From assembly GCA_018826515.1 (NCBI GenBank), contig JAHKAM010000021.1:41237-105236 (forward strand): DNA of 64,000 nt. Reading direction: 5' to 3'. Each line of letters opens with the position of its first letter. The first letter of the stretch is position 1. Positions 1 to 64,000 of this stretch are shown one piece after another. The notes beneath the pieces were generated by a model. That model saw only the letters and a program-made list of their open reading frames with translations, did no database searches and was not told where the DNA came from. This DNA comes from Alphaproteobacteria bacterium (lineage in GTDB: Bacteria > Pseudomonadota > Alphaproteobacteria > Caulobacterales > Caulobacteraceae). Position numbers and translations under genes: made by a program.

Positions 1-2
1 TG

Positions 3-1127
3 TGGATCACGGCCCTGATCGGCATGTCCCTGGCCTTCGCCGAGGGCTCGCTGGCCATCCGCTACCGCGAGAAAGGGCCTGACGGCCATTTCCGCGGCGG
101 CCCGATGAACTACATCCGCAACGGTCTCGGAAAGAAATGGGGCTGGCTGGCCGTGGTCTTCTGCATCGGCCTGCTGTTCTCGTCGATCGCCACAGGCAAC
201 ATGATCCAGGCGAACTCGTTCGCGGACTCCTTCAGCGGCCTCACCGGGTTGCCGGAGTGGGGCTCCGGGATTGTCGTCGCCGTGGCCGTCTTCGCCGTCA
301 TCATCGGCGGCATCAAGTCGATCGGCGCCATCGCCGAGAAGGTCGTTCCCTTCATGGCTCTGGTCTACCTGCTGATGGCCGGCATCGCCCTGGCGATGAA
401 TTTCACCGCCATTCCGGGGGCCTTCGCCACCATCTTCGAGAGCGCCTTCACCGGCCATGCGGCGGCCGGCGGCTTCGTCGGGGCCGGCATGATCCTGGCG
501 ATCCGCTCCGGCGTGGCCCGCGGTCTGTTCTCCAACGAGGCGGGACAGGGCTCGACCCCCATCGCCCACGCCGTGGCCCAGACCGACGACCCCGCCAAGC
601 AGGGCCGGTTCGCCATGATGGGGACCTTCATCGACACCATCATCATCTGTACGGCGACCGGCCTGGTCATGCTGGCGGTCCAGGGCGCCTTCCCGCACAC
701 CGGCGCGGACGGCGCCGTGGTGATGCAGAACACCGTCTGGACCTCCGACCTGCGCGGCTTCGCCATGACCGAGGCGGCCTATGCGACAGCCTTCCCATGG
801 CCGGTTTTCGGCAATGTCACCATCGGCGGGCTGATCGCCTCGATCGCCCTGATCCTGTTCGTGTTCACGACCCTGATCACCTGGGGCTACTACGGCGAGC
901 GGGCCGCGACCTATCTGTTCGGCATGAAGCTGGCCATTCCGTTCCGGCTCTTCTGGGTGGTGATGATCTTCATCGGCTCCTTCCAGGAGATCGAACTGGT
1001 CTGGCGTCTCGGCGATATCGCCAACGCCGCCATGGCCCTGCCCAACCTGATCGCCCTGGCCCTCCTGTCCGGGGTCGTCTTCGCCCTCGCCAAGGGAAAC
1101 AAGACCGCCGGCAAGGATCACGAATAG
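3..1127 (+). CDS. Sodium:alanine symporter (AGCS) family protein, 5'-partial
   Basis: Inner-membrane transporter that imports alanine or glycine with sodium. The frame is open from the first codons of the window (WITALIGMSL), so the Met at 24 is internal and the start lies off the left edge. About 374 residues are visible against a usual 450-500, so roughly the first fifth is missing. The signature NEAGQGSTPIAHA matches the AGCS family motif, and the rest is a series of hydrophobic segments ending in a short polar tail. It is followed by a hairpin and then a second sodium-coupled transporter on the same strand. The family is clear; the exact substrate is not. Confidence 0.88.
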   Translation, partial: WITALIGMSLAFAEGSLAIRYREKGPDGHFRGGPMNYIRNGLGKKWGWLAVVFCIGLLFSSIATGNMIQANSFADSFSGLTGLPEWGSGIVVAVAVFAVIIGGIKSIGAIAEKVVPFMALVYLLMAGIALAMNFTAIPGAFATIFESAFTGHAAAGGFVGAGMILAIRSGVARGLFSNEAGQGSTPIAHAVAQTDDPAKQGRFAMMGTFIDTIIICTATGLVMLAVQGAFPHTGADGAVVMQNTVWTSDLRGFAMTEAAYATAFPWPVFGNVTIGGLIASIALILFVFTTLITWGYYGERAATYLFGMKLAIPFRLFWVVMIFIGSFQEIELVWRLGDIANAAMALPNLIALALLSGVVFALAKGNKTAGKDHE

Positions 1128-1135
1128 CGAGCCTT

Positions 1136-1164
1136 CAAGGCCCGGGTGAACCGCCCGGGCCTTG
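1136..1164 (+). terminator. Hairpin after the AGCS transporter
   Basis: An 11 bp perfect stem (CAAGGCCCGGG / CCCGGGCCTTG) with a 7-base loop begins 8 bases after the stop codon. It is not followed by a T-tract, so it may be a weak intrinsic terminator or an mRNA 3'-end stabiliser. Confidence 0.5.
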
Positions 1165-1249
1165 AACAATTCACGGTCGCCCGCAGGGTCGGCCGCAACA
1201 TGAGGGCGCGGCCGGATCGGAACCGCGTCACGAGTTCGGGAGTAGTCAA

Positions 1250-2683
1250 TTGGCAGGAAACACAGCGGCGCCGGGTCAGGCGCGATGGTCCTCGAAGGCC
1301 GCCTTCGTGCTCGCGGCCACCGGGTCGGCGGTCGGTCTCGGCAATCTCTGGCGCTTTCCCACCGAGGCGGGCAGCAACGGCGGCGGGGCCTTCGTTCTGC
1401 TCTATATCCTTTGCGTGGTCCTGATCGCCCTGCCGCTGCTGCTGGCTGAAAGCCTGATCGGCCGTCACGGGCAGCGCTCGACCATCGCCAGCACGGCCTA
1501 TCTGGCGCGGCAGTCCGGGGCCAGTTCCGCCTGGAGCCTGCTGGCCGTGATCGGCCTGATCGCCAATACCGCCATCCTGACCTTCTACTGCGTCGTCGCC
1601 GGCTGGGTGGTCTATTTCATCGGCACGAGCGCGGTCGATCTGATCGGCGCCGTCGGGGCCGGCGAGCCGCTGCGGGGCGCCTATGGCGAGCAGTCGGTCG
1701 ACCAGATCCAGCAGATGATGCCGACCCTGTTCGCCAATCCGGTCCTGCTGGTCGGTCTGCAACTCGCCTTCGTGGTGGTGACGGTCTGGATCGTCGCCCG
1801 CGGGGTCAAGGGCGGTATCGAGATGGCGGCGACCTGGCTGATGCCGGCCTTCTTCTTCCTTCTGATCGGGATCACCATCTACGCCGCGATCATCGGCGAC
1901 TTCGCCGCGGCGGTGGCCTTCCTGTTCACGCCGGACTTCGAACGCGCCCTGCAGCCGGGCGTGCTGAGCTCCGCGCTGGGCCAGGCCTTCTTCTCACTGA
2001 GCCTTGGGGGCGGGGCCATGATCGCCTACGGCGCCTATGCCTCGCGCGAGACCAACCTGGGCCAGACCTCGGGCATGATCGCCTTCGCCGACACGGGCGT
2101 GGCCATCATCGCCGGCCTGGCCATCTTCCCGATCGTGTTCAGCGTCGGGATGGAGCCGAACGCCGGCCCGACCCTGATGTTCCAGACCCTGCCGGCGGCC
2201 TTCCACGCCATGCCCGGCGGCGCCATCGTCGGCCTGCTGTTCTTCGTCCTGGCCCTGTTCGCGGCCCTGACCTCTTCGGTGTCGCTGCTCGAGATTTCGG
2301 TGGGCTGGGTGACCGAGAAGTTCGGCGTGTCGCGGGTGAAGGCCTCGTTCTGGATCGGCGTGCTGGTGTTCCTGATCGGCCTGTTGTCGGCCTTGTCCTT
2401 CAATGTGCTGGCCGACCAGCGACCGCTCGCCTTCGTCCAGGGCTTCGAGAACGCGACCTGGTTCGACGCCATCGACGGGGTCACCGGACGGTTGCTGCTG
2501 CCGCTGTCGGGCCTGATCACGGCCATCTTCATCGGCTGGGTCGCCGATCGCAAACTGGTCAACGCCGAGACCGGGCTCACGGGCGGCGGTCTGACGGCCT
2601 GGCGGTTCCTGGTCGCCTGGCTGTGCCCGCTGGCGGTGGCGGCCATTCTCGTGATCGGCCTGTTCCCGCAGCTGCTGGGCTAG
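1250..2683 (+). CDS. Sodium-dependent transporter, NSS/SNF family
   Basis: Inner-membrane sodium-coupled symporter of the neurotransmitter:sodium symporter family (LeuT-like), which in bacteria usually imports amino acids. At 477 residues it has the normal bacterial length. The first helix carries the family hallmark GSAVGLGNLWRFP, which lines the sodium and substrate sites, followed by GGGAFVLLY. About 11-12 hydrophobic helices can be traced. The start is a TTG preceded by GGGAG seven bases upstream; no ATG or GTG fits the conserved N-terminus better. The gene is closed by a good terminator. Substrate cannot be assigned from sequence. Confidence 0.9.
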   Translation: MAGNTAAPGQARWSSKAAFVLAATGSAVGLGNLWRFPTEAGSNGGGAFVLLYILCVVLIALPLLLAESLIGRHGQRSTIASTAYLARQSGASSAWSLLAVIGLIANTAILTFYCVVAGWVVYFIGTSAVDLIGAVGAGEPLRGAYGEQSVDQIQQMMPTLFANPVLLVGLQLAFVVVTVWIVARGVKGGIEMAATWLMPAFFFLLIGITIYAAIIGDFAAAVAFLFTPDFERALQPGVLSSALGQAFFSLSLGGGAMIAYGAYASRETNLGQTSGMIAFADTGVAIIAGLAIFPIVFSVGMEPNAGPTLMFQTLPAAFHAMPGGAIVGLLFFVLALFAALTSSVSLLEISVGWVTEKFGVSRVKASFWIGVLVFLIGLLSALSFNVLADQRPLAFVQGFENATWFDAIDGVTGRLLLPLSGLITAIFIGWVADRKLVNAETGLTGGGLTAWRFLVAWLCPLAVAAILVIGLFPQLLG

Positions 2684-2703
2684 GACCCGGTTCATCCGAC
2701 AGG

Positions 2704-2734
2704 AAGCGGCCCGGGCCAGGTCCGGGCCGCTTTT
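2704..2734 (+). terminator. Intrinsic terminator of the NSS transporter
   Basis: An 11 bp stem (AAGCGGCCCGG / CCGGGCCGCTT) with a 7-base loop runs directly into TTTTCC. It lies 20 bases after the transporter stop codon. Confidence 0.75.
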
Positions 2735-2795
2735 CCTTGCGCCCAGGGCTGTTCGGGGGGCGGGCCCATGGCCGTCGAGGCGGTCCCTGAATCGA

Positions 2796-2825
2796 GAAAG
2801 GCCCGGGCTCACGCCCGGGCCTTTC
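2796..2825. terminator. Bidirectional terminator between convergent transporters
   Basis: A 12 bp perfect stem (GAAAGGCCCGGG / CCCGGGCCTTTC) with a 6-base loop lies 25 bases beyond the stop of the minus-strand APC permease. The plus strand continues CCTGTTTTG and the minus strand TCGAT, so it can serve transcripts from either side. Confidence 0.65.
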
Positions 2826-2849
2826 CTGTTTTGCAGACGCCTGGGAGGA

Positions 2850-4514
2850 TCAGTCGTCCTTGACGTTGTCGACATCGCCGCCGAGGGCCGCGACCGGGCT
2901 CGACATCGTGGTCTCCTCGGTGATGTCGATGCCCTTGGCCAGCTTCGAGTGCCAGAAGCCGTAGGCGGCGTAGATCACCGCCCCGACCACGGCGTAGCAG
3001 CCGAGAATGGTCAGCGGCAGCGGATTGCCGTCCATCGCGTGCTGGATCATGGGCCAGAAGTTGAAGGCCGCCAGCGAAAGGCAGGCGAGGATGCCCGCGA
3101 CGGCCGTGGCGATGCCGCCCGGCACCTTGAACGGGCGCTCCATCTCCGGATGCTTGATGCGCAGGAAGATCACGCTCAGGCAGACGATCGAGAAGGCCAC
3201 GGCCGTCCCGAGGGAGACCAGGTCGCCGAGGATGGAGATGGGCAGGAAGGACGCCGCGACGGCGATCAGCACGCCCAGCAGGATGGTGCCGATCCAAGGG
3301 GTGCGGAACTTCGGGTGGATGACGGCGAAGGCGCGCGGCAGCAGGCCGTCACGCGCCATGGTGTAGAAGATGCGCGTCTGGCCGTAGCACAGCACCAGCA
3401 TGACCGAGGACAGGCCGGTGATGGCGCCGATCTTGATCAGGAAGCTGATCAGGTTCAGCTCGCCGCCCGGGGCCGCGGCCATCGGGATGTCGGCCCATTC
3501 CAGACCCATGCGGTCGATGGCCACGGCCACCGGCGCCGGGCTGGCCAGCTCGAGATAGGGCACCACGCCCGTCATGACCGCCGCAACGGCCATATAGATG
3601 AGGGTGCAGACGATCAGGGCGCCCAGGATGCCGACGGGGACGTCCTTGGACGGATTCTTGGCCTCGGCCGCCGCGGTCGAGACCGCTTCGAAGCCGACAT
3701 AGGCGAAGAAGATGATGGAGGCGCCGCGCAGGATGCCCGTGGCCCCGTACTCGCCGAACTTGCCGGTCGTGTTCTCGGGGATGAAGGGCGTCCAGTTGGC
3801 TGGGTTGATGTACTGGATCCCCACGGCGATGAAGGTCAGCAGCACCACGATCTTGATCATCACGATGATGTTGTTGATCGAGGCCGACTCGCTGACGCCG
3901 AGGACCAGCAGGCTGCAGACGGCGGCGATGCCGATGGCGGCGACCAGGTTGAAGGTGCCGGTCAGCGGGAAGCTGGCGACGCCCGTGTCCGAGGTCACGG
4001 CCTGGATCAGCGGCGTGGCCCACGACGGGCCTTCGCCGCCCGCATACTGGATCATGGGGAACAGACCGCCGGCCACGCCGAAGTCGCCAAGGATCGAGAC
4101 GACATAGCCTGACCAGCCGACCGCGACGGTCGAGGCGGCGACGCCGTATTCAAGCACCAGGAGCCAGCCCATGATCCAGGCGAAAACCTCGCCCAGGGTG
4201 CCATAGGCATAGGTGTAGGCCGAGCCGGAGACCGGCATGGTCGAGGCCAGTTCGGCGTAGCACAGACCCGCCAGACCGCAGGCAATGCCGGCGACGACGA
4301 AGCTGAGCATGATGGCCGGACCCGCGTGGGCCGCGGCGACCTGGCCGGTGAGAACGAAGATGCCGGCGCCGATGATGGCGCCGATGCCCAGACTCATCAG
4401 ATTGATGGGGCCCAGCGAGCGCTTCAGCTCGCTCTTGGCCGCTTCTTTCTGGATCTGGACGACGGATTTTTTGAGAAATAGCCGGTTCCCCGGCGGGCGT
4501 CCTGCGACGGCCAT
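2850..4514 (-). CDS. Amino acid permease, APC superfamily
   Basis: Inner-membrane amino acid transporter resembling the YhdG/CAT-type branch of the APC superfamily. The N-terminal helix has the APC substrate-site motif GIGAIIGAGIFVLTG, followed by about 12 hydrophobic segments and a short polar C-terminal tail. The ORF is open to 4598, but the extra residues are not permease-like. I chose the ATG at 4514, which gives about 554 residues; no strong Shine-Dalgarno precedes it, so the start is uncertain by a few codons. It is divergent from hrpB and convergent with the NSS transporter, so it is probably monocistronic. Substrate specificity cannot be read from sequence. Confidence 0.85.
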   Translation of the reverse strand: MAVAGRPPGNRLFLKKSVVQIQKEAAKSELKRSLGPINLMSLGIGAIIGAGIFVLTGQVAAAHAGPAIMLSFVVAGIACGLAGLCYAELASTMPVSGSAYTYAYGTLGEVFAWIMGWLLVLEYGVAASTVAVGWSGYVVSILGDFGVAGGLFPMIQYAGGEGPSWATPLIQAVTSDTGVASFPLTGTFNLVAAIGIAAVCSLLVLGVSESASINNIIVMIKIVVLLTFIAVGIQYINPANWTPFIPENTTGKFGEYGATGILRGASIIFFAYVGFEAVSTAAAEAKNPSKDVPVGILGALIVCTLIYMAVAAVMTGVVPYLELASPAPVAVAIDRMGLEWADIPMAAAPGGELNLISFLIKIGAITGLSSVMLVLCYGQTRIFYTMARDGLLPRAFAVIHPKFRTPWIGTILLGVLIAVAASFLPISILGDLVSLGTAVAFSIVCLSVIFLRIKHPEMERPFKVPGGIATAVAGILACLSLAAFNFWPMIQHAMDGNPLPLTILGCYAVVGAVIYAAYGFWHSKLAKGIDITEETTMSSPVAALGGDVDNVKDD

Positions 4515-4669
4515 GAGTTCTTGTCCAACCGTGCGCCCCTCCCTTGAGTCGGCCGACCACGACAGCGCGACGTTTAGGCGCACCGGTTGGACTGTCAACG
4601 GAGCAAAAGCGGGGCGGGATCCCGTTCATTCGCTTCCCCATATCGGCGGCGCCGGATAGACCGCAGGCG

Positions 4670-7093
4670 ATGCTTCCGATCCATGCCGTTCTCGGGCCTC
4701 TCAGGGCCGCTCTGGCCGCAGGCAACACCGCTGTCCTGGCTGCGCCGCCGGGCGCCGGCAAGACGACCGTCGTACCGCTCGCGCTGCTGGAAGAGCCGTG
4801 GCTCGACGGCGGAAAGCTGTTGGTTCTGGAGCCCCGAAGGCTGGCGGCGCGGGCGGCGGCGGAGCGCATGGCGGCGACTTTGGGCGAGCAGACGGGCGAC
4901 ACGGTCGGCTACCGCACACGTCTTCAGAGCCGGATCGGACCCCGCACGCGGATCGAGGTCATCACGGAGGGCGTCTTCACCCGCATGATCCTGGACGATC
5001 CGGGGCTGGATGGCGTCGGGGCGGTGCTGTTCGACGAGTTCCATGAGCGTTCGCTGGACGCCGACCTCGGGCTGGCGCTGGCCTGCGAGACGCAGGGTCT
5101 GCTGCGCGAGGACCTGCGCCTGCTGGTGATGTCCGCGACGCTGGATATCGGCGGCGTCTCCCGCCTGCTGGACGGCGCGCCGGTGATCGAGGCCGAGGGG
5201 CGGATGTTCCCGGTCGAGACCCGCCATCTCGAGCGCAACCCGGTCGAGCGGATCGAGGACGCCGCGGCCCGGGCCGTGATGCAGGCGCTGGGCGAGGAGA
5301 CGGGATCGGTACTGGTCTTCCTGCCGGGGCAGGGAGAGATTCACCGCACGGCGCAGCGGCTGCTGGACCGTCTGCGCGACCCGACGGTGGATGTGGTTCC
5401 GCTTTACGGCGCCCTGGACCGGGAAACGCAGGACCGGGCCATCGAGCCGGCGCCGACCGGGCGGCGCAAGGTGGTGCTGGCGACGTCGGTGGCCGAAACC
5501 AGTCTGACCATCGAAGGCGTACGGGTGGTCATCGACGGCGGCCTGTCGCGCGTGCCGCGGTTCGAACCTTCCAGCGGTCTGACGCGGCTGGCGACGGTGA
5601 AGGTCAGCCGGTCCTCGGCGGAGCAGAGGCGCGGCCGGGCCGGGCGCACCGAACCGGGGGTCTGCTACCGGCTGTGGGACGAGGCGGCGACGCGTGGGCT
5701 GGTCCCGCACCAGCGGCCGGAAATCCTCGAGGCGGACCTGACCGGCTTCGCCCTCGACCTGGCGCGCTGGGGGGCGCGGTCGACCGAGGCCCTGGCGCTG
5801 CTGGATCAGCCGCCGGCGGGGGCCTTCGCCGAGGCGCGCAAGGTGCTGGCGCGACTGGGCGCGCTGGACGAGGCCGGCGGCCTGACCGCCCACGGCCGGC
5901 GTCTGACGCGCATCCCCCTGCCGCCGCGGCTGGCGCACATGGTCGCCGCGGCCGCCGACGCCGGCGACGCGATGCTGGGCGCACGGATCGCGGCGGTTCT
6001 GAGCGAACCGGGCCTCGGCGGGACGGATTCAGACCTGAGAGACCGGCTGCGCAGTCTGGACCGCGACCGCTCGCCGAGGGTGCGCGATGCGATGAAGCTG
6101 GCCGAGCGCTGGGCGCGGGCCGCGGGCGGCGGGCAGGGGGGCGAAGCCGATGTCGGCGCCCTGCTGGCCGAGGCTTTCCCTGAACGGGTCGCCAAGGCGC
6201 GCGGGAAGCCGGGCGAGGTGCTGCTGGCCTCGGGACGGGGGGCATTTGTTGAGCCCGCGGACGCCCTCGCGCGCGAACCCTGGCTGGCGGTCGCCGAACT
6301 GGGCGGCGGCGATGCGCGCGACCGTATCCGTTTGGCGGCTCCCGTCGATCCGGCGGCGCTGGGCGGGCGGATCGAGGTTGAGGACCGGCTGACGCGCGAG
6401 CCGTCGGGACGGATGACCCTGCGCCGGATACGCCGCATCGGCGCGATCACGGTCGATGACAAGATTGTCGGGGCGCCGGACCGGGGCATGGTCACCGCCG
6501 CGCTGAAGGCCGAGGTAGAACGGGATGGGCTGGCCGCGCTGCGCTGGGGCGAACGGGCGTCGGGGCTGCGGGCGCGGCTGATGTTCGTGGCCGGGCTGGA
6601 GGATGGCTGGCCTGATGTTTCCGACGCGGGTCTGTCTGCGACGCGAGAGACCTGGCTGTGGCCGCTGCTTGAGACGGTGCAGGGCCTCGACCGGATCGAG
6701 GACGGCGCGCTGGAAGCGGGGCTGCGAACCTTGGTTCCATGGGACCGACAGCGGGCGCTGGACACGCTGGCGCCCGCGCGGCTGGCGACCCCGCTCGGCT
6801 CGGCGGCCATCGACTATGCGGCAGAGGGCGGGCCGAGGGTCGATATCCGCGTGCAGGAGTTGTTCGGAACGACGGATCATCCGACCGTCGGCGGCGGGCG
6901 GGCGCCCCTGACGCTCGCCCTGCTGTCGCCGGCGCGGCGGCCGGTTCAGGTGACCAGGGACCTGCCCGGGTTCTGGGCCGGCAGCTGGGCGGCCGTGCGC
7001 AGCGAAATGCGCGGTCGCTATCCGCGCCATCCCTGGCCGGAAGATCCGACGAAAGCCGAGGCCACCAGCCGGGCCAAGCCGCGCGGGACGTAA
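4670..7093 (+). CDS. hrpB: ATP-dependent helicase HrpB
   Basis: DEAH/DExH-box helicase of the HrpB family, probably acting on RNA; its cellular role in bacteria is poorly defined. With the start at 4670 the protein has 807 residues, typical for the family. Visible parts are Walker A PPGAGKTT (about residue 26), the DEFH box at 122-125, SAT at 155-157, the second RecA domain with SVAETSLTIEGV and QRRGRAGR, then the helicase-associated winged-helix and the HrpB-specific C-terminal domain. The ORF extends upstream to 4544, but those 42 residues overlap the divergent permease promoter region and are not family-like. Confidence 0.93.
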   Translation: MLPIHAVLGPLRAALAAGNTAVLAAPPGAGKTTVVPLALLEEPWLDGGKLLVLEPRRLAARAAAERMAATLGEQTGDTVGYRTRLQSRIGPRTRIEVITEGVFTRMILDDPGLDGVGAVLFDEFHERSLDADLGLALACETQGLLREDLRLLVMSATLDIGGVSRLLDGAPVIEAEGRMFPVETRHLERNPVERIEDAAARAVMQALGEETGSVLVFLPGQGEIHRTAQRLLDRLRDPTVDVVPLYGALDRETQDRAIEPAPTGRRKVVLATSVAETSLTIEGVRVVIDGGLSRVPRFEPSSGLTRLATVKVSRSSAEQRRGRAGRTEPGVCYRLWDEAATRGLVPHQRPEILEADLTGFALDLARWGARSTEALALLDQPPAGAFAEARKVLARLGALDEAGGLTAHGRRLTRIPLPPRLAHMVAAAADAGDAMLGARIAAVLSEPGLGGTDSDLRDRLRSLDRDRSPRVRDAMKLAERWARAAGGGQGGEADVGALLAEAFPERVAKARGKPGEVLLASGRGAFVEPADALAREPWLAVAELGGGDARDRIRLAAPVDPAALGGRIEVEDRLTREPSGRMTLRRIRRIGAITVDDKIVGAPDRGMVTAALKAEVERDGLAALRWGERASGLRARLMFVAGLEDGWPDVSDAGLSATRETWLWPLLETVQGLDRIEDGALEAGLRTLVPWDRQRALDTLAPARLATPLGSAAIDYAAEGGPRVDIRVQELFGTTDHPTVGGGRAPLTLALLSPARRPVQVTRDLPGFWAGSWAAVRSEMRGRYPRHPWPEDPTKAEATSRAKPRGT

Positions 7094-7106
7094 CCGGCGA
7101 CGGTCC

Positions 7107-7655
7107 CTATCCCGCCATGCGGCGGATCAGTCCGTCCCGCAGGACCATCTGGTGGTACAGGGCGGCGCTGATATGCAGGCCGACCAGCCCCGCCAGGGCC
7201 CAGCCGGCGAAATAGTGGACATACCATGCGCCAGCCCAGAGGCGTTCGTCCTCGACCGACGGTGTGAACAGCGTCGGAACCGTGAACAGGCCGATCACGG
7301 ACATATCGACCTTCATGTGGACGAGGACGATATAGCCCGACACCGGCAGAATGATCAGCAGGACATAGATCAGGCCGTGAACCACCTGCGCCGCCCGTTC
7401 GCGCCAGGGCGGTTCGCCGGTCAGCGGTTGCGGCGGCCGATACGAAAGGCGCCACAGGACCCGCATCAGGATGAAACCGGTCAGGATGACGCCGAACTGG
7501 AAATGGTTGCGGATCAGGATCAGGCTGACGTCACGGCGACTCTCGTTCTCGGCCAGCCAGCCCGACAAGAACTGGCCCACGATCATCACCGCGACAGTCC
7601 AGTGCAGCACGCGGGCGACGAGGCCCCAGGACCGGCTGGAATTCCGCAGGCGCAT
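7107..7655 (-). CDS. Cytochrome b561 family protein
   Basis: Four-helix membrane cytochrome b of the bacterial b561 (CybB-like) family, which moves electrons between the quinone pool and periplasmic partners. The 182-residue protein starts at the ATG at 7655, preceded by AGGAG five bases upstream; the ORF's longer N-terminus lies in the divergent promoter region. Candidate haem-ligand histidines occur in RVLHWTV near the N-terminus, in AAQVVHGLIYV, and in WYVHYFAG / GLHISAALYH near the end. Its start faces that of an intradiol-dioxygenase-like lipoprotein 160 bases away. Partner and physiological role are unknown. Confidence 0.86.
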   Translation of the reverse strand: MRLRNSSRSWGLVARVLHWTVAVMIVGQFLSGWLAENESRRDVSLILIRNHFQFGVILTGFILMRVLWRLSYRPPQPLTGEPPWRERAAQVVHGLIYVLLIILPVSGYIVLVHMKVDMSVIGLFTVPTLFTPSVEDERLWAGAWYVHYFAGWALAGLVGLHISAALYHQMVLRDGLIRRMAG

Positions 7656-7815
7656 GAACACTCCTCTGGCGAAAGGCAGGCCCAGCCTAGCCTTGATCGT
7701 GCCCGGTGGAACCCGGAGCGTGTTCAGCAGCATGTACCGGTACACAACAGTCTGCAGGTCAGCTTTGCCCGAACGGCGCGCCGCTTCTATTCTCTGCCTG
7801 ATCAAGGAGCCGCCG

Positions 7816-8469
7816 ATGCCGAGGGTGAACAGACGTTCGACGCTGTTTGGACTGACTACACTGGCGGCCAGCGGCCTTGGGACCGGCTGCTCCCGCGCGG
7901 AGCAAACGCAATCCCCGGAGCGGCCCAGAAGCGACCTTTACGCCTGCGAAGGCTGCGAGGCGATCGATGAGCGGAATCCGCTCGAACTGTCGCCTTCAGC
8001 GACCCTGGCGGGTCCGGATGAACCGGGTCAGCGGATGCGTTTGTCGGGTCGGGTCTATGCGGTCGATGGCGTCACCCCCGTGGAGGGCGTCGTCATCTAT
8101 GCCCACCACACGAATGTGGAGGGGCTTTATGCGAACGGCACGCCCGACTCCGAATGGAGCCGTCGTAATGGCCGACTGCGAGGCTGGGTCAGGACTGATG
8201 TCGATGGACAATATGCCTTCGACACCATCAAGCCGGCGCCCTATCCTGACATGACGATGCCGGCTCACGTCCATCTGTATGTGAAGGAGCCGGGACGCAG
8301 AACCTATTATGTCGACGACGTCGTCTTCGACGGCGAGTTCAAGGTGGATGCCGCCTATCGCGCCGCCCAGGAATTGAGAGGCGGCAGCGGAATTGTTCGT
8401 CTCGGCGCCGGTAGTGATGGCGTTCTGACTGCGGTGCGGGACATCCGCCTGGAGCCCCATCCCGGCTGA
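7816..8469 (+). CDS. Intradiol ring-cleavage dioxygenase-like lipoprotein
   Basis: Protein of 217 residues with the protocatechuate/catechol 1,2-dioxygenase fold, known for Fe(III)-dependent intradiol cleavage of catechols. The four ligands expected for the iron site all seem present: Tyr105 (VEGLYAN), Tyr143 (PYPD), His151 and His153 (PAHVH). An N-terminal hydrophobic stretch ends at Cys25 in a weak lipobox (LGTGC), so it is probably exported and possibly lipid-anchored, unlike cytoplasmic PcaH/CatA. A CxxC (CEGC) follows near residues 44-47. The ATG at 7816 has AAGGAG six bases upstream. No other aromatic-degradation genes are nearby, so the substrate is unknown and a non-catabolic role is possible. 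Confidence 0.82.
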   Translation: MPRVNRRSTLFGLTTLAASGLGTGCSRAEQTQSPERPRSDLYACEGCEAIDERNPLELSPSATLAGPDEPGQRMRLSGRVYAVDGVTPVEGVVIYAHHTNVEGLYANGTPDSEWSRRNGRLRGWVRTDVDGQYAFDTIKPAPYPDMTMPAHVHLYVKEPGRRTYYVDDVVFDGEFKVDAAYRAAQELRGGSGIVRLGAGSDGVLTAVRDIRLEPHPG

Positions 8470-8484
8470 AGGCGGCGTCGCCGC

Positions 8485-8513
8485 TTGCCTTTTGCCCCCA
8501 ACCCGCCTAGAAG
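8485..8513 (+). promoter_or_regulatory. Candidate housekeeping promoter for rpsB-tsf
   Basis: TTGCCT and a CCTAGAA element about 16 bases further on resemble the loose -35/-10 pattern of alphaproteobacterial housekeeping sigma factors. They lie about 120 bases before the rpsB start, leaving a leader long enough for autoregulation by S2. Prediction by eye only. Confidence 0.3.
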
Positions 8514-8630
8514 CCCGCCCACTTCACACGCAGGCGTGGCGCTGACGGGGAGAAATCCCGTTTGCTCCGTTCCGAGGGCCCATCGGCCTTTACCCGTCTG
8601 CGGCGGATCAATCGGATAAAGGACTACACC

Positions 8631-9572
8631 ATGGCTCTGCCAGAATTCTCCATGCGTTCGCTGCTCGAAGCCGGCGCGCACTTCGGCCACCAGACGCACC
8701 GGTGGAACCCGAAGATGGAGCGCTACATCTTCGGATCGCGCTCGAACATCCACATCATCGACCTGTCGCAGTCGATCCCGCTGCTGCACCAGGCGCTGGT
8801 CGCCGTGCGCGACGTCGCCGCCAAGGGCGGTCGCGTCCTGTTCGTCGGCACCAAGCGCCAGGCCGCGGATCCGGTGGCCGAGGCCGCCAAGCGCTGCGCC
8901 CAGTACTATATGAACAACCGCTGGCTCGGCGGCACCCTGACCAACTGGCGCACCGTGTCGGGCTCGATCGCCCGCCTGCGCGAGCTGGAAGGCCTGCTGG
9001 AAGGCGGTGGCGAGGGCCGGGTCAAGAAGGAACTGCTGAACCTGCAGCGCGAGCGCGACAAGCTCGAGCTGTCGCTGGGCGGCATCAAGGACATGGGTTC
9101 GATTCCGGACATCATCTTCGTGATCGACACCAACAAGGAAGCGATCGCGATCCTCGAAGCCCGCAAGCTGAACATCCCGATCATCGCCATCCTCGACACC
9201 AACTCGGATCCGGACGGCATCACCTATCCGATCCCGGGCAATGATGACGCCGCCCGCGCCATCCAGACCTATTGCGACCTGATCGCCGACGCCGTCCTCG
9301 ACGGTCTGGCCGCCGGCCAGGCGTCGCAAGGCGTCGACCTGGGCGCCGCGGTCAACCCGGACGAGCCGATGCTGCGCGAAGCCAAGGCCCCCAAGGCCAA
9401 GGTTGAAGACGCCGCCCCGGCCGGCACGGAAGCCGTCGCCGAGGAAATGATCGCCGCCGCCGAACCGGCCGCCGAGGAAGCCACGGCCGAACCGGCCGTC
9501 GCCGACGAAGCCGCCCAGGCCGCGACCTCGGAAGCCAACGACGCCGTCGAAACCGAGAAGGCCGCGGTCTAA
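8631..9572 (+). CDS. rpsB: 30S ribosomal protein S2
   Basis: Small-subunit protein needed for late 30S assembly and mRNA binding near the platform. The N-terminus ([17 protein letters not shown]), the WLGGTLTNW motif and PDIIFVIDT are classic S2. I placed the start at the ATG at 8631, with AAAGGA seven bases upstream, rather than the ORF start at 8562. The protein is 313 residues against about 240 in E. coli. The extra C-terminal ~65 residues are almost only Ala, Glu, Pro and Val and look disordered. The downstream partner is tsf, the usual arrangement. Confidence 0.97.
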
Positions 9573-9608
9573 GCGACCCCGACTTTCTACCGACGGCGAA
9601 ACTGACAT

Positions 9609-9633
9609 ACGGCCGGGCTAAACGCCCGGCCGT
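9609..9633 (+). promoter_or_regulatory. Stem-loop between rpsB and tsf
   Basis: A 10 bp perfect stem (ACGGCCGGGC / GCCCGGCCGT) with loop TAAAC. There is no T-tract after it, so it is more likely an attenuator or RNA-processing and stability element tuning tsf relative to rpsB than a full terminator. Confidence 0.5.
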
Positions 9634-9664
9634 TCCCGCATACGAATACCAAGGAGATACCCCC

Positions 9665-10606
9665 ATGGCCGAGATCACAGCCGCCCTCGTGATGGAACTG
9701 CGCGCCAAGTCCGGCGTCGGCATGATGGACTGCAAGAAGGCCCTGCAAGAGACCGACGGCGACATCAACGCCGCGATCGACTGGCTGCGCGCCAAGGGCC
9801 TGTCCAAGGCCGCCAAGAAGGCCGACCGCGTCGCCGCCGAAGGCCTGGTCGCCGTGGCCTCGAAGGAAGTCGGAGCCGGTGAAGTCGGCGCCGCCATCGA
9901 GTTCAACGCCGAGACCGACTTCGTCGCCCGCAACGACCTGTTCCAGAACGCCGCCAAGGCCTTCGCCCAGCTGGGTCTCGAGCACGCCACGGTCGAGGGT
10001 CTGCACGGCGCCGAACTGGAAGCCGGCAAGACGGTCCAGGACGAGGTCACCAACCTGATCGCCACCGTCGGCGAGAACATGCAGCTGCGCCGCGCCGCCC
10101 GCCTGTCGGTCGACGAGGGCGTCGTCGCCTCCTACGTCCACAATGCGGTGTCGCCGGGCCTCGGCCGCATCGGCGTGCTGGTCGCCCTGCACGGCGGCGG
10201 CGACAAGACCGCCCTGCGCGAACTGGGCCGCAAGATCGCCATGCACGTGGCCGCCACGGCTCCGCTGTCGCTGAACACGGACGATCTGGACCCCGCCGCC
10301 ATCGAGAAGGAACGCCAGGTCCTGACCGACAAGGCGAAGGAAGAAGGCAAGCCCGAGAACATGATCGCCAAGATCGTGGAAGGCCAGATCAACAAGTTCC
10401 AGAAAGACGTCGTGCTGATCAAACAGCCCTTCGTCATGAACCCCGACGTGACCATCGAACAGCTGGTCGCCGACGCGGGCAAGGAACTGGGCCATCCCGG
10501 CCTGCACCTCGCCGGCTTCGTCCGCCTCGCGCTCGGCGAGGGCGTCGAAAAGGTCGAGGGCCCGGACTTCGCCACGGAAGTCGCCCAGATGACCAGCGGC
10601 CAGTAA
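9665..10606 (+). CDS. tsf: Translation elongation factor Ts
   Basis: Guanine nucleotide exchange factor that releases GDP from EF-Tu. The protein has 313 residues, near the family norm. The N-terminal UBA-like domain ([13 protein letters not shown]) is followed by the dimerisation core containing ETDFVARN, the motif that contacts EF-Tu. AAGGAG lies eight bases before the ATG. It is co-transcribed with rpsB across an intergenic hairpin and ends in a strong terminator. Confidence 0.97.
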
Positions 10607-10627
10607 GGTCCGAAGAACGACTGACGA

Positions 10628-10659
10628 AGGGGCCGGCGAGCGATCGCCGGCCCCTTTTT
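10628..10659 (+). terminator. Intrinsic terminator of rpsB-tsf
   Basis: A 12 bp perfect stem (AGGGGCCGGCGA / TCGCCGGCCCCT) with loop GCGA is followed immediately by TTTTC, 21 bases after the tsf stop codon. Confidence 0.88.
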
Positions 10660-10726
10660 CGTTTCGGCATTTGCGGATGCGGGCGTCTCGGGTCAAATGG
10701 CCACGATTGATTCAAGGGGTCTGTTC

Positions 10727-12331
10727 ATGAAGCGTCTGCTCGTCGCGGTTTCCGCGCTCGCCATTCTCGCCGCCGGTCCGGTGACCGCACAGGAGGTTGA
10801 TCGGGTCGCCATCAACGGCATCATCGACCAGGGGCTGAACCACAGCGAGGTGATGCAGACCGCCGCCTGGCTGACCGACCGTATCGGCGGGCGGATGACC
10901 AACTCGCCCCAGATGCGCCAGGCGGAAACCTGGACGGCGCAGCAGTTCCGCGACTGGGGCCTGACCAATGTCCGGGCCGATCCGTTCGAGTTCGGCCGGG
11001 GCTGGTCGATCGTGCGTTCCAGCGCGCGCATGACGGCGCCGCGCCCGCTCGATCTGCGCGCCATCCCGATCGCCTGGACCCCGTCCACGCCCGGCGTCAT
11101 CAGCGGCGAGGTCGTGGTCGCCCCCATGGCCAACGCCGGGGATTTCGCGAAATGGCGCGGCAAGCTGGCGGGCAAGATCGTGCTGGTCTCGCGCCCGACC
11201 GCGGTCACCGATCCGACCCAGCCCGCCTTCCGGCGCCTGACCGATGAGGACCTGCGCAACAGCGCCAACACCTACAACATGCCGAACCACGCGGCGCCCT
11301 CGACCGACGGCCTGCGCGGCCCGGACTTCGCGCGCCAGATGGACGCCTTCCTGCAGGAGGAGGGAGCCCTCGCCTGGGTGCGGATGTCCCAGCGCGATGG
11401 CGGCCTGCTGCACGGCACCGGATCCGGCTACCGCATGGACGATCAGCGTCTGACCCCCGGCATGGAGCTGGCCGCCGAGGACTATCGCCGCCTGGCCCGC
11501 CTCGCCCTGACCGAGGACGCGAAGCCGACGCTCGAGCTGATGAGCGAGGTCCGGTTCCACGAGGAGGACGTCAACGCCTACAACATCCTGGCCGATATCC
11601 CGGGCACGGGCCGGTCGGGCGAATATGTGATGGCCGGCGCCCATCTCGACAGCTGGGTGGCCTCTGACGGCGCGGTGGACAACGCCGCCGGCACCGCCGT
11701 GGTCATGGAGGCCGCGCGAATCCTGAGGGCGCTGGGCGTGCGGCCCAAGCGCACCATCCGCTTCGCCCTGTGGAACGGCGAGGAACAGGGGCTGTGGGGC
11801 TCGCTGGCCTATGTCGACCGCTATCTGGCGACCCGCGCGCCGACGGGCGACGCCCAGCTGGACGGCCTGCCGAACAACCGCACCTGGCGTCAGCGCTGGC
11901 CGATCCAGCCGCGCGAGGGCTATGGCGATCTGGTCGCCTATTTCAATCTCGACAACGGCTCGGGAAAGATCCGGGGCATCAACGCCGAGGGCAATGTCGC
12001 CGCCGCCCCGATCTTCGAGGACTGGCTCGAGCCGTTCAACGCCATGGGGGCGACGACGGTATCGATGCGGACCGCCGGCGGGACCGACCACGTCTATCTG
12101 CAGACCGTGGGCGTGCCGGGTTTCCAGTTCATCCAGGACCCGCTCGACTACAGCGCGAGGCTGCACCACACCTCGATCGACAGCTATGATCACCTGCGGG
12201 CCGAGGACCTGCGTCAGGCGGCCATCATCCTGGCCAGCTTCCTGCTCAACGCCGCCAACAGCGACGAGCCCCTGCCGCGCATGCCGACGCCGACCCGGCC
12301 CACGCCGACGAATCCGTTCCCGCTGCAGTAA
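10727..12331 (+). CDS. Secreted M28 family zinc peptidase
   Basis: Exported di-zinc aminopeptidase or carboxypeptidase-like enzyme of 534 residues. It begins at the ATG at 10727 with a clear signal peptide (MKRLLVAVSALAILAAG, likely cut after VTAQ); the ORF-track start ten codons earlier would spoil it. A PA-like insert (about 110-240) precedes the catalytic domain. Likely zinc and catalytic residues are visible in GAHLDSW, VDNAAGT, NGEEQGLWGS, NLDNGSG and LHHTSID. It stands alone after the rpsB-tsf terminator and is convergent with a TonB-family gene. Substrate is not predictable. Confidence 0.9.
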   Translation: MKRLLVAVSALAILAAGPVTAQEVDRVAINGIIDQGLNHSEVMQTAAWLTDRIGGRMTNSPQMRQAETWTAQQFRDWGLTNVRADPFEFGRGWSIVRSSARMTAPRPLDLRAIPIAWTPSTPGVISGEVVVAPMANAGDFAKWRGKLAGKIVLVSRPTAVTDPTQPAFRRLTDEDLRNSANTYNMPNHAAPSTDGLRGPDFARQMDAFLQEEGALAWVRMSQRDGGLLHGTGSGYRMDDQRLTPGMELAAEDYRRLARLALTEDAKPTLELMSEVRFHEEDVNAYNILADIPGTGRSGEYVMAGAHLDSWVASDGAVDNAAGTAVVMEAARILRALGVRPKRTIRFALWNGEEQGLWGSLAYVDRYLATRAPTGDAQLDGLPNNRTWRQRWPIQPREGYGDLVAYFNLDNGSGKIRGINAEGNVAAAPIFEDWLEPFNAMGATTVSMRTAGGTDHVYLQTVGVPGFQFIQDPLDYSARLHHTSIDSYDHLRAEDLRQAAIILASFLLNAANSDEPLPRMPTPTRPTPTNPFPLQ

Positions 12332-12339
12332 CAGAGGTC

Positions 12340-12365
12340 GCGGCGCCCATCGCAATGGGCGCCGC
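12340..12365. terminator. Bidirectional terminator between convergent genes
   Basis: An 11 bp perfect stem (GCGGCGCCCAT / ATGGGCGCCGC) with loop CGCA lies between the M28 peptidase and the TonB-family gene, 9-10 bases from each stop. It has no T-tract, so efficiency is uncertain. Confidence 0.6.
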
Positions 12366-12374
12366 CCTCATTCC

Positions 12375-13187
12375 CTATTCGACCTCGATAACCCGATCCT
12401 CGTTCCTGAAGCGGATCGCAAAGGTGGCGCGCGCTTCGACGGGCTGTCCGTCGATGGTCCGGGGGTGGAAGCGGTAGACGCCCTCGGCGGCCAGCGCGGC
12501 TTCGCCCAAACCCATGCCTTCAACGGATTCCCGCAGCAGTTGGCATGCTCTCGCCCGGCCCTCGACGGTGACGATGCATTCGATATGGGCTGAGCCCTCC
12601 CTGATCAGGTTCCGCGCGGCCGCCGGCATGGCCAGCCGGGGCGTCTCGGCCCAGGTCGGAGGCCGGGAAACCGAATTCGGCCTCATCAGCCGTTCCGGCG
12701 CGGCTGGTGTCCTGAGCGGTTCAATGGTGCGTGGAGGTCTGCCCGGTGCGCGGGCGCTGGCCGGGATAAAGGAGGACCAGACTCTCTCCGAAACGGGCGG
12801 CATGTCCGCTTCCACAACGGGAACCAGAGGTTCGGCATCGACCACCATCGCGCCGGCGTCGGCCACCATAACCGCGCAACGATCCCCGCGGATCGTCCGG
12901 ACGTCGGCGCCCTGCGCGCCCTGCTGATAGGATATGGAAAAAACCTGATCGAGGATCGCCTGACCGCCGGGTTGGCCTTCCGGAGGGTTGGCAGGCCTGT
13001 GCGCCTCGAAAGCCGCGACCTGATCAGCCGGCATATGACGCCGGCAGCGTCCCACGCTGGAGCCGAACCGCGCCACGGCCTCGAAGACCCTTTGCTGGTC
13101 AGCCGTCAGCTCGATGCGTTCTTCGCGCGTCACCTCGACCAGCGGCTCCTGCTGGAACGCCGCGACAGCCAACGACAATAAGATCAT
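12375..13187 (-). CDS. TonB-family protein with C-terminal TonB domain
   Basis: A 270-residue protein whose last ~80 residues (REGSAHIECIVTVEGRA... and EGVYRFHP) match the TonB C-terminal domain, which in TonB contacts outer-membrane receptors. The N-terminus is a short hydrophobic stretch (MILLSLAVAAF) that could be an export signal but lacks a usual TonB anchor. The middle is variable, with a Pro/Arg-rich linker around 130-180. The start at 13187 is preceded by a weak GGAA; the ORF's long upstream part overlaps the divergent mce region and is a shadow. No ExbB/ExbD is nearby, so energy transduction is not established. Confidence 0.75.
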   Translation of the reverse strand: MILLSLAVAAFQQEPLVEVTREERIELTADQQRVFEAVARFGSSVGRCRRHMPADQVAAFEAHRPANPPEGQPGGQAILDQVFSISYQQGAQGADVRTIRGDRCAVMVADAGAMVVDAEPLVPVVEADMPPVSERVWSSFIPASARAPGRPPRTIEPLRTPAAPERLMRPNSVSRPPTWAETPRLAMPAAARNLIREGSAHIECIVTVEGRARACQLLRESVEGMGLGEAALAAEGVYRFHPRTIDGQPVEARATFAIRFRNEDRVIEVE

Positions 13188-13346
13188 TCCAGATTTTTCC
13201 GGTTCGGGAGGGCCGCGCCGAACGGCCGCCGATCGGTCGCCGATCGGTCGCCAGAGCGGACAGGGTAATTCAGCGGGCGTCAATCGCCTCCGGCGCGGCG
13301 AACGGTCCGCCTTCTCCCCGGCCCCGACACCGTCTAAAGCACCTTC

Positions 13347-13772
13347 ATGATCGGAAGATTGAACCACGTCGGGGTCGCGACCCCCTCCATCGCGGCGAGC
13401 GTCGCCCTGTATCGCGACCTGCTCGGCGCGACCAGGGCGCATGCGCCGTTCGACCTGCCGGCGCAGGGGGTGCGGGTCTGTTTCATCGACCTGCCCAACA
13501 GCCAGATCGAGCTGATCGAACCGCTGGGCGACGACAGCCCGATTCACGGCTTTCTGGCCAAAAACCCCAAGGGCGGGCAGCACCACGTCTGTTTCGAGGT
13601 CGAGGACATCCTCGCCGCGCGCGACGCCCTGCGGGCGAAGGGCGCCACCATTCTGGGCACGGGCGAGCCGCGGATCGGGGCGCATGGCACGCCGATCCTG
13701 TTCGTCCATCCCAAGGACATGGGCGGGGTGCTGGTCGAACTGATGGAAACGCCGAAAGACGGAGCGCACTGA
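13347..13772 (+). CDS. mce: Methylmalonyl-CoA epimerase
   Basis: VOC-fold enzyme that interconverts (2S)- and (2R)-methylmalonyl-CoA in propionyl-CoA catabolism. At 141 residues it is full length. Metal ligands are expected in LNHVGVAT (His), GQHHVCFEVED (His) and GGVLVELME (Glu), and all are present. It overlaps the next gene by one base (TGATG), forming a short operon with two small conserved genes. No methylmalonyl-CoA mutase or propionyl-CoA carboxylase lies in the window. Confidence 0.9.
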   Translation: MIGRLNHVGVATPSIAASVALYRDLLGATRAHAPFDLPAQGVRVCFIDLPNSQIELIEPLGDDSPIHGFLAKNPKGGQHHVCFEVEDILAARDALRAKGATILGTGEPRIGAHGTPILFVHPKDMGGVLVELMETPKDGAH

Positions 13773-14035
13773 TGCCGATCGGTTGGGTCACCATGCTGGG
13801 CGTCTACATCATCTGCTGGTGGACGGTGCTGTTCACCGTCCTGCCGCTGGGGACGTCCCGGGAGCGCCACGAGCCGCCGACCGACGGCGCCCAGTGGGGA
13901 GCCCCGGACACGCCGGACCTGAAGCGCAAATTCATCACCACCACCTGGGTTTCGGCCTTGCTGTGGCTGCTCGTGATGGTGCTGGTCTATATCGGCTGGA
14001 TGCCCTTGCCCGACCTGACGCCGCCGGTTCCGTGA
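13772..14035 (+). CDS. DUF1467 family small membrane protein
   Basis: An 87-residue protein with two hydrophobic segments (GVYIICWWTVLFTVLPLG and WVSALLWLLVMVLVYIGW) joined by a polar loop. It matches my recollection of the alphaproteobacterial DUF1467 family, which often follows mce. Its function is unknown. The start codon overlaps the mce stop, so translation is probably coupled. The same stretch read in another frame (13783..14046) is a shadow. Confidence 0.85.
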   Translation: MPIGWVTMLGVYIICWWTVLFTVLPLGTSRERHEPPTDGAQWGAPDTPDLKRKFITTTWVSALLWLLVMVLVYIGWMPLPDLTPPVP

Positions 14036-14042
14036 GGCCTGC

Positions 14043-14381
14043 ATGACCGACCGGCTGCTGCTGCTGAATCCCGGCTGGACCGACGACGAGGGCGGACCCT
14101 GGTACTGCCCTGCGGGGGCGGTGCTCGAGGGCGTGCTGGCCTTCCATCCGGCGCTCAAGGACCAGCTGGAGATCACCCGACTCGACCATCCTCGCCCACG
14201 CCCGGCGGTGATCGACCTGGTCGGCGAGGATCACCAGAGCTGTCCGATCCTGGTTCTCGACGAAGCCTTCGACTGGCCCGATGCGCAGACCAGCGACGCC
14301 ACCGGCCGCCGCTTCCTGCAGGACGCGGCAATTATTCCCTATCTGGCGGCCCGGTACGGCATCGCGCGGCCGCATCCGTAA
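14043..14381 (+). CDS. DUF3088 family protein
   Basis: A small cytosolic protein of 112 residues without signal peptide or membrane segment. The stretch PRPAVIDLVGEDHQSCPILVL and the N-terminal CPAGAVLEGVL resemble DUF3088, which has a thioredoxin/glutaredoxin-like look, though a CxxC pair is absent. It starts 7 bases after the DUF1467 stop and is the last gene of the mce operon before a hairpin repeat. Function unknown. Confidence 0.75.
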   Translation: MTDRLLLLNPGWTDDEGGPWYCPAGAVLEGVLAFHPALKDQLEITRLDHPRPRPAVIDLVGEDHQSCPILVLDEAFDWPDAQTSDATGRRFLQDAAIIPYLAARYGIARPHP

Positions 14382-14384
14382 ATT

Positions 14385-14407
14385 CCTTCTCCCCTTGCGG
14401 GAGAAGG
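14385..14407. repeat. Short palindromic hairpin repeat
   Basis: CCTTCTCCC-CTTGC-GGGAGAAGG forms a 9 bp perfect stem four bases after the DUF3088 stop. It looks like one of the dispersed intergenic palindromes common in GC-rich alphaproteobacteria and may also act as a weak terminator. Only one copy is in this window. Confidence 0.5.
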
Positions 14408-14487
14408 ACGTCCGTTCTCGGCCTAGCTTTCGCCCCGGTCCCCCGGCTAAAGCTTGAGCCCCATGTCCTTGCCGAGATTCTGACCCC

Positions 14488-15804
14488 ATGCGCCTGTCGC
14501 GCTATTTTCTGCCCACGCTCAAAGAAGCGCCCTCGGACGCCCAGATCGTTTCGCACCAGCTGATGCTGCGCGCCGGCCTGATCAAGCAGGAGGCCGCGGG
14601 CATCTACGCCTGGCTGCCGCTGGGCCTGCGGGTGCTGAACCGGATCGAGCAGATCGTGCGCGAGGAGCAGGAGCGGGCCGGGGCCGTCGAGCTTTTGATG
14701 CCCACACTGCAGCTGGCTGACCTGTGGCGCGAGAGCGGCCGCTATGACGCCTATGGCCCCGAGATGCTGCGCATCACCGACCGGCATGAACGCGAGCTGC
14801 TGTACGGGCCCACCAATGAGGAGATGATCACCGACATCTTCCGCAGCTTCGTGAAGAGCTACAAGGCGCTGCCGCTGAACCTGTTTCACATCCAGTGGAA
14901 ATTCCGCGACGAGCGCCGGCCGCGGTTCGGCGTCATGCGCGGCCGCGAATTCCTGATGAAGGACGCCTATTCCTTCGACATCGACGAGGCCGCCGCGCGC
15001 AAGGCCTACAACCGCATGTTCGTCGCCTATCTGAACACCTTCGCCCGGATGGGTCTGAAGTCCGTGCCGATGCGCGCCGACACGGGGCCGATCGGCGGCG
15101 ATCTGAGCCATGAGTTCATCGTCCTGGCCGACACCGGCGAAAGCCAGGTCTTCTGCGACCGCAAACTGGTCGAGATGGGCGCGCCGGGCGCGGACGTCGA
15201 TTGGGACGACCTGCAGTCAATCGTTGATCAACGAACGGCGATGTACGCCGCCACCGAGGAGATGCACGACGCCGCCCGGTTCGAGACCGAGACGGCCGAA
15301 CCTGATCGCCTGACCGCCCGCGGCATCGAGGTCGGCCACATCTTCTATTTCGGGACCAAATACTCCGCGCCGATGAAGGCGCGGGTCGCCGGACCGGACG
15401 GCAAGGACACCGAAGTGCATATGGGCAGCTACGGCGTCGGCGTGTCGCGCCTGCTGGGCGCCATCATCGAGGCCAGCCACGACGAGGGCGGGATCATATG
15501 GCCCGACTCCGTGGCCCCGTTCGACGTGGTGGTCATCAATCTGCGCGTCAATGACGAGGCCGTCTGCACCGCCTGCGAAGAAGCCGTGGCCAGGCTGGAA
15601 GCCCTCGGCAAGGACGTGCTCTACGACGACACCGACGAGCGCCCGGGCGGCAAATTCGCCACCGCCGACCTGATCGGCATCCCGTGGCAATTGACCATCG
15701 GGCCCAAGGGGGTGGCCGAGGGTCTGGTCGAGCTGAAACGCCGGGCGACCGGCGAAAAGGTCTCGATCCCGCTGGATGAGGCCCTCGACAGGGTGGCAGG
15801 ATGA
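14488..15804 (+). CDS. proS: Prolyl-tRNA synthetase, short alphaproteobacterial type
   Basis: Class II synthetase charging tRNA-Pro. The 438-residue length shows it is the short form lacking the ~180-residue INS editing domain between motifs 2 and 3. Motif 2 is visible in [17 protein letters not shown] and motif 3 in [15 protein letters not shown], followed by the anticodon-binding domain ([11 protein letters not shown] onward). Loss of INS implies that Ala-tRNA-Pro must be cleared by a free-standing YbaK/ProX protein elsewhere. Its stop overlaps the start of lolC (ATGA), so the two are translationally coupled. Confidence 0.97.
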
Positions 15805-17105
15805 CGGATGTCGCGGCGGGCCTGAAGCCCACCAAACCCGCCGGGCCGTTCTCGGCCTGGGAGTTCGAACTGGCGCTGCGATATCTGCGCGCCCGGCGGC
15901 GTGAGGGCGGCATCGCCCTGATCGCCATCATCTCCTATGTCGCCATCGCCCTGGCGGTCATGGCCCTGATCATCGTCATGAGCATCATGGCCGGGTTCCG
16001 GAACGAACTGCTGGACCGGATGCTGTCGTTCAACGGCCATATGTACGTCCAGGGGCAGGTTCTCGGGGATCCGGACCGGGAGGCCGCCGTGGCCCGCATC
16101 GCCGCTGTTCCCGGCGTGGTCAGCGTCTCGCCCCTGACCGAGAACCAGGCCCTGGTCCGGGCCGCCGGCCAGACGACCGGCGCCGTGGTGCGCGGTCTGC
16201 GTCCGCAGGACCTGGACTCCATGTCCTACGTCTTCGACAGCCTGACGCCCGAGGCGCGCGCCGCCTTTGGCCAGGGCGCGTACGGCGGCGACGACATCCT
16301 GATCGGCAAGGCCCTCGCCGAGGGCATGGGGCTGCGCATCGGCGATCCCATCACCCTGTATTCCCCGACCGGCGCCGACAGCGCCTTCGGCAATCTGGGC
16401 GGCCTCGAGAAGACCTATCGCGTGGGCGGGGTGTTCACCTCGGGCACCGCCGATTTCGATCGCGCCTTCATCTTCATGCCGCTGGAGCAGGCCCAGCTCT
16501 TCTTCGGCAAGGAAGGCGTCTGGGACGTCATCGAGATGAAGGTCGCCGAGCCGGATCGCGTCGGCGAACTGACCGAGGCGGTGCGCGCCGCCGCGGGGCC
16601 GAGCGCCATCGTCAGCGACTGGCGTGACCGCCTGGCCGCCTTCTGGGGTGCGCTGAAGGTCGAGCGGGTGGCCATGAGCATCATCCTCGGCCTGGTGGTC
16701 GCCATCGCCGCGCTGAACATCATCTCGGGCATCGTCATGCTGGTTAAGAACAAGACCCGCGACATCGCCATCCTGCGCACCGTCGGGGCCAGCCAGATGT
16801 CGATGCTGCGCATCTTCTTCATCTCCGGCGCGGCCATCGGCGTCGCGGGCACGATCACCGGCCTGGTGCTGGGGCTGGTCTTCTGTCTCAACATCGGCGC
16901 GATCCAGGGTTTCCTGGAGTGGGCGCTGGGCGTCCAGCTGTTCAACGCCGACGTCTATATGCTCGAGTCCATCCCGGCCGAGGTCGATACGATGGACGTG
17001 ATCTGGGTGACCCTGTGGTCCGTCTTCATGTCGTGCGTGGCGTCGCTGCTGCCGTCGTGGCGGGCTGCGAAAATGGATCCGGTCGAGGCGCTGCGTTATG
17101 AGTAA
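15801..17105 (+). CDS. lolC: Lipoprotein-releasing ABC transporter permease LolC/LolE
   Basis: Membrane subunit of the LolCDE machine that extracts outer-membrane lipoproteins from the inner membrane. The 434 residues show the family layout: a cytoplasmic N-terminus, one helix (about 35-60), a large periplasmic domain, and three C-terminal helices (FtsX-like; [23 protein letters not shown] onward). The last residues ([11 protein letters not shown]) are the typical LolC/E ending. A single permease gene with lolD suggests a homodimeric LolF-like arrangement, as in many alphaproteobacteria; I infer this from the absence of a second copy here. Confidence 0.93.
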
Positions 17106-17799
17106 GCCCGTTCTGTCCGTGCGCGGCGTCACGCGCACCTATGAGACCGCCTCGGGCGGCCTGACCGTGCTGAAGGGCGTCGACCTCGACGTCATGCCCG
17201 GCGAGGTCGTCGGCCTGATCGGTCCTTCGGGCTCGGGCAAGTCCAGCCTGCTGCACGCCGCCGGCCTGCTCGAACGGCCGACCTCGGGCGAGATCCGCAT
17301 CGACGGCGTCGACGTCGGCGGACTCGACGAGCGGGCCCGGACCCATATCCGCCTCGCCAGCATCGGCTTCGTCTATCAGTTCCATCATCTGCTGGCCGAG
17401 TTCGACGCGCGCGACAACGTCGCCCTGCCGCTGCGCATCGCCGGGGTCGGCACGACCCAGGCCCGTGGACGGGCATCCGAGGTGCTGACCGCCCTGGGCC
17501 TCGGCGAACGCCTGACCCACCAGCCGGCGCAAATGTCGGGCGGGGAGCAGCAGCGCGTCGCCGTCGCCCGCGCCCTGGCCAATCGCCCGCGCCTGCTGCT
17601 GGCCGACGAGCCGACCGGCAATCTCGACCCCGCCACCAGCCAGACCGTGTTCGAGGCCCTTCACCGCCTGGTCAAGGACACCGGCGTCGCCGCCCTGATC
17701 GCCACCCACAACATGGAGCTGGCCGGGCATATGGACCGCGTCTTCGCGCTCAAGGACGGCCATCTGGAAGAACGTCCGGCGGAGAGTCACGCCTATTAG
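17098..17799 (+). CDS. lolD: Lipoprotein-releasing ABC transporter ATPase LolD
   Basis: ATPase subunit that powers LolC. The 233 residues carry Walker [10 protein letters not shown], the Q-loop, signature [15 protein letters not shown], Walker [13 protein letters not shown] and the H-loop (ATHNMEL). It starts inside the last codons of lolC (ATGAGTAA), a tight overlap that couples the pair. The gene is followed 10 bases later by a long palindromic repeat that may serve as its 3' end. Confidence 0.95.
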
Positions 17800-17808
17800 G
17801 CGCCCCCG

Positions 17809-17948
17809 ATTCCGCTCATCCCGGCGAAAGCCGGGACCCCGTTCCCTGGGTGATGCAGCACGGCCGCTGAGCCGCGCCCGGTTGTCCTGAAACGCCAGCG
17901 TCAAGCTGGACAGCACCGGGTCCCGGCTTTCGCCGGGATGAGCGGAAT
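17809..17948. repeat. Long palindromic intergenic repeat, copy 1
   Basis: A 140 bp element bounded by perfect 31 bp inverted repeats (ATTCCGCTCATCCCGGCGAA... at the left and its exact complement at the right). Each arm is itself a hairpin with a GAAA-type tetraloop (CCCGGC-GAAA-GCCGGG). The core shares GGGTGATG and GCGTCAAGCTGGACAG with copy 2 at 32762-32896, while stem bases differ in a compensated way. It looks like a non-coding REP/MITE-like element. Confidence 0.85.
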
Positions 17949-17958
17949 GTGGGAATTC

Positions 17959-18075
17959 CTATTTCTTCCCCGGCGGCGTGGTGAAGGGCGAGCTTCCGAC
18001 CGAGACGGCCGGCTTCGGCTTCTCGGCCTTGGGTTTGCGGACTTCCTTGTTGCTCTTGACTTGACCCTTGGCCAT
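17959..18075 (-). CDS. Small basic 38-residue protein
   Basis: Not in the ORF track. The minus strand reads MAKGQVKSNKEVRKPKAEK and then PKPAVSVGSSPFTTPPGKK, 38 residues, rich in Lys and Pro with no hydrophobic segment. The MAKGQVRSN/K-type start is one I recall from small conserved alphaproteobacterial hypotheticals. It begins with ATG at 18075 and ends at TAG just beyond the palindromic repeat. Cytosolic and probably disordered; nucleic-acid binding is conceivable from the charge but unproven. Confidence 0.65.
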   Translation of the reverse strand: MAKGQVKSNKEVRKPKAEKPKPAVSVGSSPFTTPPGKK

Positions 18076-18190
18076 GACCGTCATCCTGCGACGCCCGCCG
18101 TCCGGAGGGGCGGCGAGGGGGCGTCGCTTTCAGCGTGAGCCATTCCGGCGCAGGGCCCAAGCGGAATCGCGCGGCCTGCGCCGAGACAGA

Positions 18191-18649
18191 TCAGGCGTTG
18201 CTGATCGTCCGCATCAGGGTGGCCGCGTTGATCTGGAAGGCGACCACGGTCTGGGCCACATTGATCAGCATCAGCAGCACGAATTCGGTGTTGGCGAACA
18301 TGCTGAACCCGGCCACGCCGGCGGCGCCGAGGGTGAACAGCACGATCTGGACCACGGCCACCAGGCCGATGAGCAGGGCCTCATTGATCTGGTTCACGCC
18401 CGGCTTGGACACCTTGAGCTGCTCGGCCATGGCCACGATGGCGGCGGCGAGCAGCAGGACCTCGACCCAGGCGAGGCGATAGCCGTTGATGTCGAACAGG
18501 GTCTTGCGCGGATCGTCGAAGACCAGCTGGCCGGCGATGAACAGGATCAGGATGAGGACAAAGCCGGGCACGTAGCGAAGGAATCCGCCGCCTGAACCCC
18601 TGGCCCGGTCGTTCTGCCCGACGACGGCGGCCTCGACGACCTCGTTCAT
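18191..18649 (-). CDS. Hypothetical four-helix membrane protein
   Basis: A 152-residue inner-membrane protein of unknown function. After a ~22-residue polar N-terminus there are about four hydrophobic segments: GFVLILILFIAGQLV, RLAWVEVLLLAAAIVAMAEQL, ALLIGLVAVVQIVLFTLGAAGV and FVLLMLINVAQTVVAFQI. GGAGG sits six bases before the ATG, a strong ribosome site supporting this strand. I do not recognise a family. It shares no operon partner; the small basic gene downstream is on the same strand. Confidence 0.75.
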   Translation of the reverse strand: MNEVVEAAVVGQNDRARGSGGGFLRYVPGFVLILILFIAGQLVFDDPRKTLFDINGYRLAWVEVLLLAAAIVAMAEQLKVSKPGVNQINEALLIGLVAVVQIVLFTLGAAGVAGFSMFANTEFVLLMLINVAQTVVAFQINAATLMRTISNA

Positions 18650-18798
18650 GGCTCATCCTCCCGATGGTTAACGCCGAAGCTTCGCGGTTTAAGCGCCGGG
18701 GCGCAAGGTCGGTTGCGCTAACGGCGTCATCGACGGGCTTGACGGGAACAAACCCGCAACATAGAACAATACCGGAACACGCAAACCGGAGATCGATC

Positions 18799-18894
18799 AT
18801 GGCGCGTTGGGTGAGGGATACATTGTCGCTGGCGTCCTGCGGCGGCTTCGTCTGGGTCATCTGGCAGGCGGCGCTGATGACCACGGCGATCTGA
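18799..18894 (+). CDS. Small 31-residue single-helix protein
   Basis: [19 protein letters not shown] followed by a hydrophobic segment ([12 protein letters not shown]) gives one probable transmembrane helix. The ATG has GGAGA six bases upstream. The ORF track shows it only as the tail of a 76-residue frame. I recall similar short RWVRD-starting proteins in Caulobacterales, but this is memory, not a search. Function unknown; it ends 140 bases before dnaE. Confidence 0.5.
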
Positions 18895-19034
18895 CGCCGC
18901 CCGGCGACCTCCCGGACCTGTCCACAAGCCGTGTGGGCGCATCGGTCCTCCTCGCTGCTTTCCGGTGTTCCGGTCGCCCGCGATGTGAGACTCGGTCCAG
19001 AACAGGCGCATCCATCAGGAGGGACGGGACCGGT

Positions 19035-22489
<3,455 letters not shown>

Positions 22490-22490
<1 letters not shown>

Positions 22491-22846
22491 TGGCGGATGT
22501 GAAAACCCATGCCGGCTCCTGCCACTGCGGGGCCGTGGCCTATGAGGTCGAGACCGACCTTGAGGGGCTGATCGAGTGCAACTGCTCTCACTGCCATCGC
22601 AAGGGTTTCGTCCTGGCCTTTGTGGCGCCGGACGCCTTTCGCGAGACCCGGTCCGGCCCCCAGACCGAGTACCGGTTCAACAGCCACAAGATCGGGCATC
22701 GGTTTTGTGAAACCTGCGGCGTCCAGACTTTCGCCCGGGGCGAGGGTCCCGGCGGCACGCCCATGGTCGCGGTCAATATCCGCACCCTGACCGACATCGA
22801 GCCGATCAGCTGGACAGCGCAGCGGGTCGACGGGCGCAGCTTCTGA
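22490..22846 (+). CDS. GFA family zinc-binding protein
   Basis: A 118-residue protein of the GFA/CENP-V fold, named after the glutathione-dependent formaldehyde-activating enzyme. Zinc cysteines are present in GSCHCGAV, CNCSHCHRKG and FCETCGVQ. Most members have no proven formaldehyde activity, so the name should be read as a fold only. The ATG at 22490 overlaps the dnaE stop (TGATG); a GTG one codon earlier is also possible. It is probably transcribed with dnaE. Confidence 0.88.
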
Positions 22847-22888
22847 TCGGGTAGTTGTTCAGGTCAGGTTCTCGCCAAGAGGTCAATC

Positions 22889-23236
22889 TTGGACGTGCAG
22901 TCAAACTTGCCGCCGGAGTACGAAGCACCAGTTTGGGTTTGGTGGCTTGCCGGCGCTTTGGGCATCGCCGGTCCGCTCTTGCCGGGAGGTATCTGGCCCG
23001 GGGGCTCGTTCTTCGGAGGGTTGGTCCCGACAGTGTTCTTGGTAGCCTTGCACATGGAAGTGCCATCGGAACGCTTCCCCACACCCGACCAGCCCTACTC
23101 GGCTCGTGATCGCATTCGCAGACGGGGGACTTTTCAATGGGAAGCCGCGTGGAAGCGCGCATTCATCGCTGCCGCGGTTTGTTTGGGCTTGGCGATCGTG
23201 AACGACTGGTGGGGGATCCGCTTCGGCGCCGATTAG
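22889..23236 (+). CDS. Hypothetical membrane protein, two helices
   Basis: A 115-residue protein with hydrophobic stretches at about 17-52 (VWWLAGALGIAGPLLPGG onward) and 92-108 (AFIAAAVCLGLAIV), separated by a polar loop. It starts with TTG at 22889 after AAGAGG. Base composition is visibly lower in GC and richer in TTG/TTT codons than the flanking genes, suggesting recent arrival. It is convergent with the methyltransferase gene, one base apart. No family recognised; the ORF may not be expressed. Confidence 0.55.
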   Translation: MDVQSNLPPEYEAPVWVWWLAGALGIAGPLLPGGIWPGGSFFGGLVPTVFLVALHMEVPSERFPTPDQPYSARDRIRRRGTFQWEAAWKRAFIAAAVCLGLAIVNDWWGIRFGAD

Positions 23237-23237
23237 A

Positions 23238-24044
23238 TCAGGCCTTGTCGGTCACCGCATAGACCATGATCCCCGTGGCCACGGCCAGGTTCAGACTGTC
23301 GGCGCGGCCGCGCATGGGGATCTTCACATTGACGTCGCAGGCCTCGGCGAGAACGTCGGTCAGGCCGGCCTGCTCGTTGCCCATCAGGATCAGGGCCGGG
23401 TATTCGATGGCGGCGTCATGGTGGCCGACCGTGGCGTCCAGCCGGGTGCCGATCACGCTGCCCGGCCAGGTCTGACGCCAGGCGATGAACTCCGCCGGCG
23501 TCGTCCGGGCGATGGCGACGGCGAAGACCGAGCCCATGGTCGCCCGCACGGCCTCGACCGAGAAGGGATCGACGCAGTCGCCGATCAGGATCCCCCCGCC
23601 GCAGCCCGCCGCATCGGCCGTCCGGATGATGGTGCCGAGGTTGCCGGGATCCCGCACCTGCTCCAGCGCCACCCAGGCCGGGGCCGTGCGCGGCTCGATG
23701 GCGGACAGCGGCGTATAGACCTGATCGAAGACGCCCAGCACGGTCTGCGGGTTATCACGCCGGCTGATCTTCTCGAGGATGGCATGGGTGACGACCACGA
23801 CCTCGCCGCCGGCGGCGCGGGTGGCCTCCCGTGCGCGGTCGAGGATCGGGTGGGGCCGGGCATCCTCGCCGACCAGCAGCAGACGCGGCGCGCGCTGCTG
23901 ATCGAGCGCTTCGCCGATGAATTTGAGCCCCTCGGCGAGGAACCGGCCGGTCGCCTCGCGCTCCTTGCGCATGTGCAGGGCGCGGACGTTCTTGACCGTG
24001 TCATTGGTCAGGGAGGTGATCAGCCGGTCCGTCACGCCGACCAT
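23238..24044 (-). CDS. TrmH/SpoU family RNA 2'-O-methyltransferase
   Basis: SPOUT methyltransferase that modifies ribose in tRNA or rRNA. The three motifs are clear: EQVRDPGNLGTIIRTADA (motif 1), ALILMGNEQAGL (motif 2) and IPMRGRADSLNLAVATGIMVY (motif 3, the knot that binds AdoMet). An N-terminal RNA-binding substrate domain occupies residues 1-105. At 268 residues it resembles the RlmB/TsnR type. I start it at the ATG at 24044; the longer ORF upstream overlaps the next methyltransferase and is a shadow. The target nucleotide is unknown. Confidence 0.9.
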   Translation of the reverse strand: MVGVTDRLITSLTNDTVKNVRALHMRKEREATGRFLAEGLKFIGEALDQQRAPRLLLVGEDARPHPILDRAREATRAAGGEVVVVTHAILEKISRRDNPQTVLGVFDQVYTPLSAIEPRTAPAWVALEQVRDPGNLGTIIRTADAAGCGGGILIGDCVDPFSVEAVRATMGSVFAVAIARTTPAEFIAWRQTWPGSVIGTRLDATVGHHDAAIEYPALILMGNEQAGLTDVLAEACDVNVKIPMRGRADSLNLAVATGIMVYAVTDKA

Positions 24045-24922
24045 CGCGCGAAGAAGCTGAGACCGATGGCGCGGCCTTCCGGCCCGTCTTCGGCGAGGGC
24101 CAGCTCGCCCCAGTCGATGACCCCGCCGCGATCCGCGGTCGCCTCGGCCATCAGATGAGCCAGCGAAAGCCCGGAGACGCGGGCCGCATAGGCGTTGAGC
24201 AGCAGGAAGGAGGCGTCGTCCGAGAGCAGGGCGGCGCAGTCCTTCAGCAGGGCCGGCATGTCCTCGAACAGCCGCCAGACCTCGCCGGTCGGACCGCGCC
24301 CGTATTTCGGCGGATCGAGGATGATGCCGTCGTACCTGGAGCCGCGCCGGACCTCGCGGGCGACATATTTGCGCGCGTCCTCGACAATCCAGCGGATCGG
24401 CTTGTCCGCCATCCCGGACAGGGCCGCGTTCTCGCGGGCCCAGGCCACCGACTTCTTGGACGCATCGACATGGGTGACCTCGGCGCCGGCGGCGGCGCAG
24501 GCGAGACTGGCCACGCCGGTGTAGCCGAACAGGTTCAGGATTTTGGGCTGTTTCAGGCGACGAACGCGCCCGTCCAGCCATTCCCAGTTGGCGGCCTGCT
24601 CGGGAAAGAAGGCGAGGTGACGGAACGGCGTGAACCGGCTGGTGAAGCGCACGTCGCGCCACGCCAGCGGGAAGCTGTCGATCGGGTTTCCGGCGAACCG
24701 CCAGCGGCCCGTCTCGTCCTCATCGGTCGGATCGAAGACGGCGTCGGCGGCGTCGAAGGCCGCCGGATCGCGCGGCGACCAGAAGCACTGGGGCTCGGGC
24801 CGGACCACGGTGTGGCGGCCATAGCGCTCGAGTTTTCGGCCGCCGCCGCTGTCCAGCAGGGCGTAATCGGCCCAGGCGCGGGTGACGAGGGTCTCAGGCG
24901 ACGGATTCAGACGCGGCGGCAT
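24032..24922 (-). CDS. Class I SAM-dependent rRNA methyltransferase, RlmI-like
   Basis: Rossmann-fold methyltransferase of 296 residues. It has the AdoMet loop LNLFGYTGVASLACAAAGA followed by THVDASKKSV, and the catalytic ILDPPKYGRG motif typical of RlmI/RlmK-type m5C enzymes. The N-terminal PUA domain of RlmI seems absent or reduced; an N-terminal beta region (RKLERYGRHTVVRPEPQ) replaces it. It overlaps the TrmH gene by 13 bases and the upstream glycosyltransferase gene by 29 bases, so the three form an operon. Exact target unknown. Confidence 0.85.
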   Translation of the reverse strand: MPPRLNPSPETLVTRAWADYALLDSGGGRKLERYGRHTVVRPEPQCFWSPRDPAAFDAADAVFDPTDEDETGRWRFAGNPIDSFPLAWRDVRFTSRFTPFRHLAFFPEQAANWEWLDGRVRRLKQPKILNLFGYTGVASLACAAAGAEVTHVDASKKSVAWARENAALSGMADKPIRWIVEDARKYVAREVRRGSRYDGIILDPPKYGRGPTGEVWRLFEDMPALLKDCAALLSDDASFLLLNAYAARVSGLSLAHLMAEATADRGGVIDWGELALAEDGPEGRAIGLSFFARWSA

Positions 24923-26402
24923 GACCCGCTGATAGGCGGAGAGGCGCGGTCACGTCCAGCGCGTCGTAGGTTTCACCTTCGGAGACGGCCGCCGGTTGCG
25001 CAGCCGCTTCGCGTCGATGGGGCGTCTTGTCCCAGGTGAAGGGCTCCCGGATCAGGCGCCAGACGGCATGGACGAAGGCGAGCGACAGCAGGGCCCAGTA
25101 GGCCGGCGCCTTGAGCATGTCTGTGGCGCTGTAGGGCTTGCCGGCGCGCCGCGCGCCGATGGCGCAGGACAACCAGGCCGCGGCGGCCCCGAGCACCAGC
25201 ACACACAGCGCCAGGACCGGCGTGTCCGGCGGCAGGCCGGCGAAGGCCGAGACCAGCACCGCCGCCGCCGCCCAGGCGAGGGTCAGGCCGTGGATCGCCG
25301 CCGAGACCAGTCCGGCCCCCACTGTCATCGTCAGGGCCGCGGCGCCGCGCCAGCCCAGCCGCCAGGGCTGGCGGGTGTGCACGCCCCAGGTCTGGAGGTA
25401 GCCCTTCAGCCAGCGCGTCCTCTGGGGCAGCCAGTGGGCCAGCTCTCCGGGCGGCGTCTCCCAGGTCGGGCGGGAGATGACGCCGAGCGTCCAGCCGAAA
25501 CGCCACAGTCGAAAGCCGAGATCGGCGTCCTCGGTGACGTTCCAGGCATCCCAACCCCCGACCGCGCGCAGGGCCTCGATGCGGAAATGATTGCTGGTTC
25601 CGCCCAGTGGAAATGGCAGGCCCAGCCGCGCCATGCCGGGCAGGGCGGTTTCGAACAGCCCCGCGTATTCCGCGGCGAACTGGCGGTCGAGAAAGCGGGA
25701 GCCGCGATCCGCGCCCTGGCGCGAACGGATGCGGAGCGGGGCCTGGAGACAGGCCAGACGGTCGCCTTGATCCCCGGCGAACCGCGCGGCGGCTTCGCGC
25801 AACTGCAGGGGGTCGGGGTCGTCCTCGGCGTCATAGACGGTCAGCAGCTCGCCTGTGGCATGGGTCAGCGCATGGTTGAGGGCGCGCGGCTTGGTCTGCG
25901 GCCGGCCGGGCGGGGTCACCAGGACCTCCAGCCAGTCGGGACGGGGCGCGGCGAGCGCCGCGGAGATGGTGTCGTGATCGTGGGCTTCGAGCACCAGCAG
26001 GCCCTGCAGTCGGTCCGGCGGATAGTCGATCTGCGAGAGGCGCCCGACCAGCTGTTCAACGATGTCCGCCTCGTCGTGCAGGGCCGCCAGAATGGTGTAG
26101 CGCGGCCAGCGTGCCGGGGCTTCAGGCTCGGGCGCAGGCGTGGCGCTCACGATGATCAGGGCGATCCGCCAGGTCGCCATGGCCAGAAAGGCGAAGGCGG
26201 CCGCGGTGACGAGCCCGTAGGCGGTCATTTGGGGCTGAAACCAGAGGGCGAGGCCGAAGCCCCCCGCGAGCGCCGCGACGGCCAGGTGCTGGACCGGGGC
26301 AAGATCCTGCATGGCCGCGCTCTGTTCGAACGGCGGCCCATATCGCGCGGCGTCGCGCCGGCGATCGTCCAGATCGCTGAACCCACCCCGTTGCACCACC
26401 AA
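24894..26402 (-). CDS. Membrane glycosyltransferase, family 2
   Basis: Integral-membrane GT2 enzyme of about 500 residues with the layout of processive polysaccharide synthases. Two N-terminal helices are followed by the GT-A domain with TILAALHDEADIVEQL, the metal-binding YDAEDDP, TEDADLGFRL and the Q-x-x-R-W motif (PQRTRW), then about four C-terminal helices. The product is not predictable; there are no partner export genes. The start is uncertain: TTG at 26402 (with GAGGT upstream), nearby GTGs, or ATG at 26312 without a ribosome site. It heads the operon with the two methyltransferases. Confidence 0.85.
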   Translation of the reverse strand: MVVQRGGFSDLDDRRRDAARYGPPFEQSAAMQDLAPVQHLAVAALAGGFGLALWFQPQMTAYGLVTAAAFAFLAMATWRIALIIVSATPAPEPEAPARWPRYTILAALHDEADIVEQLVGRLSQIDYPPDRLQGLLVLEAHDHDTISAALAAPRPDWLEVLVTPPGRPQTKPRALNHALTHATGELLTVYDAEDDPDPLQLREAAARFAGDQGDRLACLQAPLRIRSRQGADRGSRFLDRQFAAEYAGLFETALPGMARLGLPFPLGGTSNHFRIEALRAVGGWDAWNVTEDADLGFRLWRFGWTLGVISRPTWETPPGELAHWLPQRTRWLKGYLQTWGVHTRQPWRLGWRGAAALTMTVGAGLVSAAIHGLTLAWAAAAVLVSAFAGLPPDTPVLALCVLVLGAAAAWLSCAIGARRAGKPYSATDMLKAPAYWALLSLAFVHAVWRLIREPFTWDKTPHRREAAAQPAAVSEGETYDALDVTAPLRLSAGHAAASESVA

Positions 26403-26491
26403 GGGTTACCTCGGCGATTCGCGTCCGGCAAGTGGTTGGCGTGGGGCCGGGATTGCCGCTATTCAGGGTGCGGACGTCCGGAGTTCCCCGC

Positions 26492-27124
26492 GTGACCCTC
26501 GCCCCGCCACTGACCCTGCGTTCGCAACGCAAGCCCAAGGGCGAAGGCCATGCGCGCCGGGCGGAAATCCTCGCCGCCGCCGAGCGCATCTTCGTCGAGC
26601 ACGGCTATGAGGGGGCGACGATCCGCAAGATCGCGGACGAGGTCGGCCTGTCCTCAACGGCGCTCTACATGCATTTCGCCGAAAAGGGCGAGATCCTTCA
26701 CGAGATTTGCCGGCAGGCCTTCGCGGCCCTGCTGGAGATGAACCAGACGATCGCGGCTGAGCCCGGGGGGCCGGAGGCGCGGCTACGGCGGATGCTGCGC
26801 GCCTATGTCGAGTTCGGCTTCGCCAACCCCAACGCCTATCGGCTGATCTATATGACCCGGCCGGTTGAGCTTCAGCACGGCGCCCTGTCGGCGGCGCAGG
26901 AACTGGGCGGCTCGTTGTACCGGTCGTTCGAGGAGGTGGTCGAGGACGCCGAGGCGGCCGGACTGCTGCGGGGCGACGCCCGCACGACCGCCCAGGCGCT
27001 GTGGGCCGGGAGCCATGGCGTGGTCTCGCTGGTGATCACCAAGCCCTATTTCGACTGGGTCGAGCGGGAGACCCTGGTGACCACCCTGCTGGAGGGGTTG
27101 TTCGCGGGCCTGCTGAAACCGTGA
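26492..27124 (+). CDS. TetR family transcriptional regulator
   Basis: DNA-binding regulator of about 210 residues. The N-terminal HTH (AAERIFVEHGYEGATIRKIA...VGLSSTALYMHFAEKGEI) is followed by a ligand-binding half with LRAYVEFGFANPNAYRLIY, resembling the TetR_C_33 (WHG) type. I prefer the GTG at 26492 with GGAG upstream over the ORF start at 26432. It is divergent from the glycosyltransferase gene, and its stop overlaps the first gene of an ABC transporter (GTGA), so it may control either neighbour. A perfect 10 bp palindrome CGGACGTCCG lies just upstream of its start. Confidence 0.85.
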   Translation: MTLAPPLTLRSQRKPKGEGHARRAEILAAAERIFVEHGYEGATIRKIADEVGLSSTALYMHFAEKGEILHEICRQAFAALLEMNQTIAAEPGGPEARLRRMLRAYVEFGFANPNAYRLIYMTRPVELQHGALSAAQELGGSLYRSFEEVVEDAEAAGLLRGDARTTAQALWAGSHGVVSLVITKPYFDWVERETLVTTLLEGLFAGLLKP

Positions 27125-27918
27125 GGCGGCTGGCGGGGGCGCTGGCCGGGATGGCGGTGCTGGGGACCGGGGCCGCCGAGGCCCGGCCGTTGCGGGTCAT
27201 GGCGCTGGATCAGTGCGCGGATCAATATGTGCTGGCGCTGAGGCCCGACGCCGAGCTGGGCCTGTCGCCGCGCGCGGATGACCCGGATGCGTGGATGCGC
27301 GAGGCGGCGGCGGGCCATCGTCGGGTGCGGCCCACGCTGGAAGCCGCCATCGCCTTCCGGCCCGATGTGGTGGTGCGATACTGGGGCGGCGAGCCGCGAC
27401 TGCTGGCCCGGCTGCAGGCCTCCGGGGAGCAGGTTGTGACAATAGACGACGCCACGGATTTCAATGGCGTGAGAGCCAATCTTCGTAATGTGTCAGAGGC
27501 CTTGGGAGCCGAAGCCCGGGGCGAGGCGCTGACGGCGCGCATGGATGCGACGCTGCGGCGCGCGGCGCCCGACCCGGCGGGGCCCCGAAGATCGGCCCTG
27601 TATCTGACGGCGGGCGGATTCACGGCGGGCGAGGGGACGCTGATCGGCGCCATCCTCGGCGCCGCCGGCTTCGCCAATGCGGCGGCGGGGCCGCTCTTCG
27701 CACCGGTCAGCGTGGAACGCATCGCCCTGGTTCCACCGACACGCTTCGTGCTGGGCTTCTTCGATCAGGTGCGGAGCGACTGGCGTGGACCCGGGCGGCA
27801 CCCCGTCGTGCGGCGGGCGGCGAGAGGACGGGTGGCGGCGCGCCTGCCCGCGGCGGCCCTGACCTGTCCGGCCTGGTTCGCGGCGGATGCGGCCGAGATG
27901 CTGAAGGACGGCGCATGA
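27121..27918 (+). CDS. ABC transporter substrate-binding protein, BtuF/FepB-like
   Basis: Periplasmic helical-backbone binding protein (cluster A-II) of 265 residues, the type that binds cobalamin, haem or siderophores. The GTG start overlaps the TetR stop. A signal peptide is visible (RRLAGALAGMAVLGTGAAEA). Features are RVMALDQCADQYVLAL, then FRPDVVVRYWG, a long backbone helix, and LYLTAGGFTAGEGTLIGAIL. It is shorter and more divergent than typical BtuF. Ligand cannot be decided; no cobalamin riboswitch or TonB receptor is nearby. Confidence 0.8.
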   Translation: MRRLAGALAGMAVLGTGAAEARPLRVMALDQCADQYVLALRPDAELGLSPRADDPDAWMREAAAGHRRVRPTLEAAIAFRPDVVVRYWGGEPRLLARLQASGEQVVTIDDATDFNGVRANLRNVSEALGAEARGEALTARMDATLRRAAPDPAGPRRSALYLTAGGFTAGEGTLIGAILGAAGFANAAAGPLFAPVSVERIALVPPTRFVLGFFDQVRSDWRGPGRHPVVRRAARGRVAARLPAAALTCPAWFAADAAEMLKDGA

Positions 27919-28904
27919 GCGGGCCGTCGCGGCTGACGCTGGCGCTGGCGGGCCTGATCGCCGTCGCCTCGGTGACGGGGGTCCTGCTGGGCGAGAGCGC
28001 CTTCAGCATGACCCAGTTGGGACAGGCCTTCACAGAGACCGGCTCGGGTCCGGCCGAGGTGCTGTGGCAGGTGCGGGCGCCGCGCGTGATGACGGCCCTG
28101 ATGGTCGGCGCGGCGCTGGGGCTTTCGGGCGCCGTGATGCAGGGGCTGTTGCGCAATCCGCTGGCGGATCCGGGCGTGCTGGGGGTGTCGGCGGCGGCGG
28201 CGCTGGCGGCGGCGGCCGCGATCGTGCTCGGCGCTGCGGCGGTTCCCGGCGCGGTAGAGATCTCGGCCCTGATCGGCGCCGGGCTGGCCGGAGGGCTGCT
28301 GATCCTGTTCTCGGCCCGGGTGCGGTCGCCCGAGGCGCTGATCCTGTTCGGCGTGGCCGTGTCCAGTTTCGCCGGCGCGGCCACGGCCCTGATCTTCAAC
28401 CTGTCGCCGTCGCCGATCGCCACGGCCGAGGTGATGAACTGGCTGCTGGGTTCGGTGCAGAACCGCAGCTGGATCGACGTAGCCTGGGTGACGCCGGCGG
28501 TTCTGGTCGCCGGCGCGATGGCGGCGCTGGCGGCGCCGGGCCTGAGAATGCTGAGCCTCGGCGAGGAGACGGCGCGCACCTCGGGCCTGCCGATGGCGCG
28601 CCTTCGGCTGCTGGCCCTGCTGGCCACGGCGCTGGCGACCGGGGCGGCGGTGGCGGTAGCGGGGGTGATCGGCTTCGTCGGTCTGGCGGCGCCGCATCTG
28701 GTGCGCAGCGCGGTGCGGGGCGACCCGGGGCGGCTGCTGCTGCCCTCAGCCCTGGCGGGCGGGCTGATGCTGGTGGTCGCGGACCTGCTGGCGCGGATGA
28801 CGCCGACGGATCAGGAGCTGAAGCTGGGCGTGTTCACGGCCCTGGTCGGGGCGCCCCTGTTCGCCCTGATCGCTTGGCGGGCGGCGCGCGAGTGGCGGCT
28901 GTGA
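27915..28904 (+). CDS. FecCD/BtuC family ABC permease
   Basis: Inner-membrane permease of the iron-siderophore/cobalamin importer family, 329 residues, about ten helices. Family motifs are VRAPRVMTALMVGAALGLSGAVMQG, NPLADPGVLGVS, and the cytoplasmic coupling segment IGFVGLAAPHLVR near the C-terminus. It overlaps both neighbours (ATGA at the start, GTGA at the end), marking a tightly coupled three-gene importer. Confidence 0.93.
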   Translation: MSGPSRLTLALAGLIAVASVTGVLLGESAFSMTQLGQAFTETGSGPAEVLWQVRAPRVMTALMVGAALGLSGAVMQGLLRNPLADPGVLGVSAAAALAAAAAIVLGAAAVPGAVEISALIGAGLAGGLLILFSARVRSPEALILFGVAVSSFAGAATALIFNLSPSPIATAEVMNWLLGSVQNRSWIDVAWVTPAVLVAGAMAALAAPGLRMLSLGEETARTSGLPMARLRLLALLATALATGAAVAVAGVIGFVGLAAPHLVRSAVRGDPGRLLLPSALAGGLMLVVADLLARMTPTDQELKLGVFTALVGAPLFALIAWRAAREWRL

Positions 28905-29701
28905 CGGCCTATCTGACGATGTGGGACGCGGACGCCAGCCTGGGCGGCCGCACCGTCCTGGACGGCGCCGACGTGCTGGCGGACAGGGGCGAACTGACAG
29001 CGGTCGTCGGCCCGAACGGAGCCGGCAAGACCAGCCTCATACGCGCCTTCGCGGGCCTGCTCCCGCTGACCAGAGGCGTCGTCCGGCTGCAGGGGGACGA
29101 CGTGACCACCCTGTCGGCGCGCGCGCGGGCGCAGCGCGTCGCCTATCTGCCGCAGGAGCGGCGGGTCGCCTGGAACCTGCCGGCCGTCGAGGTCGCGGCG
29201 CTGGGGGCGCCCTTCCTGACGGCCGCGGACGCCGTGAGGCGGGCGCAGGCCGCGCTGGAGGAGGTGGAGGCCGCGCATCTGGCCGATCGCGGCGTGGCCG
29301 AGATGTCGGGCGGCGAGCGGGCGAGGGTGCTGCTGGCGCGGGTGCTTGCGGCGAACGCGCCGGCGCTGCTCGCCGATGAGCCGACGGCAGGACTGGACCC
29401 CGACGCGCAGTTGATGGTCCTGGAACGGTTGAAGGCGCGGGCCAGGGCGGGGCAGGCGGTGCTGGTCAGCCTTCACGACCTGGCGCTGGCGGCGCGGTTC
29501 GCGGACCGGGTGGTGGTCATGGACGCCGGCGGGGTGGCGGCGCACGCCGCCCCGATGGACGCCCTGACGCCCGAGATCATGGCCCGGGTGTTCGGCCTCG
29601 CCGCGCGCTGGATCGACGGCCCGGACGGCCCCCTGCTGGCGAGCGGTCGCTACTCCGAAGGCTCGCCCGCGGGGGTGCGGACCGCTTCCTCGCCGGCGTA
29701 G
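28901..29701 (+). CDS. Iron/cobalamin-type ABC transporter ATPase
   Basis: ATPase of the same importer, 266 residues. Walker A VGPNGAGKTS, Q-loop YLPQERRVAW, signature MSGGERARVLLARVL, Walker B LLADEPTAGLD and switch His in SLHDLAL are all intact. The GTG at 28901 overlaps the permease stop; GTG at 28892 or ATG at 28919 are alternatives. The ORF track's 545-residue version includes an out-of-frame reading of the permease gene. Its last 52 bases overlap the convergent transglycosylase gene. Confidence 0.9.
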   Translation: MTAYLTMWDADASLGGRTVLDGADVLADRGELTAVVGPNGAGKTSLIRAFAGLLPLTRGVVRLQGDDVTTLSARARAQRVAYLPQERRVAWNLPAVEVAALGAPFLTAADAVRRAQAALEEVEAAHLADRGVAEMSGGERARVLLARVLAANAPALLADEPTAGLDPDAQLMVLERLKARARAGQAVLVSLHDLALAARFADRVVVMDAGGVAAHAAPMDALTPEIMARVFGLAARWIDGPDGPLLASGRYSEGSPAGVRTASSPA

Positions 29702-31740
29702 GCGGCATAGGGCGTCGGACCCGCCGCCGCGCCGCGGCGCAGGTCGGACGACAGGGTCAGGGGCGCCGAACCGCCATTCAGGCGAGCGCGATAAACCTGC
29801 ATGTTTTCCATGACTCGCATCATATAGTTCCGGGTCTCGGTGAAGGGCGCGCACTCGATGAAGTCGACCGGATCGACCGCGCCGCCGCGCGGATCGCCAC
29901 AGCGGGCGATCCACTGCGGCGGGCGGGCCGGGCCGGCGTTGTAGCCGATGGTCGTCAGCAACATGGAGCCGCCGAACCGGGTGGTCAGATCGCCGAGGTG
30001 GAAGCTGCCCAGGGTCATGTTGAAGTCGGCGTCGTACAGCCGCTCGTCGGAATAGGGCAGGCCGAGCTGACGGGCCACGGCGCGGCCGGTGCCGGGCAGG
30101 AATTGCATCATGCCGCGGGCGTTGGCGTGCGACCGGGCGCGAGGGTCGAAGCTGGATTCCTGGCGGGTGATGGCCTGGGTGAACTCCAGCGGCGCCGCGC
30201 CGGGCACGGCGGGCGGAATCCGGATCGGATACTGGCGCTCGGGCATCAGGAAGCCGCGCTGGCTGGCGGCGCGGCCGACCATCATGGCGGTGAAGCCTTC
30301 ATTGTAGTTGCGCGACAGATCCATCAGCAGGGCCAGACCCTCCGGTCCGGGCAGGTCGTCATCCAGCTGATAGGCGAAGACGCGGAACAGGCTGGTCTCG
30401 CCGGTCTCGCCAAGGATGCGCAGGGCGCGGACCACCTCATTGGCCTCGAAGGCGGCGACGTCGGACCGGGCAGGGACCGGATCGGCGGGCAGGGTGAGGG
30501 TGGTCATCCCGGCCTTCTCGGCGGCCAGCTGGCCGTAGAAGGTCTGGATATGGCGCGCGCCGTCCCGATAGTACTGGACCGCGGCGGGGGTGTTACCCTG
30601 GGCCTCGGCGGCGCGGCCCAGCCAGTAAAGGGCGCGCCCCTGGGTGATCGGGGTCGAGGACATCTGGCGCAGGGCCTCGAAATGGCGCGCGGCGCGGGCC
30701 GGGTCGTTCAGCTTCACCAGCGCGGCCCAGCCGGCGAAGAACTCGCCGTCGACCATCCGCTCGCCGCCGGGGAAGCCGTGACCGGCCATGGCGTCATAGG
30801 CGGCCTGACCGTTGCGGCGCTCGAGGGCGTCGAGGAAATAGTTGCGGCGCTCGCTCCACAGGGTGTTCTGGCCCTCGGTGTGCGACGGCGCCGGGGGCAG
30901 GGCGGCCAGCAGGGCGAAGCCCTCGGACTGGCGGTTCTGCGAACGAAGGATGCGGACCCGTTCCAGCACCACGGCGGGATCCATCGCCTGTGAGGGGCTG
31001 AGGTTGGCGACCACGGCGTCCGGGCTGTAGGCGGTGCGCAGGGTCATGGCCGCCTCGGCCACGGCCTGCCGCTCGGGCGAGACCATCTGCGTCATGGCCC
31101 GGGTCGCCGGGCCGTGCGGCCCGAGCAGCAGCATGTTCAGCCGCGCCTCATGGTCGGCCTGGGTCAGGGCTGAACCCCAGCGGGTCAGGATGCGGGACTG
31201 GGCATCCGCGTCGAATGACCGGGTGCGCCACCACTCCGTGATCAGCCGCCGGGCCTCGTCAGAACGGCCGCGCTGTTCGAGCGCCTCGGCCAGGGCGACG
31301 GCGCCCTGGACCGTCGTCGGCCCGCCGCGGGCGAACAGATTGATCGCCGCGTCCGGCCCGGCATAGCCGCGCTCCAGCGCCCGCTCGGCCGCGGCGGTGC
31401 GGCTGTCGGCGCGGGGCCAGCCGGCGAAGGCGGTGCGGGCGACGGCGAGATCGCTGAACGGCATCTGATCGGCGGACGTGTCCAGCAGGGCCCATTCGAC
31501 CAGTTTGCGCGCGGCGGGATCGCCAATCTGCGCGGCGGCGTTGCGCGCCCCGGCGATGTCGCGCGACCGGGCGGCGGCCAGACCCTGGCGGAAGAGCGCG
31601 GTGTCCTGATCGTTGAGCACGCGCGGCTGATTGCTGACCGGACCCGATGCGACCGCGCTGTAGGGCCGTTCCTGGGGCAGCAGGCTTTCGGGCGCGGGAG
31701 CGAGAAGGGCCAGGACGGCCGCGAGGGTGGCAGCGATCAT
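29650..31740 (-). CDS. Soluble lytic murein transglycosylase, Slt70-like
   Basis: Periplasmic enzyme that cleaves peptidoglycan between MurNAc and GlcNAc. The 696-residue protein has a signal peptide ([18 protein letters not shown]), a long alpha-superhelical region of TPR-like repeats (about 60-490), and a C-terminal SLT domain with catalytic Glu in [12 protein letters not shown], then [12 protein letters not shown] and [12 protein letters not shown] start at ATG 31740; the extra residues to 31836 overlap the divergent dapA leader. The 3' end overlaps the ABC ATPase gene on the opposite strand. Confidence 0.92.
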
Positions 31741-31854
31741 TGCGTGTCCGAACTCCATCCGTCGTGGTTGCGGTCGGGCGACCGGCAACCTACCCTCCCG
31801 CGCTTGATATCCGGCGACTGTCGCCCCGATTTCCACGCAGGACCATCTGTCTCA

Positions 31855-32739
31855 ATGACCGCTCCCTTGTTCAAGGGCGTGATCACCGCACTGATCACAC
31901 CACTTCGTGACGGAAAGGTGGACGAAGCCGCCTTCACGCAACTCCTGGAACGCCAGATCGGCGCCGGGATCCATGGCGTCGTGCCGATGGGCACGACCGG
32001 CGAGAGCGCCTCGCTGACCGCCGATGAGCACAAACAGGTGGTCGAACTGTGCGTGCGGGCAGCGGCGGGTCGGGTTCGGGTCATCGCCGGCGCCGGGGCG
32101 TCCGCGACGGACAAGGCCATCGATCTGGTGCGGTTCGCCAAGACGGTCGGGGCGGACGGCGCCCTGGTGGTCACCCCCTATTACAACCGCCCCTCGCAGG
32201 CGGGTCTGGCGCAGCATTTCGAGGCGATCGCCGAGGCGGTCCAGCTGCCGCTGCTGCTCTACAACGTCCCCGGCCGGACCGGGGTGGACCTGGCCAATGA
32301 GACGGTCGCGCGGCTGGCCGCCCATCCGAACGTCGTCGGCATCAAGGACGCCACCGGCGACCTGTCGCGGGTCAGCTGGATGCGGGCCCATATCGGCGGG
32401 CAGTTCGACCTGATCTCGGGCGATGACCCGAGCTACCTCGGCTACCACGCCCAGGGCGGGGTCGGGGTGATCTCCGTGAGCTCCAATGTCGCGCCTGAGG
32501 CGATGGTGGCGATGCATGAGGCGGCGGCGGCGGGCGACTACGCCACGGCGCGCGACTGGCAGGACCGGCTGATCGGCCTGCACAGGGCGCTGTTCCTCGA
32601 CAACTCCCCGGCGCCGACCAAATACGCCCTGTCGCGGCTGGGTCTGTGCAGCGAGGAGATGCGTCTGCCCCTGTCCCTGACGTCTGATGCGGTGAAGCCG
32701 GCCATCGACCGCGCCATGGCGGATGCGGGCCTGGGCTGA
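31855..32739 (+). CDS. dapA: 4-hydroxy-tetrahydrodipicolinate synthase
   Basis: First committed enzyme of lysine and meso-diaminopimelate synthesis, condensing pyruvate with aspartate semialdehyde. The 294-residue TIM barrel shows GTTGES (Thr47, Thr48), Tyr110, Tyr136 and Arg141 (LLYNVPGRT), and the Schiff-base Lys164 in GIKDATGD. The start is the ATG at 31855; AGGA lies 12 bases upstream. It is divergent from the transglycosylase, a cell-wall link that may be chance. A palindromic repeat separates it from smpB. Confidence 0.96.
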
Positions 32740-32761
32740 TGCGGAACCGCAATTTCTCTCA

Positions 32762-32896
32762 CCGCTCATCCCCGCGAAAGCGGGGACCCAGTGCTTTGGG
32801 TGATGGGTCGTTGCGGGCTCAAACGCGGGCGGCCAACCAGTCACCCCGGCGTCAAGCTGGACAGAACTGGGTCCCCGCTTTCGCGGGGATGAGCGG
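32762..32896. repeat. Long palindromic intergenic repeat, copy 2
   Basis: A 135 bp element with perfect 31 bp inverted ends (CCGCTCATCCCCGCGAAAGC... and exact complement). Each arm is a hairpin CCCCGC-GAAA-GCGGGG. It shares GGGTGATG and GCGTCAAGCTGGACAG with copy 1 at 17809-17948. The right end stops about five bases before the smpB ribosome site. Confidence 0.87.
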
Positions 32897-32913
32897 AATT
32901 GGGGAGCACGCTC

Positions 32914-33384
32914 TTGGCCAGTGAGAAACCCAAGATGAAGATCATCGCCGAGAACCGGCGGGCGAAATTCGACTATTTCCTCGAGGACTACATCGAGGCC
33001 GGCATCATGCTGCTCGGCACCGAGATCAAGGCGTTGCGCGACGGCCGGGCCAATATCGCCGAGAGCTATGCGGCGGTGGAGGGGCGCGAGATCGTGCTCG
33101 TGAACGCCGACATCCCGCCGTACAAACAGGCCAACCGCTTCAATCACGAGCCGCGCCGCCACCGGAAGCTGCTGCTGCACCGCAAGCAGATCGACAAGCT
33201 GATCGGCGCCGTCCAGCGCGACGGCCAGACCATCATTCCGGTCAAGCTGTACCTGAACGAGGCGGGCAAGGCGAAGATCGAGATCGCCCTGGCCAAGGGC
33301 AAGAAGCTGCATGACAAGCGCGAGGCCACGGCCCAGCGCGACTGGCAGCGCGACAAGGCCCGGCTGATGAAGGAGCGGGGATGA
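32914..33384 (+). CDS. smpB: SsrA-binding protein SmpB
   Basis: tmRNA partner in trans-translation rescue of stalled ribosomes. The 156-residue protein shows [45 protein letters not shown] and the basic C-terminal tail ([23 protein letters not shown] region). I place the start at TTG 32914, with GGGGAG seven bases before it; the ATG at 32935 is the alternative. The tmRNA gene itself is not in the window. The palindromic repeat ends just upstream of its ribosome site. Confidence 0.95.
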
Positions 33385-33396
33385 ACCCCGTTCCGA

Positions 33397-33591
33397 TCAG
33401 CTGACCGGCTGCGCGTCCAGGACGCCCGGTACCGAAGCCGTCATATAGGCCTCGACCCCGCCGGGGCCGACCGAGGGCTGGCTCCACTGCTGGATCATTA
33501 TCCCCATGGCGGCGATCAGGCCCGCCATCAGCAGCGCCCACAGCGCCGTCTTCCGTTCCTGGGATGAAAAGACCCCGTTCGACCTACGCAT
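33397..33591 (-). CDS. Small single-helix membrane protein
   Basis: A 64-residue protein with a polar N-terminus (MRRSNGVFSSQERK), one hydrophobic helix (TALWALLMAGLIAAMGIMI) and a short C-terminal tail. GGAGG lies six bases before the ATG at 33591, so it is probably real. The ORF track buries it in a 308-residue frame that is otherwise a shadow of the UDG gene. It is convergent with smpB, 12 bases apart. Function unknown. Confidence 0.6.
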   Translation of the reverse strand: MRRSNGVFSSQERKTALWALLMAGLIAAMGIMIQQWSQPSVGPGGVEAYMTASVPGVLDAQPVS

Positions 33592-33722
33592 CACAGCCCT
33601 CCAAAGCTGATCACGAAACGCAAGGTACGCAGCACTGTTCCTAGGCGAGGACGCTACACCCGGCGCCGTCTGATTCGCGTGGCAGGAGAGCCACACTCGC
33701 CGGTTTGGCGAGCGGCGTTCGG

Positions 33723-34364
33723 TCAGGATTCGATGATTTCGCGGGCGCGCCGGAACACGGCCTCGAACATTTCGGGGGTCAGCCGGCCGGTGTTCGTGTT
33801 GAGCCGGGAGCAGTGATAGCTGTTCAGGATCATATAGCCGCCCAGGGCCGCCTCGACGCCGTGGCCGGGGGGCGCCGCGGACCCCTTCAGGCCCATCGCC
33901 TTCAGCACATTGCGCCGCGACACGTCGCCGAGGGTGACGATGACCTTGAGCCGGGGCAGGGCGGCCAGCCGGGCGGTCAGGAAGGGTCGGCAGGTCGCCT
34001 CCTCGGCCGGCAGGGGCTTGTTGCCGGGCGGGGCGCAGCGGACGGCGTTGGTGATCATGCAGTCGACCAGCTGGAGCGAGTCGTCGGGCCGGGCCTCGTA
34101 GCGGCCCGTGGCGAAGCCCGTCTTCAGCAGGGTCTCGTAGAGGATCACCCCGGCGCCGTCGCCGGTGAAGGGCCGGCCGGTGCGGTTGGCCCCGGTGCGG
34201 CCGGGGGCGAGGCCCGCAACCAGCAGCCGGGCGTCCGGGTCGCCGAACGAGGGGGCGGGGCCGTTGAACCAGTCGGGATTCTGGCGCTGGTTCTCGCGCC
34301 GGTATTCGACCAGACGCGGGCACAGGGGACAGTCACGGGGCGGTTCGGGGGGGTGGGTCGGCAA
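33723..34364 (-). CDS. Uracil-DNA glycosylase, family 5 (UdgB-like)
   Basis: Iron-sulfur uracil-DNA glycosylase that removes uracil and other deaminated bases. Motifs are GLAPGRTGANRTGRPFTGDGAG (catalytic loop of family 5), the cluster cysteines in CPLCPRL, NAVRCAPPGNK and TCRPF, and the distal HCSRLNTNTGRLT. I suggest the TTG at 34364 (PTHPPEPPRDCPLCP), with GAAGGA upstream, giving 213 residues. The ORF is open to 34523 but would then run into folK. The start is the least certain point. It is divergent from folK. Confidence 0.87.
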   Translation of the reverse strand: MPTHPPEPPRDCPLCPRLVEYRRENQRQNPDWFNGPAPSFGDPDARLLVAGLAPGRTGANRTGRPFTGDGAGVILYETLLKTGFATGRYEARPDDSLQLVDCMITNAVRCAPPGNKPLPAEEATCRPFLTARLAALPRLKVIVTLGDVSRRNVLKAMGLKGSAAPPGHGVEAALGGYMILNSYHCSRLNTNTGRLTPEMFEAVFRRAREIIES

Positions 34365-34425
34365 GGCGGGCGAATCCTTCGGCGACAGGCGGGCGCGCGG
34401 GCCTTCATTGGTGTAATATGCGGGG

Positions 34426-34983
34426 ATGGAAAAGCCCGGTCCGGAGAAGACGGCGGCGCGACCCGTCCCGTTCGCCGGGGCGGACGGGCTGGATGAGGCC
34501 ATCGTCGTGGCCCTCGGCTGCAATGATGCGGGCGCCTGGCGCGACTGCCGCGAGGCGCTGGAGGCGGCGCTGGCGCGGTTCCGGGCCGAGGGGATCGATG
34601 TCGTCGCCCGCTCGTCCTGGTGGCGCTCGGCGGCCTGGCCCGACGCGGACGATCCGCCGTTTCTGAACGGAGTGGTGATCGTCCATACGGCGCACGGGCC
34701 GCACGAGCTGATGGCGGCGCTGGGACGGATCGAGGAGGCGTTCGGGCGTCAGCGCGGCGCGGCCAATGCCCCGCGGACGCTGGATCTGGACCTGATCGCC
34801 TATGGGCGGACGGCGGGCGATCTCGACGGTCTGATCCTGCCGCACCCGCGCGCGGCGGACCGGCTGTTCGTCATGGGCCCGCTGGCGGAGGTCGCGCCCG
34901 GGTGGGTGCATCCTTCGGGAGGGACCGCGAAGGCGCTGGCCGGCTCGGCCTCGATCGGGAAAGACGCGACTCCGCTACGGTGA
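34426..34983 (+). CDS. folK: 2-amino-4-hydroxy-6-hydroxymethyldihydropteridine diphosphokinase
   Basis: Folate-pathway enzyme transferring pyrophosphate from ATP to the pterin. The 185-residue protein has a ~23-residue N-terminal extension before VALGCNDAG. The substrate loop SSWWRSAAW, the binding stretch FLNGVVIV and the signature RTLDLDLIAYG are all present. It is followed by rpoZ 84 bases on. Other folate genes (folP, folB) are not adjacent. Confidence 0.92.
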   Translation: MEKPGPEKTAARPVPFAGADGLDEAIVVALGCNDAGAWRDCREALEAALARFRAEGIDVVARSSWWRSAAWPDADDPPFLNGVVIVHTAHGPHELMAALGRIEEAFGRQRGAANAPRTLDLDLIAYGRTAGDLDGLILPHPRAADRLFVMGPLAEVAPGWVHPSGGTAKALAGSASIGKDATPLR

Positions 34984-35067
34984 CGCCTCATTCCCGCCCA
35001 TGCGGCGTTGCACAATTGGGGCTGACCCTATAGTTTGTGCGGTTCTCCCCCGCGCCCGAGGATATTC

Positions 35068-35427
35068 ATGGCCCGCGTCACTGTCGAAGACTGCATCGAG
35101 AAGGTGCCGAACCGGTTCGGCCTGGTTCTGCTGGCGGGCAACCGCGCCCGCGCCATCGCCAATGGCGCGCCCCTGACTCTCGATCGGGATAACGACAAGA
35201 ACCCCGTCGTCGCCCTGCGCGAATTGGCCGACTCCACCGTCGCGCCGGAAGAGCTGCGCGAGACGGTCATCGTCGCCCTGCAACGCGTCGACGAGCGCAC
35301 CGAAGCCGAGGACGAGGCCGAGATCGTGGGCCTGCTGGCTGAACCCCAGCACATGAACATGGCCGAAGCCGAGCTGATCCGCGCGCTGCAAAGCGACCGC
35401 GACGGCGGGCAGGAGGAACGCTACTGA
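35068..35427 (+). CDS. rpoZ: DNA-directed RNA polymerase omega subunit
   Basis: Small subunit that helps beta' fold and is part of the (p)ppGpp site in many proteobacteria. The 119-residue protein starts at ATG 35068 with GAGGA six bases upstream ([23 protein letters not shown]... is typical). [11 protein letters not shown] and an acidic C-terminus follow. It is immediately upstream of spoT, the usual order. AGGAGG near its 3' end appears to serve spoT. Confidence 0.96.
35411..35426 (+). promoter_or_regulatory. Strong ribosome site with CTG start for spoT
   Basis: AGGAGG at 35411-35416 sits seven bases before CTG (35424-35426). This CTG overlaps the rpoZ stop (CTGA) and is in frame with spoT without any stop before the GTG at 35529. 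The GTG itself has no ribosome site. A CTG start would add 35 Pro-rich residues. Confidence 0.55.
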
Positions 35428-35528
35428 CGGCGGAACCCGCCAACGGTATCACCATCCTGCCGGCGCGGCAGCCCGCGCCGTCGCCCGAACCCGCAAACCT
35501 CAATGACCCCGGCGGCCCGCGTCCCCAT

Positions 35529-37715
35529 GTGGACCCGGAGCCCCAGGCCCGCTCGCGGGTGCTGCGCCAGTTCGAACTGGTCGAGGCCGTGCGCGCCTAT
35601 GATCCGACCGCGGACGAGGCGCTGCTGAACCGCGCCTATGTCTATGCGATGAAAATGCACGGCTCGCAGCTGCGGGCCTCGGGCGATCCCTATTTCGCCC
35701 ATCCGATCCAGGTCGCCGGCATCCTGACCGACTACCGGCTCGATACCGCCACCATCGTCACCGCCCTGCTGCACGATGTGGTCGAGGACACCTCGGCCAC
35801 TCGCGATGACATCGCCGAACGCTTCGGCGAGGAGGTGGCCTCGCTGGTCGAGGGCGTGACCAAGCTGTCGCGCCTGGAGCTGCAGGCCGAGCACACCCGC
35901 CAGGCCGAGAACCTGCGCAAATTCATCCTCGCCATCTCCAAGGACGTCCGCGTCCTGCTGGTGAAGCTGGCTGACCGTCTGCACAACATGCGGACGCTGA
36001 AACATGTGAAGCCCGAGAAGCGCGAGCGCATCAGCCGCGAGACGCTGGAGGTCTATGCGCCGCTGGGCCGGTCGATCGGCATCCATTCGATCGCCTCCGA
36101 GCTGGAAGAGCTGGCGTTCGAGCATCTGAACCCCACCGCCCGCACCGCCATCGAGCGGCGGCTGGAGGCGTTGAAGCTGGAGCATGGCCGCGCCATCGAC
36201 GGCGTCTCCCGCGAGGTCGAGCGGGTGCTGGAAGAGGCCGGCGTCCACGCCCAGGTCTTCGGCCGGCAGAAGACGCCCTATTCGATCTGGCGCAAGCTGC
36301 AGCGCAAGTCGGTGGGCTTTTCATCGCTGTCTGACATCTACGGCTTCCGGGTCATCGTCGAGGCCGAGGATGACTGCTACCGCGCCCTGGGCGTCATCCA
36401 CCGCGCTTGGCCGATGGTGCCCGAGCGGTTCAAGGACTTCATCTCGACGCCCAAGTCGAACAACTACCGCTCCTTGCACACGACCGTGGTCGGGCCGTCG
36501 GGCCTGCGCATCGAGATGCAGATCCGCACCGAGCCGATGGACCGGGTCGCCGAGGACGGAGTGGCCGCGCACTGGGCCTACAAGAACAAGTCCTATGGCT
36601 TCGACAAGGAGGCCATGGAGCAGGACGGCGGTCGCGATCCGCTGCAGAACCTGCGCCACCTGGTGCAGGTCATCGAGCACGGCGAGGGCGGCGAGGACTG
36701 GGTCGAACACGCCAAGCTGGAGATGTATCTCGAGCAGGTCTTCGTGTTCACGCCCAAGGGGTCGCTGATCACCCTGCCGCGCGGGGGCATGGCGCTGGAC
36801 TTCGCCTACGCCGTCCACACCGAGGTCGGCGACACCGCCGTGGGAGTCAAGATCAACGGCGAGCTCAAGCCGATGCGGACCCAGCTGCAGAACGGCGACG
36901 TGGTCGAGATCGTGCGCGGGGCCAAACGGGAAATCCCGGTAGACTGGCGTTCCCTGACCATCACGGGCCGGGCGCGATCGGCCATCCGGCGGCACATCCG
37001 CACCTCTGAACGCGGCGAGTTCCAGAAGCTGGGCCGGGCGACGCTCGAGCAGACCCTGTCGCGCGCCGGCAAGACGCTGGCCGAGGTGTCGCTGAAGGCC
37101 ATGCTGGAGACCTTCGCCTTCGCCTCCGAGGACGACCTGTACGAGGCCATCGGCCGCGGCCGGGTGTCAGCCGCCAAGGTCGGCGAGACCCTGTTCCCGG
37201 CGCTGAAGGGACGGCTCAAGGCCGGACCGGACCGCAAGCGGATCGACGATGAACAGGCGCGGCTGTTCGTGCGCGGCGGCGGACTGACGCCGGGGATCAG
37301 CGTCCATTTCGGCCATTGCTGCTCGCCGGTGCCCGGCGACCGGATCGTCGGCATCCTCGAGCCCGAGGCGGGACTGACGGTGCACACCATCGACTGCCAG
37401 CAGCTGGCCGAATTCGCCGACGACGATTCGGTCTGGCAGGACCTGCAGTGGACGCCCCAGGCCGAGCAGGGCGCGGTCGCCGCGGCCCGCGTCCGCGCCA
37501 CGATCAAGAACGCGCCCGGCGTGCTGGGCCAGGTGGCCACCATTATCGGCGAGGCCGGCGGCAACATCCTGAACCTGGTCATGACCCACCGGCAGCAGGA
37601 CTTCTTCGACGTCGACATCGATGTGGAGGTCGAGGACGCCAAACACGCCACCGCCATCATGGCGGCGCTGCGCACCAATCCGTCGGTCGATACGGTCGAA
37701 CGGGCGCGGGGGTGA
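35529..37715 (+). CDS. spoT: Bifunctional (p)ppGpp synthetase/hydrolase, Rsh/SpoT
   Basis: Stringent-response enzyme that makes and degrades (p)ppGpp. Domains in order: HD hydrolase (HPIQVAGIL, catalytic LLHDVVEDT), synthetase (KFKDFISTPKSNNYRSLHT-like region), TGS (FVFTPKGSLITLPRGGMALDFAYAVH), conserved-Cys region (HFGHCCSPVPGDRI) and C-terminal ACT (IKNAPGVLGQVATIIGEAGG). From the GTG it has 728 residues, full length. The true start is probably a CTG at 35424 inside the rpoZ stop (see separate entry). Its stop overlaps the LOG gene (GTGA). Confidence 0.96.
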   Translation: MDPEPQARSRVLRQFELVEAVRAYDPTADEALLNRAYVYAMKMHGSQLRASGDPYFAHPIQVAGILTDYRLDTATIVTALLHDVVEDTSATRDDIAERFGEEVASLVEGVTKLSRLELQAEHTRQAENLRKFILAISKDVRVLLVKLADRLHNMRTLKHVKPEKRERISRETLEVYAPLGRSIGIHSIASELEELAFEHLNPTARTAIERRLEALKLEHGRAIDGVSREVERVLEEAGVHAQVFGRQKTPYSIWRKLQRKSVGFSSLSDIYGFRVIVEAEDDCYRALGVIHRAWPMVPERFKDFISTPKSNNYRSLHTTVVGPSGLRIEMQIRTEPMDRVAEDGVAAHWAYKNKSYGFDKEAMEQDGGRDPLQNLRHLVQVIEHGEGGEDWVEHAKLEMYLEQVFVFTPKGSLITLPRGGMALDFAYAVHTEVGDTAVGVKINGELKPMRTQLQNGDVVEIVRGAKREIPVDWRSLTITGRARSAIRRHIRTSERGEFQKLGRATLEQTLSRAGKTLAEVSLKAMLETFAFASEDDLYEAIGRGRVSAAKVGETLFPALKGRLKAGPDRKRIDDEQARLFVRGGGLTPGISVHFGHCCSPVPGDRIVGILEPEAGLTVHTIDCQQLAEFADDDSVWQDLQWTPQAEQGAVAAARVRATIKNAPGVLGQVATIIGEAGGNILNLVMTHRQQDFFDVDIDVEVEDAKHATAIMAALRTNPSVDTVERARG

Positions 37716-38491
37716 CCGACCCGGAGGTCGTAAGGCTGAACGCCGCCCAGATGGCCTCGCCGTCCTACCGGCTGGCCGCCCTCGATCCGGACTTCCTGCT
37801 CAGCGACCCGATGCGTGGCGTGCGCTTCATGATGGAGTACGCCAAGGCCGAGAGCGCCCTGCGCGCATGGGGCGTCCGCTCCACCATCGTCGTGTTCGGC
37901 AGCGCCCGGGTCGGCGAGGACGGGGAGGGACAGCACGGCCGCTGGTACGCCGAGGCGCGGGCGTTCGGCCGACTGGCGTCGGAACGCGGTGGAGCCATGC
38001 AGGCGGCCGACGGCCGGCCGCGCGACAATGTCATCACCACCGGCGGCGGCCCGGGAATCATGGGGGCGGCCAACCGCGGCGCCCATGACGTCGGGGCGCC
38101 GTCGATCGGGTTCAATATCACCCTGCCGCAAGAGCAGGAGCCCAACCCCTGGTCGACACCGGAACTGACCTTCCGCTTTCACTATTTCGCCATGCGCAAA
38201 ATGCACCTGGCGATGCGGGCCAACGCCCTGGTGGTCTTCCCGGGCGGCTTCGGCACCTTCGATGAACTGTTCGAGCTTCTGACCCTCCGGCAGACAGACA
38301 AGTCGCCGCCGATACCGATCATCCTGTTCGACGAGGCCTACTGGCGATCTGTGATCAATTTCGACGTCCTGATCGAACACGGCATGATCGCCGCGGGAGA
38401 CGTCCGGCTGTTCCGCTATGCGGAGGATGCCGAGGGCATCTGGCGGAGCCTGCTGGGTTGCGGCCTGAAACCGGGCGAGAGCATAGAATGA
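37712..38491 (+). CDS. LOG family protein (lysine decarboxylase-like fold)
   Basis: A 259-residue member of the TIGR00730/LOG family, whose characterised members release free cytokinin bases or hydrolyse nucleotide 5'-monophosphates. The hallmark PGGFGTFDELFE and GGGPGIMGAANRGA are intact. It starts with a GTG inside the spoT stop, so it is translated with spoT. The older name lysine decarboxylase is not supported. The physiological substrate in bacteria of this type is unknown. Confidence 0.9.
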   Translation: MTDPEVVRLNAAQMASPSYRLAALDPDFLLSDPMRGVRFMMEYAKAESALRAWGVRSTIVVFGSARVGEDGEGQHGRWYAEARAFGRLASERGGAMQAADGRPRDNVITTGGGPGIMGAANRGAHDVGAPSIGFNITLPQEQEPNPWSTPELTFRFHYFAMRKMHLAMRANALVVFPGGFGTFDELFELLTLRQTDKSPPIPIILFDEAYWRSVINFDVLIEHGMIAAGDVRLFRYAEDAEGIWRSLLGCGLKPGESIE

Positions 38492-38539
38492 CGCAGCCCG
38501 CCCGCTTCTGTTGCGAGCGCGGCTGAGCTAGACAGCGTC

Positions 38540-39127
38540 ATGACCTCTGACGACGTTCTCGACGAATTCCGCGGCGCCGGCGCCCTGCGCGAAGGCCATT
38601 TCGTACTGTCCTCGGGGCTGCACAGTCCCGTCTTCCTGCAAAAGAACCTGGTGTTCATGGACGCGGCCCGCTGCGCCCGCCTGTGCAAGGCGCTGGCGGA
38701 GAAGATCACGGCGGCGGTGGGCCCCGTCGATGTGGCGATCTCGCCCGCCGTCGGCGGCATCATTCCCGGCTATGAAACGGCCCGCTGGCTGGGCGTCCCC
38801 TCCATGTATGTCGAGCGCGAGGGCGGGGTCTTCAAACTGCGCCGCGGCTTCCATGTCGAGCCCGGGCAGAAGGTCGTCATGGTCGAGGACATCGTCACCA
38901 CGGGTCTGAGTTCGCGTGAATGCATCGCGGCCATCGAGGCGGCGGGCGGAACGGTCGTGGCGGCGGCCTGTATCGTCGACCGCTCGGGCGGACGCGCCGA
39001 CGTCGGCGTGCCGCTGGTGGCGCTGGCGACTCTCGATGTCCCCGCATACGCCGCCGACGCCCTGCCGCCCGAACTGGCGGTCCTGCCGGTCGAGGATCCC
39101 GGCAGCCGGCGACTGGCGCAGGCCTGA
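38540..39127 (+). CDS. pyrE: Orotate phosphoribosyltransferase
   Basis: Pyrimidine-synthesis enzyme forming OMP from orotate and PRPP. The 195-residue protein carries the PRPP loop [12 protein letters not shown] and the catalytic region [14 protein letters not shown]. Its position between the spoT/LOG pair and pdxJ matches many alphaproteobacteria. Confidence 0.95.
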
Positions 39128-39130
39128 GCG

Positions 39131-39916
39131 ATGGATGAGCGAGCTCGACACCCCTCCCGCCTGAGACTGGGGGTCAACATCGACCATGTCGCGACCGTGC
39201 GGAACGCGCGGGGCGGGCAGTACCCTGATCCGGTGCGCGCGGCGGAGGAGGCCCTTGCCGCCGGCGCCGACGGGATCACCGCCCACCTCCGAGAGGACCG
39301 CCGCCACATCTCGGACGCTGACATCGACAGCCTGTCCAGCCTGCTGCGCGATGAGTCGCGGCCGTTGAATCTGGAGATGGCCGTGACCCAGGAGATGCTG
39401 GCCATCGCCCTCCATCACCGCCCACACGCCGTCTGCCTCGTGCCCGAAAAGCGGGAAGAGCGGACAACCGAGGGCGGACTCGACGTCGTCGGCGGCCACA
39501 ACTGGATCACCCCCTTCGTCGGCAAGCTGAACGAGGCAGGATCGCGCGTGTCCCTGTTCATCGGGTCCGACCCGAACCAGATCGACGCCGCCCACCGCAC
39601 CGGCGCGGCCGTGGTAGAACTGCACACAGGCGCCTATTGCGACGCCGTGCGCGAAGGCCGGGATGAAGAGGCCGAAACCGAGCTCGCCGCCCTGCGGGTC
39701 GGGGCCGCCCGCGCCGCCGCCCTCGGGCTGGAGGTCCACGCGGGTCACGGAATCGACTATGAAACCGTGCAGCCGATCGCCGCCATTCCCCAGGTCGCGG
39801 AACTGAACATCGGGCATTTCCTGATCGGGGAGGCGATATTCGTCGGTCTGGGCCCGGCGATCGCCCGGATGCGGGCCCTGATGGACGAGGCCCGGTCCAT
39901 GGACCCCGCTTCGTGA
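39131..39916 (+). CDS. pdxJ: Pyridoxine 5'-phosphate synthase
   Basis: Last ring-closing step of vitamin B6 synthesis, joining deoxyxylulose phosphate and 3-amino-2-oxopropyl phosphate. The TIM barrel of 261 residues opens with [17 protein letters not shown] and has [31 protein letters not shown] and [10 protein letters not shown], all family hallmarks. It starts three bases after pyrE and overlaps acpS at its stop. Confidence 0.96.
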
Positions 39917-40314
39917 TCATCGGCGTCGGCGCTGACCTGTGCGACATCCGGCGGATCGAGACTTCGCTCGAGAGGTTCGGCGACCGGTTCAAACAGCGTT
40001 GCTTCACCGAGGTCGAACGCGCCCGGTCCGACCGGAAACCCGACGCGGCCTGGAGCTACGCCAAGCGGTTCGCGGCCAAGGAAGCCTGCGCCAAAGCCCT
40101 GGGCACCGGCATGCGCCGGGACGTCTACTGGCGCGACATGGGGGTGGTGAACCTGCGCTCGGGCCAGCCCACCCTGGCCCTGACCGGACACGCCGCCGAA
40201 CATCTGGCGCGGCTGACACCACAGGGTCACGAAGCCCGGATACATCTGACGCTCAGTGACGAGCATCCCTACGCGCTCGCCTTCGTGGTGATCGAAGCCT
40301 TGCCGATGGCTTAA
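39913..40314 (+). CDS. acpS: Holo-[acyl-carrier-protein] synthase
   Basis: Transfers phosphopantetheine from CoA to acyl carrier protein. The 133-residue protein has the metal and CoA motifs [13 protein letters not shown] and [14 protein letters not shown]. The GTG start overlaps the pdxJ stop (GTGA). The order pdxJ-acpS-lepB-rnc-era is conserved. Confidence 0.95.
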
Positions 40315-40373
40315 TCACGTTATACCGATTTCGCCGCAAAGACCGCGGACAGCGGCTGGGGGACAGAGTCACA

Positions 40374-41729
40374 ATGAGCGACGAGCACAAGCCGCACGAC
40401 GACCACGGCCATGGTCACAGCCATGACGACCATGGGCATGACGCCCACGGCCACGCCGCCCCGGCGGCCCACGGCCATGACGATCACGGGCATGATGAGG
40501 CTCACGCCCCCGCTGAAGCCCATGGCCATGACGACCACGGCCACGACGCGCCCGCCGCGCACGGTGCTGACGACCACGGCCATGCCGAGGCTCACGCTCC
40601 TGCTGAAGCTCATGGCCAAGACGATCACGGCCACGCCGCTCCGGCGGCGCACGGTCACGACGACCACGGCCATGCTGAGGCGCACGCGCCCGCCGAGTCC
40701 CATGGCCACGACGATCACGGCCACGCCGCTCCGGCGGCGCACGGTCACGAGGAGCCCGCCCATGCCGAGGCGCACGCGCCCGCAGAAGCCCATGGCCACG
40801 ACGATCATGGCCACGCCGCGCCGGCCGCGGCCGCGGCTGCGGCCGTAGCCGCGACGGGCGCAGTCGCCGCGGCCGCCAAGCCGCCGGTCTGGAGCGACTC
40901 GGGCGACGCGCCCTTCGAGGATGTCGATACGACCCCGGTCTACGCCCGCGGTTCGGGCGGCAAGAAGCGCAAGTCCGGCGGCGGTTCCAGCAGCGAGGGC
41001 ATGGAGATCTTCAAGACGATCTTCTTCGCCCTGCTGATCGCCCTGGTGCTGCGCGTCGTCCTGTTCCAGCCCTTCACCATCCCGTCGGCCTCGATGGAGC
41101 CGAACCTCTATGAGGGCGACTACATCGTCGTTTCGAAATGGAGCTACGGCTATTCGAAACACTCGATCCCGTTCAGCCCGCCGATCTTCAACGGCCGCAT
41201 CATGCTGCCGATGGTCAGTCATGAACCGCAGCGCGGCGACGTCGTCGTGTTCAAACTGCCGCGCGACAACGAGACGGACTATATCAAGCGCCTGATCGGC
41301 CTGCCGGGCGACCGCATCCAGATGATCGACAATGTGCTGTTCATCAACGGCACGGCGGTCCGCAATGTCGAGATGAGCCGCCAGGACGTGCAGAACCTGT
41401 ACGGAACCCAGACCGTCATCCAGCAGCGCGAGACCCTGCCGGAAGGTCGCGAGATCAACATCCAGGACTGGGGTCCCGGGAATATCTCGGACAACACCCC
41501 CGTGTTCGAGGTCCCCGCCGGCCACTACTTCATGATCGGCGACAACCGCGACAATTCGCAGGACAGCCGCTACGACGAGTCCGCTGGCGTGGGCTATGTC
41601 CCGGCCGAGAATCTGATCGGCAAGGCCGAGATCATCCTGTTCTCGTGGGAGGCCGGCGCCTCGCTGTGGAACCCGATCAGCTGGTTCTCGAAGATCCGTC
41701 CGAGCCGGTTCTTCACCGTTCTCGACTGA
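40374..41729 (+). CDS. lepB: Signal peptidase I with His-rich repeat N-terminal extension
   Basis: Inner-membrane peptidase removing signal peptides from exported proteins. The catalytic part is complete: one helix (about 212-231), the nucleophile Ser240 in PSASMEP, the general base Lys305 in DYIKRLIGLPGD, and the GDNRDNSQDSR box. At 451 residues it is about 180-200 longer than usual because of the N-terminus. Residues 1-150 hold 43 histidines with Asp, Gly, Ala and Pro, in four copies of a 30-residue repeat, then an Ala-rich stretch and a basic Gly/Ser linker (GGKKRKSGGG). With one helix the His-rich part should be cytoplasmic. It resembles metal-binding tails of Ni/Zn proteins; any link to peptidase function is unknown. 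The start ATG follows GGGGGACAG. Confidence 0.95.
   Translation: MSDEHKPHDDHGHGHSHDDHGHDAHGHAAPAAHGHDDHGHDEAHAPAEAHGHDDHGHDAPAAHGADDHGHAEAHAPAEAHGQDDHGHAAPAAHGHDDHGHAEAHAPAESHGHDDHGHAAPAAHGHEEPAHAEAHAPAEAHGHDDHGHAAPAAAAAAAVAATGAVAAAAKPPVWSDSGDAPFEDVDTTPVYARGSGGKKRKSGGGSSSEGMEIFKTIFFALLIALVLRVVLFQPFTIPSASMEPNLYEGDYIVVSKWSYGYSKHSIPFSPPIFNGRIMLPMVSHEPQRGDVVVFKLPRDNETDYIKRLIGLPGDRIQMIDNVLFINGTAVRNVEMSRQDVQNLYGTQTVIQQRETLPEGREINIQDWGPGNISDNTPVFEVPAGHYFMIGDNRDNSQDSRYDESAGVGYVPAENLIGKAEIILFSWEAGASLWNPISWFSKIRPSRFFTVLD
40434..40823 (+). repeat. In-frame 90 bp tandem repeat in lepB
   Basis: Four copies of 90 bp (from 40434, 40524, 40614 and 40704) plus a 30 bp partial copy (40794-40823), all in frame. 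The consensus protein unit is GHDDHGHAAPAAHGHDDHGH followed by AEAHAPAEAH. Copies differ at only a few residues, so unequal recombination or slippage can change copy number without breaking the frame. Confidence 0.92.
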
Positions 41730-42445
41730 TGGCTGACAGACGGGCCGAGGCTGTTCAGGCGCTGCGGCGCCGCCTCGGCCACGACTTCAGGGATCCGGCA
41801 TTGCTGGACCTGGCCCTGACCCACGCCAGCGTGGGGGAGGGGGCCGAGCGCGACGCGCGGGGCCGGCCATTCGCCGACAACCAGCGGCTGGAGTTCCTCG
41901 GCGACCGGGTGCTCGGCCTTCTGGTCGCCGATCGCCTTGTGCGCGACTTCCCGGGATCCAACGAGGGCGAGATGTCCTCACGGCTCCATGCCCTCGTCGA
42001 CAAGGCCGCCTGCGCCCGGGTGGCGGAGGCCCTGGGGGTCGGCGACGCCCTGCGGCTTTCGCCGGGCGAAAGCAAACAGGGCGGGCGGCGCCGCGAGGGC
42101 GTGCTGGGGGACGCCATGGAGGCGCTGCTGGCGGCGGTGTGGCTGGACGGCGGCTTCGAGGCGGTCCGCGCGGTCTTCGACCGGGCCTGGTCGGACGAGC
42201 TGTCGGCGCCGCCGGAAAAATCCGTGACCAATCCGAAATCGGCCTTGCAGGAATGGGCCCTGGCCCACGGAAAGCCCCTGCCGGCCTACCGGATCGTCGA
42301 GCGCAAGGGCTCGGATCATGCCCCGACTTTCACCGTCGAAGCCAGCATCGAGGGATATCCGCCCTTGACCGCGCAAGGGCGTTCGCGTCAGGACGCGGAG
42401 AAGGCGGCCGCGATCGGCCTGCTGCAGCGTGAAGGCGTGATTTGA
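41729..42445 (+). CDS. rnc: Ribonuclease III
   Basis: Double-strand-specific endoribonuclease for rRNA and mRNA processing. The 238-residue protein has the signature NQRLEFLGDRVLGLL and the second catalytic cluster in LGDAMEALLAAVWLDGG. A C-terminal dsRNA-binding domain follows (NPKSALQEWALAHG ... GRSRQDAEKAAAIGLL). Its ATG overlaps the lepB stop by one base, and its own stop overlaps era. The ORF track adds 28 shadow residues upstream. Confidence 0.96.
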   Translation: MADRRAEAVQALRRRLGHDFRDPALLDLALTHASVGEGAERDARGRPFADNQRLEFLGDRVLGLLVADRLVRDFPGSNEGEMSSRLHALVDKAACARVAEALGVGDALRLSPGESKQGGRRREGVLGDAMEALLAAVWLDGGFEAVRAVFDRAWSDELSAPPEKSVTNPKSALQEWALAHGKPLPAYRIVERKGSDHAPTFTVEASIEGYPPLTAQGRSRQDAEKAAAIGLLQREGVI

Positions 42446-43389
42446 CCGATACAGAAAACCAGCGGGCCGGCTTCGCCGCCATCATCGGCGCGCCCAACGC
42501 CGGCAAGTCCACGCTGGTCAATCGTCTGACGGGTACCAAGGTCTCGATCGTCACCCAGAAGGTCCAGACCACGCGCTTCCCCGTGCGCGGCATCGCCATC
42601 GAGGGCGACGCCCAGATCGTGCTGGTCGACACCCCCGGCATCTTCACCCCGCGCCGCCGTCTGGACCGGGCCATGGTCGCCTCGGCCTGGGGCGGGGCCT
42701 CGGACGCCGACGTGGTCGTGCACCTGATCGACGCAGCCTCGCACATCGCCGCCGAGGGCAAGGAGGGCCAGGCGGCGGACCGTCGCTCGGCCGAGGACAC
42801 CGAGACCATCATCGCCAACCTGAAGGCCTCGGGGACCCAGGTCATCCTGGCCCTGAACAAGATCGACGGGATGCGCCGGGACACCCTGCTGGCCCTGTCC
42901 CACAAGCTGTTCGAAACCGGCGTCTATTCCGAGGTCTATATGATCTCGGCGCTCAGCGGCGACGGCGTCGACGACCTCAAGCAGCGGCTGGCGCGGTCGA
43001 TGCCGGCCGGTCACTGGCTGTATCCCGAGGATCAGTCCGCCGATGTGCCGATGCGGGTGCTGGCGGCCGAGATTACGCGCGAGAAGGTCTATCTGCGCGT
43101 CCACGAGGAACTGCCCTATTCGGCGGCGGTGGAGACGACCGCCTTCGAGGACAAGGCCGACGGCTCGGCCCGGATCGAACAGATCATCTATGTCGAGCGC
43201 GAGAGCCAGCGGCCCATCGTGTTGGGCAAGGGCGGCCAGACCCTGAAATGGATCGGCCAGAAGTCGCGCGAGGAGCTGACCGAACTGCTGGACCGGCCCG
43301 TGCATCTGTTCATCACGGTCAAGGTCGATCCGAAATGGCAGGACAGCCGCGCCCTCTACGCCCAGTTCGGGCTGGACTACGACGTCTAG
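42442..43389 (+). CDS. era: GTPase Era
   Basis: Essential GTPase that helps mature the 30S subunit by binding the 3' end of 16S rRNA. The 315-residue protein has G1 GAPNAGKSTL, G3 DTPG, G4 NKID and a C-terminal KH domain (VLGKGGQTLKWIGQKSREEL). A slightly long loop lies between G3 and G4 (AAEGKEGQAADRRSAED). It begins with TTG overlapping the rnc stop (TTGA). It is the last gene of the rpoZ-to-era cluster. Confidence 0.96.
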   Translation: MTDTENQRAGFAAIIGAPNAGKSTLVNRLTGTKVSIVTQKVQTTRFPVRGIAIEGDAQIVLVDTPGIFTPRRRLDRAMVASAWGGASDADVVVHLIDAASHIAAEGKEGQAADRRSAEDTETIIANLKASGTQVILALNKIDGMRRDTLLALSHKLFETGVYSEVYMISALSGDGVDDLKQRLARSMPAGHWLYPEDQSADVPMRVLAAEITREKVYLRVHEELPYSAAVETTAFEDKADGSARIEQIIYVERESQRPIVLGKGGQTLKWIGQKSREELTELLDRPVHLFITVKVDPKWQDSRALYAQFGLDYDV

Positions 43390-43393
43390 ACCC

Positions 43394-44629
43394 TTGTTCC
43401 ACGTTCCCCGACACGCCGGCGGCCATCCCCGTCTGGCCATCGCCGTCCTCGCCGGCCTGATCCTCGTCGTCGCCGGGCTGGTCGTCTGGAGCAGCGCGCG
43501 CCCCGCCGCCCGCGAGGCGAACCCCGAGCCTGGCTCCATGGCCGCCCGGCCCCCCGTGGTCGAGGTCCGGTCGCTGCCGCGCCTGACCGAACAGCTGGAG
43601 CGCTGGGGCGGTTCGGGCCAGTTCACCGGCGGGGTGCTGGTGGCGCGCGGCGACGAGGTGCTGTTCCGCCAGGTCTATGGCTTCGCCGACCGCCGGCAGG
43701 GAACGCCGCTGGCGCTCGACTCCCGCTTCCGCCTCGCCTCGGTCAGCAAACAGTTCACCGCGGCCGCCATCCTCCGGCTGCAGGACGAGGGCGTGCTCTC
43801 GACCCATGATCCCGTGTGCCGCTGGATCCAGCCTTGCCCGCCGGCGTGGGAGCCGATCCGGCTCTATCATCTGCTCGGCCACACCTCCGGCATCCCCGAC
43901 CTGATGGCCCGCCCGGCCTGGGGCCTGCGCCGGGTCACCCCCGCAACAATGGACGAACTGACTGCCGATTCAATGAAGTACGGTCTTCAGTTCACGCCCG
44001 GAACCAAGGTCCGATATAACAACGCCGCCTATAACCTTCTCGGCGCCGTGGTCGAAAAGGCCAGCGGCGCGCCGCTGCACGACTGGCTGCGCACCGCCTT
44101 CTTCGAGCCGCTCGGGATGGCCGACACCGGCTATGACGACGACGCCTCCGGCGTGGTCATGGGCTACGCCAACCTCGGCGGCGGCGGCCCGACGCCCCAG
44201 CCGGACCACAATGTCAGCATCATCCCCGGGGCGGGGGCCCTGTATTCCACGCTCGACGACCTGCTGGTCTGGCAGCGCGCCCTGCACGGCGGCCATCTGC
44301 TGAGCCCGCGCAGCTACGCCATGATGATCGCCGACCACGCCCCCGCCGACACCCCGTCAGAACGCGGTCGGCCGCGCCGCGACTGGGGCTTCGGCCTGTT
44401 CTCCAACAGCATCGGCGCCCGGGTCGGTCCGGCCTTTTCCGACCGCCAGATCTATCACACCGGCAGTTGGTCCGGCTTCCGCAACATGGTCACCTGGCAG
44501 CCTGACACGGATGTGACGGTGATCGTCCTGTCCAATAACTATCACTCGCGTGACGCCGTCTTCCTGCTGTCGCAGCAGGGCATGGCCGAGGCCCTCGGCC
44601 GGCCGTTCCCGACCTCGATGGCGCGCTGA
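43394..44629 (+). CDS. Serine hydrolase, beta-lactamase class C/PBP-like
   Basis: Exported or membrane-anchored serine hydrolase of 411 residues in the class C beta-lactamase/D-Ala-D-Ala carboxypeptidase/esterase superfamily. An N-terminal helix (IAVLAGLILVVAGLVVW) anchors it. Catalytic motifs are S116-V-S-K119, Y208-N-N210 and HTGSWSG replacing KTG. Such domain members are mostly esterases or peptidases of unknown substrate; the name does not imply resistance. It starts with TTG four bases after era and may ride on that operon. Confidence 0.87.
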   Translation: MFHVPRHAGGHPRLAIAVLAGLILVVAGLVVWSSARPAAREANPEPGSMAARPPVVEVRSLPRLTEQLERWGGSGQFTGGVLVARGDEVLFRQVYGFADRRQGTPLALDSRFRLASVSKQFTAAAILRLQDEGVLSTHDPVCRWIQPCPPAWEPIRLYHLLGHTSGIPDLMARPAWGLRRVTPATMDELTADSMKYGLQFTPGTKVRYNNAAYNLLGAVVEKASGAPLHDWLRTAFFEPLGMADTGYDDDASGVVMGYANLGGGGPTPQPDHNVSIIPGAGALYSTLDDLLVWQRALHGGHLLSPRSYAMMIADHAPADTPSERGRPRRDWGFGLFSNSIGARVGPAFSDRQIYHTGSWSGFRNMVTWQPDTDVTVIVLSNNYHSRDAVFLLSQQGMAEALGRPFPTSMAR

Positions 44630-44641
44630 CGCCGACAAGGC

Positions 44642-46216
<1,575 letters not shown>

Positions 46217-46882
46217 TCAGTCCTCCCGCGCCCAGCGCACCCGCCGGGCCAGTTCGGCCTCGCCGGGCTCGATCTCCCCGAACGATCCGGTCGGCGGCGG
46301 CGCATCCGTGCGTTCGAAGGTGTGGGCCGTCACCCCGGTCTCCGTCTGTCGCGTCCGCGTCAGCGTCCAGGCCCCGGGCCGGGCCCCGTCGTCGAACAGT
46401 CGCTTGCCGGCGCCCAGCAGGATCGGAAAGGTCAGCACCGTCAGCTGGTCGATCAGGCCGTGCGCCAGCAGGGCATGGATCAGCTCGCTTGAGCCCTGGA
46501 TCAGCAGGTCGCGTCCGTCGGTCGCCTTCAGGTCCCGGACCGCCTCGACCAGATCCCCTTCAAGCCGGTGACTGTGGGCCCAGGTCATCGGCGTTTCCGG
46601 CCCGGCCGCCACGTATTTGTTGATGGCGTTGAACGTCCGGCCGATCTCGTCGTCCATATGCGGCCACCAGGCGGCGAAGATCTCATAGGTCCGGCGGCCC
46701 AGCAGCAGGTCGTAGTCCTCGCCCATGGCCTCGTCCATCAGGCCGCCCGAAGCCTCGTCGAAATGCGGCCAGACCCACCCCCCGAACGCGAAGCCGCCCG
46801 TCGGGTCCTCATCAGGCCCGCCCGGCGCCTGCATGACGCCGTCGAGAGAGACGAAGGTGGCGGTTCTGATCCTGCGGGTCAC
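46217..46882 (-). CDS. Dihydrofolate reductase-fold family protein
   Basis: Protein of 221 residues with the RibD C-terminal/DHFR-like fold (TATFVSLDGVMQAPGG, LLLGRRTYEIFAAWWP, LTVLTFPILLGAGKRLF). Such YyaP/YwjB-like proteins are NADPH-binding reductases of unknown substrate, not true folate enzymes. I place its GTG start at 46882, overlapping the VOC stop (GTGA). It is the last gene of the ArsR-led operon. The upstream ORF extension is a shadow of the VOC gene. Confidence 0.85.
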   Translation of the reverse strand: MTRRIRTATFVSLDGVMQAPGGPDEDPTGGFAFGGWVWPHFDEASGGLMDEAMGEDYDLLLGRRTYEIFAAWWPHMDDEIGRTFNAINKYVAAGPETPMTWAHSHRLEGDLVEAVRDLKATDGRDLLIQGSSELIHALLAHGLIDQLTVLTFPILLGAGKRLFDDGARPGAWTLTRTRQTETGVTAHTFERTDAPPPTGSFGEIEPGEAELARRVRWARED

Positions 46883-47319
46883 GACCCCGGCTTCCAGTCC
46901 GGCGACGGAATGGTGTTGACCATCCAAGGCACGCCGAACCTGTCGACCAGCCCGCCATAGCCCGGCGACCAGAAGGTCTCGCCGAACGGCATGGTCGGCC
47001 GGCCGCCCTCGACAAGGGCGTCGTACCACCGGCGGGCTTCCGCCGCGCTATCCGTGTGGAGCGTCACGTCGAAGCCGTTCTTCGGCTTGTCGATCCCGGG
47101 GGCCCAGTCGACGTCCATGTCAGCGCCCATGATCGCCTGGTCGCCGACCTCCAGCCAGCAATGCATCAGCCAGTCGCGGTACTGCGGACCGACCGGCATG
47201 TCGGGCGGACCGTCGCCATAGGGCATGGCGGCGGTGATTTTGCCGCCGAGCACTTCCGCGTAGAATTCGAAGGCCTCGCGGCATTCGCCGCGGAAGCTGA
47301 GGCTGGTCACGATCTTCAC
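46879..47319 (-). CDS. VOC family protein, PhnB-like
   Basis: A 146-residue vicinal-oxygen-chelate fold protein (SLSFRGECREAFEFYAEVLGG at the start, FGETFWSPGYGGLVDRFGVPWMVN at the end), the PhnB/3-demethylubiquinone-like branch. Metal-binding residues typical of glyoxalase are not conserved, so an enzymatic role is doubtful. It is in the ArsR-SRPBCC operon, where such genes recur. Confidence 0.88.
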   Translation of the reverse strand: MKIVTSLSFRGECREAFEFYAEVLGGKITAAMPYGDGPPDMPVGPQYRDWLMHCWLEVGDQAIMGADMDVDWAPGIDKPKNGFDVTLHTDSAAEARRWYDALVEGGRPTMPFGETFWSPGYGGLVDRFGVPWMVNTIPSPDWKPGS

Positions 47320-47395
47320 AGTCGTTCTCCTTGAACGGGTTGCATCGAAAGCTCGACGTCGGCGACGTCGTTACTGTCGGAAGGTGCAGGAGGGC

Positions 47396-47875
47396 TCAGA
47401 CGGCCCCGCCCGCGGCCAGGAAGGCCTCCAGCCGCTCGAAGGTGCTGGTCCAGCCGTGCTTGTGGCCTGTGAGGCTCTGTTCCGACTTCAGACCCTCGTG
47501 GGTGAAGTCCATCAGGGTGCCGCCGTCCGGCGCGTCGCTGAGCTGGACGGTGACCAGGGTATCGACGGGCGGGCCATCCTCATGGGACTCGTCCCAATTG
47601 AAGGTGAAGACCAGCCGCTCCTCGGGGACGATCTCGCGATAGACCCCGCCCTGCCACAGGTCCTGGCCGGTGTCCGGCGAGCGAAGGCAGGCCCGCCATG
47701 CGCCGCCGACCCGCAGATCCTGGGTGGCGCTGACCGCCGGCCATTCGACCGGACCCAGCCACAGCACCATGACCTCGGGGTTGGACCACGCCCGCCAGAC
47801 CAGCGGCCTCGGCGCATCGAAATGGCGCTGCATCCGCAGGGTGGGTCGGGTCGCGAGACTGTCGACGAAGGTCAT
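47396..47875 (-). CDS. SRPBCC (AHSA1) family protein
   Basis: START-like fold protein of 159 residues (RMQRHFDAPRPLVWRAWSNPEVMVLWLGP at the front, FTHEGLKSEQSLTGHKHGW... at the end). AHSA1-type members bind hydrophobic ligands in a deep cavity; the ligand here is unknown. It is the second SRPBCC in tandem, 42 bases after the first. Confidence 0.88.
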   Translation of the reverse strand: MTFVDSLATRPTLRMQRHFDAPRPLVWRAWSNPEVMVLWLGPVEWPAVSATQDLRVGGAWRACLRSPDTGQDLWQGGVYREIVPEERLVFTFNWDESHEDGPPVDTLVTVQLSDAPDGGTLMDFTHEGLKSEQSLTGHKHGWTSTFERLEAFLAAGGAV

Positions 47876-47917
47876 CGGGCGGGGCTCCTCAGCGGGTCCG
47901 GTCGCGGCCGGGGAGGG

Positions 47918-48421
47918 TCAGTGTGTCTTGAGCAATTCGGCCAGCTGGTCGGCGCAGGTCCCCCAGCCTTCGTGGAAGCCCATGGCCTCGTGCTGCTTCA
48001 TCGTCTCGGCGTTCCAGTGGCGCGCCGTGGCGACATACTCCGTCTTGCCGTCGGCCATGGGGGTCAGCTCCACCGTGGCGACCATGAAGGGCTGGCCGGC
48101 CGGCTCCCAGGCCGGGGTCAGGGCGTCGGTGGTGATCCAGCGCCGGTTCGGCTCGACCGCAAGGAAGATGCCGCTGTTCGGAATTCGCTCGCCGTCCGGG
48201 CCGTGCATGACGAAGTTGAAGACGCCGCCGGGACGCGGGTCGAGCTGGATCTCCGAGATCGTCCACGGCCTGGGGACGAACCACTGCTGGAGCAGTTCGG
48301 GGGTCATCCACGCCTTCCAGATCCGTTCCGGCGAGGCGTCGAGGACGCGGCGCAGGACGAGAGCGTGCTGATGGGCGACGCCGTCCGTGTTGCAGGGGTT
48401 GGAGTCAGTGTCCTGGGCCAC
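47918..48421 (-). CDS. SRPBCC (AHSA1) family protein
   Basis: START-like fold protein of 167 residues (LVLRRVLDASPERIWKAWMTPELLQQWFVP; KQHEAMGFHEGWGTCADQLAELL at the end). It overlaps the arsR stop by 17 bases, so it is translated with it. ArsR plus AHSA1 pairs are common, suggesting the regulator senses the same hydrophobic molecule or stress. Confidence 0.88.
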   Translation of the reverse strand: MAQDTDSNPCNTDGVAHQHALVLRRVLDASPERIWKAWMTPELLQQWFVPRPWTISEIQLDPRPGGVFNFVMHGPDGERIPNSGIFLAVEPNRRWITTDALTPAWEPAGQPFMVATVELTPMADGKTEYVATARHWNAETMKQHEAMGFHEGWGTCADQLAELLKTH

Positions 48422-48755
48422 GGGGGTCTCCCTTCTGGATTTTCTTCAAATAGGCGTCGAGACGGTCGAAGCTGGCGTCCCAGTAGCGGCGATAGTGCTC
48501 CAGCCACTCGGCGATGCCCTTCAGGCCCATCGGTTCGAGCCGGGCAGGGCGCCACTGGGCCTCGCGGCCGCGGCTGATCAATCCGGCCTTCTCCAGCACC
48601 TTCAGGTGTTTCGACACAGCCGGGAGGCTCATGTCGAACGGGGCGGCCAGGTCGCTGACGCTGGCCTCCCCCTCGCACAGCCGGGCCAGGATGGCCCGAC
48701 GCGTCGGGTCGGCCAGGGCGGCGAATTTGGCGGAGAGGGGGTCGGGGGTTTGCAT
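48405..48755 (-). CDS. ArsR family transcriptional regulator
   Basis: Winged-helix repressor of 116 residues (FAALADPTRRAILARLCEGEASVSDLAAPFDMSLPAVSKHLKVLEKAGLISR). It lacks the CxC/CxCxxC metal-sensing cysteines of ArsR or SmtB, so it probably senses something other than arsenic or zinc. The ATG at 48755 is chosen over longer frames. It leads an operon of two SRPBCC proteins, a VOC protein and a DHFR-fold protein, and is divergent from an oxidoreductase. Two repeated sites upstream look like its operators. Confidence 0.9.
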   Translation of the reverse strand: MQTPDPLSAKFAALADPTRRAILARLCEGEASVSDLAAPFDMSLPAVSKHLKVLEKAGLISRGREAQWRPARLEPMGLKGIAEWLEHYRRYWDASFDRLDAYLKKIQKGDPRGPGH

Positions 48756-48767
48756 GGCGGCTGTACC

Positions 48768-48823
48768 TAACTGACAGGTTAAATGCATCCGCCAGACCGG
48801 GTTGTCAACTGTCCGGTTAAATA
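48768..48823. promoter_or_regulatory. Paired candidate ArsR operators
   Basis: TAACTGACAGGTTAAAT (48768 onward) and CAACTGTCCGGTTAAAT (48806 onward) are direct repeats 38 bases apart, with partly palindromic ends (AAC...GTT). They lie between the divergent arsR and oxidoreductase genes, 13 bases from the arsR start. Confidence 0.5.
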
Positions 48824-48884
48824 TGGCGCGGGAACGTCCGCGCTGATCCGGGGGTTGAACGGGGACATGTCCGGAGACGCCCCC

Positions 48885-49496
48885 ATGAAAGCCCTGATCC
48901 TCAACTGCACGCTCAAGCCGTCGCCCGCGACCTCGAGCACCGAGGCCCTCGCCCGAGTCGTCGTCGCTGAACTGGAGAAGGGCGGGGCCGAGACAGAGAT
49001 GGTCCGGCTGGTGGACCTCAACCTCAAGCCCGGCGTGAAGACCGATGAAGGGGAGGGCGACGACTGGCCCGCCGTCCATGCGAAGATCATGGCCGCCGAC
49101 ATCCTGATCATGGCCACGCCGACATGGCTGGGCCAGATGTCCAGCGTCTGCCTGCGCGCGCTGGAGCGGATGGACGGCCTACTGTCCGAAACCGACGACA
49201 GCGGGCGGCCCGTCGCCTTCGGCAAGGTCGCCGGGGTGGTCATCACGGGCAATGAGGATGGCGCCCACAACATCGTCGCCACAGTCTGTCAGGGCCTGAT
49301 CGACATCGGATTCACCATTCCAGGCCACAGCTGGACCTACTGGCACCTCGGCCCCGGTCCCGGCCCGGACTATGTCGAGACCGACGAAGGCCATGATTAT
49401 TCCGACCGGGTCGGCCGGAACGCCGCGCGAAATCTGATCGCCTTGGCGAAAGTGCTGAAGCCCGACACCTATCCGGTTCCCGAGAGCGGAGAGTAG
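48885..49496 (+). CDS. Flavodoxin-fold NAD(P)H-dependent oxidoreductase
   Basis: Flavodoxin-like FMN reductase of 203 residues. It opens with MKALILNCTLKPSPATSSTEALA (phosphate-binding loop) and has ATPTWLGQMSSVCLRALERMDG and VVITGNEDGAHNIVATVCQGL. The ATG at 48885 has GGAGA eight bases upstream. It is divergent from arsR across the paired repeat, so it may share ArsR control. Substrate unknown. Confidence 0.87.
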   Translation: MKALILNCTLKPSPATSSTEALARVVVAELEKGGAETEMVRLVDLNLKPGVKTDEGEGDDWPAVHAKIMAADILIMATPTWLGQMSSVCLRALERMDGLLSETDDSGRPVAFGKVAGVVITGNEDGAHNIVATVCQGLIDIGFTIPGHSWTYWHLGPGPGPDYVETDEGHDYSDRVGRNAARNLIALAKVLKPDTYPVPESGE

Positions 49497-49530
49497 GCCT
49501 AGCGTAGGGGCAGGCCGTCCGGAGATTTCC

Positions 49531-50451
49531 ATGTCGCTGTTGCTCGTCGCCGTCGCGGCCCTCTCGCTGCAGACGGCCCCGCAGGATCAGGCGGCCGCCG
49601 CCCTGACCGATCTGCACGCCGCCGCCGCGCGGTCCGACGCGGAGGCCTGGGCCGCCCGTCTGGCCCCGGACCTCGTCTGGGTCGGCAATGAGACGTCGGA
49701 GCGCTGGGATCGCGACGCCTTCCTCGGCTTCGCCGCCCCGGTGTTCGCGCGCGGCGCGGGCTGGGTCTATGCGGCCCGCGAGCGCCATGTGACCCTGGCC
49801 CCCGACCCCTGCGCCTGCGTCGCCTGGTTCGACGAGGTGCTGGACAGCGAAACCTACGGCACGGCCCGGGGGGAGGGGCTGCTGGTCCGCGACGGCGCCG
49901 ACTGGCGCGTGCTGCGCTACGCCCTCAGCTATCCCATCCCCAACGACCTCGCCGGGGCGATGACGACCGAGATCCGCGCCTTCGAGACCGCCACGCCGGT
50001 GATCGACGCCCCCGGCGAGGCCGCCGACACGCCGGAGGAACGGGCCGCCGCGCGCGTGCTCGACGCCCTGCACCGCGAGGCCGCCGAGGCCGACGGGGCG
50101 GCCTATTTCGATCTGTTTGCGCCAGACGCCGTCTACATCGGCACTGATGTCACCGAGCGCTGGTCGATCGCCGAATTCCGCGGCTACGCAGAACCCTATT
50201 TCAACCGCGGCCAGGGCTGGACCTATACGCCCCGGTCCCGGTCGCTGACCCTCGCCCCGCTGGCGTGTCGCTGCGTCGTCTGGTTCGACGAGGCCCTCGA
50301 CAGCGCCTCCTACGGGACGAGCCGGGGCACGGGCGTCGTCGTGCGCGGCGCGGACGGCCGGTGGCGAATCGCCCTCTACGCCCTGACCTTCCCCATCCCC
50401 AACGCCCTGGCGCGGGACATGACCGCCCGGATCCGCGCCGCCGCCGAGTAG
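49531..50451 (+). CDS. Exported protein with two tandem NTF2-like (SnoaL) domains
   Basis: A 306-residue protein with a short signal-like N-terminus (MSLLLVAVAALSLQ). Residues ~22-155 and ~167-306 are clearly duplicated: WVGNETSERWDRDAF matches YIGTDVTERWSIAEF, and both halves hold C-x-C-V-x-WFDE, LDS..YGT.RG and Y.L..PIPN. Each half looks like an NTF2/SnoaL (DUF4440-like) domain. The paired CxC motifs are unusual and could bind metal or form disulfides in the periplasm. No function can be assigned. Confidence 0.75.
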   Translation: MSLLLVAVAALSLQTAPQDQAAAALTDLHAAAARSDAEAWAARLAPDLVWVGNETSERWDRDAFLGFAAPVFARGAGWVYAARERHVTLAPDPCACVAWFDEVLDSETYGTARGEGLLVRDGADWRVLRYALSYPIPNDLAGAMTTEIRAFETATPVIDAPGEAADTPEERAAARVLDALHREAAEADGAAYFDLFAPDAVYIGTDVTERWSIAEFRGYAEPYFNRGQGWTYTPRSRSLTLAPLACRCVVWFDEALDSASYGTSRGTGVVVRGADGRWRIALYALTFPIPNALARDMTARIRAAAE

Positions 50452-50503
50452 ACGGAAAAACGGAACGTATGGCCAACTCCGGCGGGGCGGGCTAACGGAG
50501 GCG

Positions 50504-51235
50504 ATGGATTTCACCGACGACGCCTTCGTCCTGTCCGCCCGCGCCCATGGCGACACCGGGGTGGTCGTCGAACTGCTGACCGAGACGCACGGCCGGCGCG
50601 CCGCCTATGTCGCCGGCGGCGCTTCGCGGCGGATGAAGCCCTTCCTGCAGGCCGGTGCGCGTGTGGTCGCCGACTACAAGGCGCGGACCTCGGACCATCT
50701 CGGCTCGGCCCGGCTGGAGCCGGTGGGGGAGGGCCCCAGCGCCCTGTTCGACGATCCCCTCGCCCTGACCGGCCTCGCCGCCGCCGCCGCCGTGGCCCAG
50801 GGGTCGCTGCCCGAGCGCGAGCCGCATCCCGGCGCCTTCCTGGCCTTCGAGGCCCTGATGAGCGCCTTCGCCCTGCCGGACGTCTGGCCCGCCATCTTCG
50901 TGCGGTTCGAGGCGGGGCTGCTGGAGGATCTCGGCTTCGGGCTGGACCTGTCGCGCTGCGCCGTGAACGGGACGATGGACGACCTGGTCTGGGTCAGTCC
51001 GCGCACCGGCCGCGCCGTCAGCGCCGACGCCGGCGCGCCCTATGCCGACAAGCTGCTGAAACTGCCGCCCTTCATGCTGGGGGCGCAGGCGGGGTTGGGC
51101 GAGGGCGACGTCGGCGCCGGCCTCGACCTCACCGCCCATTTCCTCGAACAGTTCGTCTTCCACCCCCAGAACCGGCCGATTCCGCCCGCGCGGGTGTGGA
51201 TGATCGACAAGCTGCGCGAGGCCGGACGGCTTTAG
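50504..51235 (+). CDS. recO: DNA repair protein RecO
   Basis: Recombination mediator that loads RecA through the RecFOR pathway. The 243-residue protein has the N-terminal OB fold (DDAFVLSARAHGDTGVVVELLTE) and helical C-terminal domain (ARFEAGLLEDLGFGLDLSRCAV-like). The zinc cysteines of some RecO proteins are missing, as is common in alphaproteobacteria. It is followed by parC. Confidence 0.92.
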   Translation: MDFTDDAFVLSARAHGDTGVVVELLTETHGRRAAYVAGGASRRMKPFLQAGARVVADYKARTSDHLGSARLEPVGEGPSALFDDPLALTGLAAAAAVAQGSLPEREPHPGAFLAFEALMSAFALPDVWPAIFVRFEAGLLEDLGFGLDLSRCAVNGTMDDLVWVSPRTGRAVSADAGAPYADKLLKLPPFMLGAQAGLGEGDVGAGLDLTAHFLEQFVFHPQNRPIPPARVWMIDKLREAGRL

Positions 51236-51275
51236 GCGCTAGACTCGACCGTTCAGATTTCCGATTCGGACTCCC

Positions 51276-53477
51276 ATGACCGTTCACACCCCGCCGCCGG
51301 AAGGCGGTCGCATCGTCGACGAACCGATGAGCGAGGCGCTGTCGCGCCGCTATCTGGCCTATGCGCTGTCGACCATCACCAACCGCGCCCTGCCGGACGT
51401 GCGCGACGGCTTCAAGCCGGTGCACCGTCGCATCATGTACGCCATGCACCAGATGCGGCTGAACCCGCAGGCGGCGGCGCGCAAATGCGCCAAGGTCGTC
51501 GGCGAGGTCATGGGCGGCTATCACCCGCACGGCGACGCCTCGATCTATGACGCCCTGGTGCGCCTGGCCCAGGACTTCTCCCAGCGCTATCCGCTGGTCG
51601 ACGGGCAGGGAAACTTCGGCAATATCGACGGCGATAACGCCGCGGCCATGCGCTACACCGAGTGCAAGCTGACCGCCGCCGCCGTCCTGCTGATGGAGGG
51701 CATCGACCAGGACTCGGTGGACTTCAAGGCCACCTACGACGATCAGGACGAGGAGCCGATCGTCCTGCCGGCCGGCTTCCCCAATCTGCTGGCCAACGGC
51801 TCGTCCGGCATCGCCGTCGGCATGGCCACCTCGATCCCGCCGCACAATGTCGGCGAGCTGATCGACGCCTGCCACCTACTGCTGGAACGCCCCGACGCCT
51901 CGACGGAAGAGCTGGCCGGCATCGTCCCGGGTCCGGACTTCCCGACCGGCGGCGTCGCCGTCGAGGGCCACGCCTCCATCCTCGACGCCTATGAGACCGG
52001 CCGCGGGGGCGTCCGCCTGCGCGCCCGCTGGGAGACCGAGGATCTCGGCCGCGGCGTCTGGCGCATCATCGTCACCGAGATGCCCTACCAGGTGCAGAAG
52101 TCGAAACTGATCGCCGACCTCGCCGACCTGATCGAGCACAAGAAGGCGCCCCTGCTGGGCGACGTCCGCGACGAGTCGGCCGAGGATATCCGGCTGGTCA
52201 TCGAGCCCAAGTCCCGCACCGTCGAACCCGAAGTCCTGATGGAGAGCCTGTTCAAGCTCTCCGACCTCGAGATCCGCTTCCCCATCAACATGAACGTGCT
52301 GGACGCGACCGGCACGCCGCGCGTCATGGGGCTGAAGGCCTGTCTGCAGGCCTTCCTCGATCATCGTCGCGAGGTGCTGGTGCGCCGGGCCGGCTGGCGC
52401 ATCGACCGGGTCGAGAAGCGACTGCACCTGCTGGAAGGCCTGCGGATCGTCTTCCTCAACCTCGATGAGGTGATCCGCATCGTCCGCGAGGAAGAACAGC
52501 CCAAGGCCGTCCTGATCGCCCGCTTCGGCCTCTCGGAGCTACAGGCCGACTTCATCCTCGACACCCGGCTGCGCCAGCTGGCGCGGATCGAGGAAATGAC
52601 GATCGAGAACGAATACAAGGCGCTGGCTGACGAACTTGCGGCGCTGCAGTCGCTGTCGTCCTCGCCGGCCAAGCAATGGAAACAGGTCGGCAAGGATCTG
52701 GAGACCGTGCGCAAGGCGCTGGTCTCGCCGCGCCGCACCACCATCGCCGAGGCCGTCGACGCCTCGGCCTTCGTTTCGGTCGAGGCCTTCATCCCGCGCG
52801 AGGCCATCACCGTCATCCTGTCCGAACGCGGCTGGATCCGCGCCGCGAAGGGCAAGGTCGAGGACCCGTCCGAGCTGAAGTTCAAGGAGGGCGACAGCCT
52901 CGCCTTCCTCGTGCCCGGCTATACGACCGACAAGGTCCTGGTCGCCGCCTCGGACGGCCGCATCTTCACCGTCGGCGCCGACAAACTGGCCTCGGGCCGC
53001 GGCCACGGCGAACCGCTGCGGTTGATGATCGATCTCGATGAGAAGGCCGACATCATCAACATCCTGACCCACCAGCCCGGCGGCAAACTGCTGGTGGCGT
53101 CAAGGGCCGGCTACGGCTTCATCGCCCCCGAAGACGAACTGCTGGCCCAGAAGCGCGGCGGCAAACAGGTGCTGAACGGCGAAATGCTGGCCGCTATCCG
53201 CGTGACCGGCGACCACATCGCGGCCATCGGCGACAACATCAAGGCGCTGATCTTCCCGCTGGCCGAACTCCCTGAGATGGGCCGCGGCAAGGGCGTGAAG
53301 CTGCAGAACTACAAACAGGGCGGTCTGGCCGACGTCGCCGTCTTCGACGGCGCCCACGGTCCCGAATGGGTCGACGGCGGCGGCCGGCGCCGCAACTGGC
53401 CCGACTGGAAGGACTGGCTGGGCAAGCGGGCCGGAGCCGGGCGACAGGGCCCCCGCGGACTCAGGAAGTTCCGTTAG
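51276..53477 (+). CDS. parC: DNA topoisomerase IV subunit A
   Basis: DNA-cutting subunit of topoisomerase IV, which decatenates daughter chromosomes. The 733-residue protein has the catalytic Tyr127 in [21 protein letters not shown], and a C-terminal beta-pinwheel that is weaker than GyrA's and lacks the GyrA-box, which favours ParC. The quinolone-contact region reads [10 protein letters not shown] (Ala88, Ser89), where E. coli ParC has HPHGDSACYE. Its stop lies 17 bases inside a convergent gene. Confidence 0.95.
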
Positions 53478-53874
53478 CCTCGGCCACCCAGCCCTGCGCC
53501 AGACGCAGGCAGGCGTCATGGTCGGCGTTCAGCTGGTCGATGGCGGCGTCGGTCGCCGCCTGATCCCGGGTCTGGGTGATCGATCCGATGGCCTGGCCGG
53601 TGCTCGCCGCAAACGCCTCCGCCAGCTGCGCCTCGGTGAGGCCCAGCGGCTGGGCATAGCCGGTCGCCGCGGTGATGAAGCCGCGTCCGTTGCGGTCCGT
53701 GCGGCTCTTGGCCTCGGCATTGCCGTTGAAGGCGTGAAGCGAGGACACGGCGGCCATGACGCCGGCGCAGCGCATGGCCTGTCCATAGCGTTCCGATGTG
53801 TCCTGGGCGGGCGCGGGCGGCGCGTCCTGACCCGGAATGGCGACGAGAGCGAAGGCCAGAAGCAGTGCGAACAT
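53461..53874 (-). CDS. Hypothetical secreted protein
   Basis: A 137-residue protein with a signal peptide (MFALLLAFALVAIPGQ) and two cysteines (MRCAGVM, HDACLRL) that could form a disulfide. AAGGGA lies six bases before the ATG at 53874. No family recognised. It overlaps the 3' end of parC by 17 bases on the opposite strand. Confidence 0.7.
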   Translation of the reverse strand: MFALLLAFALVAIPGQDAPPAPAQDTSERYGQAMRCAGVMAAVSSLHAFNGNAEAKSRTDRNGRGFITAATGYAQPLGLTEAQLAEAFAASTGQAIGSITQTRDQAATDAAIDQLNADHDACLRLAQGWVAEANGTS

Positions 53875-54024
53875 GGTGGTCCCTTTGATCGCCCGCAGCC
53901 TATCGGGGGCGAACGGGCGCTTCAATCGGTTCCGTCATCCCGGAGAATCCGGGGGTTGCGGCGATTTCACTATCCGGAGGGGCGGACGCGGGCGATACTC
54001 GCCCCCCAGGCCGGAGAAACCGCA

Positions 54025-54603
54025 ATGCTCGTCACCCTGATCGTCATCGCCGTCATCGTCGCCGTCGTGCTGTTCGTCATCGTCGGCGCCTACAACAAGC
54101 TGGTCGCCCTCGACCAGCGCGCCGACCAGTCGTTCGCCGACATCGACGTGCAGTTGAAGCAGCGCCAGGACCTCATCCCCAATCTGGTCGAGACGGTGAA
54201 GGGCTACGCCACGCACGAGCGCGCCACGCTCGACGCCGTCACCCAGGCCCGCGCCGCCGCTGCCGGCGCTACCTCGGTCAATGACAAGGTCCAGGCCGAG
54301 AACATGCTGACCGCGACCCTGGGCCGGCTGTTCGCCGTCGCCGAGGCCTATCCGGACCTCAAGGCCAACACCAACTATCTCGAACTGCAGCGCGAGCTGT
54401 CGGACATCGAGAACAAGCTGGCCGCCGCCCGTCGCTTCTTCAACAGTGCGGTGTCCGAGTTCAACGCCGTGCGCCGTCAGTTCCCGACCGTCCTGTTCGC
54501 CGGCATGGTCGGCTTCGGTTCGGACAAGCCCTTCTTCGACGTGGGCGAGGCCGACCGCGCCGCCATGACCGCCGCGCCGCCCACGGTGAATTTTCAGGCG
54601 TAA
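54025..54603 (+). CDS. LemA family protein
   Basis: Membrane protein with one N-terminal helix (VTLIVIAVIVAVVLFVIVGAYN) and an alpha-helical bundle of the LemA fold (VALDQRADQSFADIDVQLKQRQDLIPNLVETVKGY; NYLELQRELSDIENKLAAARRFFN). The 192 residues match the usual length. The ATG at 54025 follows GGAG; the ORF-track start is far too early. It pairs with an M48 protease 12 bases on, a frequent combination. LemA function remains undefined. Confidence 0.92.
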   Translation: MLVTLIVIAVIVAVVLFVIVGAYNKLVALDQRADQSFADIDVQLKQRQDLIPNLVETVKGYATHERATLDAVTQARAAAAGATSVNDKVQAENMLTATLGRLFAVAEAYPDLKANTNYLELQRELSDIENKLAAARRFFNSAVSEFNAVRRQFPTVLFAGMVGFGSDKPFFDVGEADRAAMTAAPPTVNFQA

Positions 54604-54615
54604 GGGGTCGCATTG

Positions 54616-55647
54616 ATGGGCGCTGTCGGGCTCCAGACCCACATCTGGGCGAACAACACCCGCTCGATCCTGCTGCTGGCCGCCTTTCCCGTGCTGATGA
54701 TCTTCATCATCTACGGGATCCAGCTGGTCATGATGGGCTTCGGCGTCCTGCCCGGGACAGGGAGGGGACTGGGCGACGATATGGCGCTGGCCGCCTCCTG
54801 GCTCGGCGCCACCGTGCCGCTGGCCTTCATCGTCGCGGGCATCTGGTTCGCCATTTCCTATTTCGGCAGCCAGGCCATGATCGACCTGATGACCGGGGCG
54901 CGGAAGGTTGAGAGAAAGTCCGAGCCGGACCTCTACAACCTGCTGGAAAACCTAGCCATCTCACGCGGTCTGCGCACGCCGACCCTGCGCGTCATCGACA
55001 ACGACAGCCTCAACGCCTTCGCCACCGGCCTGCACGAGGGCCAGTACAGCGTCACCGTCACCCGCGGACTGGTGAACACCCTGACCCGGGACGAGCTCGA
55101 GGCGGTGCTGGCCCATGAGCTGACCCACGTCATCAACAAGGATGTACGGACCATGGTGATCGCCTCGATCTTCGCGGGCATCATCAGCGTCATCGCCGAA
55201 CTGGTCTTTCGCGGGCTGATCTATTCCCGCGGCGGCGGACGGCGCGACAACAAGAACGCCATGCCGCTGATCCTGATCGGCCTGGCCTTCGCCGCCGTCG
55301 GCTTCGCCCTTGCCATCGTCATCCGCATGATGCTGTCGCGGACCCGTGAGTACGTCGCCGACGCCGGCGCCGTTGAGCTGACCAAGAACCCGGACGCCAT
55401 GATCTCGGCCCTGCGCAAGGTCGAGGGCCGGTCGTCGCTGAAGGGCCCCGACGAGCTGCAGCAGCTGTTCCTCGACAACCAGCCGGACGGAGTCGGACTG
55501 GAAGGGCTGTTCGCCAGCCACCCGCCGATCCAGAAGCGAATCGACGCGCTGGTGAAGTTCGGCGGCGGTGTGGATCCCGGCGTCTGGTCAGGCGAGCCCG
55601 CCGGGGCGCCCGAAGGTTATGCGACGTCGGTGCCGGCCGCCGGCTGA
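54616..55647 (+). CDS. M48 family metalloprotease, HtpX-like
   Basis: Membrane zinc protease of 343 residues related to HtpX. It has two N-terminal helices, the zinc motif HELTH in AVLAHELTHVINKD, a further two helices (VIASIFAGIISVIAEL onward), and TREYVADAGAVELTKNPDAM supplying the third zinc ligand. Ending in a Gly/Pro tail. Partner lemA lies just upstream. Its last 31 bases overlap the convergent bpt gene. Confidence 0.92.
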   Translation: MGAVGLQTHIWANNTRSILLLAAFPVLMIFIIYGIQLVMMGFGVLPGTGRGLGDDMALAASWLGATVPLAFIVAGIWFAISYFGSQAMIDLMTGARKVERKSEPDLYNLLENLAISRGLRTPTLRVIDNDSLNAFATGLHEGQYSVTVTRGLVNTLTRDELEAVLAHELTHVINKDVRTMVIASIFAGIISVIAELVFRGLIYSRGGGRRDNKNAMPLILIGLAFAAVGFALAIVIRMMLSRTREYVADAGAVELTKNPDAMISALRKVEGRSSLKGPDELQQLFLDNQPDGVGLEGLFASHPPIQKRIDALVKFGGGVDPGVWSGEPAGAPEGYATSVPAAG

Positions 55648-56375
55648 GCCATTCGCTCCCACCCCAGCCTGGTGAGTTGCTCCATCGGGCGGAACTCGGC
55701 CTTGTAGTCCATCTTCCTCGAGCCCCGGACCCAGTAGCCCAGGTAGACGAAGGGCAGGCCGACGGTCGTCGCCTGTCGAACATGGTCGAGAATGGCGAAG
55801 CGGCCGAGGCTGCGCGTCTCCAGCGCCGGATCGAAGAAGCTGTAGACCATGGACAGACCGTCCCCGAGCAGGTCCGTCAGGCAGACGCCGACCAGATCGC
55901 CGGGACCGCCGTCGGGCGAGGGCAGGCGGTATTCGATCAGATGGGTCCGCACCGCCGTGTCCTCGACCATGGCGACATAGTCCAGCCAGCCCATGCCGCT
56001 CATCCCGCCGCCGGGGTGGCGCCCATGCAGGTAGCGGCGCAGCAGATCGAACTGCTCGGTCGTGGCCTCGGCCTCGACAAGGTCGCGGGACAGGTCAGCG
56101 TTACGTTTCAACACCTTGCGCTGGGATCTTGAGAAGCTGAACTCGGCCACAGGGAGGCGGACGGAGACGCAGGCGTCGCAGGCCTCGCAGGCCGGGCGGT
56201 AGGCGATGTTCTGGCTGCGGCGGAAGCCGGCCTGGGTCAGCTCGTCATTGACGTGAACGCCCTCGCTGAAGGGCAGGTTGGCGAACACCTTCCGTTCGGT
56301 CTGACCCGGCAGATAGGGGCAGGGGGCCACGGTGGTCATATAGAAGCGAAGCTGGCGCTGGGGAACGAAGGTCAC
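55617..56375 (-). CDS. bpt: Aspartate/glutamate leucyltransferase
   Basis: N-end rule enzyme that attaches leucine to N-terminal Asp or Glu, marking proteins for ClpS-ClpAP. The 252-residue protein shows CPYLPGQTERKVFANL, YRPACEACDACVSVRLPV (conserved cysteines), FSFSRSQRKVLKRN and FVYLGYWVRGSRKMDYKAEFRP. I use GTG 56375; an ATG at 56339 is an alternative. It is convergent with the M48 gene and upstream of motB on another promoter. Confidence 0.92.
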   Translation of the reverse strand: MTFVPQRQLRFYMTTVAPCPYLPGQTERKVFANLPFSEGVHVNDELTQAGFRRSQNIAYRPACEACDACVSVRLPVAEFSFSRSQRKVLKRNADLSRDLVEAEATTEQFDLLRRYLHGRHPGGGMSGMGWLDYVAMVEDTAVRTHLIEYRLPSPDGGPGDLVGVCLTDLLGDGLSMVYSFFDPALETRSLGRFAILDHVRQATTVGLPFVYLGYWVRGSRKMDYKAEFRPMEQLTRLGWERMAQPAAGTDVA

Positions 56376-56498
56376 GGGCTCAGGTCCGCATCCAATTTCG
56401 CCGATAGTGGGGCAGCCGCTGACGCATGCCCTGATCTGCACAGCCGATATGTCGGGGCGCAAGACCATTCGCCCCACACAAGCATGCAGGGCGCACGC

Positions 56499-57401
56499 TC
56501 ACAGGCTGGTGTCCGTGGGCAGGACCGGGGCCTCGCGAAGCAGGACGATGGCGATGCGGCGGTTGCCGGCCAGGGTGGGATCGTCGGGATACAGCGGGTC
56601 CGAGCCGGCCTTGCCGGAGACCTGATAGACGCGGTCCGCGTCGACGCCGCTGGCCTGAAGGATCAGGCGCGAGGCGTTCGCCCGCGAGGACGACAGGGTC
56701 CAGTCGTTGGGGCCGGTCGCGCGGTTGGAGCCCGGGGCCGCCGAGGTGTGACCGGTGATCGAGATCCGGTTGGGCAACTGGTTGATCACGCGGGAAATCG
56801 TCCGAAGCAGCAACTGGGCGCGGGCGTTGGGGCGGGCGGAATTCTGCTCGAACATCGAGCGACCCTCCTGATCGACCAGCTGGATGCGCAGGCCCTCGGG
56901 CGTCTGGTCGATGATCAGCTGTTTCGACAGCTCGGCCAGTTCGGGCATGGCCTGCATGGCCTGACGGAGCGATTCGGCCGCGGAGCTGAATTCCGCGGCC
57001 TCGCGGCGGGCGATCTCCTCGCGCAGGGCTTCTTCACTGGCGGCGGCGAGGTTCTGGTTCTGGCCGACCTCCTGCGGCGAATCAGCCGGGGCCTCCGGCG
57101 CCAGTTCGGTGATCACGGACTGGGAGCCCTCGCTCTTGGCGCCGTCATCCCCGAGAGAAGTGCCGCCGAGAATGCCGCCGGAACCCGAGGTGGTCGAGGA
57201 CACGCTGGCGGGGGCGAAATACTCCGCGATGCCCCGTTTCTGCTCGGGATCGGTCGTGTTGATCAGCCACATCAGCAGGAAGAAGGCCATCATGGCCGTG
57301 ACGAAGTCGGCGTAGGCGACCTTCCAGGCGCCGCCATGGTGGCCGCCGCCGACGACCTTCTTGACCTTCTTGATCAGGATCGGGCGATCGCTCAGGGACA
57401 T
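56499..57401 (-). CDS. motB: Flagellar motor stator protein MotB
   Basis: Stator subunit that anchors MotA to peptidoglycan and carries the proton-binding Asp. The 300-residue protein starts at 57401; Asp32 lies in AYADFVTAMMAFFLLMWL, the same number as in E. coli. A long linker (Gly/Ser and acidic) leads to a C-terminal OmpA-like peptidoglycan domain (ISITGHTSAAPG ... SSRANASRLILQASGV). MotA is absent nearby; unlinked motA and motB are known in Caulobacter. The ORF extension beyond 57401 is a shadow. Confidence 0.94.
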   Translation of the reverse strand: MSLSDRPILIKKVKKVVGGGHHGGAWKVAYADFVTAMMAFFLLMWLINTTDPEQKRGIAEYFAPASVSSTTSGSGGILGGTSLGDDGAKSEGSQSVITELAPEAPADSPQEVGQNQNLAAASEEALREEIARREAAEFSSAAESLRQAMQAMPELAELSKQLIIDQTPEGLRIQLVDQEGRSMFEQNSARPNARAQLLLRTISRVINQLPNRISITGHTSAAPGSNRATGPNDWTLSSSRANASRLILQASGVDADRVYQVSGKAGSDPLYPDDPTLAGNRRIAIVLLREAPVLPTDTSL

Positions 57402-57515
57402 GGGGACGCGAACCTTTGGCGGAGAACTTGAGGGCAGGGTGGGCGCGTCAAGGTTAAGGCCGCGTTTCCCATGTCGCGCCTTGCCGCGAAGCGGGGGGTC
57501 GCCTAGTCGTCGGAC

Positions 57516-58013
57516 GTGAGCACCTCCGATCCCGCCGTCCTCGACCTCGCCGCCTATCGCCGGGCGCTGGGCGGATTCGCGACCGGGGTCTGTGTTGTGA
57601 CCGCCCACACGCCGGACGGACCGTTCGGCATCACCGTCAACTCCTTCACCTCCGTGTCGCTAAATCCGCCGCTGGTGCTCTGGTGTCTCGACCGCGGTTC
57701 CGACCGGCACGACGCCTTTGCCGGCGCCGACCGGTTCGCGGTCCACATGCTGCCGGTCGAGGACCGCGAGATGTCGGACCGGTTCGCCTGGGGCGTCTGC
57801 CGTCTGTCGACCGAAGAGTTCGACAGTTCCAGCGCCGAACCGCCGCGCCTGAAGAACGCCCTGACCCGGCTGGACTGTATCGCCGCGGACCGGATCATCA
57901 TGGGCGATCACCTGACCATCATCGGCGCCGTGCAGGGTTTCGAGACCCGGCCCGGAGCCGGCTTGACCTATTTCCGTGGACGCTACGGCGTCGCCGAGGA
58001 GCCCGAAACATGA
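57516..58013 (+). CDS. Flavin reductase family protein
   Basis: FMN-binding split-barrel flavin reductase of 165 residues. Typical parts are RRALGGFATGVCVVTAHTPDGPFGITVNSFTSVSLNPPLVLWCLD, SDRFAWG and HLTIIGAVQGFE...LTYFRGRYG. Such enzymes supply reduced flavin to two-component monooxygenases, none of which is visible here. The GTG start is divergent from motB. It overlaps the dehydrogenase gene at its stop. Confidence 0.9.
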   Translation: MSTSDPAVLDLAAYRRALGGFATGVCVVTAHTPDGPFGITVNSFTSVSLNPPLVLWCLDRGSDRHDAFAGADRFAVHMLPVEDREMSDRFAWGVCRLSTEEFDSSSAEPPRLKNALTRLDCIAADRIIMGDHLTIIGAVQGFETRPGAGLTYFRGRYGVAEEPET

Positions 58014-58879
58014 AGATCGGTTTCGTGGGGCTGGGCGTCATGGGCGCGCCGATGGGGCGGCATCTGGTTCAGGCGGGGCATGAGGTCGCCGGTTTCAACC
58101 GATCGCCCGACAAGGCGCGTGACTGGGCCGCCGCGACCGGCGGCCGGTTCGCCGCCACGGTCGCCGAGGCCGCGGGGGGCGCCGAACTGCTCGTCCTCTG
58201 CGTCGGCAATGACGACGACGTGCGCCAGGTCACGGGCGAGGGCCTGTCGCATCTGGCGGCCGGCGCCGTGATCGTCGATCACACCACGACCTCGGCGAAG
58301 GTCGCGCGCGAGATGGCCGGCCTGGCGACGGGACAGGGGTCAGCCTTCATCGATGCGCCTGTCTCGGGCGGACAGGCCGGGGCGGAGAACGGTCAGCTCA
58401 GCGTCATGGCCGGGGGCGATGCGGCGGCGCTGGCGCGGGTCGAGCCGGTGCTGATGTCCTATGCCAAGGCCGTGAAACACATGGGCCCGTCGGGGTCCGG
58501 CCAACTGACCAAGATGGTCAACCAGATCGCCATCGCCGGCGTGGTGCAGGGCCTGGCCGAGGCCGTGCATTTCGCGCAGTCCGCCGGGCTCGACACAGAC
58601 GCGGCCTATGACGCCATCTCCAAGGGAGCGGCGCAGTCGTGGCAGATGGACAACCGCTGGAAGACGGCGGCGCGGCGCGAGTTCGACTTCGGCTTCGCGG
58701 TCGACTGGATGCGCAAGGACCTGGGGCTGGTGCTGGATGAAGCGCGGGCCAACGGGGCGCATCTGTCGCTGACGGCGCTGGTCGACCAGTTCTATTCCGA
58801 GGTGCAGTCCATGGGCGGATCGCGATGGGACACCTCCAGCCTGGCGGCGCGACTGCAGGACCGGACGCCGGGACGCTGA
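58010..58879 (+). CDS. NAD(P)-dependent 3-hydroxyisobutyrate dehydrogenase-type enzyme
   Basis: Beta-hydroxyacid dehydrogenase of 289 residues. It has the Rossmann motif IGFVGLGVMGAPMGRHLVQAGH, DAPVSGGQAGAENGQLSVMAGG (substrate region) and the catalytic Lys in LTKMVNQIA. Candidates include 3-hydroxyisobutyrate, tartronate semialdehyde or succinic semialdehyde reduction; sequence alone does not decide. The ATGA overlap couples it to the flavin reductase. Confidence 0.9.
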   Translation: MKIGFVGLGVMGAPMGRHLVQAGHEVAGFNRSPDKARDWAAATGGRFAATVAEAAGGAELLVLCVGNDDDVRQVTGEGLSHLAAGAVIVDHTTTSAKVAREMAGLATGQGSAFIDAPVSGGQAGAENGQLSVMAGGDAAALARVEPVLMSYAKAVKHMGPSGSGQLTKMVNQIAIAGVVQGLAEAVHFAQSAGLDTDAAYDAISKGAAQSWQMDNRWKTAARREFDFGFAVDWMRKDLGLVLDEARANGAHLSLTALVDQFYSEVQSMGGSRWDTSSLAARLQDRTPGR

Positions 58880-58949
58880 GACCCGGCATCCTCTGATTTC
58901 ACATAATATATCTTATGCGCACCGCTGACGCCAGATCGCACCGGCCGGA

Positions 58950-59795
58950 CTATGGCCCCTGTCCAACCGTCCGGGCGGCGTCCAGCAAGGCGATGGCTTC
59001 CCGCACATAGACGGCATGGGCCACCACGCCGATCCCCAGCGGCTCATCCGACGGCCGAACCTCGGACGTCAGAACCCCGGCGATGAACGGATGGTCGGGC
59101 TGGACCGTCCCGGGCAGTTTTCGTGCAGCCGGCGTCCAGAATACCGGCCCCCCCGAGTTTCCGGGAAAAACCGGAAAATCAAGCAGGAAGACCGGAAAGC
59201 TCTCGATCGGTGTCAGAGGCCACGACGCGATCCGACCGGTACGAAGGATCGGAAACCCCGCCGTATTGGACGAATAGCCCCGCGGAAACCCGAGCGTGAG
59301 CAGTTCATCGCCCGGCCCCACCTGCCAGGTATCAAGGTCTTCTCCGCTGGCCAGCCAGCCCAGCGGAATGGCCGCCCGGGCGAAGACCGGCGGCGCGGAT
59401 ACCTCCATCACGGCAATGTCCCGTTCCGGATGCCGGGTCCAGACCGGGGCTCCGTCGATATCGCGGATGCGCAGCGGATCGGGCGCGAACCGCCAGCCGC
59501 CGCCGGGCATCTCGCTGCGCCAGCCGACCCGCGCGTCCCGGCCGGCCATCCCGTCCAGGACATGGTGGGCGGTGACCATGACGGTGCGTTGTGTGCCGTC
59601 CGGACGCGGCGCCTCGATCAGAAAAGCCGTGCCGACCCGACGGGTGCCGTTGCCGTTGTTCTGGTCGATCTGCACGGTGGCGTTGATGAGGCCGACGGTC
59701 AGATCCCACGCAGGCGCGGCCAGTTCCGCGATCGGCGGCTCCTGTACCTGGACCTGCTCCCAGGCGGGCTGGGGCGGCGTCTGGAGATCGAACAT
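58950..59795 (-). CDS. Trypsin-like serine protease without signal peptide
   Basis: S1-family serine protease of 281 residues. The triad is visible: His in VTAHHVLDG, Asp in ERDIAVMEV and Ser in FPGNSGGPVF. It has no signal peptide, and an in-frame stop lies five codons upstream of the ATG, so no export signal was missed. It could act in the cytoplasm or be exported differently. There is no PDZ domain. It is divergent from the oligopeptidase gene and convergent with the dehydrogenase gene. Confidence 0.85.
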   Translation of the reverse strand: MFDLQTPPQPAWEQVQVQEPPIAELAAPAWDLTVGLINATVQIDQNNGNGTRRVGTAFLIEAPRPDGTQRTVMVTAHHVLDGMAGRDARVGWRSEMPGGGWRFAPDPLRIRDIDGAPVWTRHPERDIAVMEVSAPPVFARAAIPLGWLASGEDLDTWQVGPGDELLTLGFPRGYSSNTAGFPILRTGRIASWPLTPIESFPVFLLDFPVFPGNSGGPVFWTPAARKLPGTVQPDHPFIAGVLTSEVRPSDEPLGIGVVAHAVYVREAIALLDAARTVGQGP

Positions 59796-59880
59796 CGTCC
59801 CTGCCCGTCATTGGCGTTTGTTCATTTGACGGCGGGCCGTCCGCGCGCACAAGGTCCGGCGTCAATTCAGGGGCTCCGAC

Positions 59881-62061
59881 ATGAACCGCCGCGACCTTCT
59901 CGCCACATCCGCCGCCGCGCTCGCCGCGACGGCCCTTCCCGCCCAAGCTCGCCCAACCGGAGTCTCGATGTCCCAAGGAACGCCCGTCCCGCCCGTCGCG
60001 AAGAAGATTCCGGTCCGCATCGAACAGCTGGGCCGCGTCCGCACCGACGACTATCAGTGGATGAAGGACGACAACTGGCAGGCGGTGCTGCGCGATCCGA
60101 CCCTGATCAAGGCCGAAGTCAAGGAGCACCTCGACGCCGAGAACGCCTATCGCGAGGCCATGATGGCCTCCACCCTGCCGCTGCAGGCGACCATGTTCGA
60201 GGAGATGAAGGGGCGCATCAAGGAGGCGGACAGTTCGGTCCCCTCGCCTGACGGGCCGTGGGAATATTACGTCGAATACCGGACCGGCGATCAGCATCCC
60301 CGCTATATGCGCAAGCCTCGCGGCGGCGCCGGCGAGGCGCAACTGCTGCTCGACGCCAACGCCCTGGCCGAGGGCAAGGCCTATTCCGAGGTCTCGGCGA
60401 CAGACCACAGCCCGGATCACGCCCTGTTCGCCTATGCCGAGGACGCCCAGGGGTCCGAGGTGCACCAGATCTTCATCCGCGACATGACGACCGGCGAGGT
60501 CCTGCCCGATCCGATCGGCTCGGCGAACGGCAATTTCACCTTCTCGCCGGACAGCCAGTGGATCTTCTGGACCAACCGCGACGACAACGGCCGCCCCGAC
60601 AAGATCTTCCGCCGTCCCGTGCGCGGCGGCGAAACCGCCCTTGTCTATGAAGAGACCGACGACGGCATGTTCATCGGCGTCGGCCGCACCGCCGACGACG
60701 CCTTCATCCTGATCTCCGTCGGCAACCAGGAGACCTCGGAGGTGCGGGTCATTCCGGCCGGGACCCCGACCGCCGCGCCGGTCGTGCTGGAGCCGCGCCA
60801 CGTCGGCCGGCTTTATGACGCCGACCACTGGGGCGACCGCTGGGTCATCCGCACCAACGCCGACGACTCCATCGATTTCAAGATCGTCGAGGCGCCGACG
60901 GCGACGCCCGGCAAGGCCAACTGGGTCGATCTCGTCCCGCACACGCCGGGCCGCTACATCGAGGGCGTCGGACTGGTGAAGAACTATATCGGCCGCCAGG
61001 AACGGGCCGACGCCAATACGAAGATCGTCGTCCGCGACCGCGCCGGCGCCGAACACGAGATCGCGGTCGACGAGCCCGCCTATTCCCTGTCGCTGACCGG
61101 GGCGTCGGAGTTCGACACCACCATCATGCGCTACGGCTACAATTCGCCGTCCACCCCGACCTCGACCTATGACTACGACCTGGCCACGCGCGAGCGCACC
61201 CTGCGCAAGGTGCAGGAGGTGCCGTCGGGCCACGATGCGTCGGACTATGTGGTCGAACGGCTGAACGCCCCTGCCCCGGACGGCGAACTGGTGCCGGTCA
61301 CGGTGCTGCGCCGCAGGTCGACGCCGGTCGACGGCTCGGCCCCGCTGCTGCTCTACGGCTACGGCTCGTACGGCATTCCGATGCCGGCCAGCTTCTCGAC
61401 CAACCGGCTGTCGCTGGTCGATCGCGGCTGGATCTACGCCATCGCCCACATCCGCGGGGGCTCGGACAAGGGCTGGGGCTGGTTCCTGAACGCTCGCCGT
61501 TTCACCAAGAAGAACACCTTCACCGACTTCATCGCCGCCGCGGAACACCTGATTTCGAGCGGCCACGGCCAGGCCGGCCATATCGTGGCCCAGGGCGGCT
61601 CCGCGGGCGGCCTGCTGATGGGGGCGGTCAACAACATGCGCCCGGACCTGTGGGCCGGGGTGATCGGCCAGGTGCCCTTCGTCGATGTGATCAACACCAT
61701 GAGCGACACCAGCCTCCCGCTGACGCCGCCGGAATGGCCGGAGTGGGGTAATCCGATCGAGGACCCCGAGGCCTACGACTATATGATGAGCTACAGCCCC
61801 TACGACCAGGTCGGCCCCATGGCCTATCCGGCGGTGCTGGCGACCGGCGGCCTGTCGGATCCGCGGGTGACCTACTGGGAGCCCGAGAAATGGGTGGCGA
61901 AGCTGCGGCCGGCCACGACCTCCGGAAAGCCGATCCTGCTGAAGATCAATATGGAGGCCGGCCACGCCGGTTCATCCGGGCGGTTCGACTATCTGAAGGA
62001 GGTCGCCCACGACTACGCCTTCGCGGTCTGGGCCATCGACAAGGGCTGGGAGCGGGCCTGA
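59881..62061 (+). CDS. Prolyl oligopeptidase family protein (oligopeptidase B-like), Tat-type signal
   Basis: S9A serine peptidase of 726 residues, most like oligopeptidase B, cutting small peptides after basic residues. It has an N-terminal beta-propeller and a C-terminal hydrolase domain with the nucleophile in QGGSAGGLLMGA and the catalytic His in EAGHAGSSGRFD. The N-terminus MNRRDLLATSAAALAATALPAQA looks like a twin-arginine signal. Oligopeptidase B is usually cytosolic, so export is unusual but fits periplasmic relatives in this group. Confidence 0.9.
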   Translation: MNRRDLLATSAAALAATALPAQARPTGVSMSQGTPVPPVAKKIPVRIEQLGRVRTDDYQWMKDDNWQAVLRDPTLIKAEVKEHLDAENAYREAMMASTLPLQATMFEEMKGRIKEADSSVPSPDGPWEYYVEYRTGDQHPRYMRKPRGGAGEAQLLLDANALAEGKAYSEVSATDHSPDHALFAYAEDAQGSEVHQIFIRDMTTGEVLPDPIGSANGNFTFSPDSQWIFWTNRDDNGRPDKIFRRPVRGGETALVYEETDDGMFIGVGRTADDAFILISVGNQETSEVRVIPAGTPTAAPVVLEPRHVGRLYDADHWGDRWVIRTNADDSIDFKIVEAPTATPGKANWVDLVPHTPGRYIEGVGLVKNYIGRQERADANTKIVVRDRAGAEHEIAVDEPAYSLSLTGASEFDTTIMRYGYNSPSTPTSTYDYDLATRERTLRKVQEVPSGHDASDYVVERLNAPAPDGELVPVTVLRRRSTPVDGSAPLLLYGYGSYGIPMPASFSTNRLSLVDRGWIYAIAHIRGGSDKGWGWFLNARRFTKKNTFTDFIAAAEHLISSGHGQAGHIVAQGGSAGGLLMGAVNNMRPDLWAGVIGQVPFVDVINTMSDTSLPLTPPEWPEWGNPIEDPEAYDYMMSYSPYDQVGPMAYPAVLATGGLSDPRVTYWEPEKWVAKLRPATTSGKPILLKINMEAGHAGSSGRFDYLKEVAHDYAFAVWAIDKGWERA

Positions 62062-62082
62062 CCGCTCCCCTGCCCCGCTTCG

Positions 62083-62550
62083 TCAGGGCTCGAGGGTCCA
62101 GGTGTACGGACCGACCTCGTCGGCGTGCATGACCACGAAATTACGGGTCTCATAGCCGGCCGGGCAGGTGTCGCTGCCGTCTGACCAGAAGGTGTAGGGA
62201 CCGGGATACTGGACGCACAGGGCGTGGTTGCCCGACCATGACCGGCCGGAGCCGTCGGTTGTGTCGCCGTACATATAGAAGTTGGCGTTGTCAGTGGAGA
62301 CCAGCTCGGTGCAGGCGCCGTTGTTGACGACGTACCAGCCGCGATTGATGAACCGGCCGGTGCCGACCTCGACATAGGAGATGGCCACGGTCCCGTTGCG
62401 CCCGCTTTCGTTGCAGACGCGGATATCGACGGTGGCGGGGCGCGCCGGGGTCGGCGCGGACATCCCGGGCTTGCTCTGGGCGGCGGCTGCGCCCGGTGAG
62501 ACGGCGACCAGCGAAACGGCTATCGCCGCGACGAACAGATGTGTTTTCAT
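62083..62550 (-). CDS. DUF1036 family secreted protein
   Basis: A 155-residue protein with a signal peptide (FVAAIAVSLVAVSPGAAAAQ) and a cysteine-containing beta-rich core (VCNESGRNGTVAISYVEVGTGRFINRGWYVVNNGACTEL) typical of DUF1036 as I recall it. Four cysteines could form two disulfides. Function unknown. It is convergent with the oligopeptidase gene. Confidence 0.8.
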   Translation of the reverse strand: MKTHLFVAAIAVSLVAVSPGAAAAQSKPGMSAPTPARPATVDIRVCNESGRNGTVAISYVEVGTGRFINRGWYVVNNGACTELVSTDNANFYMYGDTTDGSGRSWSGNHALCVQYPGPYTFWSDGSDTCPAGYETRNFVVMHADEVGPYTWTLEP

Positions 62551-62646
62551 GATCCCCTCTCCCCGGATGGCCGGCGCAGATTATCAGGGTTCCCGAACGA
62601 TGCCACTGACAGTTGCTGACGGTCTCTCCAGCCCCCGCCTGCCCCA

Positions 62647-63204
62647 ATGACCATCGCGCTGAGCGACGCGACCCCGGGAGACCTGCCCGCGATCACCGCC
62701 CTCTACGCCCGCGAGGTCGAGGGCGGCACGGCCACCTTTGAAACCACCCCGCCGAGCCCGGCGGAGATGGCGCAGCGTTTCGAGGCGGTTCGGCGCCACG
62801 GCCTGCCATGGCTTGTGGCCGGCATCGACAACCGCTTCGCCGGTTATGCCTACACCTCGCCGTTTCGACCGCGCCCGGCCTATCGCTACGGCGTCGAGGT
62901 CTCCATCTATGTCGAGGATCACGCGCGCCGCCGCGGCGTGGGACGGGCCCTGCTCCGGGCCCTGATCGACCGGACCCGCGACGCCGGCCTCAGGCACATG
63001 ATCGCCGCCATCAGCGACAGCGACACCAGCGACGCCTCGATCGCCCTGCACCGGGCGCTGGGGTTCCGGGATGCCGGCGCCTGGCGCCAGGTCGGCTGGA
63101 AATTCGGGCGGTGGCTGGACGTCACCTTGATGCAGCTGGATCTGGACCCGGAAGGCGCGCCGCCGGCGAGGCCTGGCCTGAACCTTGGCGGCGGGCCGGC
63201 CTGA
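62647..63204 (+). CDS. GNAT family N-acetyltransferase, PAT-like
   Basis: Acetyl-CoA-dependent N-acetyltransferase of 185 residues. It shows the order expected for phosphinothricin or methionine sulfone acetyltransferases: ALYAREVEGGTATFETTPPS, FAGYAYTSPFRPRPAYRYGVEVSIYV, RRRGVGRALLRALIDRTRDAGLRHMIAAIS and SIALHRALGFRDAGAWRQVGWKFGRW. The C-terminus has a short Pro/Gly tail. It is divergent from DUF1036. Confidence 0.9.
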   Translation: MTIALSDATPGDLPAITALYAREVEGGTATFETTPPSPAEMAQRFEAVRRHGLPWLVAGIDNRFAGYAYTSPFRPRPAYRYGVEVSIYVEDHARRRGVGRALLRALIDRTRDAGLRHMIAAISDSDTSDASIALHRALGFRDAGAWRQVGWKFGRWLDVTLMQLDLDPEGAPPARPGLNLGGGPA

Positions 63205-63210
63205 CCGCCC

Positions 63211-63648
63211 TCAGGACGCCGCGGCCAGCCAGGGCGCAAGGCGGAACCGGCGCGGCGGCTCGCCGACCGTCCGGTCGCGAATGAACTGACGGGCGAAGGT
63301 CACGGCCCCCTGGATGGTGGCTTCATCGAACGGTTTGGACACGGCCCCGAGGGCGCCGGCGAAACCCTCGGGAATCTGTTCCGGATTGGCGGTGAGGAAG
63401 ATCACAGCGGAGCCGAATTCGTCCACCAGACGCCTTGCGATGTCGGGGCCGGTCATCCCGTCCAGCAGATTGATGTCGACCAGCGCCAGATCGAGCGGCT
63501 CACGTTCGGCGATCGCCAGCGCTCCGGCCCGGTCCATGGCGCAACCCACGACGTCGCAGCCGGTCTCGCCCAGAACCAGTTCCAGCTCCATGGCCAACAG
63601 GGCCTGGTCTTCGACAATCAAGACCCGAAGGTCGGCCGACTCGGACAA
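63211..63648 (-). CDS. Single-domain response regulator
   Basis: Receiver domain without output domain, 145 residues. The acidic pocket (Glu13, Asp14), phospho-acceptor Asp58, Thr86 and Lys105 are all present. The sequence style is that of receivers paired with HWE/HisKA_2-type kinases in alphaproteobacteria. A ~25-residue C-terminal tail (PPRRFRLAPWLAAAS) follows. It is convergent with the GNAT gene. No kinase gene is visible, so its pathway is unknown. Confidence 0.9.
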   Translation of the reverse strand: MSESADLRVLIVEDQALLAMELELVLGETGCDVVGCAMDRAGALAIAEREPLDLALVDINLLDGMTGPDIARRLVDEFGSAVIFLTANPEQIPEGFAGALGAVSKPFDEATIQGAVTFARQFIRDRTVGEPPRRFRLAPWLAAAS

Positions 63649-63864
63649 ATCACTCCCCCGGTGCTAACCCGCCCCTTAACACTGTTTGTGTCGGTTAGCG
63701 GACACTGAACGCACGAAAGTTCAGGGGGTTCAGCGGCCGCACAGGAAATGGCGCCCGTTCGGCGCCCGCCGTCCGGGACGGCCCCGGCTCTGCCGGAACG
63801 GCGGCCGCAGCAGAAAGACTGAAGGAACCGGGGAGGAAGGGGCTGCCGGGGACCGGCGCGCGGA

Positions 63865-63938
63865 TGGCTGGGGAACTAGGACTCGAACCTAGAATGACGG
63901 TACCAAAAACCGGAGTGTTACCATTACACCATTCCCCA
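63865..63938 (-). tRNA. tRNA-Gln (anticodon TTG)
   Basis: The minus strand reads TGGGGAATGGTGTAATGGT and folds as a cloverleaf with a 7 bp acceptor stem (TGGGGAA/TTCCCCA), anticodon loop TTTTGGT giving TTG, and T-loop TTCGAGTCC. The discriminator G is followed by an encoded CCA, giving 74 bases. Confidence 0.95.
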
Positions 63939-64000
63939 GCAGGTCCGGCGTTTCCGGGGCCGAAGCGCCGGAAGGCGTGCGAGATACGACAAGGCCGCGG

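Follow-up and report, generated by a model that had tools for sequence, protein, structure and literature searches.

A lineage-specific, acidic and histidine-rich N-terminal extension of signal peptidase I in the Brevundimonas line

The lepB gene found within the 64,000-nucleotide stretch of DNA analysed here (referred to as the window) encodes a real and striking lineage-specific variant of a known enzyme, signal peptidase I, in which the catalytic domain is preceded by an N-terminal extension of approximately 205 residues. The variant is apparently undescribed, and a literature search returned no papers on a signal peptidase I with a His-rich or disordered tail. Signal peptidase I, an essential enzyme that serves as an antibiotic target, is generally regarded as having a minimal cytosolic side. 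The reading favored here, to which a probability of roughly 45% is assigned, is that the extension forms an acidic, disordered, membrane-tethered tail, that its His/Asp/Gly repeats most likely bind divalent metals and respond to pH, and that a short motif within it docks a partner.

The lepB open reading frame (positions 40374-41729, on the forward strand, as are the mapped parts of the gene and its leader described below) starts at an ATG and encodes an intact signal peptidase I of 451 amino acids, the S26 domain of which matches PF10502 with an E-value of 1.4e-51 (175.2 bits, against a curated cut-off of 22.9) and TIGR02227 with an E-value of 1.7e-48 (164.6 bits, against a cut-off of 47). 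Alignment to signal peptidases in the PDB identifies Ser240 (41091-41093) as the nucleophile and Lys305 (41286-41288) as the general base, and both columns are invariant across 43 sequences. The repeat at the N-terminus is followed in order by an Ala-rich linker (residues 148-168, 40815-40877), a basic KKRK patch (residues 197-200, 40962-40973) that fits a positive-inside topology, a single transmembrane helix (residues 206-230, 40989-41063, as modeled by AF2) that directly precedes the catalytic serine as expected of a signal peptidase I, and a complete S26 domain. The protein shares that complete domain and its Ser/Lys dyad with bacterial signal peptidase I in general (LepB/SipS; E. coli 1T7D/1B12), as well as the acpS-lepB-rnc-era gene neighborhood, but differs in that its one helix is preceded by a cytosolic, acidic and His-rich tail of approximately 205 residues, where sampled Alphaproteobacteria outside the family possess approximately 5-47. 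The neighbors pdxJ, acpS, rnc and era were confirmed by Pfam matches and mark a standard housekeeping lepB locus. A full-length LepB search found no second copy in the source genome; many Brevundimonas genomes (for example G072:C49, G100:C1:1419510 and G019:C1:3013015) encode a second LepB paralogue of approximately 50% identity, which aligns only from about query residue 200 onward.

The tail begins with MSDEHKPHDDHG, a start that recurs elsewhere in the His-rich clade, and its first 150 residues (40374-40823) comprise 43 His, 38 Ala, 22 Asp, 19 Gly, 11 Glu and 11 Pro. TRF reports a 90-bp unit repeated 4.4 times at 40430-40829, and its score of 520 far exceeds that of any other repeat in the window. 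Four in-register units of 30 residues occupy residues 28-147 (40455-40814), and a chance origin of this repeat is excluded. A preliminary description of the sequence had listed the same histidine count, four such units with a partial copy, and an Ala-rich and basic linker ahead of an intact catalytic domain; it proves exact on each point, while the mechanism that it proposed is possible but too narrow. The structure predicted by AF2 assigns residues 1-200 a pLDDT of approximately 30-55 and gives the repeat no secondary structure; among His-rich tails generally, hydrophobic residues account for a median of 5.8%, and cysteine is absent. This is a true N-terminal extension on the only LepB found in the genome, and the presence of one helix just before Ser240, together with the basic patch, would place it in the cytosol when read against the established structure of signal peptidase I. 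An assembly artefact was ruled out, because orthologues also carry long His-rich tails, among them one of 272 residues with 71 His in a single-contig genome (G104/L006).

Searches recovered LepB from 129 of 131 Brevundimonas genomes and from 385 of 390 genomes of the family, and the survey of tails covered 123 Brevundimonas proteins (taking the end of acpS as the limit) along with 20 from other genera of the family. The tail before the helix spans 31-292 residues in Brevundimonas, 61-104 in three allied genera, and mostly 15-22 in Caulobacter/Phenylobacterium-type relatives (genus names inferred); judged from this distribution, the Brevundimonas line acquired it late. Among 289 Alphaproteobacteria genomes sampled across the class, no clean match to a His-rich LepB tail was found outside the genus, and the few long alignments to the tail there run through stop codons. 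The preliminary description had suggested searching related LepB proteins for the extension and its repeats, and that comparison recovered long acidic tails throughout the genus and His-rich repeats, with differing units, in a subset. What the genus shares in general is a disordered cytosolic tail, acidic and highly variable in length, that mostly lacks histidine; His-richness (at least 10% His, reached by 29 tails) is a variable feature superimposed on it. The LepB proteins of B. diminuta, B. lenta, B. viscosa and B. alba resemble the one described here in their acidic disordered tail, usually with a WSDxGDAPF motif and a basic patch, while the His fraction across other Brevundimonas ranges from 0 to 26% and the repeat units differ from those of the source protein.

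Under the favored reading, the first 205 or so residues of LepB would constitute a cytosolic tail, intrinsically disordered and strongly acidic, that the N-terminal helix anchors in the inner membrane. The tail may serve as a spacer or bristle around the enzyme, and its near-membrane WSDxGDAPF motif would provide a docking site for a partner in the cytosol or the membrane. In His-rich lineages, Glu, Pro and Val would have given way to His/Asp/Gly repeats held at the amino-acid level, which most likely enable binding of divalent metals (Zn, Ni, Co or Cu) and a response to pH; either would change how charged and how compact the tail is at the membrane. Since residues 1-150 contain 33 Asp/Glu in addition to the 43 His, a shift from pH 7.5 to 5.5 must alter their charge strongly. 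Metal binding in vitro is very likely, and we infer that the tail may bind metal in cells in a way that is relevant to LepB; a contribution to metal buffering would be the simplest consequence, and an effect on peptidase activity is speculative. The most far-reaching form of this proposal is regarded as rather unlikely: within one genus, an essential secretion protease would have gained on several occasions a disordered His/Asp tail that is tethered to the membrane, responds to metal and pH, and bears a docking motif of its own, so coupling LepB or its partners to the metal or acid status of the cytosol. A fast-evolving acidic tail found throughout a genus, with a near-invariant docking-like motif and repeatedly turned His-rich, nevertheless suggests a cytosolic input to secretion, which is not described in the literature searched, and the natural series of His-rich, His-poor and short tails offered by this one genus renders the function of a low-complexity tail directly testable.

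The motif in question (WSDSGDAPF in the source protein, W173-F181, at 40890-40916) was overlooked in the preliminary description, as were the His-poor homologues. In the form [IV]WSDxGDAPF it lies 27-43 residues before the end of the tail and the membrane helix in 83 of 123 tails; it is present in 27 of the 29 His-rich tails and also in short His-poor ones, such as that of B. diminuta, and is missing from the short-tailed B. vesicularis-type clade. The corresponding DNA pattern matches once per genome, at the coordinates of lepB, in 87 of 131 genomes, and a search with that exact pattern found the motif in no other protein of those genomes. Nine residues conserved in a disordered tail that is elsewhere hypervariable are most readily interpreted as a putative docking site. 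The alternative that survives best takes this further, and holds that acidic disorder and the docking motif, whose partner might for instance belong to Sec, membrane insertion or the cell cycle, are the essential parts of the tail, with histidine representing one tolerated route to a long acidic spacer. Conservation of the motif in both His-rich and His-poor tails argues for that proposal, as does their equal charge density: the net charge per residue of the outer tail is -0.207 in His-rich tails versus -0.202 in long His-poor ones, and Asp, Gly and His replace Glu, Pro and Val while the density stays near -0.2. It is weakened by the loss of the motif from the short tails of the B. vesicularis-type clade, and by leaving the stronger constraint on the His-rich repeats (described below) unexplained, and is entertained here as a tentative but serious possibility.

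When a His-rich tail is defined as one with at least 10% His and at least 90 residues (29 of the 141 rows of a catalytic-domain tree), parsimony requires at least 8 gains or losses of that state, at least 5 of which are forced by well-supported branches, although these numbers are approximate, the tree having been produced by a quick method with SH-aLRT support only and many open forks. The expanded units differ by lineage (including HGHDDHGHAAPAA, DDHHAPAAHA, HGHDDPGHAD, AAAHDDHGQ and APEHH), nearly all of them pair His with Asp or Glu, and the periods of 38 of 39 TRF arrays are divisible by 3. Five tails (L030, L032, L033, L044 and L052) are not His-rich yet fall inside the His-rich clade, which indicates that the His repeats are dispensable over evolution. 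Comparison of tails across the genus shows growth by in-frame tandem duplication, with charge density maintained as other residues turn over.

A rival explanation is non-adaptive expansion, in which slippage and recombination among GC-rich codons (CAC, GAC, GGC and GCC) lengthen a permissive disordered tail and the histidine itself serves no function. That explanation is in keeping with in-frame arrays whose units vary widely in length, the very variable length of the tail, the gain as well as loss of His-richness, the correlation between tail length and His fraction (Spearman 0.82), and the His-poor orthologues found throughout the genus. Against it stand the recurrence of the His-plus-acidic pattern from different units and constraint on the amino acids themselves. 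Differences between the 90-bp units fall mainly at codon position 3, which demonstrates that the repeat is translated in the lepB frame; dN/dS for unit pairs is 0.02-0.33 (0.088 when pooled), and for two of the three adjacent pairs amino-acid changes are below those in neutral simulations (P of 0.001 or less), while the newest pair (units 3 and 4) displays no significant constraint (P 0.31). That in-register comparison, made within the source protein, avoids most of the bias that affects comparisons between sister species, for which dN/dS is mostly 0.01-0.17 in His-rich tails versus mostly 0.15-0.53 in long His-poor ones, values to be read with the caveat that low-complexity alignments made on amino acids lower dN and that the pairing of non-orthologous units raises synonymous divergence in the tail above that of the catalytic domain. 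Residue order is also kept beyond what composition accounts for (z of 6-27 relative to shuffled tails), and purely non-adaptive growth is considered possible but doubtful.

The preliminary description had instead envisaged a dedicated metal buffer, or a metal-responsive switch on LepB. Its compositional basis holds, in that the tail carries 43 His with Asp and Gly next to the membrane, is metal-ligand-like in composition, and is constrained at the amino-acid level. Low-complexity regions that combine His and Asp are enriched in Ni/Co-binding prokaryotic proteins (PMC6821194), His/Asp strings in other proteins bind Ni, Co or Zn (PMC6821194; for Hpn, PMC4671568), and Hpn, which together with Hpn-2 is a His-rich protein specific to the Helicobacter lineage, sequesters nickel in vivo (PMC4671568). 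The LepB tail (43 His in 150 residues) is like Hpn and Hpn-2 in its His-rich low-complexity composition and its restriction to a lineage within one bacterial genus, and unlike them in that those are small separate proteins, tied to nickel enzymes rather than fused to a membrane enzyme. The genomic association did not follow: of the two metal-related genes sought across 131 genomes, the Ni/Co permease NicO is encoded in nine, none of which has a His-rich LepB tail, giving no positive association, and CobW is encoded in 130 and so provides no contrast. His-rich tails are moreover absent from most relatives, and a cytosolic tail would need to gate a periplasmic active site, for which we know of no mechanism. 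Metal handling is unlikely as the founding function of the tail, given the existence of long acidic tails throughout the genus that mostly lack His, a physiological buffer or switch is plausible but unproven, and the dedicated version is judged unlikely.

Other proteins of the source genome carry comparable strings. A CDF metal transporter whose N-terminus is His-rich adjoins a CobW/COG0523 GTPase with HDEHCDHDHHDHDHSHHDHDHG (G000:C4:1-4500, L245), and the two likely form a metal-homeostasis pair. The HDH strings of the CDF transporters and the CobW protein, a resemblance that speaks for the metal proposal, are of the same HDHDHGH type as those of LepB (three such proteins in the source genome), but are shorter and reside in proteins with an established metal role. 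A His/Asp-rich loop (for example AHHDEHVHDDHASHAQLETHSEPLADEDHAHDDHAHHGP) is also found in the NuoL subunit of complex I, both in the source genome (G000:C12:150798-151856, L246/L248) and in relatives (L249-L317). This loop contains 10-16 His in all 42 Brevundimonas genomes in which NuoL and the LepB tail were both read, and does not co-vary with the tail (Spearman -0.07), and so lends the metal proposal no support; genome-wide drift toward histidine was ruled out, the loop being present whatever the LepB tail.

The preliminary description had also raised the possibility that translation begins downstream of the repeat, and a mis-annotated start near Met209, which does lie at the beginning of the helix, was rejected as exceedingly improbable on the synonymous pattern within the repeat, the conservation of the ATG, leader and first 12 residues, and the presence of a methionine near that position (among the six residues that open the conserved region) in only 15 of 123 genus members. 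These comparisons give good support to both the annotated ATG and translation of the repeat. Overlapping open reading frames in the repeat (minus-strand 40320-41525 and forward frame 40411-40848) had no Pfam match, and the leader (40344-40373) had no Rfam match at the gathering threshold. Upstream comparison revealed that this leader, with an SD-like GGGGGA at 40358-40363, 10 nt before the ATG, contains a block (GCGGACAGCGGCTGGGGGACAG) common to divergent species of the His clade, and that the 59-nt gap between acpS and lepB is common to many His-rich relatives.
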